Below, in pieces: positions 1-64,000 of a DNA stretch of 64,000 bases. Within the stretch, counting starts at the first letter, position 1. Every line of letters starts with the position of its first letter. The notes beneath the pieces are model-generated. The model was given only the letters and a program-made list of their open reading frames with translations, did no database searches and was not told where the DNA came from. Both the position numbers and the translations under genes were made by a program. The DNA is from Lepidostoma basale (Eukaryota > Arthropoda > Insecta > Trichoptera > Lepidostomatidae): positions 248,001 to 312,000 of the forward strand of contig JAHDVF020000501.1 in the NCBI GenBank assembly GCA_022606425.2, read 5' to 3'.

Positions 1-45
1 AATATGGAGTTTTACATCATTGTTCAAGAAATAATAAATATTTTC
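1..45 (-). repeat. End of P3 fold-back repeat (cut by window edge)
   Basis: These bases are the reverse complement of the outer end of the fold-back repeat seen complete at 4925-5215 (shared stretch cttgaacaataatgtaaaac). Only the outer arm is inside the window. Confidence 0.6.
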
Positions 46-59
46 TACAGAGTTATTTT

Positions 60-260
60 AACTTATTAAAAGCTAAGGCGTTAACATCGTGGAATTCCAT
101 AGTAATACACTTAGGGAATTGAAAATATTTTTGTTTATAATGCACAAAATAATAATAAAACACGACTTGTTTCCGAAGATACCTCCACCTTCAGGTGTAA
201 ATATATAATAAAAACTAAATAAAGAAAGACTAATATAAAAAACGCATTTAAAATTCGATA
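60..260 (-). repeat. P8 hammerhead-bearing repeat, partial
   Basis: Same family as 46560-47060 and 12575-12880. Shared marks are the block around ggaattcca with aaggcgttaac, the line gaattgaaaat, and the ribozyme-like segment at 159-198. The bases around it are A-rich. One arm only is recognisable. Confidence 0.6.
159..198 (-). ncRNA. Hammerhead ribozyme candidate (P8 type)
   Basis: Read on the minus strand: helix I strand ACAC (198-195), CTGAAGG (194-188; the last A of CUGANGA is G), one T, a hairpin GGAGG-TAT-CTTCG, GAAAC (173-169), AA, GTC (166-164), then GTG/T that pairs with ACAC. The sister copy at 46918-46955 has the better hairpin GGGG-TAT-CCTCC. Core decay suggests it is inactive or weak. 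Confidence 0.55.
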
Positions 261-339
261 CAATAAAGAGGAACTATACATTTGAATTAAAAAAATAACC
301 TGGGCTAATTGTTATAAGTACTAATAATATTTTTTAACA

Positions 340-650
340 GTCTTCTTCTTCTTCCTCTTCCTCAGCCTATTCCCGTCCACTCCTGGACAAGGGCCTCCTC
401 CATTCGCTGCCATGTCACTCTGTCCTGGGCAGACTGCATCGACAATGTAACAGTTTCAAGACCATAAGTACCAACTGGCAGAACGCAGGCTTCATAGACT
501 TTTCTTTTCAGGTTGATCGGTATTTTCCGGTTTTTAAGGATGTAACTCATGTTACCGAAAGCTGCCCAGCTTAGTCCAATTTTTCTTTTTAGCTCTGCGG
601 TTTGGTTATCTCGGCCCAATCGAATATTTTTTTCATAACAGTAAGAACTA
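340..650 (-). mobile_element. LINE-B 3' end with in-frame internal deletion
   Basis: Minus-strand peptide reads ELKRKIGLSWAAFGN, NLKRKVYEACVLPVGTYGLETVTL, then jumps directly to MQSAQDRVTWQRMEEALVQEWTGIG and a stop, followed by a (GAA)n tail (TTC run at 341-361). Compared with the fuller copy at 2290-2825, about 300 bp between these blocks is missing, yet the frame stays open. This is the C-terminal tail of a non-LTR retrotransposon polyprotein, not a host gene. Confidence 0.8.
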
Positions 651-664
651 ATAAACAATATCAA

Positions 665-1440
665 TCAATAATAATACATAGTAATAAAATGAATACAAAA
701 AAATAAGTTATTTTATAAATAACATTGATGAAAACGTCAAGTTGCTACAAGTGTTATTATCTTTAGGTATAGAAATGACGCGAAACTCACATAAAATTGA
801 CGTTTTTGCAATATAAATAACATAACTATGTCTTTTTTTATTAATCAAAGCACTTTTGAAAAGTGTCAAAAACAGTGCTAACTCATAAATAAATCGTCAT
901 TAAAAATTTACGTGTTAACGCCTCAAATTTATGAAAAATTAACTATCTATTTAAAAAAATAAACTTAGATCATAGAGTTGTCGTGATTATTTGTGTATTG
1001 TATTGTCAGAAACTTGATTTTACATTATCCTTACGAAGTTGTTTTATACTTAGGTATCCAATATATTGTTAATGCATTGGCATAATAACTCTTTATCTCG
1101 TTGTTCTTTTGCCTAATAAATTATTACGTTTGCACTGGCCCTGTCCAGAATAAAAGTTTCACAAACAAGTAAACAATTGCATTATTCGATAAGAATACGC
1201 TGTTTAGTCCAGCGTATTGTGAGGAAGAAGGCAGCGATGGAAACATGTTCCTTTTCTCATTGTGTCGGAACAATCGCGTCGAGGAGTCCCGCAGATTTAT
1301 GGTGTAAGTGGGATTACCGACGACAAAAGCCGATAAGCTCAGAGGGTCCAGCATAAAGTGATTTCACATACGTTACACTTTGTAAAAAGGATATGTAAGA
1401 TGGAAACATTCTTCACACGATCTAATTAAATACTTTGTTA
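665..1440. other. AT-rich stretch, no recognised feature
   Basis: No recognisable coding or repeat signature. A slightly GC-richer patch lies near 1195-1360. A 76-codon minus frame there has no recognisable domain. Confidence 0.5.
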
Positions 1441-1444
1441 TTAT

Positions 1445-1690
1445 TATTTTTGTTCTTCCTGTAGACCTATGTGGTCTGTTCCCGGAGGGTTGCTTCTCCT
1501 GTGAGATGGATTCCCAGCTGTCCTTTCATCTTTTAGGAGTTCTTCCACGACGACGAGTCCCACTTTTTTCTAATGGTTCTGTCCGTCTTTCCCACCTGTA
1601 TTTAGATGGCGCTCGATAATCTGGAACTTTCGGTAATCCGACATCATCGGAGTTCCGATCGTGCCGGATTAGCCGGAGTGTATTTTAATA
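1445..1690 (-). mobile_element. LINE-M 3' fragment
   Basis: Minus strand ends in ggaacagaccacataggtc followed by tctacaggaagaac. The same end recurs at 3905-3980 next to a (GAA)n tail. Sequence between 1560 and 1680 is degenerate coding-like sequence with several stops. A retrotransposon 3' end is the best reading. Confidence 0.5.
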
Positions 1691-1869
1691 AAATGCATAA
1701 AGATGCGGGTTCTTATTCAAGACATGCGGGTCTGATCTTAGGCATTATTCAAATTAATTTGTAGCTTGCCTTGAGGAGTACAGAAAAAATCAATAGTTAT
1801 AAACAAAAACCTTACTACATACAATACATATACTGAATAAACAATATTTATTATAATAGCAACGTAAGG

Positions 1870-2262
1870 ATTTATTCAACATGCATCAGGCCCATAATCA
1901 CTTACGGAATTGAAGCAAGAGCAGACACTGTCAGAACCAAACATCTCCTAAGAGTAGCAGAAATGAAAACATTGCGACCTTTCGGAGATAGGGTAGCCAA
2001 CGAAGAGATTCGCAGATCCTGCAGAATTGATGACATAGTGAGATGGAGTAGGCAGAGAAGACAATTCTGGAGGGACCACATCGAGAGGATAGATTCAGCG
2101 AGGATTCCTAAGATTGTAATGCACGAGACTCCAGAGGACCGTCGACCACCATGACGACCACCAAATAGATGGAGAGAAGGCTGGTCGTCTTCATCACAGA
2201 AAGAATATTGATATCCTGCTTGAACAGATCGCAAGATCTACAATAAGAAGAAGAAGAAGAAC
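1870..2262 (+). mobile_element. LINE-K' 3' end (endonuclease/RT C-terminus)
   Basis: Plus strand encodes, across breaks, a peptide of the type YGIEARADTVRTKHLLRVAEM, RSCRIDDIVRWSRQRRQFWRDHIER, and RRPP, followed by a GAA-rich tail (2246-2262). The same peptide family occurs at 10655-11078 and 11128-11460 on the minus strand and, in a sister subfamily, at 14533-14975. It is the C-terminus of a non-LTR retrotransposon ORF2. Several substitutions and a TGA in the proline-rich tail mark it as dead. Confidence 0.8.
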
Positions 2263-2289
2263 TGTAGAGTAAAAACGAATTATCTTTTT

Positions 2290-2825
2290 CATCATCTTTT
2301 TCTTCTTCTTCTTCTTCTTCCTCATCCTATTCCCGTCTACTCCTGGACAAAGGCCTCCTCCATTCGCTTCCATGTCACTCTATCCTGTGCAGACTGCATC
2401 CAGGTTATTCCGATGTGTCTGTTCAGATCATCCTTTCACCGTAGTTGCGGTCGCCCTGCAATTCTCTTTGCCGTCCACGGTCTCCAAGTCAGCAGTCTTC
2501 TTGTCCATTTTTCATCTGAGCTTCTGGCTACGTGACCTGCCCATTGCCATTTTAGAGTCGCCACCCGGTGGATGTTGTCAGTGACCTTTGTTTTTTCTCT
2601 CACCGTATTGTTTATGACTTTGTCACTTAGGTTTATTCCTAACATGGCTCTTTCCATGGCTCTTTGGGTCACTCGTAGTTTCTCGGCACTTTATTTGGAC
2701 AATGTTACAGTTTCAAGACCATAAGTACCAACTGGCAGAACCCAGGCTTCATAGACTTTTCGTTTCAGGTTTCCGAAAGCTGCCTAGTTTAGTCCAATTC
2801 TTCTCTTGAGCTCTGTGGTTTGGAA
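2290..2825 (-). mobile_element. LINE-B 3' end, longer copy
   Basis: Minus strand codes for RAMERAMLGINLSDKV, TVREKTKVTDNIHRVATLKWQWAGHVARSSDEKWTRRLL in blocks and ends in VQEWTG-like sequence and a (GAA)n tail (TTC run 2296-2320). Frame breaks separate the blocks. It serves as reference for the shortened copies at 340, 6415, 9590, 41440 and 41856. Confidence 0.8.
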
Positions 2826-3415
2826 CCAAACTGCGCAAACGAATTACATTCAAAGTTAAGTATACAAATTATTATCATGAATCGTGGTCTGAAAAAGCAT
2901 ATTGCCGTGGCTACCATGAAGAGATGGAGAAGAAGACCCTAATCCACTCAGATGACGAATTTCCAAAGAGATGTGAATACTCCAGGACTTTATCGTGTCA
3001 TCAATGACATGTTTTAACTTTGTTAAGGCATTATCAAATATTATTGCACATTTAATGATGCCTTAATAAAGCGAACATGTCATTCATAAAATATAATATA
3101 CCTTCTAGTAAAACATATATTTTTTCATATATTTATTATATATTTATTCGAACAATTTTTTTTTTTCGTTACAATTCAAGGCATTAAATAGTATTATAAT
3201 GTCATTAATATCTATTTTGATTCAATAGCAAGCATCATTATAAAATTAGATTAGTCTTATCAGTTACAGTACAAATACAGTTGATAACAATTCAAGGGAT
3301 TAAATAGTAATGTTATTAATATCTATTTTCAATCAATAGCAAGCATCGTCATATTGCTAAAGCATATTTAAAGATATGGGAAGGTGATTTTTTAAAACCG
3401 CTTCAATATTTATAT
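2826..3415. repeat. Decayed P3 fold-back and a local direct repeat
   Basis: 2995-3115 is a degenerate P3 fold-back: ggcattatcaaat and its near complement atgatgcctt flank a short centre, with gacatg and catgtc at the outsides. 3173-3255 and 3288-3352 are a direct repeat of each other (attaatatctattt, caatagcaagcatc). The 20-mer starting cattataaaattag at 3237 recurs at 3884. Confidence 0.55.
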
Positions 3416-3720
3416 TCACATTAGCGAAGGTTGGCAGGACTGTAAAAGCTCTCACGGTAAGGGGCAGCCCTGACGCCGCCCCACGAGGGGGGCCGTGGGG
3501 CCCGCGCCATAACTCAATAAAACATAATAAATAATAGTGCGACACCCGAAAACGGGCGCTATCGGGAGGAAATTGTTATAATGGTGTTTCTACAGCGCCA
3601 CGAGGGCGGGGGCGCGCTTGTATGGAAAACTGGAGGGAAAATTACAGGTTACCCGAGATCAGCGGGGGGGCCGCGGCACGTGACCCCAAATTTTGGCGGG
3701 ATTTTTTAAATTGGAACACA
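3416..3720. other. GC-rich single-copy island
   Basis: Contains G/C runs such as cacgaggggggccgtggg and ggggggccgcggcac inside otherwise AT-rich sequence, and no match to any repeat in this window. A short plus-strand frame from 3622 has no recognisable domain. May be constrained non-coding DNA. Confidence 0.4.
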
Positions 3721-3904
3721 GAACGACTGCATTTAAACAGCTGTGTTTGTAATTACTTTGAGATCAAAAGTATTGTTTATAATTTTATATTATATATGAT
3801 GGAAGTATGAAACGTACAATATCTTAATTTTTTTGTACATTGTGATTTATTTCAATTTGTCCGACAGAAACACTAGAAATTGGTCATTATAAAATTAGAT
3901 TAGT

Positions 3905-4265
3905 ATTCTTCTTCTTCTTCTTCTTCTTCTCCTTATAGACCTTTGGTCTGTTCCTGAAATCTCTCTTGGGAGGTGTTGATTCGACACTCTATCATACACA
4001 GAGTATTCACACATTCGTCTAAAAGATCTCATTTCTACTTTATTTATTCTACTTTCATCCTTCTTTTGCCAGTTCCATGCTTCGCTTCCATACATAAGAA
4101 GACTAATCATCACACCGTTTCTCCGAAGGGGTAGGCAGAAAGAATGAATCACTACACTTTTCTTGCCTGGCATACTTCTCTCGGTTCCTAAAGTTTCATG
4201 CATGCACGATACTACCTAAATATACAAACTCGTCCATTATTTCCAGATTTTTACAATCACGATAC
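3905..4265 (-). mobile_element. LINE-M/LINE-A mosaic
   Basis: From the left: a (GAA)n tail and LINE-M 3' end (3905-3980), LINE-A coding sequence for MYGSEAWNWQKKDESRINKVEMRSFRRMCEYSVYDRVSN (3984-4095), then the LINE-A 3' end block gaaggggtaggcagaaagaa (about 4120-4205), then another upstream LINE-A piece (4205-4265). The order is scrambled relative to intact LINE-A, so one insertion or template switch has occurred inside another. Confidence 0.7.
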
Positions 4266-4329
4266 GAATTATTCTAAATTAATATTATAGGTTTTACGTC
4301 TACTTGTATCAAAATAAAACGTTTACGTA

Positions 4330-4545
4330 TTTTCTGCACAGGATCAAGGAATTGATTCCCGGCGATGTCAATGTGATTGTCACTTTGTCTTTGATCTGGT
4401 ATAGAATTCACGTGGCAAGAAAATGGCGATTGTTTTGCTACCTATTATATCACATGTCATGAGAATCAACATTGTACATCCTTTACGATTTGGCTCGCGC
4501 TGTAATGATGTAAAGAGCGATTCAACAAAATAATAATTATGATAA
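4330..4545 (+). mobile_element. SINE-1, tail type I, 5' truncated
   Basis: Keeps the B-box region (gattcccggcgatg), the body (attgtcactttgtctttg, gaattcacgtggcaa) and tail type I (gatttggctcgcgctgtaatga, gagcgattcaacaaaataat). The A box is lost. Compare the fuller copy at 21058-21320. Confidence 0.8.
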
Positions 4546-4549
4546 TATA

Positions 4550-4925
4550 TACATGTGCAAGTAAATGCTTAAATACACGCACATATGTGTCTACACAGCG
4601 TATTATTCCCACCAAATAAAAATACCCATAAAACAAGTTAGTACAATTTTCTTAATTAAAAGATTGTCATGTTTTCCGAATTTACGACGGCGCAACATTA
4701 ATTAAACATTTACACGCGAAGCATCAACTTTATGTATAATACTTTCAAGCATAGACAATCTAATATGTATGAAGGAGTCCGTTTTATGTATACACACGTA
4801 ATCCTCTGACTTACGTACGCCCACCGATTTTTTCCATTGCTTGACTTAAAATTACCGACGAAAAATCAAAATGTTTTTGATGAAAATTGATAATTCCAGA
4901 GTAAGGTGACACATATCTTTCCCAT
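4550..4925. other. Unannotated AT-rich sequence
   Basis: I see no coding, RNA or repeat signature. Confidence 0.4.
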
Positions 4926-5215
4926 AAAATATAATAAGGCTTATTTATTATTTCTTGAACAATAATGTAAAACTCCATATAAAATTATTAATATGTATGA
5001 AAAACGATACTTTTCAAGGAGTTTTAGTATAGTATTTATGTATGACATGTTTCGCCCTTTTAAGGCATTATCAAATGTCTTAGAAGGGCGAAAGAAAGAA
5101 CATTTGACAATGCCTTAGAAGGGCGAAACATGTCATATATAAATACTATAATAAAACTCCTTTAAAACTAACGTTTTTCATATAATATGTTAATAATAAT
5201 AAGGCTTATTAAAAA
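4925..5215. repeat. P3 fold-back element
   Basis: Near-perfect inverted repeat: gtatgacatgtttcgccctt on the left mirrors agggcgaaacatgtcatat on the right, with outer arms ending in aataaggctta. Degenerate hammerhead cores lie on both strands: TTGATAA-T-GCC..GGGC-GAAAC-AT-GTC at 5044-5074 (minus) and TTGACAA-T-GCC..GGGC-GAAAC-AT-GTC at 5104-5134 (plus). The C and G of CUGANGA are changed, so activity is doubtful. Confidence 0.75.
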
Positions 5216-5237
5216 TGATTTGCTTTTTTTTAATTGA

Positions 5238-5310
5238 AAGAGGGTTCGATTCCGGGTGATTGCCTTTTTTCTGACGTAGAATTTGCTACCAATCACACAT
5301 TATAAGAATC
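5238..5310 (+). mobile_element. SINE-1 fragment
   Basis: Contains the B box gggttcgattccggg and shortened body sequence (tagaatttgctacc). Both ends are lost. Confidence 0.6.
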
Positions 5311-6060
5311 TATAATTTCAACCTGCTGTATACAAATGTGAAAAACAGTGGATAACTAGCATATTAGTGGCCTAATTGGCATTCCAAAAACAAGCGAAAA
5401 ATGGTACACTTTGCTACAAACCAATCCCTTGGATTGGAACTAACGAAGGAGAAATGACTATCTTCATGAATATTGCGTTTTCATTGCGAAATATTTTGAT
5501 GTAATCTGGTATGATGATCTATTTATATCTTATTTAAATTTAGAATAAAAACTAATTTTAGCATAAATTTTTTTTTAGAATAAATAATTCAAATGCTTTT
5601 TGTATATTTTATCATCGGAAATTTCGTTTATAAAATATACGCGCTAGGCGCGGTCATTCAACGAGATTTCGGCAGCATGCGCCTAGATAATGCATGAAAC
5701 ACAAACATTTTGGTTTTTTTTAAATACCGTTTAAGTTTCGTTCCAAGCGGAGCTATCAGGGTTTTGTTATACAATAAAATCGTTGAACTGAAGAGGGTTG
5801 CAGTAAGCCGAGTGCAGTGGAGGACAAGGTGCAATACTTTGGAGCAAAACAATTCTCAGGATTGAAACTTGGAAGTATATCATCGGATTTTTTTGTTACC
5901 CCAATGAAGCTATGCTAAAAACAAAATCGAGGTATATTATATAATAATTATGCCAACATTTGCCTTAAAACTATGGAAACTATGGAAAACTCCAGCTGGA
6001 ATATCTGAGGTACATTCTATGGGAGACCTTAAAGACTATATTGGTTTAAATAAAAAATAT
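5311..6060. other. No recognised feature
   Basis: AT-rich, with a modestly GC-richer patch at 5640-5850. Short frames here show no conserved motif. Confidence 0.4.
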
Positions 6061-6064
6061 TTTA

Positions 6065-6300
6065 TTAATATACATCGTGTCTTAGAAGAAGAAAAAAGAA
6101 GCACCATCACGCCGTCTCCCCGAAAGAGTAGGCAGAAAAAATGGACTGCCACACTTAATCCGATGCGGCACTCCATTATTCTCTTTACGAGAGACGCGGT
6201 GTGATGGGTCGCGAACCTCATCGCTACCAATAGGCATCTCCCGCGCATACTTCGATCGTTCAACATCCACAAAATAAATGTGTCACAACTATTATAAAGT
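6065..6300 (-). mobile_element. SINE-H, partial
   Basis: Left end is the LINE-A-like 3' block caccatcacgccgtctcccc, then gatgcggcactccatt and caataggcatctcccgcgca, as in 54957-55507. It lacks the (CTAA)n and is preceded by a GAA-rich run. Confidence 0.7.
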
Positions 6301-6414
6301 GCGGCAACAATCAAATTGACCAAAACAATTCACTTATACACGAAATATCTCCAAATTTACGGGAGGACCACATGAACCAAACCACAAAATCAGAACCAAA
6401 AGTATCTGTAAGAC

Positions 6415-6545
6415 ACGGATGTCGCCACCCGGTGGATGATGTCAGTGACCTTTGTTTTTTCTCTCACCGTATCGTTTTTGACTCTGTCTCTTAGGCTTAT
6501 TCCTAACATGGCTCTTTGGGTCACTCGTAGTTTCTCGGTTTAGTT
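6415..6545 (-). mobile_element. LINE-B fragment
   Basis: Contains cgccacccggtggatgatgt, tttttctctcaccgtatcgt and cctaacatggctctttgggt, matching the central coding part of LINE-B at 9690-9830 and 42110-42210. Confidence 0.8.
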
Positions 6546-7080
6546 TTTAGTTTAAGTTTATTCTAATATCTTTTTTTAAAAGCCGTCCGCCACTGAATAT
6601 CTGTAATAAGGAAATATCTGTAGCAGGCCATATTCTTCGTGTTGTTTGCTTTCTGCGTGCGTGTTATACAGATTAATTATCCGTAAGCCGTGGATCACCA
6701 TATTCAGCTGTATCCTCGCAAACGCTAATTAAACCACCCAAAATTTTATATTATTAAAGTTAATGCGGAATTCGTATTCATTGCCAGTGCGTTGTGTTTT
6801 GGACAAACTTGGCAAAAGCAGATGTGTTGGAATATAATTCGTCACAATTAGTGTTTCTCAAAGGAATGTAGATCGCTCCCAATTATTATAATTGCCCCGA
6901 AACATTAATAATTCCTTCCGAACCGTTTCAAACAAACTTCTCCGCACAGGGCCGGTATCACCGCAATCACTGGGAAACCTTCTCATAAGACATTCTATCA
7001 ATTTTTTCGATGGCACGAGAGAATTTAAACATCAAATTGTCTTAAACTTTAATACGAAGCCATTACTTGGTAGTTTGACA
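6546..7080. other. No recognised feature
   Basis: AT-rich sequence with a few short frames but no domain or repeat signature. Confidence 0.4.
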
Positions 7081-7120
7081 TTTTCATTTTCACTTAGTAT
7101 TAACCAATTTATTTTAGTAT

Positions 7121-7167
7121 ATAGCGCCAACCGGTTTCACTCTATAGCGAGCCTCCTCAGGGCTATA
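7121..7167 (-). ncRNA. Hammerhead ribozyme candidate (PQ type)
   Basis: Minus strand: upstream TATAGCC, CTGAGGA (7160-7154), one G, helix II GCTC-GCTATA-GAGT, GAAAC (7138-7134), CG, GTT (7131-7129), then GGCGCTATA. Helix I pairs CC with GG and TATAG with CTATA around a two-base bulge. Cleavage triplet would be GUU, an allowed NUH. All core residues match CUGANGA and GAAA. Confidence 0.65.
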
Positions 7168-7192
7168 CATAAACACACAAATTCAGTTTCGG

Positions 7193-7235
7193 TATAGCAC
7201 TGAGGAAGCTCGCTATAGAATGAAACCGGTTGGCA
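7193..7235 (+). ncRNA. Hammerhead-like core (PQ type), second arm
   Basis: CTGAGGA starts at 7200, then A, GCTC-GCTATA-GAAT, GAAAC (7222-7226), CG, GTT. Helix II and helix I carry mismatches relative to the other arm, so this copy is probably decayed. Confidence 0.5.
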
Positions 7236-7262
7236 CTACTTACTCAAATAAACTAAGTGAAT

Positions 7263-7620
7263 TTTATTATTTCTTGAACAATGGTGTAAAACTTCATATC
7301 AAATAATTAATAAGAAAGAAAACGTATATTTCCTAGTAGTTTAATTATAATTTCTGGGAGTGACATATTTCGCCTGTCTATGGCATTATCAAAAGAAAAC
7401 GTATATTTCCTAGTAGTTTAATTATAATTTCTGAGAGTGACATATTTCGCCTGTCTGTGGCATTATCAAATACATAATCAAACGTCAAAAGACATTGAAT
7501 AATGTCTTAGACAAAATGACATTTGATAATGCTTTTGACAGGCCAAACACGTCGTTCCCATAAATTATTATATAATAAAACTTCTAGAAAACAGACGTTT
7601 TCATTCGTTTTAATATTCAA
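7263..7620. repeat. P3 fold-back with internal duplication
   Basis: Left arm segment gaaaacgtatatttcctagt with tgacatatttcgcctgtct occurs twice (7317-7390 and 7397-7470), then the opposite arm follows (catttgataatgctttt, caggccaaacacgtc). Cores carry GAAAT or CAAAC instead of GAAAC. Confidence 0.7.
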
Positions 7621-7714
7621 ATAGGCATTCACGAATCAAAAATATTATATAGTTTCATATGCATTGTAGTTTTTTTGTTTGTGTGATAAAAAAAATCGTT
7701 TTGATGATTTTTTA

Positions 7715-7985
7715 GGAATTAAAACACTGTTTTTTTTCACTTTTGAGTTTATTTTTCACGATTGTTTCGTAAATATGGTACAGCTCGTCATTATGCCGCA
7801 CTCTCCAGCCTTCACCGTCATTCACAGGTCCCAGAATTCTGCGCACCACCCTCCTCTCAAAAGTATCCAGTCGCTCTGTGGATTTCGCTGTCATTGTCCA
7901 CGCCTCACACCCATAGGTCACTACTGTTCGGATGATTGTTTTAAGTAATATTTGTAAATGAGAAAATTTTAATTTCATGTGAACC
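7715..7985 (-). mobile_element. LINE-C coding fragment fused to a P1 repeat tail
   Basis: Minus strand encodes VTYGCEAWTMTAKSTERLD, TFERRVVRRILGPVNDGEGW and RHNDELYHIY, a non-LTR retrotransposon C-terminal region. It runs without a break into aaataaactcaaaagtg and aacagtgttttaattcc, the A-rich tail of the P1 fold-back family. The switch lies at a GAAAC present in both sequences. Confidence 0.7.
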
Positions 7986-8435
7986 GGCCCTGTGCTCATA
8001 TTTCATGAACTTATCGCATCCAACTTCGGGCGATTGTTTTAATTGCTGATACCTAATTTGGTGATTTAATTATTTAAAAATGTATTTGAAAAGGCGTTAT
8101 TCATTAGAATTTTGATTAAAGCCCGGTTTGCTATTTTAATAAACAACAACGCCGATTTTCCCAGTGAAATAATTATTGCATTAAACGTGATTTACTAGGG
8201 GGCGTCCACTTCCCAAGTCTGTGTCCAATAGGTGTGTTATGTTACTTGAGGCCTAAATCACAACTAACTGTGTTCTACATTATCTAATTATATAAGCTTT
8301 AAAGTTTAATGTAATTCTAAATAAATATTGTTCTTTGATGGTAATATTAGTAGGTATATTAACTCACATTGTTTTTTAAACAAAACATTGTATTTTTCTT
8401 TAATTGTACAATAAACCATTTTACGTATTTATTGT
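7986..8435. other. No recognised feature
   Basis: AT-rich; no coding, repeat or RNA signature seen. Confidence 0.4.
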
Positions 8436-8890
8436 ATATGAATAATGATGTAAAACTCCATAATAAATGAAAATGTCTCTTTTCAAGAAGTTTTATTAAA
8501 TTTTAATTATGGGAATGGCACGTTAACCTTTGTTATGGCATTATCAAATATAATTTATAATAGTAAACACGATTGTTTAGTAGTTTTACTTGGATTTAAT
8601 TTATATGAATTGTGACAAATTTGTTTCGTCTTGCGAGGGCATTCTCAAACCGAACCTAATCGCCAAACAGTGTGTCTTTATATTGAATTTAGAAATCTTA
8701 AGGTTGGGGAAGAAAGGCTAGACTTATAAAAAATACTTTCTACCCAACCCTTAAGATTTCTCCTCTCTCACTGTTTGGCGATTAGGTTCAGTTTGAGATT
8801 GCCCTCGCAAGTAAATCCATTAAACAATCGTGTTTACTATTATAAATTAATAATGGAATTTTACAAAACTAATACCTCAACCATCAATTC
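8436..8890. repeat. Compound fold-back repeat (P3 arm plus second palindrome)
   Basis: 8436-8560 is a P3 arm. 8561-8860 is another inverted repeat: ttataatagtaaacacgatt pairs with aatcgtgtttactattataa, and cctaatcgccaaacagtg pairs with cactgtttggcgattagg. The centre holds taagatttc/gaaatctta arms. The element nests inside the P3 target. Confidence 0.7.
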
Positions 8891-9144
8891 TCAAACGCCT
8901 TAAAACTTTTTCATTCAGATTAATTTACGTTTTATACAGCACACGCGTGTAAGGTATTATAATTTTTTTTTAATCAAACAATATTTTCTTATATGATTTT
9001 AATCAAAAGGCAAAATTACAGTTTTATTGTATTATTGAGAACTAAATACTCAATATATAATTACAAGTCGGCGATCGACTCACAATTTAAAAATATATGT
9101 TACTGCAAACGTAAATGAAATTGAAACGTAGCTATAGTGTGATC

Positions 9145-9212
9145 TACCACATACCCAGAAACTGTTATAAAACGCAGCGGCACCCTTTCGCCAGATTCGC
9201 TCATGTTAATTC
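9145..9212 (+). mobile_element. SINE-2 fragment
   Basis: Shares ccacatacc, cgcagcggcaccctttcgcc-type sequence with the fuller element at 59645-59868. Confidence 0.45.
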
Positions 9213-9314
9213 CTAAACAAACCCGTAAATGGATAATGATTTTTTCTTTAATTTATGCTTCCGGCGTTTAGACTGTGAAATTCCCTTTTTATTTTGGAAA
9301 TAAAACGAACGAGG

Positions 9315-9560
9315 AATAAAACCTTTTGTTTTGTATACAACAGGCCGTTTGAACCCAGTTACCGTATACAATTTATTTAAGCTATTATATTGATTATTAC
9401 AACATGTGATAGGTAGTAAATCTATCGCCATTTTATTGCCACGTTCATCCTACACCAGACCAAAGACAGTGTAACAATCACACTGCCATCGCCGGGAATC
9501 GAATCCGGGATCTTCGGTATGGAAATCAGAGCTCTTAGCACTGTGCCACGAAGGTCGACA
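9315..9560 (-). mobile_element. SINE-1, tail type II
   Basis: Minus orientation: tRNA-like head with A box and B box gattcgattcccggcgat (one change in the conserved B box), body, then tail type II (tgtatacggtaactgggttc, cctgttgtatacaa). Transcribed by RNA polymerase III when active. Confidence 0.8.
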
Positions 9561-9589
9561 TATTTTATTGTGAAAGTGAATAAACCTTC

Positions 9590-9905
9590 CACCGTGGTTG
9601 CGGTCGCTCTGCACTTCTCTTTACCGTCCACGGTCTCCAAGTCAGCAGTCTTCTTTTCGCTTTTTATCTGAGCTTCTGGCTATGTGACCTGCCCATTGCC
9701 ATTTTAGAGTCGCCACCCGGTGGATGATGTCAGTGACCTTTGTTTTTTCTCTCACCGTATAGTTTCTGACTCTGTCTCTTAGGCTTATTCCTAACATGGC
9801 TCTTTAGGTCACTCGTAGTTTCTCGGCACTTTGTTTGGACAATGTAACAGTTTCAAGGCCATAAGTACTAACTGGCAGAACGCAGGCTACATAGACGTTC
9901 TGATA
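9590..9905 (-). mobile_element. LINE-B fragment
   Basis: Contains gccattttagagtcgccacc and gtaacagtttcaaggccata, matching the 2290-2825 copy. It abuts SINE-1 on the left. Confidence 0.8.
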
Positions 9906-10019
9906 TTACAAAATAAAAATTAAACATACATAAAAAAAAATCGTGTTACTTACTTAATAAAAAGTGATGTTAAAGTACGTATACGCAGGTTTAATTTGAA
10001 AAAAATAGTTTTTATTATG

Positions 10020-10330
10020 TATAATTGTGTTTGGGGAATTTATTTTTCAGCGGCCCCCAGATTGGCAGCCCTGAATTTAACACGAAACACCGTCTTTATA
10101 AATCATAATTATTATCGCGATTAAAACGTCCGTGCGGCCATATTTTATTCGGCGGGCTCCGTCGGCTTGATATATTGTGCTTTTGTTCCTCACTGCCTTG
10201 TTTTGTTTCTCGCTTTTCTTCTTGTGTAATATTTTGACCGGGCGAGTATCCCCGGTCCACCGTGCTGCACCGGCCGATGATAGTAATTAACCAAATGCAA
10301 TGGGACGCCAAAATGCCGGACGACGGTCAC
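10020..10330. other. GC-richer single-copy island
   Basis: Contains cggcccccagattggcagcc, gtccgtgcggccatatttta and cggcgggctccgtcggcttg. No match to repeats in this window and no convincing frame. Confidence 0.4.
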
Positions 10331-10654
10331 AACTCAATTCGATTTCGTGATTAACAACTTGTAGCTGATTGTGAAACGGTCTTAAATTACAATCTATACT
10401 GTAATTATTTCGCTTTTCCGATGGAATAATTGTTGACTGATATGAGGGAATAACATTCATACTAAACACGAAACACAAGAAATCGACTGATTATTTTAAA
10501 CATACAAATGCCAATCGCACTAACTACGCTCAAAGCGCAGCAATGTACCAGATTTGCGCCAGCTACAATAAGTATTTTAATAATATTGATATATTCCATC
10601 TGAACGAGCGTAATTTAAAAAATCAGAGCCACCTTTCGGCGTAGATGACATCAT

Positions 10655-11078
10655 GTGCTTCTTCTTCTTCTTCTTCTGTTTGTAGATCTTGCGATCTCTT
10701 TATGCAGGATATCAACTTTCTTTCTGTGATGAAGACGACTAGCCTTCCCTCCATCTCTTTGATGGTCGTCCTGGTGGTCGACGGTCCTCTGGAGTCTCGT
10801 GCATCACGATATTATGAATTCTTGCTGGATCCATTCTCTCGTTGTGGTCCCTCCAGAATCGTCTTCTCTGCCTACTCCATCTCACTATGTCTTCAATTTT
10901 CCAGGATTTGCGAATTTTTCGATTGGGTATCCTATCTCTAAGGGTTCTCCCACAATAGGTCGCAATGTTCTCATTTCTGCTACTCTTAGGATGTTTGGTT
11001 CTGACAGTGTCTGCTCATGCTTTGATTCCGTATGTCTTTATGCGCCTGATGCATGTTTTATAAAATTTAACTTTGCTT
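10655..11078 (-). mobile_element. LINE-K' 3' end
   Basis: Minus-strand coding remnants match 1870-2262 (PRRPPGRPSK-type proline block, RWSRQRRRFWRDHNERM-like block). Ends in a (GAA)n tail (TTC run 10660-10677). Confidence 0.75.
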
Positions 11079-11127
11079 TCCACTAGCATATGCTCATTGT
11101 CCCAATCACATCATTTTACTTTACCTA

Positions 11128-11460
11128 TTGCATTCTTCTTCATCTTCTTCCCCTTATCGTTGATCTTGCGATCTGTTTATACAGGATATCAAATTTTCTT
11201 CCTGTGATGAAGACGTTTTCTCTCCATCTCGGTGGTCGACGGCCCTCAAGAGTTTCGTGCATCACGATCTTACGAATCCTCGCCGGATCCATCCTCTCGA
11301 TTTGGTCCCTCCTCGAATTGTCTTCTCTGCCTACTCCATCTCACCAGGTCATAAATTTTGCAGGATCTGCGAATCTCTTCGCTTGGTATCCAATCTCTAA
11401 GCATTCTACCCACGATAGGTCGCAATATTTTCGGTTTTGCTACTCTTAAGAAATGATTTT
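11128..11460 (-). mobile_element. LINE-K' 3' end, second copy
   Basis: Minus strand encodes LRVAKPKILRPIVGRMLRDW, EEIRRSCKIYDLVRWSRQRRQ, then a frame break. It lies about 50 bp from the previous copy, same orientation. The copies differ enough to be independent insertions or an old tandem duplication. Confidence 0.75.
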
Positions 11461-11570
11461 TTATTACATTATTGTTATTAATTTTGCTCTTTACAATATA
11501 TTGTGTTTGCATTAGATTATCTTCAATTTCTATTCATTAGAATTATTCTATTCATTTATATTTGTAATAG

Positions 11571-11660
11571 CTTGTAATTGACCTTAATTTATTGTCTCTA
11601 TGCGTTTTATATATGTATCGTAATCACTGTTTGTTACTCAAATTAAATAATAATAAAACA
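11571..11660. repeat. Short dispersed repeat, (AATAA)-ended
   Basis: cttgtaattgaccttaattt through gttactcaaattaaataata matches 25737-25830. Probably a retrotransposon 3' UTR; the parent family cannot be told. Confidence 0.45.
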
Positions 11661-11757
11661 ATCAGTCGAGCGTGCATGTTACGATCTATGAATGTAGAGG
11701 ATGCTCGAGACGTTTGTCAGGACAGAGCAGTACAGCGGCCCATCCTCTCTCACCACC
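11660..11757 (+). mobile_element. LINE-A C-terminal fragment
   Basis: Encodes SRACMLRSMNVEDARDVCQDRAVQRPIL, the last conserved block of LINE-A, then stops before the (TTAG)n end. Confidence 0.75.
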
Positions 11758-11774
11758 CCTCTGTTTTTTTTTTC

Positions 11775-12002
11775 CTTGTATACAACAGGTCATTAGAACC
11801 CAATTACTGTATACAATTTATTTTAGTTATTATATTGATTTTCATAACATGTGATAGGTAGCCAATCTATCGCCATTTTGTGTCACGTGAATTCTACACC
11901 AGACCAAAGACAGTGTGACAATCACACTACCATCGCCGGGAATCGAACCCGGGACCTTCGGTATGGAAGACAGAGCTCTTACCACTCTGCCACGAAGGTC
12001 GG
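11775..12002 (-). mobile_element. SINE-1, tail type II, full head
   Basis: Minus orientation: A box TGGCAGAGTGG at about 11990-11980, B box GGTTCGATTCC at about 11952-11942 (ccgggaatcgaacccgg on plus), body with cagtgtgacaatcacac, and tail type II (tgtatacagtaattgggttc). Both boxes match the tRNA promoter consensus exactly. Confidence 0.85.
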
Positions 12003-12214
12003 TGCCACGGTTAGTTAGTTTAAAAACTTATAGTACAATACATAAACATTATTTTCTTATATGGTAAAACAAAAAGTTTTATTTCTCTTTGTGTATGGTA
12101 AAATATACAGAATTAAAATATTTTCACTTAGATAATTAATAGCAAGACATTTATTTTATATTCGCCTTCGCTTTGTGTTGTATATTTACATTTGAATCAA
12201 TAAATTTCACACTT

Positions 12215-12360
12215 TGTATTTTCACAACACTTTATTTTACTTTTCGGAGACATATATCGTTTGTGAAATAACCTTTTTCATTATAATTTGTGCATCGAAA
12301 AAGGTTGTGTCACAACCGAAACATGCTCGCTAAAAATGAAATATAGTGTCGAATTTTTTG
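12215..12360. repeat. Fold-back repeat with degenerate hammerhead-like core
   Basis: At about 12290-12335 the plus strand has GGTTG-TGTCA-CAACC followed by GAAAC-AT-GCT. The CUGANGA part is lost (tcgaaaaa). Left arm is a weak complement. Confidence 0.45.
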
Positions 12361-12398
12361 AGAATTAAAACACTGTTTTTTCCACTTTTGAGTTTATT

Positions 12399-12443
12399 TT
12401 TCTCGACATGTTTCGAATGTTTACACCTTCATCATCGGGAGAA
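12399..12443 (-). ncRNA. Hammerhead ribozyme candidate (P1, left arm)
   Basis: Minus strand: helix I TTCTC (12443-12439), CCGATGA (U4 is C), T, helix II GAAGG-TGTAAA-CATTC with one mismatch, GAAAC, AT, GTC, GAGAA closing helix I. Confidence 0.6.
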
Positions 12444-12483
12444 CGATATAAAACGATATTAACGATATAAACTGTTTATATCG

Positions 12484-12527
12484 TTCTCCCGATGATGAAG
12501 GTGTAAGCCTTCGAAATATGTCGAGAA
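12484..12527 (+). ncRNA. Hammerhead ribozyme candidate (P1, right arm)
   Basis: TTCTC (12484-12488), CCGATGA (12489-12495), T, GAAGG-TGTAAG-CCTTC, GAAA, TAT, GTC (12520-12522), GAGAA. Helices I and II pair fully; the C-G pair of helix III is lost (T in place of C). Confidence 0.6.
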
Positions 12528-12575
12528 AAACAAACTCAAATGTAGAAAAATCATTGTTTTAATTCATAAAAAAAC

Positions 12576-12885
12576 TTTATTATGGAATTCCACAATGTTA
12601 ACGCCTTAAGTTTAATGCGCCCTAAAGGTGATTACATCACAAAAACGGCGCTTTAAAAGTTGGCATATTATTATTATTATTATTAATATTATCTGAAATG
12701 TAGTGTTGTAAAAATACAAAGCGTAATTTTATTCAAATAACGACAAAAGCTGTATTTGTTTAATATTATATATACTTAGGAAATTGAAAATAACGTTGTT
12801 TTATTCACAAAATAAACAAAGAAATTTTCAATTTCCTAAGTATATTACTAAAGAATTCCACAGTGTTAATGCCTTAGCGTTCAAT
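12576..12885. repeat. P8-related fold-back element
   Basis: Left end tatggaattccacaatgtta with aacgccttaag mirrors the right end aagaattccacagtgtta with atgccttagcg in the same direction, while gaaattgaaaat and ttttcaatttcctaagtat are inverted. No hammerhead core is seen. Confidence 0.5.
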
Positions 12886-12939
12886 AAGTTAATATTATAT
12901 AAGTAGAATCATCCAATTTTTTCAATTTTTTTATAATTT

Positions 12940-13065
12940 TTTATTCAAATGACTTGTTTCTTCGTCCTAAAACATTTTCAAACGACATTTTTTAATGTGT
13001 TAGCAAGCCATTCTCATGGAATGCAGTAAAACATCTATAAAACAGACGTTTTCATTGATATTAAA
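12940..13065. repeat. Decayed P3 fold-back
   Basis: gacttgtttcttcgtcctaa and the end tctataaaacagacgttttc are P3 landmarks; the core is degraded. Confidence 0.5.
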
Positions 13066-13605
13066 TAGTTTGTATGTGCTTAAGATAATTTACGTTGCTG
13101 TGTGGTTAGATAAGTAGGCGCTTCATTAATTATATAAAAATAGTCCCGGTGCGTCTTTGGGTTATTAAAAAAAATCTTTAAACGTATAAGCATAACGACT
13201 CAAAAGCGTAATAAATCTTCGCCATAATTACAAGCTAGGTCGCGTAGAGAACGAGAAACAAAACTCAAATAATATTTTAAATGGCGAAAGCTGTTCTTTA
13301 CGACTGGCCGACATTTTCACACAGCTCGGCCGGGCATCCCATTAATCACATATCACATAACCTCCAGATAAACACCCCCTGCTTCGCCATCAATATCCAT
13401 CAGCTAGCAACCCTTCCCATAACCCAACCACTAACTTTCAGCTACCCTTAACTCTTGCGGTTTAAGTTATTGCAGTTTTATGTAATCAACTGGATCTTAC
13501 AGTCGAATGCATTACATAGCCAAAAGTAACACCTTTTTAAAAATACTATTTTTTAAATGTTTTTTATACACGTATATACTCGTAATTTCATAATGCCCTA
13601 TCAAG
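13066..13605. other. Apparently single-copy sequence
   Basis: Mixed composition, GC-richer near 13280-13450 (gctcggccgggcatcc). No coding or repeat evidence. Confidence 0.4.
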
Positions 13606-13619
13606 TGAAAACATCTTAG

Positions 13620-13652
13620 AAACACACACACGCGCACACACACACACACATA
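13620..13652. repeat. (CA)n microsatellite
   Basis: Alternating CA/CG dinucleotides, interrupted by cgcg. Confidence 0.9.
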
Positions 13653-13654
13653 AA

Positions 13655-14061
13655 ATAAAAGAATACTTTCACTCACTTTCCATTCCTGACATATTTCTCT
13701 CGCTTCCTCAACATTCATACATCGTGTCATGCACGCGCGTCGATTTCTCTGACTCCTCATGTGGCCGACATTTCATATTTGATTTATTTGATCTGTCACG
13801 TTTTCCTCGGTCTTCCTCGATTTCTAGTTCCATTTACATCGTTAACATATATTTTTTTTACCATTCATTCTTCATTTTTCTTTCAATGTATCCAAACCAT
13901 CTTAATGATCCTTTCATTATTTTGTTCATAACACCATCATTCGCACGGCATTCACTTCTTATATTTTCATTCGACACTCTATCATACACAGAATATCCAC
14001 ACATTCGTCTAAGAGATCTCATTTCTACTGCATTTATTCTACTTTCATCCTTCTTTTGCCA
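13655..14061 (-). mobile_element. LINE-A C-terminal fragment
   Basis: Minus-strand blocks match LINE-A at 32553-33925: RRACMTRCMNVEEAREICQE, the helix around MNKIMKGSLRWFGYIE, and RINAVEMRSLRRMCG-type sequence. It lacks the final SILSAYP block and (TTAG)n, and the microsatellite lies at that end. Confidence 0.8.
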
Positions 14062-14450
14062 GTATTTATTTCTTCTTCTTCTTCTTTCCGTGTCCTGTCA
14101 GGTCTCTCCAACGTTGACTATCACCCTTGAGTAGGCCTCCCTGTCCTGGGCAGCTTGGAACAGCTCCACCACGGTCCTCAGCCCCGTCCACTCTCGGATG
14201 TTCCTCAGCCAGGAAACCTGTCTTCTCCCAACACCTCGTCGACCCTCAATCTTACCCTCCAAGATCAGATGTAATAGTACGTACTTTTCGCCTCTCAGAA
14301 CATGGCCCAAGTAGGACACCTTACGGACTTTGATGTTGGTCAACAACTCTCTGTCTACTCTGGCTCTGTGGAGAACGTTTGTGTTGCTGACCATGTCAGT
14401 CCAGGAGATGCGTAACATCCTTTGGTGTATCCAACTCTCAAAGGCTTCTT
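14062..14450 (-). mobile_element. LINE-E 3' end
   Basis: Minus strand has an open 106-codon frame: LRISWTDMVSNTNVLHRARVD, RELLTNIKVRKVSYLGHVLRG, IEGRRGVGRRQVSWLRNIREW and DREAYSRVIVNVGET, then a TTC-rich end (GAA tail). The frame is intact over this portion, so the copy is fairly young. Other copies: 20212-20465 and 47130-47575. Confidence 0.85.
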
Positions 14451-14532
14451 ATTAAGTATTTATTTAATTTCCGTATAATTTTATTTCAATACATTTATAA
14501 AGTAGAACAAATGCATTGAAATATAAGTATCT

Positions 14533-14975
14533 TCTTCTTCTTCTTCTTTTGATAGATCTGACGATCTGTGACACAGAAATCATATCTCGTCGGATGATGA
14601 GATCCAGCTGTCCCTCCATCTCTTAGGCGGTCTTCCAGGTGGGCGGTGTCCGGAAGGGATTTCATAAGCGGCTGTATATGCGAGTCTGTCGCCATCCATT
14701 CGGGCTACATGGTCCCTCCAGTATCTTCTTCTGGATCTACTCCACTGAACGATATCCTCTATTTCGCAGGTTTTTCTTATGTCTGCGTTGCGGACACGAT
14801 CTCGGAGGGTTTTTCCAGTAATTGATCTTAGGACCTTCATCTCCGATGTTCTTAGTAGTCCCTTGGTTCGCACAGTGTCAGCCCGCGTCTCTACAGCGTA
14901 CGTCATGATAGGTCGCACGCATGTTTTGTAGATTCTGATCTTGCTGTCGATACGCATGTGCTTGTTTCTCTATAA
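14533..14975 (-). mobile_element. LINE-K 3' end, open frame
   Basis: Minus strand, 125 open codons: MRIDSKIRIYKTCVRPIMTYA, ETRADTVRTKGLLRTSEMK, VLRSITGKTLRDRVRN, IVQWSRSRRRYWRDHVARMDG, GHRPPGRPPKRWRDSW, then a (GAA)n tail (TTC run 14532-14547). This is the C-terminal region downstream of the reverse transcriptase domain. Confidence 0.85.
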
Positions 14976-15555
14976 ATATAAAATATAAGTATAAGGAAAT
15001 TAAATAAATATATACTATACTTTACATTGAGTGAACAAAAATGTTGGTATAGATATCCGTCAATAAATTAACCAGAGACGTTAACATCTGAAGGAGATCC
15101 TCCATAATAACGAAATAACAATAATTTCCGAATCCTTCTTATAATTGCCGGTTAGACGCTAACCCCACAATTATAACTCGTGGCACAGTCCTGACCTTAT
15201 GATTTCTGGTGATGAGGATCCCATCCTCGGTGATCCATGGCCAATGAAGCCGCGGGCGATATCAGAAGTTACAGAACATCTTCCATTTAATGATACTAAA
15301 TTAGGGCCCCAACTCCCCCCTGGCTGATTGCAATAATTCTATTATTCCGTGATGAATGTGGATTTATTTTTTATTTATTTAATTGTCCAACAGATCCCAG
15401 ATCTCCGTTTGTAGATATTCCAAATATTTTTTAATTTCAAAATTATAGTTTGTATGTTATTAATTTTCGAGCATATTATATAGAGCATTTAAACAGATGT
15501 TATTTTGAAAAATTATAAAGATTTCCTATCATTTATTTAATAGGGATGAAACCTC
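14976..15555. other. Single-copy stretch with GC-richer island 15150-15345
   Basis: Island includes ggtgatccatggccaatgaa, gccgcgggcgatatcagaag and agggccccaactcccccctg. No frame or repeat match. Flanks are AT-rich. Confidence 0.4.
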
Positions 15556-15564
15556 ACATATAGT

Positions 15565-16105
15565 ATACCTGTTAAATTTTAGATGGCAGTGCACAATGGT
15601 GTTCTTGTGCCGACCCTTATGTATGGAAGTGAAGCATGGAACTGGCAAAAGAAGGATGAAAGTAGAATAAATGCAGTAGAAATGAGATCTCTCAGACGAA
15701 TGTGTGGCAAATCTGTATTTGATAGAGTGACAAATGCAAGTATAAGAAGTGAATGTGGTGCGAATGAAAGTGTTATGAACAAAATAAGGAAAGGGTCATT
15801 AAGATGGTTTGGACACATGGAAAGAATGAGTGAAGACAGAATGGTAAAGAAGGTATATGTAAACGGCGTGAACGGAGCTAGAAATAGAGGAAGGCCGAGG
15901 AAAACGTGGCACGATCAAATCAATCAAATATTGAATGTCGGACACGTGAGGAGTCGGAGAAATCGACGTGCGTGCATGACAAGATGTATGAATGTGGAGG
16001 AAGCGAGAGAAGTATGTCAAGACAGAACAGTGTGGCGTTCCATTCTTTCTGCCTACCCCTCCGGGGAGACGGCGTGATGGTTAGTTAGTTAGTTAGTTAG
16101 TTAAA
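15565..16105 (+). pseudogene. LINE-A RT C-terminus with complete (TTAG)n 3' end
   Basis: A 164-codon open frame starting at 15583 encodes MAVHNGVLVPTLMYGSEAWN, WQKKDESRINAVEMRSLRRM, GSLRWFGHMERMSEDRMVKK, RNRGRPRKTWHDQINQIL, RRACMTRCMNVEEAREVCQD and SILSAYPSGETA, then TGA and a (TTAG)n tail at 16080-16103. It is the carboxyl end of a non-LTR polyprotein, after the fingers/palm region. 5' truncation and an intact frame make it a useful reference for the family's true C-terminus. Confidence 0.9.
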
Positions 16106-16239
16106 TTTTTTTTTGGAATGAATATCGCGTGGCTGAGTATAGAAAGGTTATTGTTCCTTCTAATTACTGTTTTATTATTATTATTATTATTCTTTTATTA
16201 TTATATTTTCTCCAATAAATCGTAGCTAACCGTTCTTTT

Positions 16240-16325
16240 AATTAAAATATTTAGGTGCCTAACTCAATTTCAGCAAGAACTTCAAAATTTCAAAGAAATT
16301 ATTCAAATTGACGTAGGAACAAATA
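16240..16325 (-). mobile_element. 5' end of a SINE-H copy, cut by mariner
   Basis: gcaagaacttcaaaattt and gaaattattcaaattgacgt match 57225-57300 (SINE-H 5' portion). The match ends close to the mariner. Confidence 0.55.
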
Positions 16326-17646
16326 CGAGGTCTGTTCAAAAAGTATCGCGAATTTTATATTTTTTCAAAAAGTATTTATTTATTCATGAATATCTATTTT
16401 GTCCCCTTCAAAGTAATTCCCCTCGGATATAATACATTTATGCCAACGTTTTTTCCAATCCTCGAAGCACTTAAAAAAATCATTTTTTGTGATCTTGTTC
16501 AGCTCCTCCTTCGATGCCGTCTTTATCTCCTCAATCGTGGCGTAGCGTCGTCCTTTCATGGGCCTCTTCAGTTTTGGAAACAGGAAAAAGTCACAGGGGG
16601 CCAGGTCTGGGGAATACGGTGGCTGCGGCACCATTACTGTGTTGTTTTTGGCCAAATATTCGCGCACAAGCAACGATGTGTGAGCAGGGGCGTTATCATG
16701 GTGCAAAAGCCAGTTTTTGTTCTTCCACAAATCCGGGCGTTTCTGGCGGATTGCTTCGCGCAAATTGCGCATAACTTGCAGGTAATATTCCTTATTGACC
16801 GTACTACCCTGTGGCAAGAACTCATGATGCACCACGCCCCTGCAATCGAAGAAAACTGTGAGCAAAACCTTCACGTTCGACCGAACTTGGCGCGCTTTTT
16901 TGGTCTTGGCTCATGCGGCAGCTTCCATTGGGATGATTGAGCTTTGGTTTCCACGTCATAACCATAAACCCATGATTCGTCACCAGTTATGACCCTCTGG
17001 AGCACATTTGGGTCGTCACGGACCGAGTCCAACATCTCCAGAGCAATGTTAACGCGATGCTGTTTTTGGTCGAAATTGAGCAATTATGGCACGAATTTCG
17101 CGGCGACCCGACTCATGCCCAAATCATTGGTTAAAATCGAATGGCACGAGCCAATCGATATGTTTAGGTCCTCAGCAACTTCTCTAACGGTGATTCGACG
17201 ATTGGCTAATACTATTTTCTTCACTTTATCAATGTTTTCGTCTGTTGTTGACGTGCTCGGGCGTCCGGCACGCTCTTCGTCGTTCATATCTTCTCGGCCC
17301 TCTGAGAACATTTTGTACCACCGATAAACGTTGCTTTGGTCCAAGGTAGCTTCACCATATGCCACAGTCAACATTCGAAATGTGTCCGCGCACTTTATTT
17401 TGTTTTTCACACAAAATTTGATACAGATTCTTTGATCCATTTTTTGGAATAGGCAAAAATCGAAGACGAGCCAAAACACATCCAAGCAAAACAGCTGTCA
17501 AAAATTAACTAAACATTCAAAATGGCCGACCTTGTCAGCATAAGTAAGGGACATGAGTACCAACATAACGCTACAAAAAAATCAAAAATCAAATATACGT
17601 AGCCAGCGGAAATTCAAAATTCGCGATACTTTTTGAACAGACCTCG
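16326..17646 (-). mobile_element. mariner-family transposon, nearly intact
   Basis: 1321 bp, flanked by TA at 16324-16325 and 17647-17648. Terminal inverted repeats are identical over 31 bp, from cgaggtctgttcaaaaagta at the left and its complement ending acctcg at 17646. Size, TA target and a single minus-strand transposase gene fit the mariner group of Tc1/mariner. Only two lesions are visible in the gene. Perfect terminal repeats imply recent activity. Confidence 0.95.
16380..17440 (-). pseudogene. mariner transposase, one stop and one frameshift
   Basis: Cut-and-paste DNA transposase of the D,D34D class. Start chosen at the ATG at 17440 (MDQRICIKFCVKNKIKCADT), giving about 353 codons, normal for mariner. 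N-terminal helix-turn-helix region, then the GRPSTS linker (about residue 70). Catalytic aspartates: ITGDESW (about D154), HHDNAPAH (about D249) and LAPCD (about D284), with exactly 34 residues between the last two. Lesions: TAA at codon 119 (17084-17086) and a one-base deletion in an A run (plus-strand T run 16896-16901, six where seven keep frame). All three catalytic residues survive. No function in the host is implied. Confidence 0.93.
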
Positions 17647-17648
17647 TA

Positions 17649-17870
17649 CACATAAAGATTCGAAAAATCACGAAAATTTGACGTTTGATATATTATTGTA
17701 ACACCTGATGATGTCAACATTGGTTGATGAAACAGTTGTCGCGTAAAACAATTTTGATACAAAAAACAAAGTTTATTCATTAACAGTTTAAAATGTTAGA
17801 GTATCATAGTGTTTGGCCAAACAATGGACTATTTAACATGAGATACTTTAAATTCAATATGAACTGTAAT
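17649..17870 (+). repeat. P6 fold-back repeat, right half
   Basis: Starts at the centre of the P6 palindrome (taaagattcgaaaaatcacg) and runs through the ribozyme core to acaaagtttattcattaaca, as in 48990-49140. The left half is absent; the mariner lies at that point. Confidence 0.75.
17701..17744 (+). ncRNA. Hammerhead ribozyme candidate (P6)
   Basis: ACAC, CTGATGA (17705-17711), T, helix II GTCAAC-ATTG-GTTGAT, GAAAC (17729-17733), AGTT, GTC (17738-17740), GCGT. Core is canonical CUGAUGA, GAAA, GUC. Helix I has one A-C mismatch, and the helix III loop AGCT is changed to AGTT. Confidence 0.65.
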
Positions 17871-17899
17871 TGACTATGTAAGGCACTTAGTCTAAGCCT

Positions 17900-18025
17900 C
17901 AAAACATGTGTAAATTGATTTTTGTAGCTACTTTGATAATGCCTTAAAGAGGCGAATCGTGTAATTGACATTAAATATAATAAAATTTCTAGAAAATAGA
18001 CGTTTTCATTCGTATTAATTACCGA
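17900..18025 (+). repeat. P3 fold-back, single arm
   Basis: ttgataatgccttaaagagg with gcgaatcgtgt, then aatttctagaaaatagacgt: the P3 right arm with GAAAC changed to GAATC. Confidence 0.6.
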
Positions 18026-18875
18026 ATAATGTTTTTAGCTACTAATTTTATAGTTCTTGAACTAAGAGGTGTAAGGTCAATCCTCTCCAGTTATTTCTCT
18101 TTAGAACATAGCATTTATCTAGTTATCACGTTAGTAATAAGACAAACATATTAAGCGAAACTTCAACTAACAAAAAAACTTCTCGCCTTTCACTATGAAA
18201 ACAACCCTTGCTCGTCGACTTACGTAAGTTTTATTAGCTTGCGCAACTTATCACAACCTGTTTATGTCCTCGTGGAAGGGGTGGATACATAATGAAAAAA
18301 ACTTGCAAAAGATTTCTTACCAAAAGACGCTTTGCTTTGTTTCACTATATATTAAACATAAAAATATATGGCTCTATCTCATTCCTGGAGCCATTTTAGA
18401 ACAGCCGGTGTTAATTTTTGATCTCGCTCAAGCAACTGGTTTCATTGCTGACACATCTAGTGACTTAGTTTGGTAATTATTTCGAAAACATGCCGTAAAA
18501 ATCAAAGGCCTGTGTCTGTATTTAACCAGCGTGATCACTTCTGCGCAAATCAATCAACGATATAATAAATAAAGTTCAGGTTTTCAGTTATCAGTTTATT
18601 ACATAATCCAAATAGACGCGGAAGAAGAGGATCGGGTCGACCTTGGCCATCAACCATCAAAAACGACACGAAATTGCTGCAGATGGGATGGCCCAAGACC
18701 GAGAGCCTGTGCGATGTCCAATTAGGAGAGTCGACCCAAAAAATGGGATATAGCTAGGTGAAAAGAAGTTTATGAGAATACATTTTCCAAAATTATCAAA
18801 ATTCAAACATTATTTTATTGGTAAATTTTTAATGCATGTTCTCCTATACATTTCATAATATTAAAAGGCCTTAAT
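18026..18875. other. No recognised feature
   Basis: AT-rich apparently single-copy sequence. A 70-codon plus frame at 18264 shows no motif. Confidence 0.4.
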
Positions 18876-18879
18876 GCGC

Positions 18880-19140
18880 ATGTCACCAAGAAAGAGTACG
18901 AGAATATTTTATATACTTGAGAGCGAGACAGGAATACTTCTTTGAATTTTGTTCTGATTGATATAAGATATCTCGTAGTATAGAAAACAGAAGAACAATT
19001 TGTTATTGTTAATTATGAAATTATAACGTGTGTGAAAAAAAATATTCACAAATAAAAGTTAAAACTTTTTACTGATTACGATTGCATAGTGAACCAAGTT
19101 TTTAAAGGGTAGAAAATATTTACTTCCTTGAATTCCGTAA
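18880..19140 (+). repeat. Dispersed repeat P
   Basis: cagaagaacaatttgttatt, ttttactgattacgattgca and aaagggtagaaaatatttac match 60940-61170 plus 61772-61860, and the reverse complement of 58700-58930. Family unknown; inner inverted parts suggest a MITE. Confidence 0.6.
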
Positions 19141-19260
19141 TTCTATGAAATTTTTAAATGTTTCCTCTTTTTATTTCAAGCGGTTTTTATGTTAATTAAA
19201 CTCTTCATTTTAATAATCACAGTAATTTTGTAATATGTTTTAAGTTATATTGTTTTAAGA

Positions 19261-19584
19261 AACATCATAACTTTACGTACCATATTTATTATAATATGTC
19301 ACCGCAAAATCCTTGTAAACACCTGTTATAAGGACGTACATAAAATAATAAATATATAAATTGAATGTTTTAATTATTGCAATATTATAAGTTATTATAA
19401 TATGTAATATCTAACTAACTAACTAACTAGTTAGATATTACATATTATAATAACTTCTAATATTGTAATAATTAAAACATTCAATTTATATATTTATTAT
19501 TTTATGTACGTCCTTATAACAGGTGTTTACAAGGATTTTGCGGTGACGAATTATAATAAATATGGTACGTAAAGTTATGATGTT
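19261..19584. repeat. Long near-perfect palindrome with (CTAA)n centre
   Basis: Arms of about 155 bp: aacatcataactttacgtac at the left end is matched by gtacgtaaagttatgatgtt at the right end, and ccttgtaaacacctgttata by its complement. The centre at about 19415-19435 is a short ctaa repeat. Few mismatches are visible, so a transcript would form a very long hairpin. Confidence 0.9.
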
Positions 19585-19849
19585 CTATTGGGATTAAATG
19601 AGATAACTAATATGATATTAAACATAAAGTACAAAGTATGAATTTTTTTCGGCTGTGAACATTTTTATGACTCATTTTTTGCTCTTTGACCCTATGTGAC
19701 TCAGGGTTTAAAAAAAACATTTAAAAATAAATTACACATCCTTGAAAATTGTTATAATCTAAAACTAAAGTTTGTTCATGGCACATGGTAAAAAAAAGTC
19801 CCAATGCTGCTTTGAAATAAATATAAATGGATTGTATTTTCCACGCAGT

Positions 19850-20160
19850 TGCCTCATATAAACAGCGGTGATAGATGGGTGCGGTCGATTTGAAGATGTT
19901 ATTTTAGGGTTTGTGGGATACGGGCCTAGGTCGCGACTGGGCGCGCCGCCCCGGGACCCCGCAATTAAAGGCCCTAACCTGTAATTAGGAACCGTAAATT
20001 TCTCGGACCCTTCTCTGCACACCCCCACCGGCCGTGCATCATGGCGGCGCGAGCCCACAGACGACGGCTCCCATGACAGGCTAAAATCCTGCGAGATGCG
20101 TAAATCTCATTTGGATCCGGGCTCATTATTTTATCTCAAGGCCACGAGCAAAACAAAACA
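19850..20160. other. GC-richer single-copy island
   Basis: Contains gggtgcggtcgatttgaaga, gactgggcgcgccgccccgg, aggccctaacctgtaattag and tgcatcatggcggcgcgagc. No repeat match. A 97-codon minus frame across it has no recognised domain. Confidence 0.4.
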
Positions 20161-20211
20161 TTAATAATCCCAAAATGAAAATAAATAAAAATTGGATTTT
20201 TTTTTTAATTA

Positions 20212-20465
20212 ATCTTCTTCTTCTTTCCGTGTCCTGTCAGGTCTCCCCAACGTTGACTATCACCCTTCAGTAGGCCTCCCTGTCCTGGGCAGCTCGGAAC
20301 AACTCCCTCACGGTCCTCAGCCCCGTCTACTCTCGGGTGTTCCTTAGCCAGGAAACCTGCCTTCTCCCAACCCCTCGTCGACCCTCAATCTGACCCTCCA
20401 AGATCAGATGCATTAGTGCGTACTTTTCGCCTCTCAGGACATGGCCCAAGTAGGACTCCATACGG
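20212..20465 (-). mobile_element. LINE-E 3' end
   Basis: Matches 14062-14450, including the block for YLGHVLRGEKYALMHLILEGQIEGRRGVGRRQVSWLRN (two segments) and the TTC-rich tail at 20216-20224. 5' end is cut by the next repeat. Confidence 0.8.
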
Positions 20466-20479
20466 ACTTTTAAATTTAT

Positions 20480-20602
20480 ATTTAGTTTAAATGCACTAAT
20501 GTGTGTGTCTTCGACCGGTTTCGGCAGCTCGCTACCATCGTCTGGTGATGCCAAACAAGTAGATGGCATCGAGCTACCGAAAACGGTCTAAGACACATAC
20601 AT
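20480..20602. repeat. PR fold-back element
   Basis: gcactaatgtgtgtgtcttc at the left is mirrored by taagacacatacattagcgg at the right; inner arms carry accggttt and aaaacggt. A single arm recurs at 42260-42350. Confidence 0.7.
20509..20545 (-). ncRNA. Hammerhead-like core (PR)
   Basis: Minus strand: CAGACGA (20544-20538; U4 is A), T, helix II GGTAGC-GA-GCTGCC (six pairs, one G-U), GAAAC (20522-20518), CG, GTC (20515-20513). Helix III loop gives the palindrome ACCGGT. Helix I is weak. Confidence 0.5.
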
Positions 20603-20614
20603 TAGCGGAAAAAA

Positions 20615-21010
20615 ATTAACTAACCTTCACGCTGTCTCCCCGAAGGGGTAGGCAGAAAGAATGGACTGCCACACTTTTCTTTCCTGACATATTTCTATCG
20701 CTTCCTCAACATTCATACATCGTGTCATGCACGCGCGTCGTTTTCTCTGACTCCTCGCGTGGCCGACTATATGATTTATTTGATCGTACCACGTTTTTCT
20801 CTGTCTTCCTCTATTTCTAGTTCCATTTACATCGTTAACATATATTATACTTTTTTTAAGAATCTTTCTTCATTCATTCATGCCATTTGTCCAAACCATC
20901 TTAATGATCCTTTCATTATATGGTTCATAACACCATCATTCGCATCGCATTCACTTATTATATTTTCATTCGACACTCTATCATACACAGAGTATCCACA
21001 CATTGGTCTA
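20615..21010 (-). mobile_element. LINE-A 3' end
   Basis: Starts at a short ctaac end, with aaggggtaggcagaaagaat, then minus-strand coding for RRACMTRCMNVEEAIEICQE and upstream blocks to about 21010. Several lesions. Confidence 0.8.
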
Positions 21011-21057
21011 AAAATTACTATTAGTATTATCAAACAATCTGAAAGGTTTGTCTTTTA

Positions 21058-21320
21058 TAGTGACGACCTTCGTGGCCGAGTGGTAAGTGCATTGACTGCC
21101 ACCCCGAAGGTTCCGGGTTCGATTCCCGGCGAGGGCAATGTGATTGTCACACTGTCTTTGGTCTGGTGTAGAATTCACATGACAATAAAATGGTGATAGA
21201 TTAGCTACCTATCACGTGTCACAAAAATCACTATGATAGCTTTAAATACCATTTATATCGATTTGGCTCATGCTGTCATGATGTAAAGAGCGATTTAGCA
21301 AAATAATAATAATAATAATA
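21058..21320 (+). mobile_element. SINE-1, tail type I, full length
   Basis: tRNA-like head: A box variant TGGCCGAGTGG (about 21072), B box GGTTCGATTCC (about 21116). Body cacactgtctttggtctggt and gtagaattcacatgac, then tail type I (atttggctcatgctgtcatg, gagcgatttagc) ending in (AAT)n. Anticodon-loop sequence differs from the copy at 56567, where it resembles tRNA-Gly (TCC). Confidence 0.85.
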
Positions 21321-21361
21321 GTAATTGGAAAATCTATCATATATAAACTATGTCGTTCTAT

Positions 21362-21448
21362 ATAACCTGGATGTAGTCTGCAAGATACAGAGTGGCATGG
21401 AACCAAATGGAGGAAGCCTTTATCCAGGAGTGGACAGAAGAATAAGAT
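21362..21448 (+). mobile_element. LINE-B 3' terminal fragment
   Basis: Encodes ITWM-SARYRVAWNQMEEAFIQEWTEE-like sequence; matches the last 85 bp of LINE-B. Confidence 0.7.
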
Positions 21449-21449
21449 G

Positions 21450-22425
21450 TCGTTCTACTGAATAATGGTTTTGTTTTTAAGCATAGGTACGTACATTTGC
21501 ATTGTTATTATATTTTATATGAGTAATTAGCCAAACATCAATATTGAGAATAGTTAATCCTCCCTTCCCTATGATGGGTATCTTCTACACGTTGCTTCTA
21601 AAAACCATCAATATCTCTATACATATAATAAATACAAGGTAAATATTTTAGGCATTCCTCCATAATATATTAACGCATTGATTTAAAAAATAATATTAAT
21701 AATAATCAGAATTTATCGGGTACATCGGAGGTATTTTGTGAAAATCGAAAACAAACTCGCATATAAACAGCGATTTGAGTGCGTAACACTATATTCGCAT
21801 CTCACTCTTGCATATGTTCTAGCTCAATGTTCTCACTCTCGCCGTCCCGCCGCGCCGGTCGTTGCTTTCGGGCTTGCAACCAGAGCGGACCAAATGTTTT
21901 TTTTAATATTTTTAGCAATTAAATCTCAATTATTATATTTTTACTTAAATTATAATTGTGGCATGGCTTAAATTATAATAATATTAATTATAATAGCTAT
22001 GAATGTTCCAATTTTTCCGATTTAAAATCGCTAATTTTTTAACGCGTACTGACTACCCTACACCGAAACGCGCGTTTTTATTTTAGCACCGTAAGGGAAA
22101 GGTTAAAAAGAAACCCAAATCACATACGAGTATGAACAGCTTATTTATTTAGATACCTATATTCTGGACTTTCTTTTCTGTATTAATAGCTTTATAAGCA
22201 AACAATTTATATTGACTATCCAACATGCAAAACACGAGTTCTCTGCTGTGTGCAGTCTGCTAGCAGATCATCATTTCAGTTTACAGAACCCAGTCTCATT
22301 TTCACGTCATAACGAGCTGGGACGATCTTGACCCCAGTCCCATAGAGCGCCAGAGTACTCCGGCATGCTCTGGAGGACTAATATTAGAGAAGAAAGCATT
22401 TATTTAAGATAAATAAGCTAATAAA
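21450..22425. other. Single-copy stretch with two GC-richer patches
   Basis: Patches at 21730-21905 (cgccgtcccgccgcgccggt) and 22230-22385 (acgagctgggacgatcttga, ctccggcatgctctggagga). No repeat match, no convincing gene. The rest is AT-rich. Confidence 0.4.
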
Positions 22426-22429
22426 TAAA

Positions 22430-22965
22430 ATTGGACTGAGCTGAGCAGCTTTCGGAAACATGAGTTACATCCAAAAAAACGGTAAATACCGATCAACCTG
22501 AAACGAAAAGTCTATAAAACCTACGTTCTGCCAGTTGGTACTTATGGTCTTGAAACTGTTAGATTGTCCAAACAAAGTGCCGAAAAACTACGAGTGATCC
22601 AAAGAGTCATGGAAAGAGCCATGTTAGGAATAAGCTAAGAGACATAATCAGAAACGATACGGTGAGAGTAAAAACAAAGGTCACTGACTTCATCCACCGG
22701 GTGGCGACTCTAAAATGGCAATGGGCAGGTCACGTAGCCAGAAGCTCAGACAAAAAGTGGACAAGAAGACTGCTGACTTGGAGACCGTGGACGGCGAAGA
22801 GAAGTGCAGGGTGACCGCTGACTACGGTGGAAGGATGATCTAAACAGACACGTCGGAATAACCTGGATGCAGTCTGCACAGGACAGAGTGACATGGAAGC
22901 AAATGGAGGAGGCCTTTGTCCAGGAGTGGACGGGAATAAGCTGAGGAAGAAGAAGAAGAAGAGAA
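22430..22965 (+). mobile_element. LINE-B 3' end, plus strand
   Basis: Covers from the AAFGNM-type block to the (GAA)n tail at 22945-22962, including the coding block ATLKWQWAGHVARSSDKKWTRRLLTWRPW. Stops and frameshifts are present (for example a stop after GISL). Confidence 0.85.
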
Positions 22966-22984
22966 ATAAGATTAAAAAAAAACA

Positions 22985-23132
22985 TATATGTTATCTCCAA
23001 ATATTTAGCAGTAGCGTTAAAAGCGTACTGCTTTACGGATGTGAGATTTGGAAATCTAACGCGAACGTTATTGGAAAACTCCAGGTGTTTATAAATAGGT
23101 GCTTTTGCTCAATTATTATTTATTATTAAACA
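22985..23132 (+). mobile_element. LINE-D fragment (thumb-side block)
   Basis: Encodes LQIFSSSVKSVLLYGCEIWKSNANVIGKLQVFINRCFC in blocks. Same block at 48312-48440 and, on minus, near 29870-30000. Confidence 0.75.
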
Positions 23133-23580
23133 GTCCTAACATATGCCTCGGAGACTTGGATGCTCACTAAACGGGATGAAAATAAAATAAACTGCTTCGA
23201 AAGGAAGATTCTCCGCAGAATCTTCGGACCCATTAAGGATGGTCAGACGTGGAGTAGGAGATACAACACAGAGCTCTACGATCTATACCAGGACGTCAGC
23301 GTGGTCAAGTTAATAAAGATTAACAGACTGCGCTGGCTAGGGCATCGCATGGGAGATCCGGAGCCCCCCAAAAGAGTGTCGTATGACAATCCAACAGGGC
23401 GAAGAAGCATTGGTAGGCCTAGACAGCGATGGCTGGATAGAGTTAAAGCAACAGGCCTCACTTGGGATGATTTTAGGCATCAGGCATGCGATAGAGTCGG
23501 GTGGAGAAGGTTCCTTGAGGCCCTATGCACCACGGAAGTGTGACAAGATAAAAAGAAGAAGAAGAAGAGACATGAAAAAG
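23130..23580 (+). pseudogene. LINE-C/D C-terminal open frame
   Basis: A 127-codon open frame encodes MLTKRDENKINCFERKILRR, IFGPIKDGQTWSRRYNTELY, RLRWLGHRMGDPEPPKRVSY, GRRSIGRPRQRWLDRVKATG and DDFRHQACDRVGWRRFLEAL-CTTEV, then a (GAA)n tail (23551-23570). The first part resembles LINE-C (compare RILGPVNDGEGW at 7715-7985); the last part is the LINE-D end (29428). This looks like a chimeric or intermediate family. No frame break in 381 bases. Confidence 0.8.
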
Positions 23581-23644
23581 CACAGACAAAATGTAAACAT
23601 TTTATATCATTCTCGGTTCATTTACTGAAATTTAGTATCCTTTA

Positions 23645-24350
23645 ATACTAACTAACTAACTAACCATCACGCCGTTTCCCCGGAGGAACAGGCAGCGAGG
23701 TTAGACCGCCATACTGCTCTGTCCTGACATACCGCTCTAGATTCCTCTGCATTCATAAATTCCAACATTAGATTTTTTCGACTTCGAATGTAATAATTTG
23801 ATCATGCCATACTTTTCTTGGTCTTCTTGGTCCACGGTTTCTCTTTCTACTCACACTGTTTGTGTATAACGTTTTAACCATTATTCTCTCGTCCACTCGT
23901 TTCATATGTTCAAACCATTTCAGGAATCCTATTTTAATTTTACTCATGATGCCGCACAGAGGCCCTTCGAAGTTCTTCTGTATTGAAAGCGATCCGTCTT
24001 TTAAATGAGGTTGCAAAAGAGATAGACCTCTTTGGATGCAATTATGGCGAATTCGTGAATACCCTTACGATAAGGGCAGCAAGGAAATAACTTGCACTTT
24101 CCTATTCATAAGGTTCTATGTACGAGTATGTTTCCTTTGACATTCTTTTTTTCGCCCTTTACTTTTCGCCGTAAGGAGTTTTTTCAACAAAATAATTATA
24201 ATAATAATAAAAATAATTTTATCATTTTCTTGTCAGCTCCAGACTTCACTTTCATATATAAGGGTTGGCACTAGAATTCCATCATAGAATATTTGCTTTA
24301 GTGGATATATTTATATTTGCAGTGAACTTTGAGAGCGCCTTGAATTGCTT
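23645..24350 (-). mobile_element. LINE-A2 3' end, interrupted
   Basis: Starts with (CTAA)n at 23649-23664 and the 3' block ccatcacgccgtttccccgg. Coding blocks follow to about 23965 (KIKIGFLKWFEHMKRVDERIMVK). LINE-A2 resumes at about 24235 (cagactt...catatataagggttggcac). The 270 bp between are foreign AT-rich sequence, so an insertion or replacement split the copy. Confidence 0.7.
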
Positions 24351-24354
24351 TTAA

Positions 24355-24640
24355 AACGTTAAAAAGGCTTCAATTTGAATTATTTTGTTCCCTCCGTGAA
24401 ATTGCGTCCACCTTGAAGATAATAATATCTGGTCCGCCATACACGGGGTATACTGCAAATTGAAAACACGTACGGTCCATTCCTCGGTAATTCCTGTGTT
24501 CTGCGCAGTGGGCGCGATGGCGGGCCGCGCATGTGTAAACAGCCAATCAGGCGTTAGCATCTGCCGGGCTGATGCGACCGTGGCACAGGTCACCACGTTA
24601 CGGCCACGTATCATTATGGCTACACGTGTCTAAGGGCTGT
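24355..24640. other. GC-richer single-copy island
   Basis: Contains ggtccgccatacacggggta, gtgggcgcgatggcgggccg and gtggcacaggtcaccacgtt. No repeat match. A minus frame of 87 codons lacks recognisable motifs. Confidence 0.4.
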
Positions 24641-24769
24641 TCACTCCTTTAAGGGCTAATAATATCTTAGTTAAAGCGTCCAGTGAAGAGGAACACGCCT
24701 TGAAATGTTATTATATGAAATTAAAGATAATAACGTGCAATAATTTTTCAGAAATATGATAGAATGTCT

Positions 24770-25345
24770 AATGATGAAGTAAGAAAGAAATGTTAGGCGG
24801 ATGAATGCGTGATAAATAAAATTAGAAAGGGTCACTAAGATGGTTTGGACATATGGAACGAATGGATGAGAAAAGAATGGTTAAACAGATATATACAATG
24901 GGAAAAGAAGTCGAGGAAGGCCAAGATAGACATTACTGAAAGGCGGCCATGTTCGAAGTAGGAACAATCGACGAGGGTGCATGTCACGATGAAGAATGAA
25001 TAGTAAAAAAAATATATGTTAACAAAGTAAATGGAACTAGAAATAGAGGAAAAAGTGGCATGATGAAATAAATCCAATATCGAATGTCGGCCACGTGAGG
25101 AGTCAGAGAAATCGACGCGCGTGCATGACACGATGTATGAATATTGAGGAAGCGAGAGGGTCACCAAGATGGTTTGGACATATGGAACGTTAAAAAGATA
25201 TATACAAGTAGTGTGAATGGGAAAAGATGTAGAGAAAGGCCAAGGAAGACATGGCATGACCAAATTTATCAACAATCGACGAGCGTGCATGTCACGATGT
25301 GTGAATTCAGAAGAGGCGCGAGAATTATGTCAGGATAGAACAATG
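24770..25345 (+). mobile_element. LINE-A/A2 mosaic
   Basis: At least three joined pieces: SLRWFGHMERMDEKRMVKQIY-like (24815-24900), RSRNNRRGCMSR-like (24950-24990), a LINE-A piece (25060-25150), and another SPRWFGHMER / RCRERPRKTWHDQI / RRACMSRC-NSEEARELCQDR piece (25150-25345). Internal deletions keep the order roughly 5' to 3'. Confidence 0.7.
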
Positions 25346-25700
25346 TGATAAAGAAAATCAGACGGCAGAACTAAAACGAAGAATCGGACTAAGTTGGGCT
25401 GCCTTTGGGAAACTGGGATACATATTAAAAAATATAAAAAAACACCCATCAACTTGAAAAGGAAAGTATATGAAGCTTGTGTTCTGCCAGTAAGTACATA
25501 TGGTCTTGAAACTGCCACTCTGACAAAGCACAGTGCAGAGAGACTAAGAGTCATGCAGCGAGCGATGGAGAGAGCCATGCTAGGCCTGTCCCTTAGAGAT
25601 TGAGTCAGGAACGAAACGGTGAAGGATAAAACAAGAGTTACAGATGTGATCCTCCAGGTGACGACTTTAGGAGGAGTTGGTAGAAGACAGTTGTCCTAGA
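25345..25700 (+). mobile_element. LINE-B subfamily fragment
   Basis: Encodes TAELKRRIGLSWAAFGKLGY, NLKRKVYEACVLPVSTYGLETATLTKHSAERLRVMQRAMERAMLGLSLRD in blocks, then a TGA. More divergent from the other LINE-B copies, so a separate subfamily. Confidence 0.75.
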
Positions 25701-25736
25701 TCAGAAATACAAGTTGTTATATAATATTTGTGGTAG

Positions 25737-25830
25737 CATGTAATTGGCCTTGTTTTGTTGTCTCTGTGTGTTTATATTAATATACTGTATTTGATGTTTG
25801 TTACCCTCAATAATAATAAAATAATAATTA
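25737..25830. repeat. Short dispersed repeat
   Basis: Matches 11571-11660 (ttgtctctgtgtgtttatat, gtttgttaccctcaataata). Confidence 0.45.
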
Positions 25831-26078
25831 AATAAAACGATGTTTTTTAACTACTTCCATTTTTTTTTTATACAACAGGTTTTTTTGATCCTATTACTGT
25901 ATACAATTTACATAAATTTTACATGCATTTTACATACATTTTAAAATACATGTTAAAATAAAACAATTAAAATAAAATAAAACAATATTTAACAGTTGTG
26001 GTATGTACCTACTCGTATATGTTCCTTAAAGGACGTATAGGTCATTTGGAAAATGTCCACATCGACTGACACCTCATT

Positions 26079-26440
26079 CTAGAGCACCATACCCCGAGTC
26101 ATTGTATGCTGCGCCAAGACATTTGTCCTGCTATGCGGTATGCACAACAGATCGTGTCTTCTAGCGCGAGCATACCTGTCCGGTGCATTGAGGCCATAAC
26201 ACTCTAAGAGGTATGGGCTATCAATGAGGTTACGGAGTATTTTAAATCCTAAGATCATCAATGTACCTTGTCTTCTTGATTCGAGACTGCGGTACTCTGT
26301 GTTAATCAATAGATCATTGTGGTGCATAAACCTCGGATATACCCCATTCATCCGCATGTAGAGGTATCTCAGAATTTTTTTCTGGATTTGTTCTAATACC
26401 TCCACATACTTCTGGTCTGACTGGTCTGGTACACAGACTA
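26079..26440 (-). mobile_element. LINE-F coding fragment
   Basis: Minus strand, 108 open codons: VLEQIQKKILRYLYMRMNGVY, RSLESRRQGTLMILGFKILRN, LLECYGLNAPDRYARARRHD. It is a C-terminal region of a jockey/CR1-like polyprotein. A short matching piece is at 61917-61975. Confidence 0.75.
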
Positions 26441-26479
26441 GTCTGTCGATGCCAGCGAGCCTGGCGAAACCGGTTGCTG
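26439..26479 (+). ncRNA. Hammerhead ribozyme candidate (P7)
   Basis: CTGTCGA (26443-26449; A6 is T), T, helix II GCCAG-CGAGC-CTGGC (five perfect pairs), GAAAC (26466-26470), CG, GTT (26473-26475), GCTGTC. Confidence 0.5.
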
Positions 26480-26560
26480 TCTAAATAAAGACAAAAGTGG
26501 AAGTAGTTAAAAAACATCGTTTTATTTAATTATTATTTAAAATGAACTTCCATCAAGAGA

Positions 26561-27215
26561 TTTCAGTAAAACAATTAGAAGAATTATGCTGTTGATAATT
26601 GTGTAACACATAATAACATATTATTTTACATTTCATTCTAATAAATGCACTGATTGTATCTTCAACGCTTAAACTGATATTGTTAGACCAGGTAGTTCAC
26701 ATTACGCAGGTGATAAAGTGTCTCTATTAAAAAGACTTAAACATTAGCCCAGGTGCTCGAATGCCGTAATAACTATTGTAAGAACAATCCATAAAATATA
26801 ACGACCACGTAATTCTGTAACACTTCATAATACGTACTGTCTCATTAATTTTCCACAAGGAAAGGCATCGCCCGAATCATCACCTTCAGTGCACGCGGCC
26901 ACGTATGGAGCAGTTTCGCTTATGGGCGAATATGTTCGCCTCGCTTATGGGCGAATATGTTCGCCTCGCGCTCTGAATTATAGTGAGCCAACACATCAGC
27001 GAGAACGTCGCGAGGGGAGGTTAAATTTTATGATTATTACCCCGTTTAACGCAAAATAACGTGTGATATAAGCTGGATTCTCGCGATCTCTGTGTGGGCT
27101 CTGTTGAATAGGTAATTTTTATAACACAATAGAAGCATAATAAGTAATAGTTAATTGTGTATAATTAAACAAGACACATCAAAATATAATTTAAATTTAT
27201 ATATTTTTAATATTA
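26561..27215. other. Single-copy stretch with island 26860-27065
   Basis: The island holds gtgcacgcggccacgtatgg and a 25-bp tandem duplication (26917-26966). The remainder is AT-rich with no features. Confidence 0.4.
26917..26966. repeat. 25-bp tandem duplication with hairpin
   Basis: Two identical 25-bp units, each containing GGCGAA-TATG-TTCGCC, a perfect 6-bp hairpin. Unit 1 is 26917-26941, unit 2 is 26942-26966. Confidence 0.9.
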
Positions 27216-27219
27216 TAAA

Positions 27220-27591
27220 TCGGTACCAATTTGGCAAAAGGTCCCAACTGCTTTTTTTTATGAATTTTACAGGAGAGCAGAAATAAGATTTTTACATTAT
27301 AATATTTTGATTATTTATAAAAATGTTACTTGTGTTCCAAATTGTTTATTTTAAATGTCAATTTACGTAGCATAACGCTATCTACAAGATATATCAGTAA
27401 CTAAATTAAAAAAAAACGTAAATGTATTTTTTTTAAATGGGGGTTGAATGCAATTGTACATAAAAAAATGTAAAAAAGTACAGCTCTAACGTTTTGTCAA
27501 AACATAAAGTGTGCAAAAATAATAATGATGGTATATTTAACTCAATTTAAAAAAAAAACGCATCTGGGACCTTTTGCCAAATAAGTACCGA
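27220..27591. mobile_element. MITE with about 40-bp terminal inverted repeats
   Basis: Left end tcggtaccaatttggcaaaa with ggtcccaactg; right end complement tcggtacttatttggcaaaa with ggtcccagatg. 372 bp, non-coding. No clear target duplication, so superfamily unassigned. Confidence 0.75.
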
Positions 27592-27819
27592 AAAAATGTA
27601 TGACTTCCGTAAAATAAAATGAAAGGCATCAAACAATTGATGTTAGCAAAGCTTTAAAATATATGGTATTAGTATTTTATTACTTTTTCTTAGTAGGAGT
27701 AACGTATATATAAAATAAATAAATTGAAATATGGAATATGTATGTAGTTTTTTTTTCATTTAATTTTGAATGATTTAGGCAGCTCGTTTCCATCATTTTG
27801 AAATAAAACTAAATGATGA

Positions 27820-28020
27820 ATTTTATGAATTAAAACGCTGTTTTTCCTCATTTGAGTTTATTTTTCTCGATATGTGTCGAAGACTTACATCTTCACCATC
27901 GAGAGAGAACGATATAACGATATAATGTTCTCCCGATGATGAAGGTGTAAACCTTCGAAACGTGTCGAGAAAAATAATCTCAAAAGTCTAAAAAACAGTG
28001 TTTTAATTCATAAAAATTTA
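27820..28020. repeat. P1 fold-back element
   Basis: Left arm ttgagtttatttttctcgat mirrors the right arm with cgagaaaaataatctcaaaa. The left ribozyme is decayed (GACAC for GAAAC); the right one is intact. Confidence 0.8.
27928..27971 (+). ncRNA. Hammerhead ribozyme candidate (P1), best of family
   Basis: Helix I TTCTC (27928-27932) with GAGAA (27967-27971), all five pairs. CCGATGA (27933-27939), T, helix II GAAGG-TGTAAA-CCTTC (five pairs), GAAAC (27957-27961), GT, GTC (27964-27966). Only U4 (C here) departs from the CUGANGA consensus. Confidence 0.7.
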
Positions 28021-28059
28021 TAAAACTAAATACATATTTTTTCTTTGTTATATATAATG

Positions 28060-28250
28060 CTCGGAATGCTCGGAACAAATACTTTACAGCTTCGAAGAGA
28101 TGGGCATTTCATTACCCATTTCTTTACATTAATCAGGGGATATTTCGAGAACTCGGCCGTGCTAGAGGGTGTTGGTCTTTTTGTCCCTGATAGATTTCTC
28201 CGAGAGCGACAGCTCAGATTGTTTTACCTTCCGGCTGATTGTTAAAACCG
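28060..28250 (+). mobile_element. LINE-G fragment
   Basis: Encodes LGMLGTNTLQLRRDGHFITHF and IRGYFENSAVLEGVGLFVPD, RFLRERQLRLFYLPAD, then a break. Matches 31858-32040 on the other strand. Confidence 0.8.
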
Positions 28251-28275
28251 CGATCGAAACAGTAATATAATAATT

Positions 28276-28528
28276 CGCACGTTGAAAACAAAAGTGACAC
28301 TATACAAAAATCTCAATTTTTCAGTACGGTCATTTAAAGTTTTTGTGAGGTCAATAACCTGACTGTGAGTAGAAATATATCTAATGTTGTTGTTTTATAT
28401 ATTAGTTTAGATATTATTCTATCAGAATCTAGTTGATTTTAATTAGGTTAATAAGCAGGCAAAACTTTAAATGACCGTACTGAAAAATTGAGATTTTTGT
28501 ATAGTGTCACTTTTGTTTTCAACGTGCG
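28276..28528. repeat. Palindrome with about 65-bp arms
   Basis: cgcacgttgaaaacaaaagt at the left and acttttgttttcaacgtgcg at the right are exact complements; the match continues through ttcagtacggtcatttaaag. A 100-bp spacer lies between. No hammerhead core. Confidence 0.85.
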
Positions 28529-28734
28529 ATATGATCTCAAATGAAAAAAAAATGGAAAATTCGAATTATTTCAAATAAGGAAGTTCCCATATATTATAAC
28601 AGCAGTAACACGTCAAAATATCCACGAATTTATCGATTCAATCAGATAAACTCATGGGTTGAGGTATACTCGTACGTGTATTGAAAACGTTTTTAAGCAG
28701 TATCTACCTGTGTATGTATATAACCCGGAGTTTT

Positions 28735-28995
28735 CCAATATAAGATCGAACAGTAACCTGATTATTGCATCAGCCCGCATTCCGCAGAGCAGATCTCCTC
28801 AGCATGGAGCCCACTTCACGATTCTCGAGTGAGGCTGAGATTGGATTGCCCATCTGAGCCTTTTAGCGGCTTATAGGGGGCGTGGGGCCGGTGGTAATCA
28901 CAGCACCCATCACCCGACACATTTCAACGGCCCGCGATACCCGGAGCCCTGTAGCCAGCGCTGAAAAGTGATTGTTTCTGATTGTGTAATAGGTA
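28735..28995. other. GC-richer single-copy island
   Basis: Contains ggagcccacttcacgattct, ggggcgtggggccggtggta and cggcccgcgatacccggagc. No repeat or coding match. Confidence 0.4.
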
Positions 28996-29129
28996 CTATA
29001 TCCTCGTTCGTATGATTTAACCCCGCAAGACCTAGGAAAGAATTAGCGGAATATTCTTATAGTGTAAATGTGATTTCTTCAATTAAAAAAACTTCCTTAA
29101 ACCAATTATTTTCTAATAGTAAATGCCCA

Positions 29130-29345
29130 AATAATCCAGTACAACTTTGAAAGACTCATAAACGGCTAGGAAAATCGACCACCGGTCAATTTAGGTCACT
29201 GACTGGCCTCTCAATAGCTGCAGCCTAAAGGCTGACTGGTGACAGGGGTGCCCTGGCGAGCAATGGTGAATGGTTTACGGGATGGACATGATCACTAGTC
29301 ATGAGGAATACGACTACAGAAGAACAGGTTCCCAAACGTTGCCTA
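29130..29345 (+). mobile_element. LINE-L 3' end
   Basis: actggcctctcaatagctgc, ggtttacgggatggacatga and tcatgaggaatacgactaca match 53110-53225. Non-coding 3' portion. Confidence 0.6.
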
Positions 29346-29399
29346 TCACTGCGGCGAATGCTTTCTCGCCAAAGTGATTTCCTGGGACGTGGTCTCCAC

Positions 29400-30060
29400 T
29401 TGCTTTCTTCTTCTTCGTTTTGTCCTGTCACTCCTCCGTGGTGCATAGGGCCTCAAGGAACCTTCTCCACCCGACTCTATCGCATTCCTGATGCCTAACA
29501 TCATCCCAAGTGAGGCCTGCTGCCTTAACCTCGTCCTGCAGGGCTTCTCTCCAGGTGGCTCTAGGTCTGCCTCGTTTCCCCTCTCCCTCCATAGGGGACC
29601 AGTCTAGTGCGCCCTGAGCGATGCAGGCTGGGTTCCGTCTCAGAGTGTGACCGATCCACTGCCGTTTGCGTCTAGTGACTTGTTCTCTAATTGGCTTTTC
29701 GTATGCCATGGTCTAGAGATTGCCATTTGACACTGTTTGGGGCCAATAGATCTTGAATATTGAGCAAAGGCACCTATTTATAAACACCTAGAGTTTTCCA
29801 ATAACGTCCGCGGTAGATTTCTAAGTCTCACATCCGTACAGCAGTACGCTTAACGCTACTGCTGAATATTTGGAGCTTTAGATTTCTTGAAATGATAATG
29901 GAACGCCATACAGGGCAAAGCATAGCGAAAGCTCCCCTTGCCTTGTTGAGTCTGCTGGCTACATCTTCATCCGTACCTCCCGAGCCTGCTATCATACTAC
30001 CGAGGTAGCAAAAACTGGTCATGGCTTTTCTACTCCAGGGCGGCTTGCCTACTCCACGGT
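29400..30060 (-). mobile_element. LINE-D C-terminus in two blocks
   Basis: Minus strand: MTSFCYLGSMIAGSGGTDED, VASRLNKARGAFAMLCPVWRS (30022-29880), a damaged middle, then MAYEKPIREQVTRRKRQWIG, HTLRRNPACIAQGALDWSPM, KRGRPRATWREALQDEVKAAG, CDRVGWRRFLEALCTTEE (29709-29428) and a (GAA)n end (TTC run 29407-29418). FCYLGS is the usual post-palm motif of RTE-type polyproteins. Confidence 0.85.
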
Positions 30061-30114
30061 TTCCGTAGAGGTTACCTCACTTTTACTGGTGAGTTGAGGT
30101 TTTGTTAGACCCAG

Positions 30115-30300
30115 CTTATTAATATGGAGGCCATGGGAAGAGAAAAGAGACATCGATCGATCCAAAAAACATGGGCCGACGATATAAATCCAGTTGGAGG
30201 AAAAATATGGATAAGAGAAGCGGAAGATAGAAAAAATGGAGACAATTTAATGAGGCCTACTAGAAAAATGACAAGAAGGAACAAAAATGCATAAATAGAA
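30115..30300 (+). mobile_element. LINE-N 3' end
   Basis: Encodes GREKRHRSIQKTWADDINPVGGK and IREAEDRK, WRQFNEAY-like sequence: the common RGRPxKRWADDI...RxAxDRxxWxxxxEAY terminus of non-LTR polyproteins. Confidence 0.55.
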
Positions 30301-30965
30301 TAAAAATATCAGTTTGAAGTATTATATAAATCATAAAATTATGTTTCAGGATGCGAGAGGTTAAAATCTTGATTCGCATCTTCCTACACTTTGAGTAGAA
30401 ATTCGCAACATAGTAGTACTTAATAATTAGTTTAGGTAGGTAGGTACTATATGAAATAAAATAAAGGTAAATTGAATATTTATACCTAACCAGTAGATTC
30501 TACGTAGGTCCTCTTAGAGTGGAGTAATTATTGCGTATCTTCGTAGATATTCGAGGTTTTGATGACACATGGATGAAATTTGTGGTCAAGTCAGATAAAC
30601 ATTTTAAAACATGAATGAAAATGTGTGTTCCAACGTAAGGAGAGAGAAAGGTAACCCAATTTGAAAAAGAAAATGAAATATGCACACCTTTAGGTTTCAA
30701 TGTATATATTTCTACATATGTGTAGTACCAATGTAAGATTTGAAAGTTATCTCCATATGTATCTACAATCATACAAACTTTTTCTTTCACTGTAAAAACT
30801 TACTACAAAAAATTAAATCGCCAATCTTTCTAGCAATTAAATTTACATTAAATAAATGCGGACTCGTTTTGATAGATAGCTCTGATATAGGTATATCAAT
30901 CATAAATGGTTAGGTAGGTACTTGCATATGTGTATACGTACTTGCATATGTATATTTAGTTTGTG
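30301..30965. other. No recognised feature
   Basis: AT-rich single-copy sequence. A 96-codon minus frame at 30500-30790 shows no known motif. Confidence 0.4.
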
Positions 30966-31027
30966 TTATCAAATCAAATCAAATCAGTTTATTTCATTAA
31001 TAGAAATTACATAATTAAGGTTTAAGG

Positions 31028-31641
31028 CAGACATGGGCAACCTTTCCTAGGTCTGGGGCCAAATTATCATTCTGTCTCCCTGTCAAGGGGCGGACCAAAT
31101 TATTAATCATAATAAGGTAATATAAATTAAATAAAACACGTTGCTACTTCTTACATATTTTTTTATTTATATAATGAACGACATAATATTATATACTAAT
31201 TACAAAATTTAGTGTGGAGATTGGCCTTGTACTTGAATTACGAGACTATCAATATTGGCGTTGGTATTGCTTAATGGTAATCGCATAGAATTGTCGAGAT
31301 TTTCATGTGTTATCCTCGTTCGAATTTTTGATTTAATGTGTTTCAGCCTCGAAAAAAACTGTTCACATGTATATGTGCTGCCAAAAAGACAAACGATTTT
31401 TCTTGCAAAAGTATGTAAATTTGTATATTTTTCTTCCACCAAATATAATTTATAAAAATCCGTAAAAGCAACTTTGTCAAATTGTGATTTTCTTTCGCTG
31501 CGTATACGAGTTTCGCCGAATCACTGCAAGCGCCCTTGTCATCTGCATTATTTAAACTATAATTTTATTTCTCTATTACTTCGCCGAGATGAATCAGGGC
31601 CGGACAAAATTGCTCCGCGGGCCGGCGGTTGCCCATCTGTG
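31028..31641 (-). mobile_element. hAT transposon derivative, 614 bp
   Basis: Ends CAGACATGGGCAACC and, inverted, CACAGATGGGCAACC, typical hAT termini. Flanks gtttaagg (31020-31027) and gttttagg (31642-31649) form an 8-bp target duplication with one change, as expected for hAT. Internally deleted: only the transposase C-terminus remains. Confidence 0.9.
31209..31442 (-). pseudogene. hAT transposase C-terminal dimerisation domain
   Basis: 77 codons: VEEKYTNLHTFARKIVCLFG, STYTCEQFFSRLKHIKSKIRT, RITHENLDNSMRLPLSN. The STYxCEQxFSxLK...R..L...NL...RL pattern is the hAT C-terminal dimerisation region of the GTF2IRD2/ZBED-like subgroup. The catalytic RNase H-like part is absent. Confidence 0.85.
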
Positions 31642-32230
31642 GTTTTAGGCATCTATTGAGAACAGGTAAAATACGAGTAATATATTGTATATAGTATACT
31701 ACCAGAAACGCATGAGAGACGGTTCGACATTAGGAAGACAAGGTACTCTCCGAAATCAAGAGGAGACCGCGATCAGCAGATTAATTGCTCTTCCCACCAG
31801 TGTCACCAGAGGCATGTTGGTTCTGGCGGCCGGTAGGTAAAAAAATCTATGCTGTCGCTATCGTAGATATCTATCAGGGACAAAAAGCCAATCATCATCC
31901 AGCACGGCCGAGCTCTCGAAATATCCCCTGAGTAATCTAAAGAAATTGGTTATAAGATGCCCATCTCTTCGAACCTGCAGAGAGTTGGTACCAAACATTC
32001 CCAAAAAATGGCGTGGGATAGAGACACGGATAGCTACCATATTCTCTCATATAGAGATACCTCAGAATGTTTTCTGAACCCTCTCCAGCATAACGGAATA
32101 TCTCGTGAGGACTCCATTGCACATTGGTATCTCTGAAAACTCTTCCGGTTCGGACAATGAAGCCCAACATCCTCAGTGCAGAGTCACACATCCCCTCGAT
32201 ATGTGAACGAAATGTTATGTGTACAATGTA

Positions 32231-32552
32231 TAATTTTCTCGTACTGGCGATGGTTAATCTGATTCCTGGTTGTACTAATATTTTTAATAAAATAAATCAA
32301 ATACCTATATTTCATGTGGTGTTGTATACTAATTTACATGAAAAAGGTATTAGAAAACGATTTTATTTTAGTAAAAAACTTTACAAGAAGTGAGTATTAC
32401 TTTATGCACTGGTTAACCTCTCCTTGCGTACCGCCCCAACCGTGAGATCCTGAAATATTGAGTCATATAGCATGTGGCCCCATGCTTGGGGCTCATTTAT
32501 AATTTATCGAATATTCCAAGATTATGTCAAAATCGTGACTACCAGCGTTGGT
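32231..32552. other. No recognised feature
   Basis: AT-rich single-copy sequence between LINE-G and LINE-A. Confidence 0.4.
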
Positions 32553-33925
32553 GTAAACTAACTAACTAACTAACCATCACGCCGTCTCCCCGAAGGGGTA
32601 GGCAGAAAGAATGGACTGTCACACCTTTCTTTCCTGACATATTTCTCTCGCTTCGTCAACATTCATACATCGTGTCATGCACGCGCGTCGATTTCTCTGA
32701 CTCCTCACATGGCCGACATTCAATATTTGATTTATTTGATCGTGCCACGTTTTCCTCGGTCTTCCTCTATTTCTGGTACCATTTACATCATTAACATATA
32801 TTTTTTTACCATTCTTTCTTCATTCATTCTTTCCATATGTTCAAACCATCTTAATGATCCATTCATTATTTTGTTCATGACACCATCATTCGCACCACCT
32901 TCACTTCTTATATTTTCATTCGACACTCTATCATACACAGAATATCCGCACATTCGTCTAAGAGATCTCATTTCTACTGCATTTATTCTACTTTCATCCT
33001 TCCTTTGCCAGTTCCCTGCTTCGCTTCCATACATAAGGGTCGGTAGAAGAACACCATTGTGCACTGCCATTCTAGCTTTTTTGGATAGGTTTTTTTTTGC
33101 GATGACAACTTTAAGTGCACCATTCACTTTGTTGCCTGCCCCAACCCTTCTTTCAATATCCCTCTCCACTCTCCCATCTCTTGTAAACATACTACCTAAA
33201 TACACAAACTCAACTATTTGCTCCAAATTTTCACTATTCACGCTAATGTTGCAGACTGTCATGGTTTCTTCCTTTTCAAAAATCATTACCTTGGACTTAT
33301 TAACATTCATCATCAGATCATTTCACATGCATACCTCATACATACAATTTACCAGGATATGTAGTTCATGCTCGTTGTCAGCAAGTAGGACAGCGTCATC
33401 CGCATACAAGAGACAGCTTACTGACACTCCGCTCATTTTGGCACCTACATCCAACCCTTTCAGCTCTTTCATACAATTGTCCATATACAGATTAAATAAC
33501 CACGGGGACATTACGCAACCTTGTTTGACACCTTTATTGATATCAAACCAGGCTGTAAGATCTCCATTTACTCTGACACTAGCAGTGCTTTCCGTGTATA
33601 GCGACTTAATTGCCGTGATCAGTTTTGTACTTATTCCATATTCAGACAATGTTTTCCACAACTTTTCTCTATTAACGTAATCATATGCTTTTTGTAAGTC
33701 GACAAACGTACTTCTCTGTCAATGTACGAAGTCCAAAAATTTGATCCATACATCCTCTGCCATTCATAAAGGCACCTTGCACATCCCAAACTTTGTCACT
33801 CGTCAATTTTCTTACTCTTTCTATTAAAATTCTGCCATAGACTTTACCAACGACACTCAAAAGACTAATAGCTCTGTGGTTTCCACATTCCATACGCGAT
33901 CCTTTTCCGTCATCATATAGCTAGG
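32553..33925 (-). mobile_element. LINE-A, longest copy (about 1.37 kb)
   Basis: (CTAA)n at 32560-32575 marks the 3' end (minus orientation), followed by the conserved 3' block, the C-terminal region, and the reverse transcriptase. 5' truncated inside the RT domain; endonuclease not present. Confidence 0.92.
32600..33893 (-). pseudogene. LINE-A reverse transcriptase, broken
   Basis: RNA-dependent DNA polymerase for target-primed reverse transcription. Blocks from the N-terminal side: NHRAISLLSVVGKVYGRILI (33885-33825), QGAFMNGRGCMDQIFGLR, then a frameshift near 33665-33690; SLYTESTASVRVNGDLTAW, KGVKQGCVMSPWLFNLYMD, and catalytic LLYADDAVLLA (about 33415-33380); an in-frame TGA at 33323-33325; NVNKSKVMIF, FVYLGSMFTRDGRVERDIER, KARMAVHNGVLLPTLMYGSE, then a frameshift near 32785 and the RRACMTRCMNV end. 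The YADD aspartates are intact. RTE-like clade is tentative. Confidence 0.9.
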
Positions 33926-34148
33926 TAGGTACATACATACCAGAAAATATCAACATTTTTTTGTATGGATTTGAAGCCGGGCTTTATCACTCTGAAGTAT
34001 ATTACTATTCGATGTGTCACGAACTTCATTTCTATTGTCAGAATGTTATCTGTCACTTAAGTCATGTGCAGAAATGTTGTGTAAAGAAAGATTATGTAAT
34101 TTCTTTACGAAAATTTATTTATAACTCGTGTTTCGGTGTTAACAAATT
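33926..34148. other. No recognised feature
   Basis: Short AT-rich spacer; an 82-codon plus frame here runs into LINE-G and has no motif of its own. Confidence 0.4.
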
Positions 34149-34149
34149 T

Positions 34150-34445
34150 ATTATTACTGGCCACCAGAACCAATCTGCCTCTGGTGACACCGGTTGGAAG
34201 AGCAATTAGTCTGCTGAACGCGGTCTCCTCGGAGATCGACGTCTTTCATATTAGTGAAGGTACGTTCAGGAGACAAATACTCTTGACTTTAGAAAGTATC
34301 TTGTCTTCCTAATGTCGAACCATCTCTAATGCGTTCTTGGTATTATGTTGTATTTTTTTAATATTTTACCTGTGCTCAATAGATGCCTTAAACATTTTGC
34401 GGTTTGTAATGTCTTTTGAGTTAATAAACTGATTTGATTTACAGC
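34150..34445 (+). mobile_element. LINE-G 3' end
   Basis: Encodes RTNLPLVTPVGRAISLLNAVSSEIDVFHIS-like sequence, then 3' UTR (tcaatagatgccttaaac) and tgatttgattt tail. Confidence 0.8.
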
Positions 34446-35262
34446 CTTTTGCTTATTAATTATTTTTCTTCTTGTATTTATAAATACACTATTATATTAT
34501 ACAAGAACATGAGTTTGATGACGCAGAAAATTAATTTTTGTATAGATTTAAAATGCGCCTAAAATGGGATTTAAAATCAATTAATTCACGAAATTTATTT
34601 AGAAAGATAAAACTCTTTTAATCCGGAAAAATACATTATCGTGACACAAAAATGTCAGACGGGCTTGCCTTACTGCTTGACCCTAGGCACGCCACTGCTT
34701 ACTACTCGAGATATTAAAAGAACAACACCGTTCTAACTTGAACAATTGATTGCTAAAATTTCACCAACTATCCTTGCCATCAGTAAAAAAATTGTACCTA
34801 ACAAAATTGCGCAATTATCAATAATTTTTTTACCTGCTGGCAACAATTAATTCCGGACCCGCAGCGTGTTCGTTTTATTCATTAATTAAAAACCACGTTT
34901 AATAAATCCTGAAGAAATTTATCACTCGTATAAAAAGAAAAAAAAAACATAAAACCACATTGATAAAGCACTAAAATTAACCCGATAGATAACATCTCTA
35001 CTCACGGCTGTTTTTATATCCGAAACTCGTTCCGAAGTGGCTTAACTTTTTTATCTTAATTATATTTAAATGCTTCAAAATATTCATATTAATCAGAATT
35101 ACTCCCAGAACTAGCCGGTCAGCGAAGCGGCCATTAAACGTACCTTTAATTAAGAATTACGTTAAAAAGGTCTACTGACCTACCTTCTATTATTTGTAAA
35201 TTAATTCGGTTTATTAATCAGGGGTTTTCAACTCCCGTAAAATTACAATCATAAAAATAAAA
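34446..35262. other. Single-copy AT-rich sequence
   Basis: No coding or repeat signature. A patch near 35100-35150 (agaactagccggtcagcgaa) is less AT-rich. Confidence 0.4.
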
Positions 35263-35264
35263 CT

Positions 35265-36060
35265 AACCATCAGGCCTTTTTTCCGAAGGGGTAGGCAGAA
35301 AGAATGGATCGCCACAATGTTCTGTCCTGGCATAACTTTCGCGCCTCTTCTACATTCACAAATCGTGACATGCACGCTCGTCGATTGTTCCTACTTCGAA
35401 TATGACCGTCTTTCAGTAATTGAAAAATTTGATCATGTTATATCTTCCTTGGCTTTCCTCGACTTCATTTTCTCTTTTTAACCATTCTTCCCTCATCCAT
35501 TCGTTCTATATGTCCAAACCACCTTAGTGACCCTTTCTTAATTTTATTTATCACGCATTCATCTGCCTTACATTCCTTTCTTACTTCATCATTAGATATT
35601 CTATTCTACATTGTTTTTCCACATATTCATCTTAGTGACGTCATTTCTACGGCACTTATCCTACTTTCATTCTTCTTCTACCAACTATAAGCTTCACTTC
35701 CATACATAAGGGTCGGCTCTAGAACTCCATTGCGCACTGCCATTTTTGCTAACTAACTAACTAACTAACCATCACGCCGTCTCCCCGAAGGGGTAGGCAG
35801 AAAGAATGGACTGCCACACTTTTCTTTCCTGACATATTTCTCTCGCTTCCTCAACATTCATACATCGTGGCATGTACGCACGTCGATTTCTTTGACTCTT
35901 CACATGGCCGACATTCAATATTTGATTTATTTGATCGAGCCACGTTTTCCTCGGTCTTCCTCTAGTTCTGGTTTTTGCTTTAGTAGATATATCTATTTGG
36001 ACTGAAATGACTTTGAGTGCACCATTTATTTTGTTTCCAGCTCCAACCCTTCTTAAAAAT
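35265..36060 (-). mobile_element. LINE-A2 copy, host of a nested LINE-A
   Basis: Begins ccatcaggccttttttccga at the 3' side (minus), with coding blocks equivalent to 49196-49770, interrupted at 35751-35971 by a LINE-A insertion, then resumes tttttgctttagtagatata. Many stops show it is old. Confidence 0.85.
35751..35971 (-). mobile_element. Nested LINE-A insertion, 221 bp, with TSD
   Basis: 3' end (CTAA)n at 35751 onward, then the conserved 3' block and RRACxxRCMNVEEAREICQE. Flanked by identical 8-bp tttttgct at 35743-35750 and 35972-35979. This fixes the exact 3' boundary of LINE-A at the TTAG repeat and shows 5' truncation. Confidence 0.9.
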
Positions 36061-36464
36061 CATAACAACAATTTTTGAAAATCTGAAGATCATATTCATA
36101 ATTAAGGGTACACTCTTAACCTATTGGAACAATTAGAAATTAATAAGCATAACAAAAAACCCTAATTTAACTTTAATCAATGAACATACTAACTTCATCC
36201 CCACGCCTTAATGTAGTTCCGATATATAATTAGATTCAAAGAACTCTTGATTCTGCACTGTATTTATTTCACATTTCAGATGCAGAAGAGAAGAATACAT
36301 CAATTGAATCTACGCACACAGGATGGCGATTTCATTTTATATACGAGTATAATACTTAGATAATCAAATGATTTTACTGAAATCTCTTGATGGAAGTTCA
36401 TTTTAAATAATAATTAAATAAAACGATGTTTTTTAACTACTTCCACTTTTGTCTTTATTTAGAC

Positions 36465-36504
36465 AGCGACCGGTTTTGCCAGACTCGCTGGCATCGACAG
36501 ACTG
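36465..36504 (-). ncRNA. Hammerhead-like core (P7, left arm), G12 lost
   Basis: Minus: CTGTCGA, T, GCCAG-CGAGT-CTGGC, then AAAAC in place of GAAAC, CG, GTC. Loss of the conserved G should abolish cleavage. Confidence 0.5.
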
Positions 36505-36531
36505 GTCTACTGAGACTGGTCTACGACAGAC

Positions 36532-36572
36532 CAGTCTGTCGATGCCAGCGAGTCTGGCGAAACCGGTCGCTG
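36532..36572 (+). ncRNA. Hammerhead ribozyme candidate (P7, right arm)
   Basis: Helix I CAGT (36532-36535) with GCTG (36569-36572). CTGTCGA (36536-36542; A6 is T), T, GCCAG-CGAGT-CTGGC (five pairs), GAAAC (36559-36563), CG, GTC (36566-36568). ACCGGT at helix III is palindromic. Confidence 0.55.
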
Positions 36573-36645
36573 TCTAAATAAAGACAAAAGTGGAAGTAGT
36601 TAAAAAACATCGTTTTATTTAATTATTATTTATAATACTTAGAAT

Positions 36646-36950
36646 CATTAGTCATCTTGAAATATGTAAAATCATTTGTTAACAATTTGTAAGGAGATGT
36701 TTTTCTTAAAAACACTTTATTTCGTACTACCTCAAATGACTTATTTTTGATTTATATAATATCATTTAGTATCCCCTAACTATGTAATCATTGTCATAAA
36801 ATTTCTTAACGAGTTCCAAGAAACTCTTTCCAATATTTTTTAGACCTACCCAAATAATATTTTGTTAAAAATGTATAAAGTCACATCAATTTTCGTTAAT
36901 TACCATATTCTACTACATTTACTAGTGTATATAAACAGCAACGAGCTGAA
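36646..36950. other. No recognised feature
   Basis: AT-rich spacer. Confidence 0.4.
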
Positions 36951-36954
36951 ATTT

Positions 36955-37035
36955 TGTCACATTTGATAATGCCGTAGAAGGGCGAAACATGTCATTCCCA
37001 TAAAATATAATAAAACTTCTAGAAGTTGGTATTAA
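36955..37035 (+). repeat. P3 fold-back, right arm
   Basis: TTGATAA-T-GCC..GGGC-GAAAC-AT-GTC then attcccataaaatataataa and aacttctagaa, the P3 tail. Confidence 0.7.
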
Positions 37036-37690
37036 TTAGAAGTGTGTAGTTTTTAAAAAATATCGTACGTTTAGTATTATTTAAAATATCATGAATTTAA
37101 TTAAATCATTAGATTATATTCAAAATGACACTCGTTGATGTCCCTGTTGAGTATACCTTTTATAATAGTTATGAAAATTAAATTAAATTAAAATTAAATT
37201 AAATCGTGACGAAGCCCTGATCGAATTACATAGATCAAATCGATTAAAACTTCAATGCAAATTTATTAATAAAAAACTATAAATATTACAACTAAATACA
37301 TATTTATGTCATCACACTCATAAAATTATTGTATTTAAAAATAATTTAAAATGCATTATTCTGCATTCTCTTAAATTAACAAATTAAAAATATTATAATA
37401 TATTTTAGATAGTTGTATATAATCGCTTTATATTTAAAATGTATTATTCATTGTAACTCATATTATTTATGTATATATCAATAAACAAAACTAAATGCTT
37501 TGAATGTCCTAGAACAATTTTTACAAACAACAAGTTTTTTTACAACAAGTTAATTTCATGTAATAAACAATAAAACAATCAAGTATTTATTTCCTTTTTA
37601 AGAAATGCATTTCAAATGATAGTTTGTATTTTTTTTTTAATTTTAATTTCATGTTGATTGCGACTTCGATGCGACTTATGTAGAATAATA
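37036..37690. other. Extremely AT-rich desert
   Basis: Long runs of A/T with short direct repeats such as aaattaaattaaaattaaat. No coding potential. Confidence 0.5.
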
Positions 37691-37770
37691 AAAAGAATAA
37701 TGGTTTATCAGTCGAAACATGTCATTTCCGTAAAATAAAATAAAGCATTTAGAAAACAGAAGTTTTTAAT
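37690..37770 (+). repeat. P3 fragment
   Basis: gtcgaaacatgtcatttccg, then agcatttagaaaacagaag: P3 from GAAAC onward only. Confidence 0.6.
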
Positions 37771-37774
37771 TGTT

Positions 37775-38012
37775 ATCCTATCATGAAGTACGCTGCAGAG
37801 ACGCGGGCCGACACTGTGCGAACCAAGGGTCTACTAAGAACATCTGAGATGAAAGTCCTAAGATGAATTACTAGAAAAACTCTCCGAGATCGTGTATGCA
37901 CCGCAGACATAAGAAAAACATACGAAATAGAGGATACAGCAGCTTATGAAATCACCACCGAACCCCGCCCACCTGGAAGACAGGACAAAAGGGACAGCTG
38001 GACCTCATCATT
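37775..38012 (+). mobile_element. LINE-K fragment with internal deletion
   Basis: Encodes MKYAAETRADTVRTKGLLRT, SEMKVLR, TLRDRV, KTYEIED then skips to TAAYEITTEPRPPGRQDKRDSW. The WSRSRRRYWRDHVARM block is missing. Confidence 0.8.
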
Positions 38013-38014
38013 AT

Positions 38015-38402
38015 CAGGGAATTCTTTGAGAACTCCGTTATCTTGGAGACTATCCATCTTTATGTTCCAGATGGTTATCTTCGACAGCGTCAGCACAGAC
38101 TGTTTTATCTCCCAGTATGCAGAACCAACCTGCCTCTGGTGATGCCGGTGGGGAGAGCAATCAAACTGCTGAACATGATCGCTTCGGAAATCAACGTCTT
38201 TCATATTCGTGAAAGCACGTTCAGAAGACAAATACTCTTGACTATGGAGAATATCTTGTATTCCTAATCTCGAACCATCTCTCATGCTTTCCTGGTATTA
38301 TATTATATATTTTTATGTTTTACCTGTTCTCAATAGATGCCTTAAACTAAAATTGTTGTTTGTAATATATTTTGAGAAAATAAATTGATTTGATTTGATT
38401 TA
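38015..38402 (+). mobile_element. LINE-G 3' end
   Basis: Encodes LETIHLYVPDGYLRQRQHRL, FYLPVCRTNLPLVMPVGRAIK, LLNMIASEINVFHIRESTFRRQ in blocks, 3' UTR, and tail tgatttgatttgattt at 38387-38402. Best example of the family's 3' end. Confidence 0.85.
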
Positions 38403-39005
38403 ATCCATCTACGAAAAAAAAGTTCGTAGGATCGCATCGCTGTTTTAGTGATTTAGTGATCATCTCACCAGCCATGATTTTTGTGTCACATCTATTAAAA
38501 GAAGAAGAAGGAGAATTTAAATTATTAAAATATGAAGCTGAATAATAAAAAAAATGTAATTTACTTATTTTTAATATGTTATATAACAGTGTGCAAGCAG
38601 GTTCTTAAGGTTATTAAGACATAACAACGCTATGTAAGAATAAAAAAAAACTCTTAATTTTCCTTTTATGGCGAATATTATTGCAGTTAGTTGCCCAATC
38701 TTATTAAAAACATCACGAAATGCTGGGAACTACCAAATAATCCCCTGTTTATTGCATACTTTAAAAAATAATTCCATTAATCTCGAATAAAATCTTGTGC
38801 GCGGTTGGAAAAGCGTTCGTTTTATTATTACGGATTGTTCTCCGAGCACCTGCCGAGAGCTAATTACTGTTAATAGCACCACCTTTTCTATTCATACAAA
38901 TCTCATAAGCGTGGTTGTCTTCACTTGGCTGTTCATCGCGAGCGATTCTTGTTAATTCCTCAGCATGGTAATAATTATATGTCTAACAGCCCGATTGTGG
39001 GACGA
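38403..39005. other. No recognised feature
   Basis: AT-rich; a short GC-richer part near 38830-38960. No motif. Confidence 0.4.
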
Positions 39006-40460
39006 ATATCGCTGTAGAATCCATTCGGAGATTGTGGCGCCAGATTGTCAAATTACTTCCTCGGTCGCTTCGTTAAAATGTATTCTTTTAACCTTCTATC
39101 GGACGCATCCGATCTGATGGACACAACGCCACCGTTCTATTACATCGTTGGAACCCGATGCACCAAGTAGCGTCCCCTTTGAAGTATTCATTGTTATAGA
39201 ACGGTGCGCTGATGGACACAGCGTCACCGTTCTATTACATCGTTGGAACCCAATGTACCAAATAGTGCCCCCTTTGAAGAATTATTTTTTACCCTCCTAC
39301 TCTCTTCTCTTCTTCGTGTCAATAACAAGCTAGTCTCGTAAGGATGGTATTAATAACGTCACATCGTTGGGACCCGACCCACCAAGTAGCGCCCCCTTTG
39401 TTGCCGGAGAATCCATTCGGAGATTGTGGCGCCAGACTTTCAAATTACTTCCTCGGTCGCTTCGTTAAAATGTATTCTTTATTTGTTACCCGCCTACTCT
39501 CTTATCTTATTCGTGTCAATAACAAGCTAGTCTCGTAAGGATGGTATTAATAAGGTCACATCGTTGGAACCTGGCGCACCAAGTAGCGCCCCCTTTGTCG
39601 CTGGAGAATCCATTCGGAGATTGTGGCGCCAGATTGTCAAATTACTTCCTCGGTCGCTTCGTTAAAATGTATTATTTATTTGTTACCCGTCTACTCTCTT
39701 ATCTTATTCTTGTCAATAACAAGCTAGTCTCGTAAGGATGGTATTAATAAGGTCACATCGTTGGAACCTGACGCACCAAGTAGCGCCCCCTTTGTCGCTG
39801 GAGAATCCATTCGGAGATTGTGGCGCCAGATTGTCAAATTACTTCCTCGGTCGCTTCGTTAAAATGTATTATTTATTTGTTACCCGTCTACTCTCTTATC
39901 TTATTCTTGTCAATAACAAGCTAGTCTCGTAAGGATGGTATTAATAAGGTCACATCGTTGGAACCTGACGCACCAAGTAGCGCCCCCTTTGTCGCTGGAG
40001 AATCCATTCGGAGATTGTGGCGCCAGATTGTCAAATTACTTCCTCGGTCGCTTCGTTAAAATGTATTATTTATTTGTTACCCGTCTACTCTCTTATCTTA
40101 TTCTTGTCAATAACAAGCTAGTCTCGTAAGGATGGTATTAATAAGGTCACATCGTTGGAACCTGACGCACCAAGTAGCGCCCCCTTTGTCGCTGGAGAAT
40201 CCATTCGGAGATTGTGGCGCCAGATTGTCAAATTACTTCCTCGGTCGCTTCGTTAAAATGTATTATTTATTTGTTACCCGCCTACTCTCTTATCTTATTC
40301 GTGTCAATAACAAGCTAGTGTCGTTAGGATGGTATTAATAAGATCACATCGTTGGAACCCGACGCACTAAGTAGCGCTCCCTTTGAAGTATTATATGTAA
40401 TCATCCTATTCTCTTCTTTTCCTCGTGTCAATGACAAGCTAGTCTCGTAAGGATGGTCTC
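39005..40460. repeat. 197-bp tandem array with degenerate flanks
   Basis: Five full 197-bp units start at 39344, 39541, 39738, 39935 and 40132; partial or rearranged units lie at 39009-39343 and 40329-40460. Units 39738-39934 and 39935-40131 are identical as read; 39541 differs by a base or so, 39344 by more. Each unit holds a 64-codon frame that ends TAA two bases before the next ATG, but 197 is not a multiple of three and the frame has no protein signature. The core-to-edge gradient of divergence is typical of unequal exchange. Confidence 0.93.
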
Positions 40461-40700
40461 AATAGTGTCTTATCTATTATATTTCTCTTAGCATTATGGT
40501 GGAAGGTTTTGCCGACTGTACGTCATTTCTTTACCGTGTTATAGTACTTAGTTTGACATTGATGAACAAGAAATTAATAAAGGTTTGATCAAAAAGTTCA
40601 TTGCGCTTAACTCGTCACAGTTTTTAAGGTACGTGTTTTCAAAATACGAGTACTTCAAGAGGGTTTTTAATTATTTTGTGGAATAGAACATAGATGCGTG
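40461..40700. other. No recognised feature
   Basis: Unique AT-rich sequence downstream of the array. Confidence 0.4.
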
Positions 40701-40704
40701 TTGC

Positions 40705-41002
40705 CCAGAATCTATAGACAAAGAAGCAGATAAAGGAGGCCTACGTCCAGGAATGGAGCTCTACAAGCTGAACCTGATAATGGTGGAATTACCTTGATTT
40801 ATCAGCTAGGCCTATCCGACACAATGCGCCCGATCATTAGTTATACATAATTTGTATTTATTTGTATGGAAAGCTTTTATTTATTTTTATTTTGACGCCA
40901 CTAATATTGATTTTGCATCCCTTGGCAATCATATAAATGAATTTTACGAATGTGTGCTTACCAAGAACATGGCGCCGGAACTCAACTGACAGCGTATTGA
41001 GT
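40705..41002. repeat. Segmental duplicate, copy 1
   Basis: tagacaaagaagcagataaa through catggcgccggaactcaact matches 41553-41830 with scattered changes. The first 60 bp resemble a LINE-B terminus (ggaggcctacgtccaggaat). Confidence 0.8.
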
Positions 41003-41420
41003 CCGACGGAAGGTTAATTTACTCGGTACCGGATTCTTCGTTCTTCGCACAAAGCACCGCCTCGCTTATAGAAGATATTATTCAATTTGGCGGATTTTAG
41101 TACTAAATGAACGGCCATGATTTCATTACTCGTGGAAACACCACGATACCCACCTGTAGTTGCATATTACACGTGTACCGTCCATAATAAAATCTATTAT
41201 TAATACGTCAAGAAACTTTGATAACTACATAATTGGGTGTATGGAGGCGCTTACTTTATAAACATACGATCTGCCTAGAATTAATTTCGGCTGTCAGATT
41301 TCAAATCTTTGGAAATTGAAATTATTTATTATAATACGGAGCTTTAAATTCCAATAATTAAGGGCTGATCATTAAAAAGGTGAGAAAAAAGTCTAAAATG
41401 AGTTTTTGATCCCAATTGGT
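41003..41420. other. Single-copy sequence
   Basis: Includes a moderately GC-rich patch 41010-41180. No feature recognised. Confidence 0.4.
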
Positions 41421-41837
41421 AATAAACATAAAGGCTTCTTCTTTTTCTCTTCTTCCTCAGCCTATTCCCGTCCACTCCTGGACAAAGGCCTCTTCCATTC
41501 GCTTCCATGTCACTCTGTCCTGTGCAGACTGCATCTAGGTTATTCCGACGTGTCTGTAGACAAAGAAGCAGATAAAGGAGGCCTACGTCCAGGAATGGAC
41601 CTCTACAGGGTAATACTGATAATGGTGGGATTACCTTGATATATAAGCTAGGCCTATGCGACACATTGCGCCCAATCATTAGTTATTAATATTTTTTATG
41701 GAAAGCTGTTGTTTATTTTTACTGTGACGCCACCAATAATGATTTGCATCCCTTGGCAATTATATAAATGAATTTTAAGAATGTGTGCTCACCAAGAACA
41801 TGGCACCGGAACTCAACTGACAACGTAATATGTACAA
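41421..41837 (-). repeat. Segmental duplicate, copy 2, with LINE-B stub
   Basis: 41421-41439 is the LINE-B target sequence (aataaacataaaggctt). 41440-41552 is a LINE-B 3' terminus (minus), then 41553-41830 repeats copy 1. The stub lacks LINE-B upstream of the GITWMQSAQDRV block. Confidence 0.75.
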
Positions 41838-42238
41838 CGTAATAAACATAAAGGCTTCTTCTTCTTCTCTTCTTCCTCAGCCTATTCCGGTCTACTCCTG
41901 GACAAAGGCCTCCTCCATTCGCTTTCATGTAACTCTATCCTGTGCAAACTGCATCTAGGTTATTCCGACGTGTCTGTTCAGATCATCCTTCCACCGTAGT
42001 TGCGGTCGCCCTGTACTTCTTTTTGCCGTCCACGGTCTCCAAGTCAGGAGTCTTCTTGTCCATTTTTCATCTGAGCTTCTGGCTACGTGACCTGCCCATT
42101 GCCATTTTAGAGTTACCACCCGGTGGATGATGTCAGTGACCTTTGTTTTTTCTCTCACCGTATCGTTTCTGACTCTGTCTCTTAGGCTTATTCCTAACAT
42201 GGCTCTTTCCATGGCTCATAAAATAAACATAAAAGCTT
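41838..42238 (-). mobile_element. LINE-B 3' end with long target duplication
   Basis: LINE-B (about 41856-42222, minus) with blocks RAMERAMLGISLRDRVRNDTV, HVARSSDEKWTRRLLTWRP and QEW-TG end, flanked by aaataaacataaaggctt-like 41838-41855 and aaataaacataaaagctt at 42221-42238. The duplication of about 16-18 bp with one change is typical of target-primed reverse transcription. Confidence 0.85.
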
Positions 42239-42259
42239 ATAGCTGTACAAAAATGATGC

Positions 42260-42350
42260 CACCCGTGCTACATGACACATGAGCAAGAAGATGGCAGCGA
42301 GCCGCCGAAACCGGTCGAAGACACAAATATTAGTGGATTTTAGCTAAATA
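42260..42350 (+). repeat. PR repeat, right arm with hammerhead-like core
   Basis: AAGAAGA, T, GGC-AGCGAGCC-GCC, GAAAC (about 42307), CG, GTC, GAAGAC, then acaaatattagtgg as in 20480-20602. CUGANGA has lost its first two bases. Confidence 0.55.
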
Positions 42351-42725
42351 CGCATTTTAAAAAGATTTTTTATTTTCATTATTTGCAAAGAACTTAAAAA
42401 TTATTTTTTTACAAGACACATGCTAAAAACACTGTTTTACTATTTTTCTTTGTTTAATGTTTAAACTACATAGCATTTATATTTGTTTATCCACAATTAT
42501 ATATTTACGTTGTGGTTGGAACAAGAAACAGATTAACTGATGAAAACGTAACACAATAAAAAAAAATATTCCTAACCACTTAAGGAATCGAAAAATTCTA
42601 CGTGCGTGCATTACACGATATTTGAATCATGAGATGATTTTTTTTGTTAATCAGTAAATAAGCTATAGTTAACGTCTGGGGACCTGATAGGTAACAATAA
42701 ACCTTAAGAATTTTATTGTAAAAAA
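42351..42725. other. No recognised feature
   Basis: AT-rich; a small LINE-A remnant (acgtgcgtgcattacacgat) is at 42590-42625. Confidence 0.45.
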
Positions 42726-42728
42726 AAT

Positions 42729-42885
42729 AACTAACTAACCATCACACCGTCTCGCCGAAGTAGTAGGCAGATAAAATGGACCGCCACACTGTTCTTTCTT
42801 AACTTGCTTCTCTTGCATCCTCAACATTCATACACGCACGTCAATTTCTCTGACTACTCACTTGGCCGACATTTTAAATTAGGTT
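42729..42885 (-). mobile_element. LINE-A 3' end fragment
   Basis: ctaactaaccatcacaccgt start, gtaggcagataaaatgga, and cgcacgtcaatttctctgac, then lost. Confidence 0.75.
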
Positions 42886-42904
42886 AATTTGTTTATTTAT
42901 TATT

Positions 42905-43018
42905 TATTAATGCATGGAATACCAGATGGACGGCGTCCACCAGGGAGACCCCCAAAAATCGGAGAGATTGCTAGAGTTCAGTACCACAAGAGGGGAATCC
43001 TGAAGAAGAAGAATATTT
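42905..43018 (+). mobile_element. LINE-K-like 3' stub
   Basis: Encodes HGIPDGRRPPGRPPKIGEIA, then gaagaagaagaa tail. Confidence 0.6.
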
Positions 43019-43039
43019 ATTGTAAAAAGTATTGTCAAA

Positions 43040-43335
43040 TAGTTTGGTGCAACATTTTGAATGTATACAAATACTTGTAGACAAATACTGGATTTAACCC
43101 ATTGCGGGTTAATCATTTTTAAGGATTAATTTTATCTCAATAGAGACGAAGATGTAAATTGTTTTTTATTTAAACAGAATATAGTGGTCGAGGCGTTTAC
43201 AGGACCCAACCAATGACAGGTCATAAGTCCTGTAAACGCCTCGACCACCATATTCTGTTTAAAAAAAAACAGTTACATCTTCCGTCTTTATTGAGATAAA
43301 ATTAATCCTTAAAAATAGTTTGGTGTTTTCTATAC
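43040..43335. repeat. P5 fold-back element
   Basis: aaacagaatatagtggtcga with ggcgtttacagga is inverted at cctgtaaacgcctcgaccac; outer arms ttaattttatctcaatagag/ctttattgagataaaattaa. The outside holds tacttgtagacaaatactgg as at 45385 and 50665. No clear ribozyme core. Confidence 0.8.
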
Positions 43336-43369
43336 CAGTTATATTTATTATCAAAGTGTCTGGCGTGAT

Positions 43370-43535
43370 AGTAATATTAGCAGATATTGAAGGGTGAAGG
43401 GTTGGGGCCGGAGGCACCCCGCCGCGGGGGAGAGAGTGGAGCTAACGAGCGGAACTGAAAACAATGGACGCGGCTAACCCTTACTGCGGGTGAAAGCCGG
43501 CACTAATGTTAAGCAGGGTTACCACGTGGCATTCA
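43370..43535. other. GC-rich single-copy island
   Basis: Contains gggttggggccggaggcacc and ccgccgcgggggagagagtg. No repeat match. Confidence 0.4.
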
Positions 43536-43679
43536 ATTGATGATTGATTCAAATAAGAAACACAACATTCTTTACTTTTTCAAAACTAGAATCACTTAAT
43601 TTTCACGTTTTTAACAATAAAGTCATTACGAATAAGATTATTACACCGTAGACTACGCTACGCCTGTAACAAATGTAAG

Positions 43680-44065
43680 ACCTTTTCCAAAACTCCAAAA
43701 ACATGTAACCTGGCTGTAGAAAATCAACCCATAGTCAGAAGGTCAGAACCTTCAGATATCTAAGTATAGACCTGGTTGGAGGAACTAATCTGCGGGAAGA
43801 AATAAAAGCCCGAGTCAACAAGGCTGCTGCAATCTCTGCTGCTCTAAAATCTACAACATGGAAGACTAAAGACATGGCCATTAAGAGTAAGATGAGAATC
43901 TATAAAGTATGGCGTTGAGGCAAGGGCAGATACAGTCAGGACCAAACAAGTTTTGAGGACCTCCGAGATGAAAACACCGAAAATGAAATCAGGCAAGACA
44001 CTGAGAGATCGCGTGAGTAACACCAGAATAAGAGAGATATGTAAGAGAAGAAGAAGAAGACATCG
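43680..44065 (+). mobile_element. LINE-K' C-terminal remnant
   Basis: Encodes FRYLSIDLVGGTNLREEIKARVNKAAAISAALKSTTW-like sequence with RIYK-YGVEARADTVRTKQVLRTSEMKTPKMKSGKTLRDRVSN in pieces, ending GAA-rich at 44046-44060. It extends further 5' than other K copies (post-palm YLG-like block). Confidence 0.7.
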
Positions 44066-44229
44066 TAGCATGCAGCTTTTTCCTGGATTTGTGCAACTTG
44101 AAGAAATTGTCACATGTACAATAGATATGAATGATATATGAATGAATGATATTTACATTTAATAGATGATAAAATATAATTTCTTGAACAATAATTTAGA
44201 ACTTAATATATGTATTTATTTAAGTTTTG

Positions 44230-44312
44230 ATAAATTTAAAAGATCAGATAAATCTGTATGTAACATTTAAGACGATGAAGGTTTAATACCTTCGAAACAG
44301 CGTTATACAGGG
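44230..44312 (+). repeat. Hammerhead-like fold-back arm
   Basis: AAGACGA, T, GAAGGT-TTAAT-ACCTTC (six perfect pairs), GAAAC (44294-44298), then AGCGTT. The hairpin resembles P1, but the CUG of the core is lost and no GUH follows at the usual spacing. Abuts the TIR at 44308. Confidence 0.45.
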
Positions 44313-44590
44313 TGCGGCAGCATAACTTCCTTTTTTCAAAACTTAATAAAACCCATTGTATGAATCCGAACATTTTTATTTGTTTTTTTATAATGTAGGC
44401 ACATACCTAAAGTTTTGTTTTACATAGTTTTTGAAGATCAAATCAGGTAGGTGACGTCCCCCATTCTCATACACCGAGTAATCCGATTTCTGGCGTTTGT
44501 CATGACTCTTGCCAGCATATCAGGCGTTATCTTGGCAATTTCTTCCTGGATGTTGGTCTTCAAATCTTTTAGGGTCCCCACGAAAAGTTA
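44306..44590 (-). mobile_element. Tc1/mariner-like transposon end with transposase C-terminus
   Basis: Terminus cagggtgcggcagcataact next to TA. Minus strand codes for LKDLKTNIQEEIAKITPDML, ARVMTNARNRITRCM, then a one-base shift and NGGRHLPDLIFKNYVK. This is the C-terminal tail of an IS630-Tc1-mariner transposase; the catalytic part and other end are missing. Confidence 0.75.
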
Positions 44591-45005
44591 CAAATACCTA
44601 CTATTTTTATTATGTATATTACTATATATTTTATCATAAAAAAAATCAATAGTCCAGCTTATTTTTTATTTTTTGTAATAAAATAATTGAATAAGAGTGT
44701 GTTGTATGAAAGCGAAATGTTTTTAAATTGATTAACGTATGAATTAAAAAAACAAAGTGAATGCAAATATAAATTTTGAGAATTAATAAATTAAACTATT
44801 AATATAAATTTCTTGCAAGATTTCACAACCCTGAAAGGATAGAAAATTGACCCAATCGTGCAGTAAGACCGAGAAATCTGTCCTTTATAAGCGTATCGCC
44901 TTAAGGGTTAACCAGAAGAGAAAGGGGATGATTGTGTTGATTGATTGATATGGGGAGGGGTAATTAGAAAACTAAAGGGAAGAAACGGGGGAAAAAATGA
45001 GCCCG
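44591..45005. other. No recognised feature
   Basis: AT-rich sequence with a GC-richer patch at 44820-45010; no repeat or coding match. Confidence 0.4.
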
Positions 45006-45127
45006 ACTGTTACCTAATATAGGATTAAAATAGTCCATTGTGTTGGCCGAAACACTATGATACCTTAACATTTTAAAACTGTTAAATTAAATAACTTTGT
45101 TTTTGTATCACAATTGTATTTTATTTT

Positions 45128-45171
45128 ACGCGACAGCTGTTTCATCAACCTATGTTGACACCATCAGGTGT
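45128..45171 (-). ncRNA. Hammerhead ribozyme candidate (P6, left arm)
   Basis: Minus: ACAC, CTGATGG (A9 is G), T, GTCAAC-ATAG-GTTGAT, GAAAC (45143-45139), AGCT, GTC (45134-45132), GCGT. Confidence 0.6.
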
Positions 45172-45189
45172 TACAATAATATTATTATA

Positions 45190-45233
45190 ACACCTGATGA
45201 TGTTAACATAGGTTGATGAAACAGCTGTCGTGT
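45190..45233 (+). ncRNA. Hammerhead ribozyme candidate (P6), canonical core
   Basis: Helix I ACAC (45190-45193) with GTGT (45230-45233), four pairs. CTGATGA (45194-45200) is the exact consensus. One extra T (45201). Helix II GTTAAC-ATAG-GTTGAT, six pairs with two G-U. GAAA (45218-45221). Helix III C-AGCT-G, where ACAGCTGT is a perfect palindrome, suited to dimer formation. Cleavage triplet GTC (45227-45229). One of the two best copies in the window. Confidence 0.8.
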
Positions 45234-45289
45234 AAAGTTAAATACAATTGTGATACAAAAACCAAGTTATTTAATTTAACAGTATTGCA

Positions 45290-45430
45290 TCTTCGTCTCT
45301 ATTGAGATACAATTAATCCTTGTAAAATAAAAATAATTTATCCACAATGGGTGAAATCCAGTATTTGTCTACAAGAATTTGTATACATTCAAAATGTTGT
45401 TTAAAATATTTACGAAATCCCTTATAACCA
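45290..45430. repeat. P5 arm
   Basis: cttcgtctctattgagatac and cagtatttgtctacaagaat match the P5 outer arms at 43040-43180 in reverse. Confidence 0.65.
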
Positions 45431-45514
45431 AGTAATATGTATTTTTAAGCAATTACCCTTTTTTAATAAATGAAATGTTTTATTTTATTTTTCTTTTCGT
45501 ACTGAACTGAACCT

Positions 45515-45660
45515 GACGACCTTCATGGCAGAGTGGCAAGAGCTATGGCTATAACACCGAAAATCCCGAGTTCTTTTCTCGGCGATGAAAGTGGAACTGC
45601 CACACTGTCATTGTGAACTGAATTCACGTGAAAATAAAATGGCGATATTTATCGCAGCGA
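45515..45660 (+). mobile_element. SINE-1, 5' portion, decayed
   Basis: Head gacgaccttcatggcagagt with A box TGGCAGAGTGG intact; B box changed (gagttcttttctcgg). Body to aaaataaaatggcga. Confidence 0.75.
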
Positions 45661-46265
45661 CGGTACACCCATAGAAGCCCAGAAGCTCGACTTGCGTAAG
45701 AAATTTTGAAGCAAAGCATCTTCTGGCTTACAATACTATGTATACAATAAACAATGTTTAATTATACTTAAAGTGCCAATTTCTCATGAGCCATGCCTCA
45801 TTTCAGCTAAACAAATATTTTATGCACGCATGCGTCTTGAGTAATATGCATAGTGCCTGTACTTGACTATACGCCATGGGAGTATAAGACCACGCTTGTT
45901 CGAATTAGCATCTACGAGTATAAGCACGAGCTTGATATTTATAAAGCTAATTCGCCGAAGGTACAAGTGATCCTTATTCCACAAAGGTGCCGATTCTCAA
46001 CCGCTCCCATCTAATCTGCAATTCCTAGCGATCAATTGTGAAACCCGCCCTCTCTGTACCACGTGACCGTAGTTTCTAAACAAGTACCCCCCTTCCTGGC
46101 GCTGCAGTTTTCCGTTATGGCATCATTGCACTTTGAATATGTAAATGAATTCGAAATTAGAACGGCTTCTTTGGTGATACAGGTTTAATAACGGGCACAT
46201 CGTGTTGGCGGTACTTGACATAATAAAGACGGATTGACGGTTTATCATTATAATAATGTTCTTCT
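45661..46265. other. Long single-copy region, GC-richer 45830-46250
   Basis: Largest apparently unique block (tacgccatgggagtataaga, caaccgctcccatctaatct, gtaccacgtgaccgtagttt, cggattgacggtttatcatt). No frame of note. Good candidate for conserved non-coding regulatory DNA. Confidence 0.4.
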
Positions 46266-46304
46266 GATACAATATACAAAAATAATACAAATACGTGATG
46301 ATTT

Positions 46305-46530
46305 AACTGAAATCTCTTGATGGAACTTCATTTAAAATAATATTTTAAAAAAATATTGTTTTTTTATTAACAACTTCCATATAATGTTTTTATTTCGACA
46401 GCGACCGGTTTCGCCAGGCTGACTGGTCTATCGATACCAGCCAGCCTTACGAAACCGATCGCTGTGGAAATAAACACAATAAGTGATAGTTGTTAATAAA
46501 AAAAATCTTGTTTAAATTAATAATTATACA
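46305..46530. repeat. P7 fold-back element, decayed
   Basis: cagcgaccggtttcgccagg on the left and cgaaaccgatcgctgtggaa on the right, outer ends tttattaacaacttcca and its mirror. Cores have deletions or ATC in place of GTC. Confidence 0.75.
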
Positions 46531-46660
46531 AAAATCTATTTAAAATTAGAATTGTAAAGATTATCTTAATAGCTTTTCTCAAATTTAAAACAAAATACAA
46601 ATCTTAGGAAATTGAAAAACATAGTTTAATCCACTATTTAATAAATAAAAAATTAAGGAA

Positions 46661-46696
46661 ACACGGCATGTTTCGGTGTAAAACATCTTCAGGTGT
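46661..46696 (-). ncRNA. Hammerhead-like core (P8, left)
   Basis: Minus: ACAC, CTGAAGA (exact CUGANGA), T, a weak hairpin GTTTTACACC, GAAAC, AT, GCC (GTC lost), GTGT pairing with ACAC. Cleavage triplet is destroyed. Confidence 0.5.
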
Positions 46697-46917
46697 AAAA
46701 ATATAATGAATTAAAATACTATAATAAAAATAATAAAATATGTTTCCACATGAAGATTAATAAAATATTGGAAGATTAATATTAAAGATTAATAAAATAT
46801 TTTTACACCATGGGATTACACCATTATTATTATTACACCATTAAAGATTGGATATTATTATTACACCATTAAAGATTGGATTACACCATTAAAGATTAAT
46901 AAAATATTTTTACACCA

Positions 46918-46955
46918 TTTTTACAAGATGGGGTATCCTCCGAAACATGTCATGT
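46918..46955 (+). ncRNA. Hammerhead-like core (P8, right)
   Basis: ACAAGA for CUGAAGA, T, GGGG-TAT-CCTCC hairpin, GAAAC (46942-46946), AT, GTC, ATG. Helix II is good, core 5' part is lost. Confidence 0.5.
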
Positions 46956-47129
46956 TTTTTTTAAATATTTTTCATTAAATAGTGGATTAAACAAAGTTTT
47001 TCAATTTCCTAAGTTTATATTATGGAATTCCACGGTGCCTTAGGGTTCAATAAGTTAAATACAAATCAATTGTTTTTTTTAATAATCTAAAACTCCATAA
47101 ACGTTAAGTTTATTACGACAACGTCTAAG

Positions 47130-47575
47130 TTCGGCAATATTAGAATTCGGAAAAATTGACGTACATTATGGACATTAAAAGTAAAACAATGAACCGGCTA
47201 GAGGCATTTGAAATGTGGCTTCACCGAAGAATGTTCAGGATCCCATGGACATACAGAGTGACGAACACAGAAGTCCTGAATCGTGCAGGAGTAAATAGAG
47301 AGCTGCTGACATTAATCAAAGTCCGCAAGATTGCATATCTGGGTCACGTTCTGCGAGGAGAGAAGTATCGCCTGCTGCATCTAATATTGAAGGAGAAAAT
47401 AGAGGGCCGCAGGGGGGCAGGGAGAAGGCAGATCTCTTGACTGCGCAATGTGAGGGAATGGACGGGAATCAGAACTGTGGAGGAGCTATCCCGGACAGCG
47501 CAGGATCGGGAAGAGTTTACCAGAGTGATCGCCAACGTCGGGGGGATCTGACAGGGCACTTTAAGAAGAAGATGA
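47130..47575 (+). pseudogene. LINE-E C-terminus, plus strand
   Basis: Encodes NRLEAFEMWLHRRMFRIPWT, YRVTNTEVLNRAGVNRELLT, LIKVRKIAYLGHVLRGEKYR, KIEGRRGAGRRQIS, a stop at about 47438-47440, then LRNVREWTGIRTVEELSRTA, DREEFTRVIANVGGI and a GAAGAA tail. One stop only in 135 codons: a young copy that extends further 5' than the others. Confidence 0.85.
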
Positions 47576-47672
47576 ATGTCAAGGAAGCTAGACAGGTATA
47601 ATGTCAGAATAAAGTAGTATGATATAGTATTCATTCTCTCTGCCTACCCTTCCGGGGAAACTGCGTGATGGT
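47570..47672 (+). mobile_element. LINE-A C-terminal fragment
   Basis: atgaatgtcaaggaagctag, then ttcattctctctgcctaccc and gggaaactgcgtgatggtt; the (TTAG)n has decayed to T-rich sequence. It follows LINE-E directly. Confidence 0.7.
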
Positions 47673-48180
47673 TTTTTGTTATTTTAAAGATTTTTTTTTA
47701 ATGTTAATTGTTTTATTTAAAATCAATGATAGTCCAGCATTAAGAACGTTCAAAGGTTGAGCGTTGTGTTATAATCTCGTCCTGAGCCTAACAAGTCACA
47801 TCCGCTTCAGCTGACTAAGAAATAAGCGTATTGTAATGAAACATATTTCTCAGTTTACTGCGCCAGAATATGCCCTCGGGGCGATTGTTTATGATGGAAT
47901 GAATGAATGGGAATTTCGTATAAAACGTATGAAATTTTCCTAGGCGCTCTCCGCTGAAGGGAGCACAGTGCACTCGGCCTCCGCCCAACGATGATGGATA
48001 CAACGCGCTTTACCGTGCCGCCGACACCGGCCTGTTATTACCAACTTCTAGAGATATTTGCCGGAAAGTAAGACAACCATTACACAATCAGTCAACACAA
48101 TTTATTGTCATAAATTAAATTATCTTAATAAAATTGTAATATTGTTATGAAGAAAACGTAGAAATAAATTGATTGATGGG
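47673..48180. other. Single-copy region with GC-richer island 47760-48060
   Basis: Includes gagcgttgtgttataatctc, ccgctgaagggagcacagtg and accgtgccgccgacaccggc. No repeat match. Confidence 0.4.
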
Positions 48181-48182
48181 AC

Positions 48183-48440
48183 AACGATGTAAAACTCCAT
48201 ATTAAATAATGAATACGAATGAAAACGTCTGTTTTCTAGAAGTTTTATTATAATTCATAGGAATGACACGTTTCGTCTGTCTAAGACATTGTCAAATGTC
48301 ATTTGATAATGCCAAGCTCCAAATATTTATCAATTGCGTTAAAAGCGTACTGCTGTACGGATGCAAGGAAATCTACCACGGACGTCATTGGAAAACTCCA
48401 AGTTTTTATAAATAATTGCCTTTGCTCAATATTTAAGACC
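48183..48440 (+). repeat. P3 arm fused to a LINE-D fragment
   Basis: 48183-48313 is P3 (minus core: TTGACAA-T-GTCT..AGAC-GAAAC-GT-GTC). Right after gataatgcc (48312) the sequence becomes LINE-D (aagctccaaatatttatcaa, gcgttaaaagcgtactgctg, ggaaaactccaagtttttat). Confidence 0.7.
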
Positions 48441-48840
48441 TTTTGCGAACGGCGAACTTCGTACCGCCTCAAAATCAATAAATGTTGTGTTAACGTATTA
48501 GTTGAATTTAATTCAGTTATTTATTAAGTTAAAATGAATTAAGATCAATAAATGTGCAAAAATCAAAATGAAAAGCATTTGAATTACATTGATATGAATG
48601 TAATTCACATGGCAGCAAGGGATTTGTTTTATTGAAGCGAATCGAAAGCATTGTTGCACTACTTTCTGTTAACTTTTATATTTGCTGGATGGGATGCACT
48701 TGGGTCGATTTTTTCCTATGTTTTAATAGTTATTAGGTAAATTGTAATATAGACAAATACAGCAGATCAAAGATCATCAAAATCGTTTCAGCCGTTCTAA
48801 AGTTATAAATGGTGTAGCTAACACGACTTTGTTTTATATA
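48441..48840. other. No recognised feature
   Basis: AT-rich spacer, no signature. Confidence 0.4.
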
Positions 48841-48899
48841 TATAGATATAACTGTTAATGAAAAAACTATTCTTTTTATAACACATTTGTACTTTATTT

Positions 48900-48946
48900 T
48901 ACGACAGCTGTTTCATCAACCAATGTTGACAATATCAGGTATTACA
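48900..48946 (-). ncRNA. Hammerhead-like core (P6), decayed
   Basis: Minus: CTGATAT (G8 and A9 changed), TGTCAAC-ATTG-GTTGAT, GAAAC, AGCT, GTC. Confidence 0.45.
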
Positions 48947-49031
48947 ATAATATATCAAATGTAAATTTTTTTTCGAATCTTTATAAAGATTCGAAAAATC
49001 ACGAAAATTTGACATTTGATATATTATCGTA

Positions 49032-49075
49032 AAACCTGATGATGTCAACATTGGTTTATGAAACAGCTGTCGTAA
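49032..49075 (+). ncRNA. Hammerhead ribozyme candidate (P6)
   Basis: CTGATGA (49036-49042), T, GTCAAC-ATTG-GTTTAT (one mismatch), GAAAC (49060-49064), AGCT, GTC (49069-49071), GTAA. Core is exact; helix I is short (AC with GT). Confidence 0.65.
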
Positions 49076-49194
49076 AATAAAATACAATTGTGATACGAAA
49101 ACAAAGTTTTTTCATTAACAGTTATAAAATATTAAAGTATTATACTGTTTCGGCCAAAACAATGGACTTTATAGATATGATTATTATTTAGTGT

Positions 49195-49770
49195 ACTAAC
49201 TAACTAACTAACCATCACGCCATTTCCCCGGGGGGGGGGGGGTAGGCAGAGAGGATGGATCGCCACACTGGCCTGTCCTGGCATACCTCTCGGGCTTCCT
49301 CTACATTCATACATCGTACCATGCACGCACGTCGATTATTCCGACTTCGAATGTGGCCGCCTTTTAGTAATTGATTAATTTGGTCAAGCCATGTTTTCCT
49401 CGGTCGTCCTCGGCTTCTTTTCCCACTCACGCTGCTTTTGTACAACTTTTCAACCATTCTACTCTCATCCATTCGTTCCATATGTCCGAACCATCTCAGG
49501 GATCCTTTTTTAATTTTATTCATGATGCAGTCATCTGCCTTACAGTTCTTTCTTATTTCATCGTTCGGTATTCTATCATAGAACGTTTTCCCGCACATTC
49601 TTCTTAGTGATCTCATTTCTACGGCGTTTATCCTGCTTTCATCCTTCTTTTGCCAGCTCTAAGCTTCACTTCCATACATGAGGGTTGGCACTAGAACTCC
49701 ATTGTGTACTGCCATCTTTGCTTCTGTAGATATATTTCTATTTGCAGTAATGACTTATTTAGTGTATTGG
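49195..49770 (-). pseudogene. LINE-A2 C-terminus with (CTAA)n end
   Basis: Minus strand: 133 open codons MRSLRRMCGKTFYDRIPNDE, KIKKGSLRWFGHMERMDESR, MVEKLYKSSVSGKRSRGRPR, KTWLDQINQLLKGGHIRSRN, NRRACMVRCMNVEEAREVCQ, SILSAYPPPPGEMA. Upstream coding continues to 49770. A 13-base G run (49230-49242) near the stop replaces the usual cggagggg and adds prolines to the tail. Reference copy for the A2 subfamily. Confidence 0.88.
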
Positions 49771-49839
49771 AAAAATAATTCTGTAATGCTTTGGATATAT
49801 TTAAATAAATAAAATAAATGAAGTGTCAAAATAAGACCG

Positions 49840-50165
49840 TGTAACACCTGACGGAATCTCCTATCGATACGGGCTGTATGCAGCTATGCGGTAATAGGAC
49901 AAATGCGTGCGCTAACTTGTCATTGTATTCAGATTCGAGATGTTTCCACAATGGAGGGCGGCGCGCTTCATGTCGCGGGCGGCCATTACCGTAACTGGAA
50001 TGCAATGCTAGAAGAGCCGTGGCGTGTAATAGATGGATCAAAATATCATTTAACCGAACAATTGAATGATAATGCCTCTCGATTTACAGGTGAAGCTCCG
50101 TGGTCCATGGCAGTGTCCCAAATATCGCGGATACTGCACGCTGTGGTAAGAACATCTCCGCCCCA
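49840..50165 (+). other. Single-copy island with an exon-like frame
   Basis: A 98-codon plus frame (49903-50199) covers GC-richer sequence (gatgtttccacaatggaggg, gtgaagctccgtggtccatg) and meets a consensus splice donor gtg/gtaaga at about 50140-50147; acceptor-like tttacag lies near 50085. The peptide (RVIDGSKYHLTEQLNDNASR, APWSMAVSQISRILHAVV) has no family I recognise. Could be a conserved non-coding element or a real internal exon. Confidence 0.3.
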
Positions 50166-50184
50166 TCTCGACTTAAAAAAGTAT

Positions 50185-50990
50185 TATATCATGATTTAAT
50201 TGTATCTCAATAGAGACGAAGATGCAAATTGGAAACTGAATATAGTTGATCAAGGTGTTTACAGGACTTATGACCTGTCATTTGTTGGCTAAGTGCACAC
50301 ATTATGTAATTACATTCCCCATTCCACCTTTCTTATGACCATGTCTGACAAATTTTTGGAAGTTGTATATATGTTAAAGTCCAACGCCAGAATTCACATG
50401 TCAGTTTCAATGCGCCATCTATGAAGATTTTGATTATATATGTTAATCTCTAAGATTAATCCATATAATCTACATACTAACGCCATCTATGAAGATTTAT
50501 GTTTATTAAACATTAAGCAGAACATATTTTTAACACAATGTGAAAGGCTACCCCGCCATTAGCGCATTGTTAGATGCCGCCTGGGGATGTCACTCCTATC
50601 TATATGCCAAACTTAAACCAGATATGTAAGTATTATATCATTTGTTTTTTTGTATACAAATACTTGAAGACAAATACTGGATTTTTACCCATTACGGGTT
50701 AATCATATTTTTAAAGATTACGAATTATCTTAATAGATGGCGCTAGTGTAGATGGACCTACCAACAGAGAAGTTATTAAAAATATTATCATATATACAAG
50801 TTCCAAAAACTTGTCAGACATGGTGTCGTAAGAAGGGCGGAATGGTGAATGTTGTTAAACATAAAGTGATCGCTTAACCCAACCAATGACAGGTCATAAG
50901 TCCTGTAAACGCCTCGACTACCATATTCTGTTTCCAAATAATTTACATCTTCGTCGCTATTGAGATACAATTAATCCTTAAAAAAAGGAT
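50185..50990. repeat. P5 fold-back element, 0.8 kb version
   Basis: Left arm gtatctcaatagagacgaag with gtttacaggacttatgacct mirrors the right arm aggtcataagtcctgtaaac with tattgagatacaattaatcc. Inner arms ccattccacctttcttatga and its near complement at 50800-50845. A second P5 end (caaatacttgaagacaaata) lies at 50655. Confidence 0.75.
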
Positions 50991-51049
50991 TATATCATAA
51001 TTTTTATTACACATGCTTTCATTCTTAACAAATATATCACTAAATAACT

Positions 51050-51228
51050 AACTAAATCAAATATTGAATGTCGGCCATGTGAGGAGTCAGAGAAATCGAC
51101 GCGCGTGCATGACACGATGTATGAATGTTGAGGAAGCGAGAGAAATGTCAGGAAAGAAAAGTGTGGCAGTCCATTCTTTCTGCCTACCCCTTCGGGGAGA
51201 CGGCGTGATGGTTAGTTAGTTAGCTGAA
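51050..51228 (+). mobile_element. LINE-A 3' end
   Basis: NQILNVGHVRSQRNRRACMT, RCMNVEEAREM-like coding (one base lost in the EICQE part) and ggcgtgatggttagttagtt end. Confidence 0.8.
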
Positions 51229-51264
51229 AGAGTTGGTTGAAATAATTAACCATAGTGTCATTTC

Positions 51265-51485
51265 CAGATAAACTTTTCCCGTTTCCTCAATATTCGTACG
51301 TCATGCACGCACGTCGATTTTTCCGACCTCACACGTAGCCAATATTTAATATTTAACGTGCCAAGCTGAAGGGATGTCTTCTCTTTTTTATGCTCCGTTT
51401 ACGTCGTTTACATATACATACCTTCATTATCATTTTTCTTCGTTCAACCTTTCTATATGTCCAAATCATCTTAATAAACCTTGTT
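51265..51485 (-). mobile_element. LINE-A relative, decayed
   Basis: gtacgtcatgcacgcacgtc, ttccgacctcacacgtagcc and atatgtccaaatcatcttaa follow LINE-A order on the minus strand. Confidence 0.65.
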
Positions 51486-51995
51486 TTGCGTAAATTTTCG
51501 TATGGTATGTTTTTGGGGTCTTGGAAAAATCCGTGTTACTCGTCTTTCTGGACGTTTCGAATATCGTTTTTTTTCCCAAAATCCCAAAAAATAAACCTAT
51601 TGTTATAATATATTTCTCTGATTTAATTTTATCTCAGATTACTTTTAGGTTACTTAATACATTATAGCATCAGATGCCCAAAAAAAATATTAATTACTAC
51701 TTAATCTGTATAATAATGCCGAATGGATAAATTGGTAAGCCAAAACAAATACAAAAACCATTCAATGAATAGTCAATATATTAACGGTTTCGTAAACATG
51801 GTGTTATACTCCATATTAACCCCATTTGCAGTCTAAAAAATGTGATTTACTGCGACAGACTAAATTTGCAGCTTATATTTGAATGTACCTTTTTACTTTA
51901 GTTCCTTAATACTAAATTGTACGTAATATTATGACGAACTGAAAATGCATTCCGCTCTAGATGAAGCCAGCCGCACAATAATTATATTAAATAAT
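51486..51995. other. No recognised feature
   Basis: AT-rich, no signature. Confidence 0.4.
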
Positions 51996-51999
51996 AATA

Positions 52000-52205
52000 A
52001 AACAGACCAGTATATCGAGGCCAGCGAGCCTGGCGAAACCACTTGCTGCCGAAATAAAGCCAAAAGTGGAAGTAGTTCCTTAAAACATCCTTATTTCAAT
52101 CTTATTTAAACTCCCATCAAAGGATTGCAGTAAATTCATTAGATTATCATATATACTGTTGATTTTATTACCTGATGATACCAACATTGGTTTCACGACA
52201 ATTTA
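52000..52205 (+). repeat. P7 and P6 fragments
   Basis: 52000-52140: ggccagcgagcctggcgaaa then aaagtggaagtagtt (P7 right arm, with ACTT in place of GGTC). 52165-52205: acctgatgataccaacattg (P6 piece, core lost). Confidence 0.6.
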
Positions 52206-52675
52206 ATAGATTTTTTTTTTATTAAACTTATTTACATTTATACGTATTTCGACAAAACTAGCCAACTCTTTAAAATGAACGTTTTTCAAATGATCTTGTA
52301 TTTTAGGCGCAGTCCGTTTTGCAAGTCTTTCGTCGCATTTGCGGTGTGCTCGTAGATATGGTAAATAATGAATTTCTATGGGTATCTACCCATGCCTCCT
52401 ATGGGCGGTTTATGGTATTTATGAGAGAGAGAGCTCTGAAGGAAAATGCCTACATAAATTATCATTAACCTTTAACGTACAATAAAAATCAGTTGTGATT
52501 ATTTATTAAGTGAATGTCAATATAGCTAACAGTCCATTGTGAATGAAGATTTAAACTTTAATGACATGAAACAATTTTTTTTCATTTGAATAATGATTTT
52601 ATGAATCAACACTGAATAAACAAACAACACAGTATTCTTAGACATCCCTTCTACACGGGGAGATATTACGTCTCA
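52206..52675. other. No recognised feature
   Basis: AT-rich with a moderately GC patch at 52380-52440. Confidence 0.4.
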
Positions 52676-52684
52676 ATCACAAAA

Positions 52685-52850
52685 CATTGCTTGGTTGCTT
52701 GAGTCGTTTGGTCACTTGAGTGGATTGTTACCTTGAGTCACTTGGTTACTTGAGTGGCTTGGTCACTTGAGTGGCTTGGTCACTTGAGTGGGTTGGTCAC
52801 TTGAATGGCTTGCTCACTTGGTCACTTGAGTCACTTGATCACTTTGGGGG
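52685..52850. repeat. Minisatellite, 17-bp unit
   Basis: Repeats of cttggtcacttgagtgg, with variants in 7-10 bp sub-blocks (cacttga, ttggtta). Confidence 0.85.
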
Positions 52851-52864
52851 ATTGTGAGGTCCAA

Positions 52865-53228
52865 AATTGATGCTTTCGAGATGTGGTGCCGGTGACGAAT
52901 GCGGTGACGAACCCTTGCCGGCAAGAATAACAAACCAAACAATCATTGACTACCTGGGTATCAAGCCAAGACTCTCGCGGATGTGTTCTCAGAAAGTGTT
53001 GAAATATTTTGCACACATAGCCCAGAGAGATCAGGACAACCTTGAAAAGTTCATCATCATGGGCAAAGTGGAGGGAAGGCGACCACAGGGACCTGGTCCG
53101 ATCAAATCAGGGATCTGACTGGTCTCTTATTAGTTGCAGCCTGGAGACTGACGGGTGACATGAGCGCCATGGTCAACAGTTTACAGGATGGACACGACCC
53201 TCAATCATGAGGAATACGACTGAGAAGA
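52865..53228 (+). pseudogene. LINE-L C-terminus
   Basis: 83 open codons: RITNQTIIDYLGIKPRLSRM, CSQKVLKYFAHIAQRDQDNL, EKFIIMGKVEGRRPQGPGPI, then frame loss, a 3' UTR shared with 29130-29345 and gagaagaag end. FxHIxRxDxxNLEKxxxxGKVEGRRxRGR is a common non-LTR polyprotein tail. Confidence 0.8.
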
Positions 53229-53340
53229 AGATAAGACGATACCCTTTAGTTTTATTTCGTTTAATATGATTTTAAAAGCAAGCAAGAAAAAAATATAAAT
53301 TTATGTTTAACTATCTATAACATAATTTTATAAACTGACA

Positions 53341-53525
53341 AAATATTAAACGCTGTTTATGATATCACATCACGACAGCTGTTTCGTCAACAGATGTTGA
53401 CATCATCAGGTGTTACAATATTTTTTTTCAACTGTTAAAATTATTTTTCATGATACCATAAACGGGGTTTTATATTTTAACAGTTGATAATGTTGATGTA
53501 TCAAAGTGTTTCGGGCAAAAAAAAT
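53341..53525 (-). repeat. P6 repeat with one intact ribozyme arm
   Basis: Left arm has the ribozyme; the right side keeps only the outer end (ttttaacagttgataatg, agtgtttcgggcaaaa). Confidence 0.75.
53371..53413 (-). ncRNA. Hammerhead ribozyme candidate (P6), perfect helix II
   Basis: Minus: CAC (53412-53410) pairing with GTG (53373-53371), CTGATGA (53409-53403), T, GTCAAC-ATCT-GTTGAC (six Watson-Crick pairs), GAAAC (53385-53381), AGCT, GTC (53376-53374). Every conserved hammerhead residue is present, plus one extra T after CUGAUGA. Confidence 0.8.
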
Positions 53526-53619
53526 AGACTACATAATTTTAAATTTTTTGCATAAAATACAGAATATATTTTGATAGTTATTGAATAATTTTCTTATTTA
53601 TGAAATGATCTGGGGGGAG

Positions 53620-53850
53620 AATAAGTCAGTAATCGCCCTCCTAGAGGCAACAAGGGTGACAACATAACCAAAACACCCCCCGCCGCCCCGCCGGGATCCC
53701 CTACCCCTGCAGGGTAATTCAATGAGACGGCCACCGATACACTAGAGCACATTTATCAAATAACCATTTGATTTTCTTGTATTTGATCATGGAGCAGGCG
53801 GCTGCCACACTCCTAGCGAATATTTAATCCTGGATTGGGGGGTGCAGGAA
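53620..53850. other. GC-richer single-copy island
   Basis: Contains caccccccgccgccccgccg, cctgcagggtaattcaatga and atggagcaggcggctgccac. No repeat match. Confidence 0.4.
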
Positions 53851-53924
53851 GGATACACGTCTAAAAATATTTAAAATAGTTCGATTCGAATAAAAACATT
53901 TGAATTCATAAATATATAAAATAA

Positions 53925-54515
53925 CCAACATTAGCGTAAATTGTGGAAATTTGGGGCAAGCAGATGAGTTCGTGTATTTTGGGTAGTATGTTTACTTAAA
54001 AAAAAGCTAAAATGGCAGTGCACAATGGTGTTTTTCTACCGACCCTTATGTATGGAAGCGAAACATGGAACTGGCAAAAGAAGGATGAAAGAAGAATAAA
54101 TGCAGTAGAAATAAAATCTCTTAGATGAATGTGTGGATACACTATGTGTGAAAATATAAGAAGTGAATGCGGTGCGAATGATGGTGTTATGAACAAAATA
54201 ATAAAAGAATCATTAAGATGGTTTGGACATATGAAAAGAATGAATGAAGAATGAATGGTAAGAAAATTAGATGTTAACGATATAAACGGAACTAGAAATA
54301 GAGGAAGACCGAGGAAAACGTGGCACGATCAAATAAATCAAATATTGAATGTCGGTCACGTGAGGAGTCAGAGAAATCGACTCGCGTGCATGACACGATG
54401 TAATAATATTGAGGAAGCGAGAGAAGTATGTCAGGAAAGAAAAATGTGGCAGTCCATTCTTTCTGCCTACCCCTTTGGAGAGACAGCGTGATGATTAGTT
54501 AGTTAGTTACAGCGC
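53925..54515 (+). pseudogene. LINE-A C-terminus with internal deletion
   Basis: Starts in the EFVYLGSMF region (gagttcgtgtattttgggta), skips to KARMAVHNGVFLPTLMYGSE, then NWQKKDERRINAVEIKSL, MNKIIKESLRWFGHMKRM, RNRGRPRKTWHDQINQILNV, SILSAYPFGETA and a gttagttagtta end (54496-54510). Several stops. Confidence 0.85.
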
Positions 54516-54589
54516 CCTTGAGATGAGTAATTCATAAAAATGGCGCTTTATAAATTATCCAATTTATTATTATTATATTAGTTAGTTAG

Positions 54590-54900
54590 TTACCACATTG
54601 TAAATTAACCACGGTATTGTAATTATTTTTGACGTTAAACTAGTTTCGCTTGTACTCAAACTTCACCAGGGCAATATTTAAACGAATTTCTTAATGTTAT
54701 AGATATAATATTATAAAACACTTTGTATTGAACCAAGGTATGGTTATAAAAATTGATGCCAATTTGTTTCGCTTGGACCCAAGTTGTTATACTGCACTGA
54801 TTTTGGCTTTAGCTTTGATCCAAGCGAAACAAGTTGGCATAAATTATAATAACCATTCCATGGTTAAATACAAAATGTTTTATGAATTTATAGGTATATA
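54590..54900. repeat. PS fold-back element
   Basis: tattgaaccaaggtatggtt is mirrored by aaccattccatggttaaata; inner arms gatgccaatttgtttcgctt and aagcgaaacaagttggcata. Additional left part 54590-54680 repeats the GAAAC arm. Confidence 0.75.
54635..54675 (-). ncRNA. Hammerhead-like core (PS)
   Basis: Minus: CTGGTGA (54669-54663; A6 is G), A, GTTTG-AGTA-CAAGC (five pairs, one G-U), GAAAC (54647-54643), TA, GTT. Helix I is poor. Confidence 0.45.
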
Positions 54901-54956
54901 TATTACATTTTATAGTTTTATCGTTTTTATAGTTTTATCGTTTTTATAAAGAATTT

Positions 54957-55507
54957 TGACAGGTGTAAAAATAAATTTTTCATTTGTTCCAATGACAATT
55001 TGAATAATTCCTTCAATATTATTTCAAAGTTCTTGCTGGTTAAGTGCCTGATTACAGCTAATTTAAAAAAACGGTGGATACGTTGAACATAAATTAAATA
55101 AACACAAAAGTCCGGATCGTCGAACATCGAAAAAAACATTATGTGTTATTACATTATGTGCTAAATTAAAAAAAACGACGGATTCGTGGAACATAAATTA
55201 AATAGACAATACTCGTATGTGCACCATCTAAAAAGAACATTTTGTGTTAAATTATTTTTATTTTGTTATTTTATTTTATATCATTGTATTTTATATTATT
55301 TATTTTAGATTTATTTTGTGGGTGTTGCACGATCAGAGTGTGCGCGGGAGATGCCTATTGGTGGCGATGAGGTTTCTCAACCCATCACACCGCGTCTCCC
55401 GCGGAGCGAAAAGAGAAGGATGGAGTGCCGCATCAGTAAAAGTGTGACAGTCCATTCTTTCTGCCTACCCTTTCAGGGAGATGGCGTGATGGTTAGTTAG
55501 TTAGTTA
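54957..55507 (+). mobile_element. SINE-H, full length, plus strand
   Basis: About 550 bp, non-coding. 5' part (cattggaac complement, agcaagaac complement, two diverged copies of a block with aacataaattaaat), central part gtgcgcgggagatgcctatt and ccgcgtctcccgcggagcga, and a 3' block (cagtccattctttctgccta, gatggcgtgatggttagtta) shared with LINE-A, ending (TTAG)n. Confidence 0.85.
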
Positions 55508-56130
55508 TAAATTTTATTATGACCAACAGTTAATTTTTAATTCATTTTTAAAACACCTGACCTCGATAAATTAAAAAAAAAACTTAAATTCATTTTATCT
55601 CAAAAATGGTTCACTTTTGAATAATGCCTTACATGACATAATTCATCGGAAATAACCTCCCTTACAACCTCCTCGGAGGAATGTATTCAAAAACCAATAA
55701 AACCTGTATAACGAATTTTGATACCAAAGCCTTTTCAATGAAACGCTTGAATGTTAACATGAGAATATTTATCGTCTGCATTAGCGTAATGGTTCTCCCG
55801 CTCCCCGTTTGAGGGGCACTGGGTAAGGGGGCACTGTCGTAATGAAGTGCGGCCCCCGGGGTGAGATGAAAAGTTTTGATTTTAGCCGCAGGCACAGATC
55901 AACAAATTACTGCGAGGGTGAGCGCCCTCGGTGGACCGGAAACTAGAAAGGAATTGGGGCTATGCAGGTTTACAGCTTTGGCGGTGGTGCGGAATTAACT
56001 CGTACTAATTCTTGCATTCATATTTAATATATGGAAATGGAACTCGAATCAAACACGTGAAATGATACTGAAAATTAGTAATCGTTTCTTCTATATACGA
56101 CTTCACTTGTTTGGATTCACATTTGAATAA
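55508..56130. other. Single-copy region, GC-richer 55640-55990
   Basis: Contains aacctcctcggaggaatgta, gttctcccgctccccgtttg and gagcgccctcggtggaccgg. No repeat match. A 77-codon minus frame lacks motifs. Confidence 0.4.
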
Positions 56131-56136
56131 ATAGAA

Positions 56137-56490
56137 TTACTTATTGTTTGTTAAAGTTCTATGTTGTTTGCATTTAGCTGTGCCAGCTTTCTTTGATAAT
56201 ATTTTTATTAGAAATTTAGTAAAATCTTCAGATATTTTTCCCTTGCAATATATTTTGCATACAAGACTGTATAGCGTGTCGAGTATTCCTTTTCCTGCAC
56301 ACTGAATTAATTCTGCTAGTAAATCATATTTCAGTCTCGAGAGGGCATTATCAAATTCGCTTCTCAGGATGACCTCTCCGATATTCCTGGTGTCTTTTTC
56401 CATTTCTAGGATATCGCTATCAGTTTTTCTATTGGCCCAATTGTACAGTTGTTCGAGGTATGATTTCCATCTCTCCACGATCGTGTTGTC
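56137..56490 (-). pseudogene. Non-LTR reverse transcriptase, N-terminal portion
   Basis: 113 open codons: MERWKSYLEQLYNWANRKTD, VILRSEFDNALSRLKYDLLA, ELIQCAGKGILDTLYSLVCK, IYCKGKISEDFTKFLIKILSKK. It matches the usual W-YxxxLYN...E(F/I)xxAL..LK...D...ELIK..G......L..L...IW..G..P.DW region just before the palm. Conserved D-GIP is damaged. It cannot be tied to a family here. Confidence 0.7.
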
Positions 56491-56566
56491 GTAAATACTA
56501 TGAAGTAAAGAACTTCTTCAAAGATAAAGAACAGACAAGAGGTGCTAACCAGGATCAAAATATGGC

Positions 56567-56735
56567 GACCTTCGTGGCAGAGTGGTAAGAGCTCTGACTT
56601 CCAAACCGATGGTCCCGGGTTCGATTCCCGGCGATGGCAGAGTGATTGTCACACTGTCTTTGGTCTGGTGTAGAATTTACGTGGCAATAAATTGGCGATA
56701 GATTGGCTACCTGTCACATGTCATGAGAATCAATA
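56567..56735 (+). mobile_element. SINE-1, best tRNA-like head
   Basis: A box TGGCAGAGTGG (56576-56586) and B box GGTTCGATTCC (about 56619-56629) exact. The region between has cttccaa, like a tRNA-Gly (TCC) anticodon loop. Body runs to catgtcatgagaatcaata. It is followed directly by the (CTAA)n of a SINE-H copy. Confidence 0.88.
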
Positions 56736-57320
56736 ACTAACTAACTAACTAACCATCACGCCGTCTCCCCGAAAGGGTAGGCAGAAAGAATGGACTGTCA
56801 CACTTTTACTGATGCGGCACTCCATCCTTCTCTTTTCGCCCCACGGGAGACGCGGTGTGATGGGTTGCGAACCTCATCGCCACCAATAGGCATCCACAAA
56901 ATAAATCTAAAACAAATAATATAAAATACAATGATATAAAATAAAATAACAAAATAAAAATAATTTAACACAAAATGTTATTTTTAGATGGTGCACATTT
57001 GTCTATTTAATTTATGTTCCACGAATCCACCGTTTTTTAAATTTAGCACATAATGTAATAACACATAATGTTTTCCGATGTTGCACATGTTGACATGGAC
57101 GATCCGGACTTTTGTGTTTATTTAATTTATGTTACACGTATCCACCGTTTTTTAAATTAGCTGTTATATGATTTAATTAATGTTCCACGTATCCACTTTT
57201 TTTATTTGGCAGTAATTAGGCACTTAAAACCAACCAACACCAGCAAGAACTTTAAAAGAATATTGAAGAAATTATTCAAATTGTCATTGGAACAAATGAA
57301 AAATTTATTTGAGAATCAAT
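56733..57320 (-). mobile_element. SINE-H, full length, minus strand
   Basis: (CTAA)n at 56733-56752, then caccgtctcccc-type block, gatgcggcactccatccttc, caataggcatccacaaaata and repeated aattta-tgttccacg-atccac blocks to gcaagaactttaaaagaata. About 590 bp. It inserted into SINE-1: the tail type II sequence resumes at about 57320. Confidence 0.85.
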
Positions 57321-57385
57321 ATAATAGCTAAAATATTTTGTATACAGTAATTGGGTTCCAAGCGGCCTGTTATAAACAAGAAAAA
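57320..57385 (+). mobile_element. SINE-1 tail type II, continuation
   Basis: gaatcaatataatagctaaa and tgtatacagtaattgggttc, then gcctgttataaacaagaaaa. gagaatcaat lies on both sides of the SINE-H (56726 and 57313), a likely target duplication. Confidence 0.8.
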
Positions 57386-57389
57386 ATCT

Positions 57390-57588
57390 TTTTTGGCTTG
57401 ACCAAATTAATCAAATACTGAAAGACGGTCACATTCGAAGTCGGAAAAATCGACGATCGTGCATGTGACGATGTACGAATGTAAAGGAAGCAAGAGAAGT
57501 ATGTCAAAACAGAGCAGTATGGCGGTCCATCCTCTCTGCCTACCTCTCCGAGAAAACGGCGTGATGGTTAGCTAGTTAGTTCTTTAGT
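57390..57588 (+). mobile_element. LINE-A2 3' end
   Basis: FWLDQINQILKDGHIRSRKNR-like, then vrmNVKEAREVCQNRAVWRSIL and ggcgtgatggttagctagtt. Confidence 0.8.
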
Positions 57589-57614
57589 TAGTAATATTAT
57601 ATAACAAATACACT

Positions 57615-57835
57615 ATTATGTTTACCACTCTGACACGGAACCCAGCCTGCATCGCTCAGACAGACCTAGAGCCACCTGGAAAAGAACTCTGCAGGACGAG
57701 GCAGCAGACCTCACTTGGGATGATGTTAGGCATCAGGCATGCGATAGAGTCGGGTGGAGAAGGTTCCTTGAGGCCCTATGCACCACGGAGGTGTGACAGG
57801 ACAAAAAGAAGAAGAAGAAGAAGACACTATTATAT
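57615..57835 (+). mobile_element. LINE-D 3' end with internal deletion
   Basis: TLTRNPACIAQTDLEPPGKE, then CDRVGWRRFLEALCTTEV and aaaaagaagaagaagaag tail. Confidence 0.8.
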
Positions 57836-57939
57836 TGTGAAAAATTTAAGGTAATATCGTGCAATGTGTCTGTGCATCTAAGTTCTGTAGAATAATATGT
57901 AAAAGTTATTTGAGAGGTAATATTATTTACAATTCATAA

Positions 57940-58195
57940 GATAACTTCACGGCTCGTGTCCGATTTATGTAATAAACCCATCGAGTGGCCGTTGCCTGTA
58001 AAATCGATCAGAGCCAGTATAATCGGACCATCGACATGTGGTCGGCAAACCGTCATACATACATTATCGGTTGTGTAAGGGCAGCGCGCTCGCCCCAAGA
58101 TTTATATCGGATTATTCATCATCAGATCAAAGGATAACTGGGAATATTATGTCGAGCCCGGCGAATAAAGGCTTCGGAAGAAGGGTACCGAAATC
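57940..58195. other. GC-richer single-copy island
   Basis: catcgagtggccgttgcctg, catgtggtcggcaaaccgtc, gggcagcgcgctcgccccaa. No repeat match. Confidence 0.4.
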
Positions 58196-58204
58196 ATGAA
58201 TTTT

Positions 58205-58610
58205 TTTAATTAAATTTATTTTTTTAAAAACCCAATTGGGTTATATGGTTACATTTTTAGATCTTACTATTAATTATGTATTGTTTCAGATATTTTTTAT
58301 ATTGAGTTGTTCCTTGTGTTTTTTGGTAGTTCATTGTAAAGTTTCAGTCCATTGTTCAATATCCTTGATTGTCCTGTCTTAGTTAGTGCATTCGGTAAGT
58401 GATATCTGTCACAGTTCCTGGTCCAGTGTCTGTGTATGTCTGAATTTTTAGTTAATTTGTAGCTGCTGTTTGTTGTCTTTTCCATGGTCACTCTGTGTAC
58501 AATTTTTAAGGTCTCATATTTGGTCAGGTCTGATATGTCCGTTTGTTTTGTTTGTCTGTAAACTTGTATGGTTGGGGTAAGGTAGTCAATGTTATATGCT
58601 AATTTTATTA
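58205..58610 (-). mobile_element. LINE-O C-terminus
   Basis: Minus strand: VTMEKTTNSSYKLTKNSDIH, RHWTRNCDRYHLPNALTKTG, QSRILNNGLKLYNELPKNTR. The R(Y/H)xLP...T..GQ.....GLKLYN.LP pattern is the typical C-terminus of jockey/R1-type RT polyproteins. The last 30 bp of T-rich sequence may be its 3' end. Confidence 0.75.
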
Positions 58611-58699
58611 TTTATATATCAACATATATAGCAACATACGAATATTAATGCATAAGTAGTTGCAACCCGTGAAATATTCACGGAAGTGAAAAATTTCTA

Positions 58700-58930
58700 C
58701 TAATACATTTTAACATTTAATGGGTTTTTTTTCACACACGCTAAAAATTTCACATTTAACAACACCAAACCGTTCTCCTTTTGTTTTCTACACAGACTGT
58801 CATATAACAACAATCAGGACAAAATTAAAAATATTCCGGATACATTATCGGGCATGCGCACCGTGTGCATTTCGAATTATTTTCGGAGAGTATCAAAGTA
58901 TTACTCTCTCGCTCTCTTAAAGTTAAAAAA
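58700..58930 (-). repeat. Dispersed repeat P, minus
   Basis: tccttttgttttctacacag, gggcatgcgcaccgtgtgca and tactctctcgctctcttaaa match 60960-61130 reversed. Confidence 0.6.
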
Positions 58931-58984
58931 AATTGTACTCTTTGTTGACGACATTCAGTTATCGCCTATTTATATTGATTAAAA

Positions 58985-59110
58985 AAGCTCATTTATAAAT
59001 AAATTAATAAAATGTTCATAATGAATTCGATTGAAAAATACTGTTTTCTAGAAGTTTTGTTATATTTTATGTGAATGGCATGTTTCGCCTAGTCTAATGC
59101 ATTATTAAAT
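58985..59110 (-). repeat. P3 arm
   Basis: actgttttctagaagttttg, gaatggcatgtttcgcctag and ttattaaatg. Core GAAAC-AT-GCC: triplet lost. Confidence 0.65.
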
Positions 59111-59390
59111 GTAGTGAAAATCAAATGCGTTATTGTTTTTATACACAAGTTAAAAGAGCGAAATACGGTAAAAGGTTATTGACCTGGCCGAATACATGTT
59201 TAAAAACAATTAATGGATAAACCTAGAATTTAAGAAAGTATTGAATACTATAGAAAATAATACAATAGTTATGTTATAAATATAGTTATTTCATTATAAA
59301 TATAGTGTTATAAATTAAACAACTAATAAAGAATAAGTGGAATTAATTTTACATACACGTAAGGCTTACACTGTGGAATTGCATAATAAT
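59111..59390. other. AT-rich, with a P8-like end
   Basis: 59340-59390 (aaggcttacactgtggaatt) resembles the P8 outer arm; the rest has no signature. Confidence 0.4.
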
Positions 59391-59394
59391 AATT

Positions 59395-59580
59395 GTTTTA
59401 TGAATTAAAACACTGTTTTTTCCACTTTTGAGGTTAATTTTTCTGACATATTTCGATGGCTTTATCATCGGGAGAACAAGTTTATATCGTTTTCCCTATG
59501 ATGAAAGTATAAAGCCATTGATTAATGTCGAGAAAAGTAAACTAAAAGGTAGAAAAAACGATGTTTTAATTCATGAAAAA
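59395..59580. repeat. P1 fold-back, decayed
   Basis: Same arms as 12365-12575. Left core CCGATGA-T-AAAGCCATC-GAAAT-AT-GTC on minus; right core damaged. Confidence 0.7.
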
Positions 59581-59644
59581 ATCGTAAGATGAATAGTTTA
59601 ATAGCATGAATAGTAATTTATTAACTAAGCTCATAATCGCGTTT

Positions 59645-59868
59645 TTTTTTAAAGGAACATAGAAGTTCCCGCCACATACCCTCGGCTGTTATAGGGCGTA
59701 GCGGCGCCCTTTTATCAGCCTCGCTCGTACACTCCCTTGGCCAGTCCTCGGTCCATCCGGGACTTAAATTTAAAGACAGCAACTACAAGGGGGTGCCAGA
59801 CCACATTTAATCTACTCAATCCTACTTCTATGCTCCGCTGTACTTTATAATAATAATAATAATCGCGT
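59645..59868 (+). mobile_element. SINE-2 candidate with (AAT)n tail
   Basis: gaagttcccgccacataccc, gggcgtagcggcgccctttt, ccggtccatccgggactt-like body, ends in (ATA)n at 59848-59866. Fragment at 9145-9212. Origin unknown. Confidence 0.5.
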
Positions 59869-60465
59869 TACTAAAAACTCCAATTTCAATAGTTCATTAG
59901 ATTTTTGTCCCAGTTCATCGTGTGTTCTTTAAAAAAAAATGTCGGCCCTATAAAGCATGAACAAGGTCAGGACGAAATTTGACTTGAGTTATGAGAGGCT
60001 ATTTATGTTTATATATATTCAGAGGATATTCAAATTTTGGGCGAAATTCGAAAAAGCTTAATTCATGAATTATTACCGATATAATCGGCATATTTAGTGA
60101 AGAGTTAGTGGCTGTCAGGTTGATTTAAAAACCACAATATTTAAGTACCTAACTTCAAACTTATGTAAGTTATGCACATGCATTAAAATCCCCGTACCGA
60201 AGATAAAATTAAAATAATATTTTAAATGCACCCGGTTTGAAAAAAGTAAAAAAATACTTTGATTAAAAAATAACACACCAACAATGTAAACGGTAACAAG
60301 GCGCCCTCTGAATTAAGACAATCGTGATCAAAACTATTATCATCTCAATAAATCGTTTTCTATCAATTAATAAACCAACATATTTCACGACTTTGTAAGT
60401 TATTTTACATGTTTTATCTGCACAAATAATTTTATTATTGAAGTAACAATAATTTCTTTTTAAAA
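59869..60465. other. No recognised feature
   Basis: AT-rich single-copy sequence. Confidence 0.4.
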
Positions 60466-60467
60466 AC

Positions 60468-60745
60468 TAATTAATTAACCATCACGCTGTCTCCCGAAGG
60501 GGTAGGCAGAAATAATGGACTGCCACACTTTAACCGATGCGGCACTCCATCCTTCTCTTTTCGCCCCCGCGAGAGATGGATTGCGAACCTCATCGCCACC
60601 AATAGGCATCTCCCGCGCACAGTTCAATCGTCTAACGTCCACAAAATAAATATAAAACCAATAATATATAATACAATGATATAAAATAAAATAACAAAAT
60701 TAAAATAATATAAAAAATAATGTTCTTTTAGATGGTGCAAATGTT
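60468..60745 (-). mobile_element. SINE-H, 3' half
   Basis: ccatcacgctgtctcccgaa, gatgcggcactccatccttc and caataggcatctcccgcgca; truncated near 60745 (gatggtgcaaatgtt). Confidence 0.8.
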
Positions 60746-60939
60746 GTCAGTCTAAAATTCTTTCACTAGTTATTTATTATTGTATCTAATTTCTTCATTG
60801 TTCTAATTTTGTTTATACCAAATTACGTTATTCTAAGATTTACTAATTAGATGGTTGAAGTAAAAGAGGCACTAAGTACCAAAAAACTAAGAATGCAGTT
60901 TTTTGTTCTATATGACAAACAGAACGAAGCTGCATCATA

Positions 60940-61170
60940 ATATAAATTGGCAAAAACCCGGATATCATTAAGAAAGGGTATGATAATATTTTAAATACAA
61001 GAAAGCGAGAGAGGAATACTTCGATTTTCTCCGAAAGTAATTCAAAACATTCGAATGCACACGATGTGCATACCTGTAAACGTTTCAGGATTATTTTGAA
61101 TTTGGTTCTGACTATTAATGAAAACAAAAGAAGAACAATTTTGTATTGTTAATAGTAAAAAAAAAAATTA
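60940..61170 (+). repeat. Dispersed repeat P, left part
   Basis: agaaagcgagagaggaatac and gaagaacaattttgtattgt as in 18880-19140. Interrupted by the MITE and resumes at 61772. Confidence 0.65.
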
Positions 61171-61769
61171 GGGGAAGAAGTACTAATGTTGGCACCCCCC
61201 CAATGATTGGCACTCTTCGTTTCAATAGCACGTAGAAACTGTAAAATTGTCGAAATAATAAATTTTCGCACTGTTTTAAAATCTTTAATTAATATATTTT
61301 GCATTTGAGGAATTTATTTTTTCATGCCTGGTAAAACTAATTGAGAAATGGAAAAAGAAATGGAAATGGAAAAAAACGTTAACAAGTCACCTGATTTCAA
61401 TGCATTATTTAATATTTACAAAAAAACTTAAACCTACTTGGATTAGTACAGAAACAACCAATTTAGAAGTAGATAATAAGAATGATCCCTCTGAATAAAT
61501 ATATTTACTGTGCCAATAATTATACATTTACGTTATGCCAATCATTATACTCGAGGTGCCAATGATTATGTTTTTAGGATATTTTTTTTGCAAAAAAATC
61601 TACGACTAATGGTTATTTCAGAAGGATTGCTGTGTGTGTTTTTTATTATCTAAATAGTTCATAAAATATGAATTTAAAAAGAAAAAAATCATAAACATAA
61701 AAAGTGAGACGCATAGACATGAAACATGAAAAGTTTTTCTTAGAGTGCCAATCATTGTACTGCTTACCC
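61171..61769. mobile_element. MITE, 599 bp, TA target
   Basis: Left end ggggaagaagtactaatgtt with ggcac; right end, inverted, gggtaagcagtacaatgatt with ggcactc. TA at 61169-61170 and 61770-61771. Several internal copies of tgccaatgatt / tgccaatcatt in both directions. Non-coding; probably Tc1/mariner-mobilised. Confidence 0.75.
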
Positions 61770-61771
61770 TA

Positions 61772-61860
61772 CATTAAAAGTAAACTTATTATTGATTACG
61801 ATTGTACAGTAAAGCAAGTTTGAAGGGTAGGAAATCTTTACTTCAATGAAAATGATCTTT
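61772..61860 (+). repeat. Dispersed repeat P, right part
   Basis: attgattacgattgtacagt, gcaagtttgaagggtaggaa as in 19070-19130. Confidence 0.65.
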
Positions 61861-61909
61861 GATTAATACAAAGTTGCGGTACTTATCTCAAATCAAGAAT
61901 AAAAGGAAC

Positions 61910-61985
61910 AAATGATCTTAGGATTTAAAATACTCCGTAACCTCATTGATAGCCCCATACCTCTTGAAATGTTGAGTATGTGACT
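61910..61985 (+). mobile_element. LINE-F fragment
   Basis: atcttaggatttaaaatact and cgtaacctcattgatagccc encode LGFKILRNLIDSPIPLEML, as in 26079-26440. Confidence 0.75.
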
Positions 61986-62139
61986 GCCAATCATTGTTTA
62001 AATAATACGAGTATAATATGGTTAAGTTAAAATGTATTTTTACACCAGAATCCTGAAAAGTACCGTGGCGGTCAACGTGCTAATGTTCTTATATAAAGCA
62101 GTATCGTAGTAGAGTACTGTAACATTGTACAATACAATA

Positions 62140-62400
62140 AAGATCCGCTATTTAATAGTACAAGTAACATACGCCGTCTTTATGTCCGAGAACCACAAGC
62201 GGATGAGAGATTTACACTTGTGAATTATCCTCAATTGACATAGCGTATCCCTTGCTGATTCAGATATGATAATCTCCCTCCATCTCCTTCCTCCTCGCGC
62301 CCCTTCACCTCCTCTGTCTCCTGTCCTCGTCCTCTCACTTCGGGCTTGCTTCGCCGCGCGCCCACTCAAAGGAAAATGCCCTCAAATTATCATCGCTGTT
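62140..62400. other. GC-richer single-copy island
   Basis: tcctcctcgcgccccttcac, ctgtcctcgtcctctcactt, cttcgccgcgcgcccactca. A 73-codon minus frame rich in Arg/Gly is composition-driven. No repeat match. Confidence 0.4.
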
Positions 62401-62620
62401 ACCATACACGGTACAATTATTATCACAGATTACAAAACGTGTTAAATATATATAAAAAAGTACAATTATATCAAAATCATATAAAATAATTACTAAACGT
62501 TTGTATTAATTTTCAAAAATAGTTTCAATCAAAATAAATACATTTCAATCATAAAAAGGAACAGAATTCGTTAACTCGTGTCGATTCTAGTAAAAAATAT
62601 TATAAAACAATTCATATTTC
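62401..62620. other. No recognised feature
   Basis: AT-rich. Confidence 0.4.
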
Positions 62621-62624
62621 AATC

Positions 62625-62845
62625 ACGTATACTTCGTGAAAGAGTGGCAACAGCTATGACTATCTCATACCAAAGTTCTTGGTTTCAGTTCCCAGCGATG
62701 ACAGTGTGAAAAAAATTACATGGTGTTTGGCCTGGTAGAATTCACGTGACATAAAAATGGAGATAGATTAGCTACCTATCACAGGTCATGGGCATTAATA
62801 GCTAAAACAAATATATACACTCATTGGGTTTAAATAACTTGTTTT
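62625..62845 (+). mobile_element. SINE-1, tail type II, old
   Basis: tacttcgtgaaagagtggca head, weak B box ggtttcagttcccagcg, body gaattcacgtgacataaaaa, tail cattgggtttaaataacttg. Confidence 0.7.
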
Positions 62846-63120
62846 GTATAAAAATGGGGAAAGCAACGGGAAACTACAACATTGCCCAAATGGCATCCCA
62901 AGCTACAGCAAAATGATACTATGTACATCTAAATATACTAATACTTTATCTAATACTGTATCTATTGATTATTTCTCTCGTAATAACATTTTTTATAGAC
63001 CGTTTTTTGACATATTCATTGCCCTGAATTGATCTTGTGAATTTGGAAATTTCTGCAACACGGATGAAAATTTTCATATAAAGACGTCAATTTTCTTAAA
63101 GTTTTATTAATATATAAGAA
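62846..63120. other. No recognised feature
   Basis: AT-rich, a 62-codon frame without motif. Confidence 0.4.
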
Positions 63121-63124
63121 TAGT

Positions 63125-63215
63125 GATATGCTTTATATTTGTAGAGTATTCTTGGACATTTGATAATATCCTAGCAAGGTGAAACGTGTCATTAAAAATA
63201 ATGAAACTTCTTTAC
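63125..63215 (+). repeat. P3 arm with hammerhead-like core
   Basis: TTGATAA-TATCCT-AGCA-AGGT-GAAAC-GT-GTC (about 63160-63190), then aataatgaaacttctt tail. Core 5' part degenerate as in all P3. Confidence 0.6.
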
Positions 63216-63900
63216 CGAATACCGAAGTTATTATCAATATTAACTTTAAAGAGTAACGTAAGGTTTTTACAAAAACTTTAAGATCACGTCACAATTTTTT
63301 TAAAATTATTTATATCCTTGATTCATCAATAAAAATACCTTCTTATATGACTATATTACATCTTGGACCGATCGTGTATGGTCCGCTCTGGTTGCACAGC
63401 GCGAGTATAGAAGTGTAGGTAAGTTTGAACAAAAAGTTGTTTTATAATAACAACACCAAATTCTCTCACGATTATCCCAAAGTGGGGTCTCAAATTGTGT
63501 CCAGGTAATTTATTTATAAAAAAATATATAATGTTTTTTATAGAAATATTTTCGGTAAAACACAATGGCGACGGGCGACCGAGCTCGCCTCAATTTGGTT
63601 AATACCAAAACTGTTCAAATAAAAACGTAATTCATCAAATTACTTAAAATTGGAACCAGGAGATTCCAAATAATTATGTTATTCCATAAATTGGTATCAT
63701 AGATTAATATTATATAATATTTGAACATATCAACTTTAAACATTATGTATAATATAATGTCTTATTCTAAAAATTTATGTAAATTAAATAATAATTGATA
63801 ACACTCATATAAATTGATAGGTTGTGAATATTTTTTATCAAATTATACGTTTTACTGCTCGCTAAAAGACTGATTATAAATGTCTGCATCTCCTTTTCAA
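63216..63900. other. No recognised feature
   Basis: AT-rich. A small GC-richer part 63355-63420 and 63565-63600 (atggcgacgggcgaccgagc) shows no motif. Confidence 0.4.
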
Positions 63901-63904
63901 CATA

Positions 63905-64000
63905 GTATTTATAATAATCAAATGATTTCACTGAAATCTCTTGATGGAAGTTAATTTTAAATAATAATTAAACAAAACGATGTTTTTTAAACTACTTCCA
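63905..64000. repeat. P7 left arm, cut by window end
   Basis: tgatttcactgaaatctctt, gatggaagttaattttaaat and aacgatgttttttaaactac match 36370-36450. Confidence 0.8.

Follow-up and report, generated by a model that had tools for sequence, protein, structure and literature searches.

Penelope-like elements (PLEs) are relatives of telomerase. The minimal type I hammerheads of these elements were reportedly described by Cervera and de la Pena in 2014 and by Lunse, Weinberg and Breaker in 2017. Excerpts from the published accounts of PLEs (PMC6155905, PMC7761336, PMC6466107, PMC3846280, PMC11167929) describe hammerheads, a minimal helix III and inverted pLTRs, together with a one-sided tail, two internal start sites and the cutting of both strands. 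In Anolis carolinensis, the Poseidon PLE termed PAc combines a reverse transcriptase (RT) and GIY-YIG frame with a hammerhead where the pLTR meets the ORF; a tail of 30-40 bp is delimited by two internal RT start sites, the targets are AT-rich, and the protein cuts and extends both strands (PMC11167929). In the rotifer Adineta vaga, target duplications of 8-10 bp accompany Penelope insertions in the cases given in an excerpt of PMC3846280. In chrysanthemum chlorotic mottle viroid, the plus-strand hammerhead possesses an extra A10 between A9 and G10.1; according to an excerpt of PMC3705267, this position can accommodate an A, a U there is 3-4 times faster, and C and G are very harmful.

Here, a 64,000-nucleotide stretch of DNA from the caddisfly Lepidostoma basale (the window) was analyzed together with the assembly to which it belongs (769 Mb in 1572 contigs), which served for genome scans. 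The original prediction was that nine sites of the window share a hammerhead layout, consisting of CTGANGA, one nucleotide, a hairpin, GAAAC and GTC/GTT, and that these sites lie in several unrelated fold-back families of non-autonomous Penelope-related elements or retrozymes.

Hammerhead fold and the extra base after A9

The layout is present at the nine sites, with exact CTGANGA...GAAA...GTC/GTT in five (17705, 45194 and 49036 on the plus strand, 53374 and 7129 on the minus strand) and with one core substitution in four, namely U4C at 12489 and 27933 and A6U at 36536 on the plus strand and A9G at 164 on the minus strand (Table 1). The core CUGANGA...GAAA...NUH is exact in families A, B and others and is substituted in families C (U4C) and D (A6U). 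A structural descriptor, which allowed at most one mismatch in the core plus GAAA and demanded a helix II and a stem I of at least 3 bp each, a helix III closing pair and NUH, matched the window nine times, the core being exact in three of these; the corresponding means over 20 windows randomised by a Markov-1 model were 0.95 and 0.05. The descriptor missed the listed sites 17705 and 49036, the stems of which are decayed.

Table 1. Positions of hammerheads, hammerhead-like motifs and their fold-backs in the window
Position	Strand	Feature	Evidence	Remarks
45018..45283	.	Family A head-to-head fold-back, two Penelope ends	scored arms (3' limits 149 and 90), inverted repeat I3	tail on left arm, none on right; no clear target duplication
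45194..45229	+	Family A hammerhead, exact core, one extra U after A9	core scan, descriptor	
45132..45167	-	Hammerhead of opposite arm, core CTGATGG (A9G)	core scan	
48850..49167	.	Family A fold-back	core scan, arm scoring	flank word TATAGATAT; hammerhead 49036-49071 (+), exact core, mismatch in helix II
17671..17834	+	Family A single arm	core scan, arm alignment	hammerhead 17705-17740 (+), exact core
53371..53523	.	Family A fold-back, decayed	core scan, descriptor, arm scoring	hammerhead 53374-53409 (-), exact core; left arm aligned only to position 39
36358..36636	.	Family D fold-back, one tail	alignment, flank comparison	flank word TATAATACTTAGA; start of both arms immediately precedes hammerhead
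36536..36568	+	Family D hammerhead, core CTGTCGA (A6U), one extra U	core scan, descriptor	
36468..36500	-	Family D hammerhead, opposite arm	position read from sequence	
26437..26571	+	Family D single arm	core scan, arm alignment	hammerhead 26443-26475 (+), A6U
12354..12573	.	Family C fold-back, inverted repeat	core scan, descriptor, R1	
12489..12522; 12405..12438	+; -	Hammerhead-like, core CCGATGA (U4C)		inside fold-back 12354..12573
27841..27994	.	Family C fold-back	core scan, inverted repeat, descriptor	hammerhead-like 27933-27966 (+), core CCGATGA (U4C)
7108..7252	.	Family B fold-back	inverted repeat, R1	hammerheads 7129-7160 (-) and 7200-7231 (+), exact cores
54610..54905	.	Extra fold-back outside the first list, GCTT-type helix II	inverted repeat I7, R1 matches	
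164..194	-	Family E-like hammerhead remnant, core CTGAAGG (A9G)	core scan, descriptor	
46600..47016	.	Family E fold-back, decayed	core scan, inverted repeat I9	
4996..5182	.	Family F fold-back, core TTGAYAA, paired helix II, GAAAC-ATGTC	inverted repeat I6, by eye	
20513..20544	-	Hammerhead-like remnant, core CAGACGA	core scan	

Genome-wide, the pattern CTGANGA-N15-GAAAC gave 8,133 + 8,057 matches, and its reversed form gave 61 + 59; such motifs, of which so many sequence-distinct families in 64 kb were considered unusual at first, abound throughout the genome (16,190 matches for one loop length against 120 in the reversed control). The nucleotide following CTGANGA is a consistent feature and not noise; helix II pairs only with one extra base. 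The helix II sequence GCT...AGC occurs with one inserted base in 3,492 + 3,413 = 6,905 genome copies and without it in 7 + 8 = 15, the reversed controls being 0 in both cases. Among the 100 matches listed, 78 are distinct, and a helix II of at least 3 bp was formed in 55 of these 78 when one base was skipped and in two when none was, compared with about 5.6 for shuffled interiors. The inserted base is A in 73, T in four and C in one of these 78 copies, is T in 41, A in 12 and G in one of the 54 descriptor matches with one insert, and is A or T in 18 family representatives.

The pairing was also counted in 65 distinct copies, all of which were taken: allowing one inserted base, helix II was paired in 233 of 260 cells, versus 98 when none was allowed, stem I in 191 of 260 cells versus 57-114 when slid, and GT-H was found at the expected position in 49 copies. 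The 47 regions fetched were picked by eye from the 100 matches listed for distinct matched strings and not for pairing. In the 18 family representatives, chosen by eye, covariation reached 0.633, versus 0.177 when shuffled and at most 0.117 when slid; this support covers helices I and II, as helix III consists of 2 bp that are invariant in the set. The loop of helix III is a self-complementary dinucleotide in 39 of the 49 copies with GT (expected proportion, 0.32), which fits the idea, given in an excerpt of PMC7761336, that minimal PLE hammerheads may cleave as dimers. The claim of a hammerhead fold was thus borne out by the covariation of helices I and II and, judged by its sequence, the motif is a real hammerhead fold of the minimal type I in which an additional base, nearly always A or U, separates A9 from helix II.

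A search of the window with the Rfam hammerhead covariance models, proposed as a check along with the original prediction, returned no hammerhead at the gathering threshold or up to an E value of 10, so that the prediction fails by this check; the same models gave none at E<=10 in 20 loci with exact copies and none at gathering in four more. The cause lies in the models, which do not fit the extra-base variant. This silence would favor chance matches of the motif in AT-rich hairpin DNA; the genomic counts (16,190 against 120 and 6,905 against 0 in the reversed controls) and the covariation refute that explanation for the pattern, with no bearing on catalysis, and leave it a negligible probability. 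A covariance model termed R1 was built solely from contigs C1 and C2, with 39 copies as its training rows; these were picked from the 65 copies for pairing and GT, so that covariation in this set leans towards structure. In the window, R1 detected family B at 7121-7168 on the minus strand (E 4e-15) and 7192-7239 on the plus strand (E 8e-13), as well as a pair outside the first list at 54629-54677 on the minus strand (E 1e-4) and 54811-54835 on the plus strand (E 3e-4); family C was matched with an E value of about 0.05 only, family D with 6-8, and family A was not matched by R1 in the window. The microRNA and noncoding RNA models rox1, mir-590 and STnc400 matched several fold-backs because these are hairpins, with scores below gathering, and were rejected. 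Several families are indeed present, as first stated, but they are diverged lineages with one layout and not unrelated. By eye, the fold-back at 7344-7571 belongs to the same family as that at 4996-5182, with the core TTGAYAA, another lineage with a lost core.

The carriers and Penelope-like elements

A profile search of the genome gave at least 62 matches to GIY-YIG (PF01541). Thirty of these loci were fetched, two pairs of loci representing the same insertion, and 17 of the 30 have a family D hammerhead at a distance of 640-730 nt, measured from the 5' limit of the GIY-YIG match, with spacings of about 650-715 nt. One locus (L069) contains an open frame of 758 amino acids with RVT_1 (1.3e-13) and GIY-YIG (4.9e-5), which is of the Penelope type; this frame had no match among PDB sequences. 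The supposed relationship to Penelope is thus supported. Family E follows GIY-YIG in five loci (L042, L052, L053, L055 and L056) and an A-like copy does so in L043. The link to coding PLEs is thus direct for family D and weaker for families E (five loci) and A (one locus), and for families B and C it is suggested by the common layout. The term "non-autonomous" describes the copies, which are mostly short ends, but not the elements concerned, which have autonomous members. L069 and L070, on contigs C236 and C742, show one PLE insertion with one joint and are perhaps haplotigs or a duplication.

The retrozyme half of the original prediction fared differently. Retrozymes are small non-autonomous elements with tandem hammerheads, the RNA of which self-cleaves and circularises before reverse transcription, and an excerpt of PMC7229834 describes small repeats with type I hammerheads as typical of the animal retrozymes. 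However, among the 100 listed matches of the family D 32-mer, all 18 pairs separated by less than 1 kb are, counted by eye, arranged head to head and none in tandem, the elements concerned possess an RT and GIY-YIG frame, helix III is minimal and the family D core is substituted. A retrozyme origin accordingly retains only a very slight probability.

Architecture of the fold-backs

The fold-backs are 5'-truncated Penelope ends that are placed head to head, with varying joints and with target duplications. Family D arms were aligned to one real long copy with 93.6-99.7% identity, and tails were scored with cut-offs of 115 nt for family A and 120 nt for family D. Exactly one arm carries a tail of about 45 nt in 46 of the 50 scored pairs, comprising 12/12 and 16/17 in two family D sets and 18/21 in family A, and no tandem pLTRs were seen among the pairs scored. 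The first family D set consists of 12 head-to-head insertions, including 36358-36636 of the window, and leaves out six GIY-YIG loci with a lone family D arm, L050, L051, L057, L058, L061 and L062; counted from the first base of the core, one arm ends within +93 to +108 and its partner within +141 to +149, and the 5' truncation pairs are all different. For the second set, the 18 near family D pairs were fetched and 17 were scored, as only one arm of L119 was aligned; the tail is exactly one-sided in 16 of them (left in seven, right in nine), the exception being L124. The exceptions in family A are L013 (a split alignment; the other alignment gives 138 and 97), L018 (two tails) and L034 (none), and some scored family A pairs are partial alignments (window 53371; L026 at 164-306). 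Duplicates were counted once (L044/L067, L060/L064, L069/L070, L009 = window, L017/L030 and L018/L028).

A flank word of at least 7 bp is common to both sides in 14 of the 17 near family D pairs versus 39 of 272 mismatched pairs, so that both marks of Penelope, inverted ends with one tail (46/50 pairs) and flank words (14/17), are found. Target duplications of about 9-13 bp are readable by eye in nine of the 12 family D insertions; that of L068 is short, that of L070 lies within a TA repeat, and L059 has no evident target duplication in its flanks read by eye. In the older fold-backs of the window, the flank words are short or doubtful.

These features bear on a second alternative, in which the palindrome itself is the mobile unit of a fold-back DNA transposon or MITE, moved by a transposase, with the hammerhead incidental. 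The palindromic form, the flanking duplications and the many family D copies with common ends and a centre near the hammerhead would suit such an element, but joints and filler vary by copy, the 5' truncation pairs differ in 12/12 family D insertions, the tail is one-sided and the arms run into the PLE frame. A transposase-moved palindrome is contradicted for family D and is, overall, barely credible. At the joints of L118-L135, about 4 to 80 nt of filler is observed, which often resembles scrambled adjoining CAGAC/CTGGT sequence; the filler at family D joints suggests slippage or short template jumps at run-off. In addition, AAATAAAGTGG...TACAAAGT recurs about 25-60 nt 3' of the hammerheads in many families and may belong to the RT start site or to its stem-loop.

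Whole fold-backs are strong hairpins, with minimum free energies of -140.2 kcal/mol (45070-45290) and -194.5 kcal/mol (36358-36640), in which the fold-back's own hammerhead would be sequestered. From these predicted folds, the fold-backs are more likely to be dead products and sources of hairpin RNA than active ribozymes.

5' ends and template cleavage

In family D, exactly 6 nt are kept before the core in 36 of 76 arms (19/36 in near pairs and 17/40 in arms without a near exact partner). All 76 arms contain the intact 32-nt motif, which was the search criterion, and arms without the motif are therefore under-counted. Among the 17 distinct family D sequences that extend further upstream, 11 have a TATA box, TATATAAA, beginning 30 nt above this 6-nt limit, and we read the limit as a probable transcription start. 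The fixed 5' end is firmly claimed for family D only. The 5' limits of family A are diffuse (-8 to -16) and lie within an AT palindrome, and a TATA box 30 nt above the limit was looked for in family A and not seen. Cleaved templates were considered for family A and rejected, since none of 54 arm limits lies exactly at +37; three are at 38, apparently owing to single-base gaps in the alignment, a fourth is at 39, and the two at 40 include a family D locus that is probably spurious.

The 5' ends and the tails together weigh on a third alternative, a snap-back of one cDNA by self-priming or template switch, in which the sharp 5' limit of family D is a structural stop at the hammerhead. Joint palindromes in a rotifer are read as self-priming in an excerpt of PMC3846280, and the family A joints lie within an AT palindrome. 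Self-priming does not, however, predict unlike 3' ends on the two sides, as found in 46 of the 50 scored pairs, and a structural stop is expected 3' of stem I and not 2 nt beyond it and offers no prediction of a TATA box 30 nt upstream. Snap-back is thus an unlikely origin of the pairs, albeit the strongest of the alternatives.

The family D 32-mer occurs in 2,671 + 2,769 (5,440) exact copies, and its reversed pattern in none; core position 6 is U in 99 of the 100 matches listed for this 32-mer and A in one. The natural hammerhead variant A6C has low activity according to an excerpt of PMC3088659. As a substituted-core family has reached 5,440 exact copies, cleavage seems unnecessary for spread, and this apparent dispensability is in line with the Anolis PLE, for which RNA with dead hammerheads inserts equally well in vitro (PMC11167929).

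Possible mechanism of paired integration

Based on these observations, it is quite probable that the fold-backs are PLE insertions of two oppositely oriented, 5'-truncated cDNAs of the pLTR and ORF start, with a hammerhead fold in each complete arm, and that they arise by paired priming on uncleaved RNA. At an AT-rich target, the GIY-YIG endonuclease may cut the two strands with an offset of about 10-13 bp, and the 3' end on each side could then serve as primer for a cDNA begun within the PLE RNA; of the two possible start sites, which lie about 95 and 145 nt 3' of the core's first base, one would be used on each side. The cDNAs would extend 5'-ward, and those that start near the mRNA 5' end would run off at a fixed RNA 5' end; the run-off point could lie just upstream of hammerhead stem I, giving minimal fold-backs. 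The two cDNAs would finally be joined head to head via short filler or microhomology. The hammerhead would have remained uncleaved in the templates of the fold-backs, and lineages with substituted cores could still multiply. Points that weigh against this reading are the four scored pairs that depart from the one-tail rule, the six GIY-YIG loci in which a family D arm has no partner, the diffuse family A limits with no TATA box, the lack of an evident duplication at L059 and the short flank words of several older fold-backs.

A broader generalization is offered only tentatively and may well not hold, namely that PLE integration is paired and asymmetric, with one cDNA and one start site for each strand, that the uncleaved 5' hammerhead acts as a structured leader and not as a nuclease, which would allow a lineage with a substituted core to attain thousands of copies, and that the extra base at position 10 marks a subclass of PLE hammerheads missed by current models.

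Other repeats in the window

By eye, the translation of 16380-16940 on the minus strand is a Mariner-type transposase frame of 164 amino acids. Four tRNA-like matches (11928-11999 and 9484-9555 on the minus strand, the latter below gathering, and 21066-21137 and 56568-56639 on the plus strand) have a common start such as ACCTTCGTGGC and are probably the heads of a tRNA-derived SINE family. The frames at 15583-16077 (plus) and 32783-33313 (minus) are related (MAVHNGVL...SLRRMCG) and resemble, by eye, the final part of the reverse transcriptase of a non-LTR retrotransposon. The inverted repeat at 19261-19584 has 157-nt arms that are 97% complementary; a hammerhead was not seen in it, and it is a different kind of fold-back. 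That at 28275-28529 has 69-nt arms with 100% complementarity and is MITE-like.

Significance and comparison with known systems

The thousands of copies amount to natural experiments, in which the 5' ends of inserted cDNAs tell whether their templates had been cleaved. With its more than 5,000 exact copies, a substituted-core family suggests that spread can do without the consensus core, the extra base provides a simple rule to find hammerheads missed by standard models, and the one-tail rule constrains the integration of PLEs. A search of open-licence full texts gave no title or abstract that dealt with the additional base of PLE hammerheads, with a fixed 5' end or with a strict rule of one tail, and the newness of these three features is unproven.

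Like the minimal type I hammerheads of PLEs, those described here have a minimal helix III and occur in PLE pLTRs in many dispersed copies; compared via reviews, they differ in one extra A/U after A9 and in the paired, inverted arrangement of the copies. The extra base occupies the very place of that in the viroid hammerhead and is mostly A or T here, whereas the viroid motif, as far as the excerpt describes it, is a replication ribozyme, and kinship by descent with the PLE motif is not implied. Type I hammerheads in small repeats are shared with animal retrozymes, the tandem repeats of which lead to circular RNAs in the excerpt of PMC7229834, in contrast to the inverted near pairs of family D.

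With PAc, the elements share the RT and GIY-YIG frame and AT-rich targets and, probably, two start sites bounding a tail and the use of both strands. In vitro, PAc showed no difference between strands in its start site, whereas the genomic pairs nearly always have one of each, and the dead cores of PAc were made artificially, whereas the substituted-core lineages found here are natural. Adineta vaga Penelope resembles them in its head-to-head inverted pLTRs, one-sided tail and joint palindromes (excerpt of PMC3846280); few copies are described in that excerpt, whereas thousands are present in L. basale, mostly as just two ends and, in family D, with a fixed 5' end.
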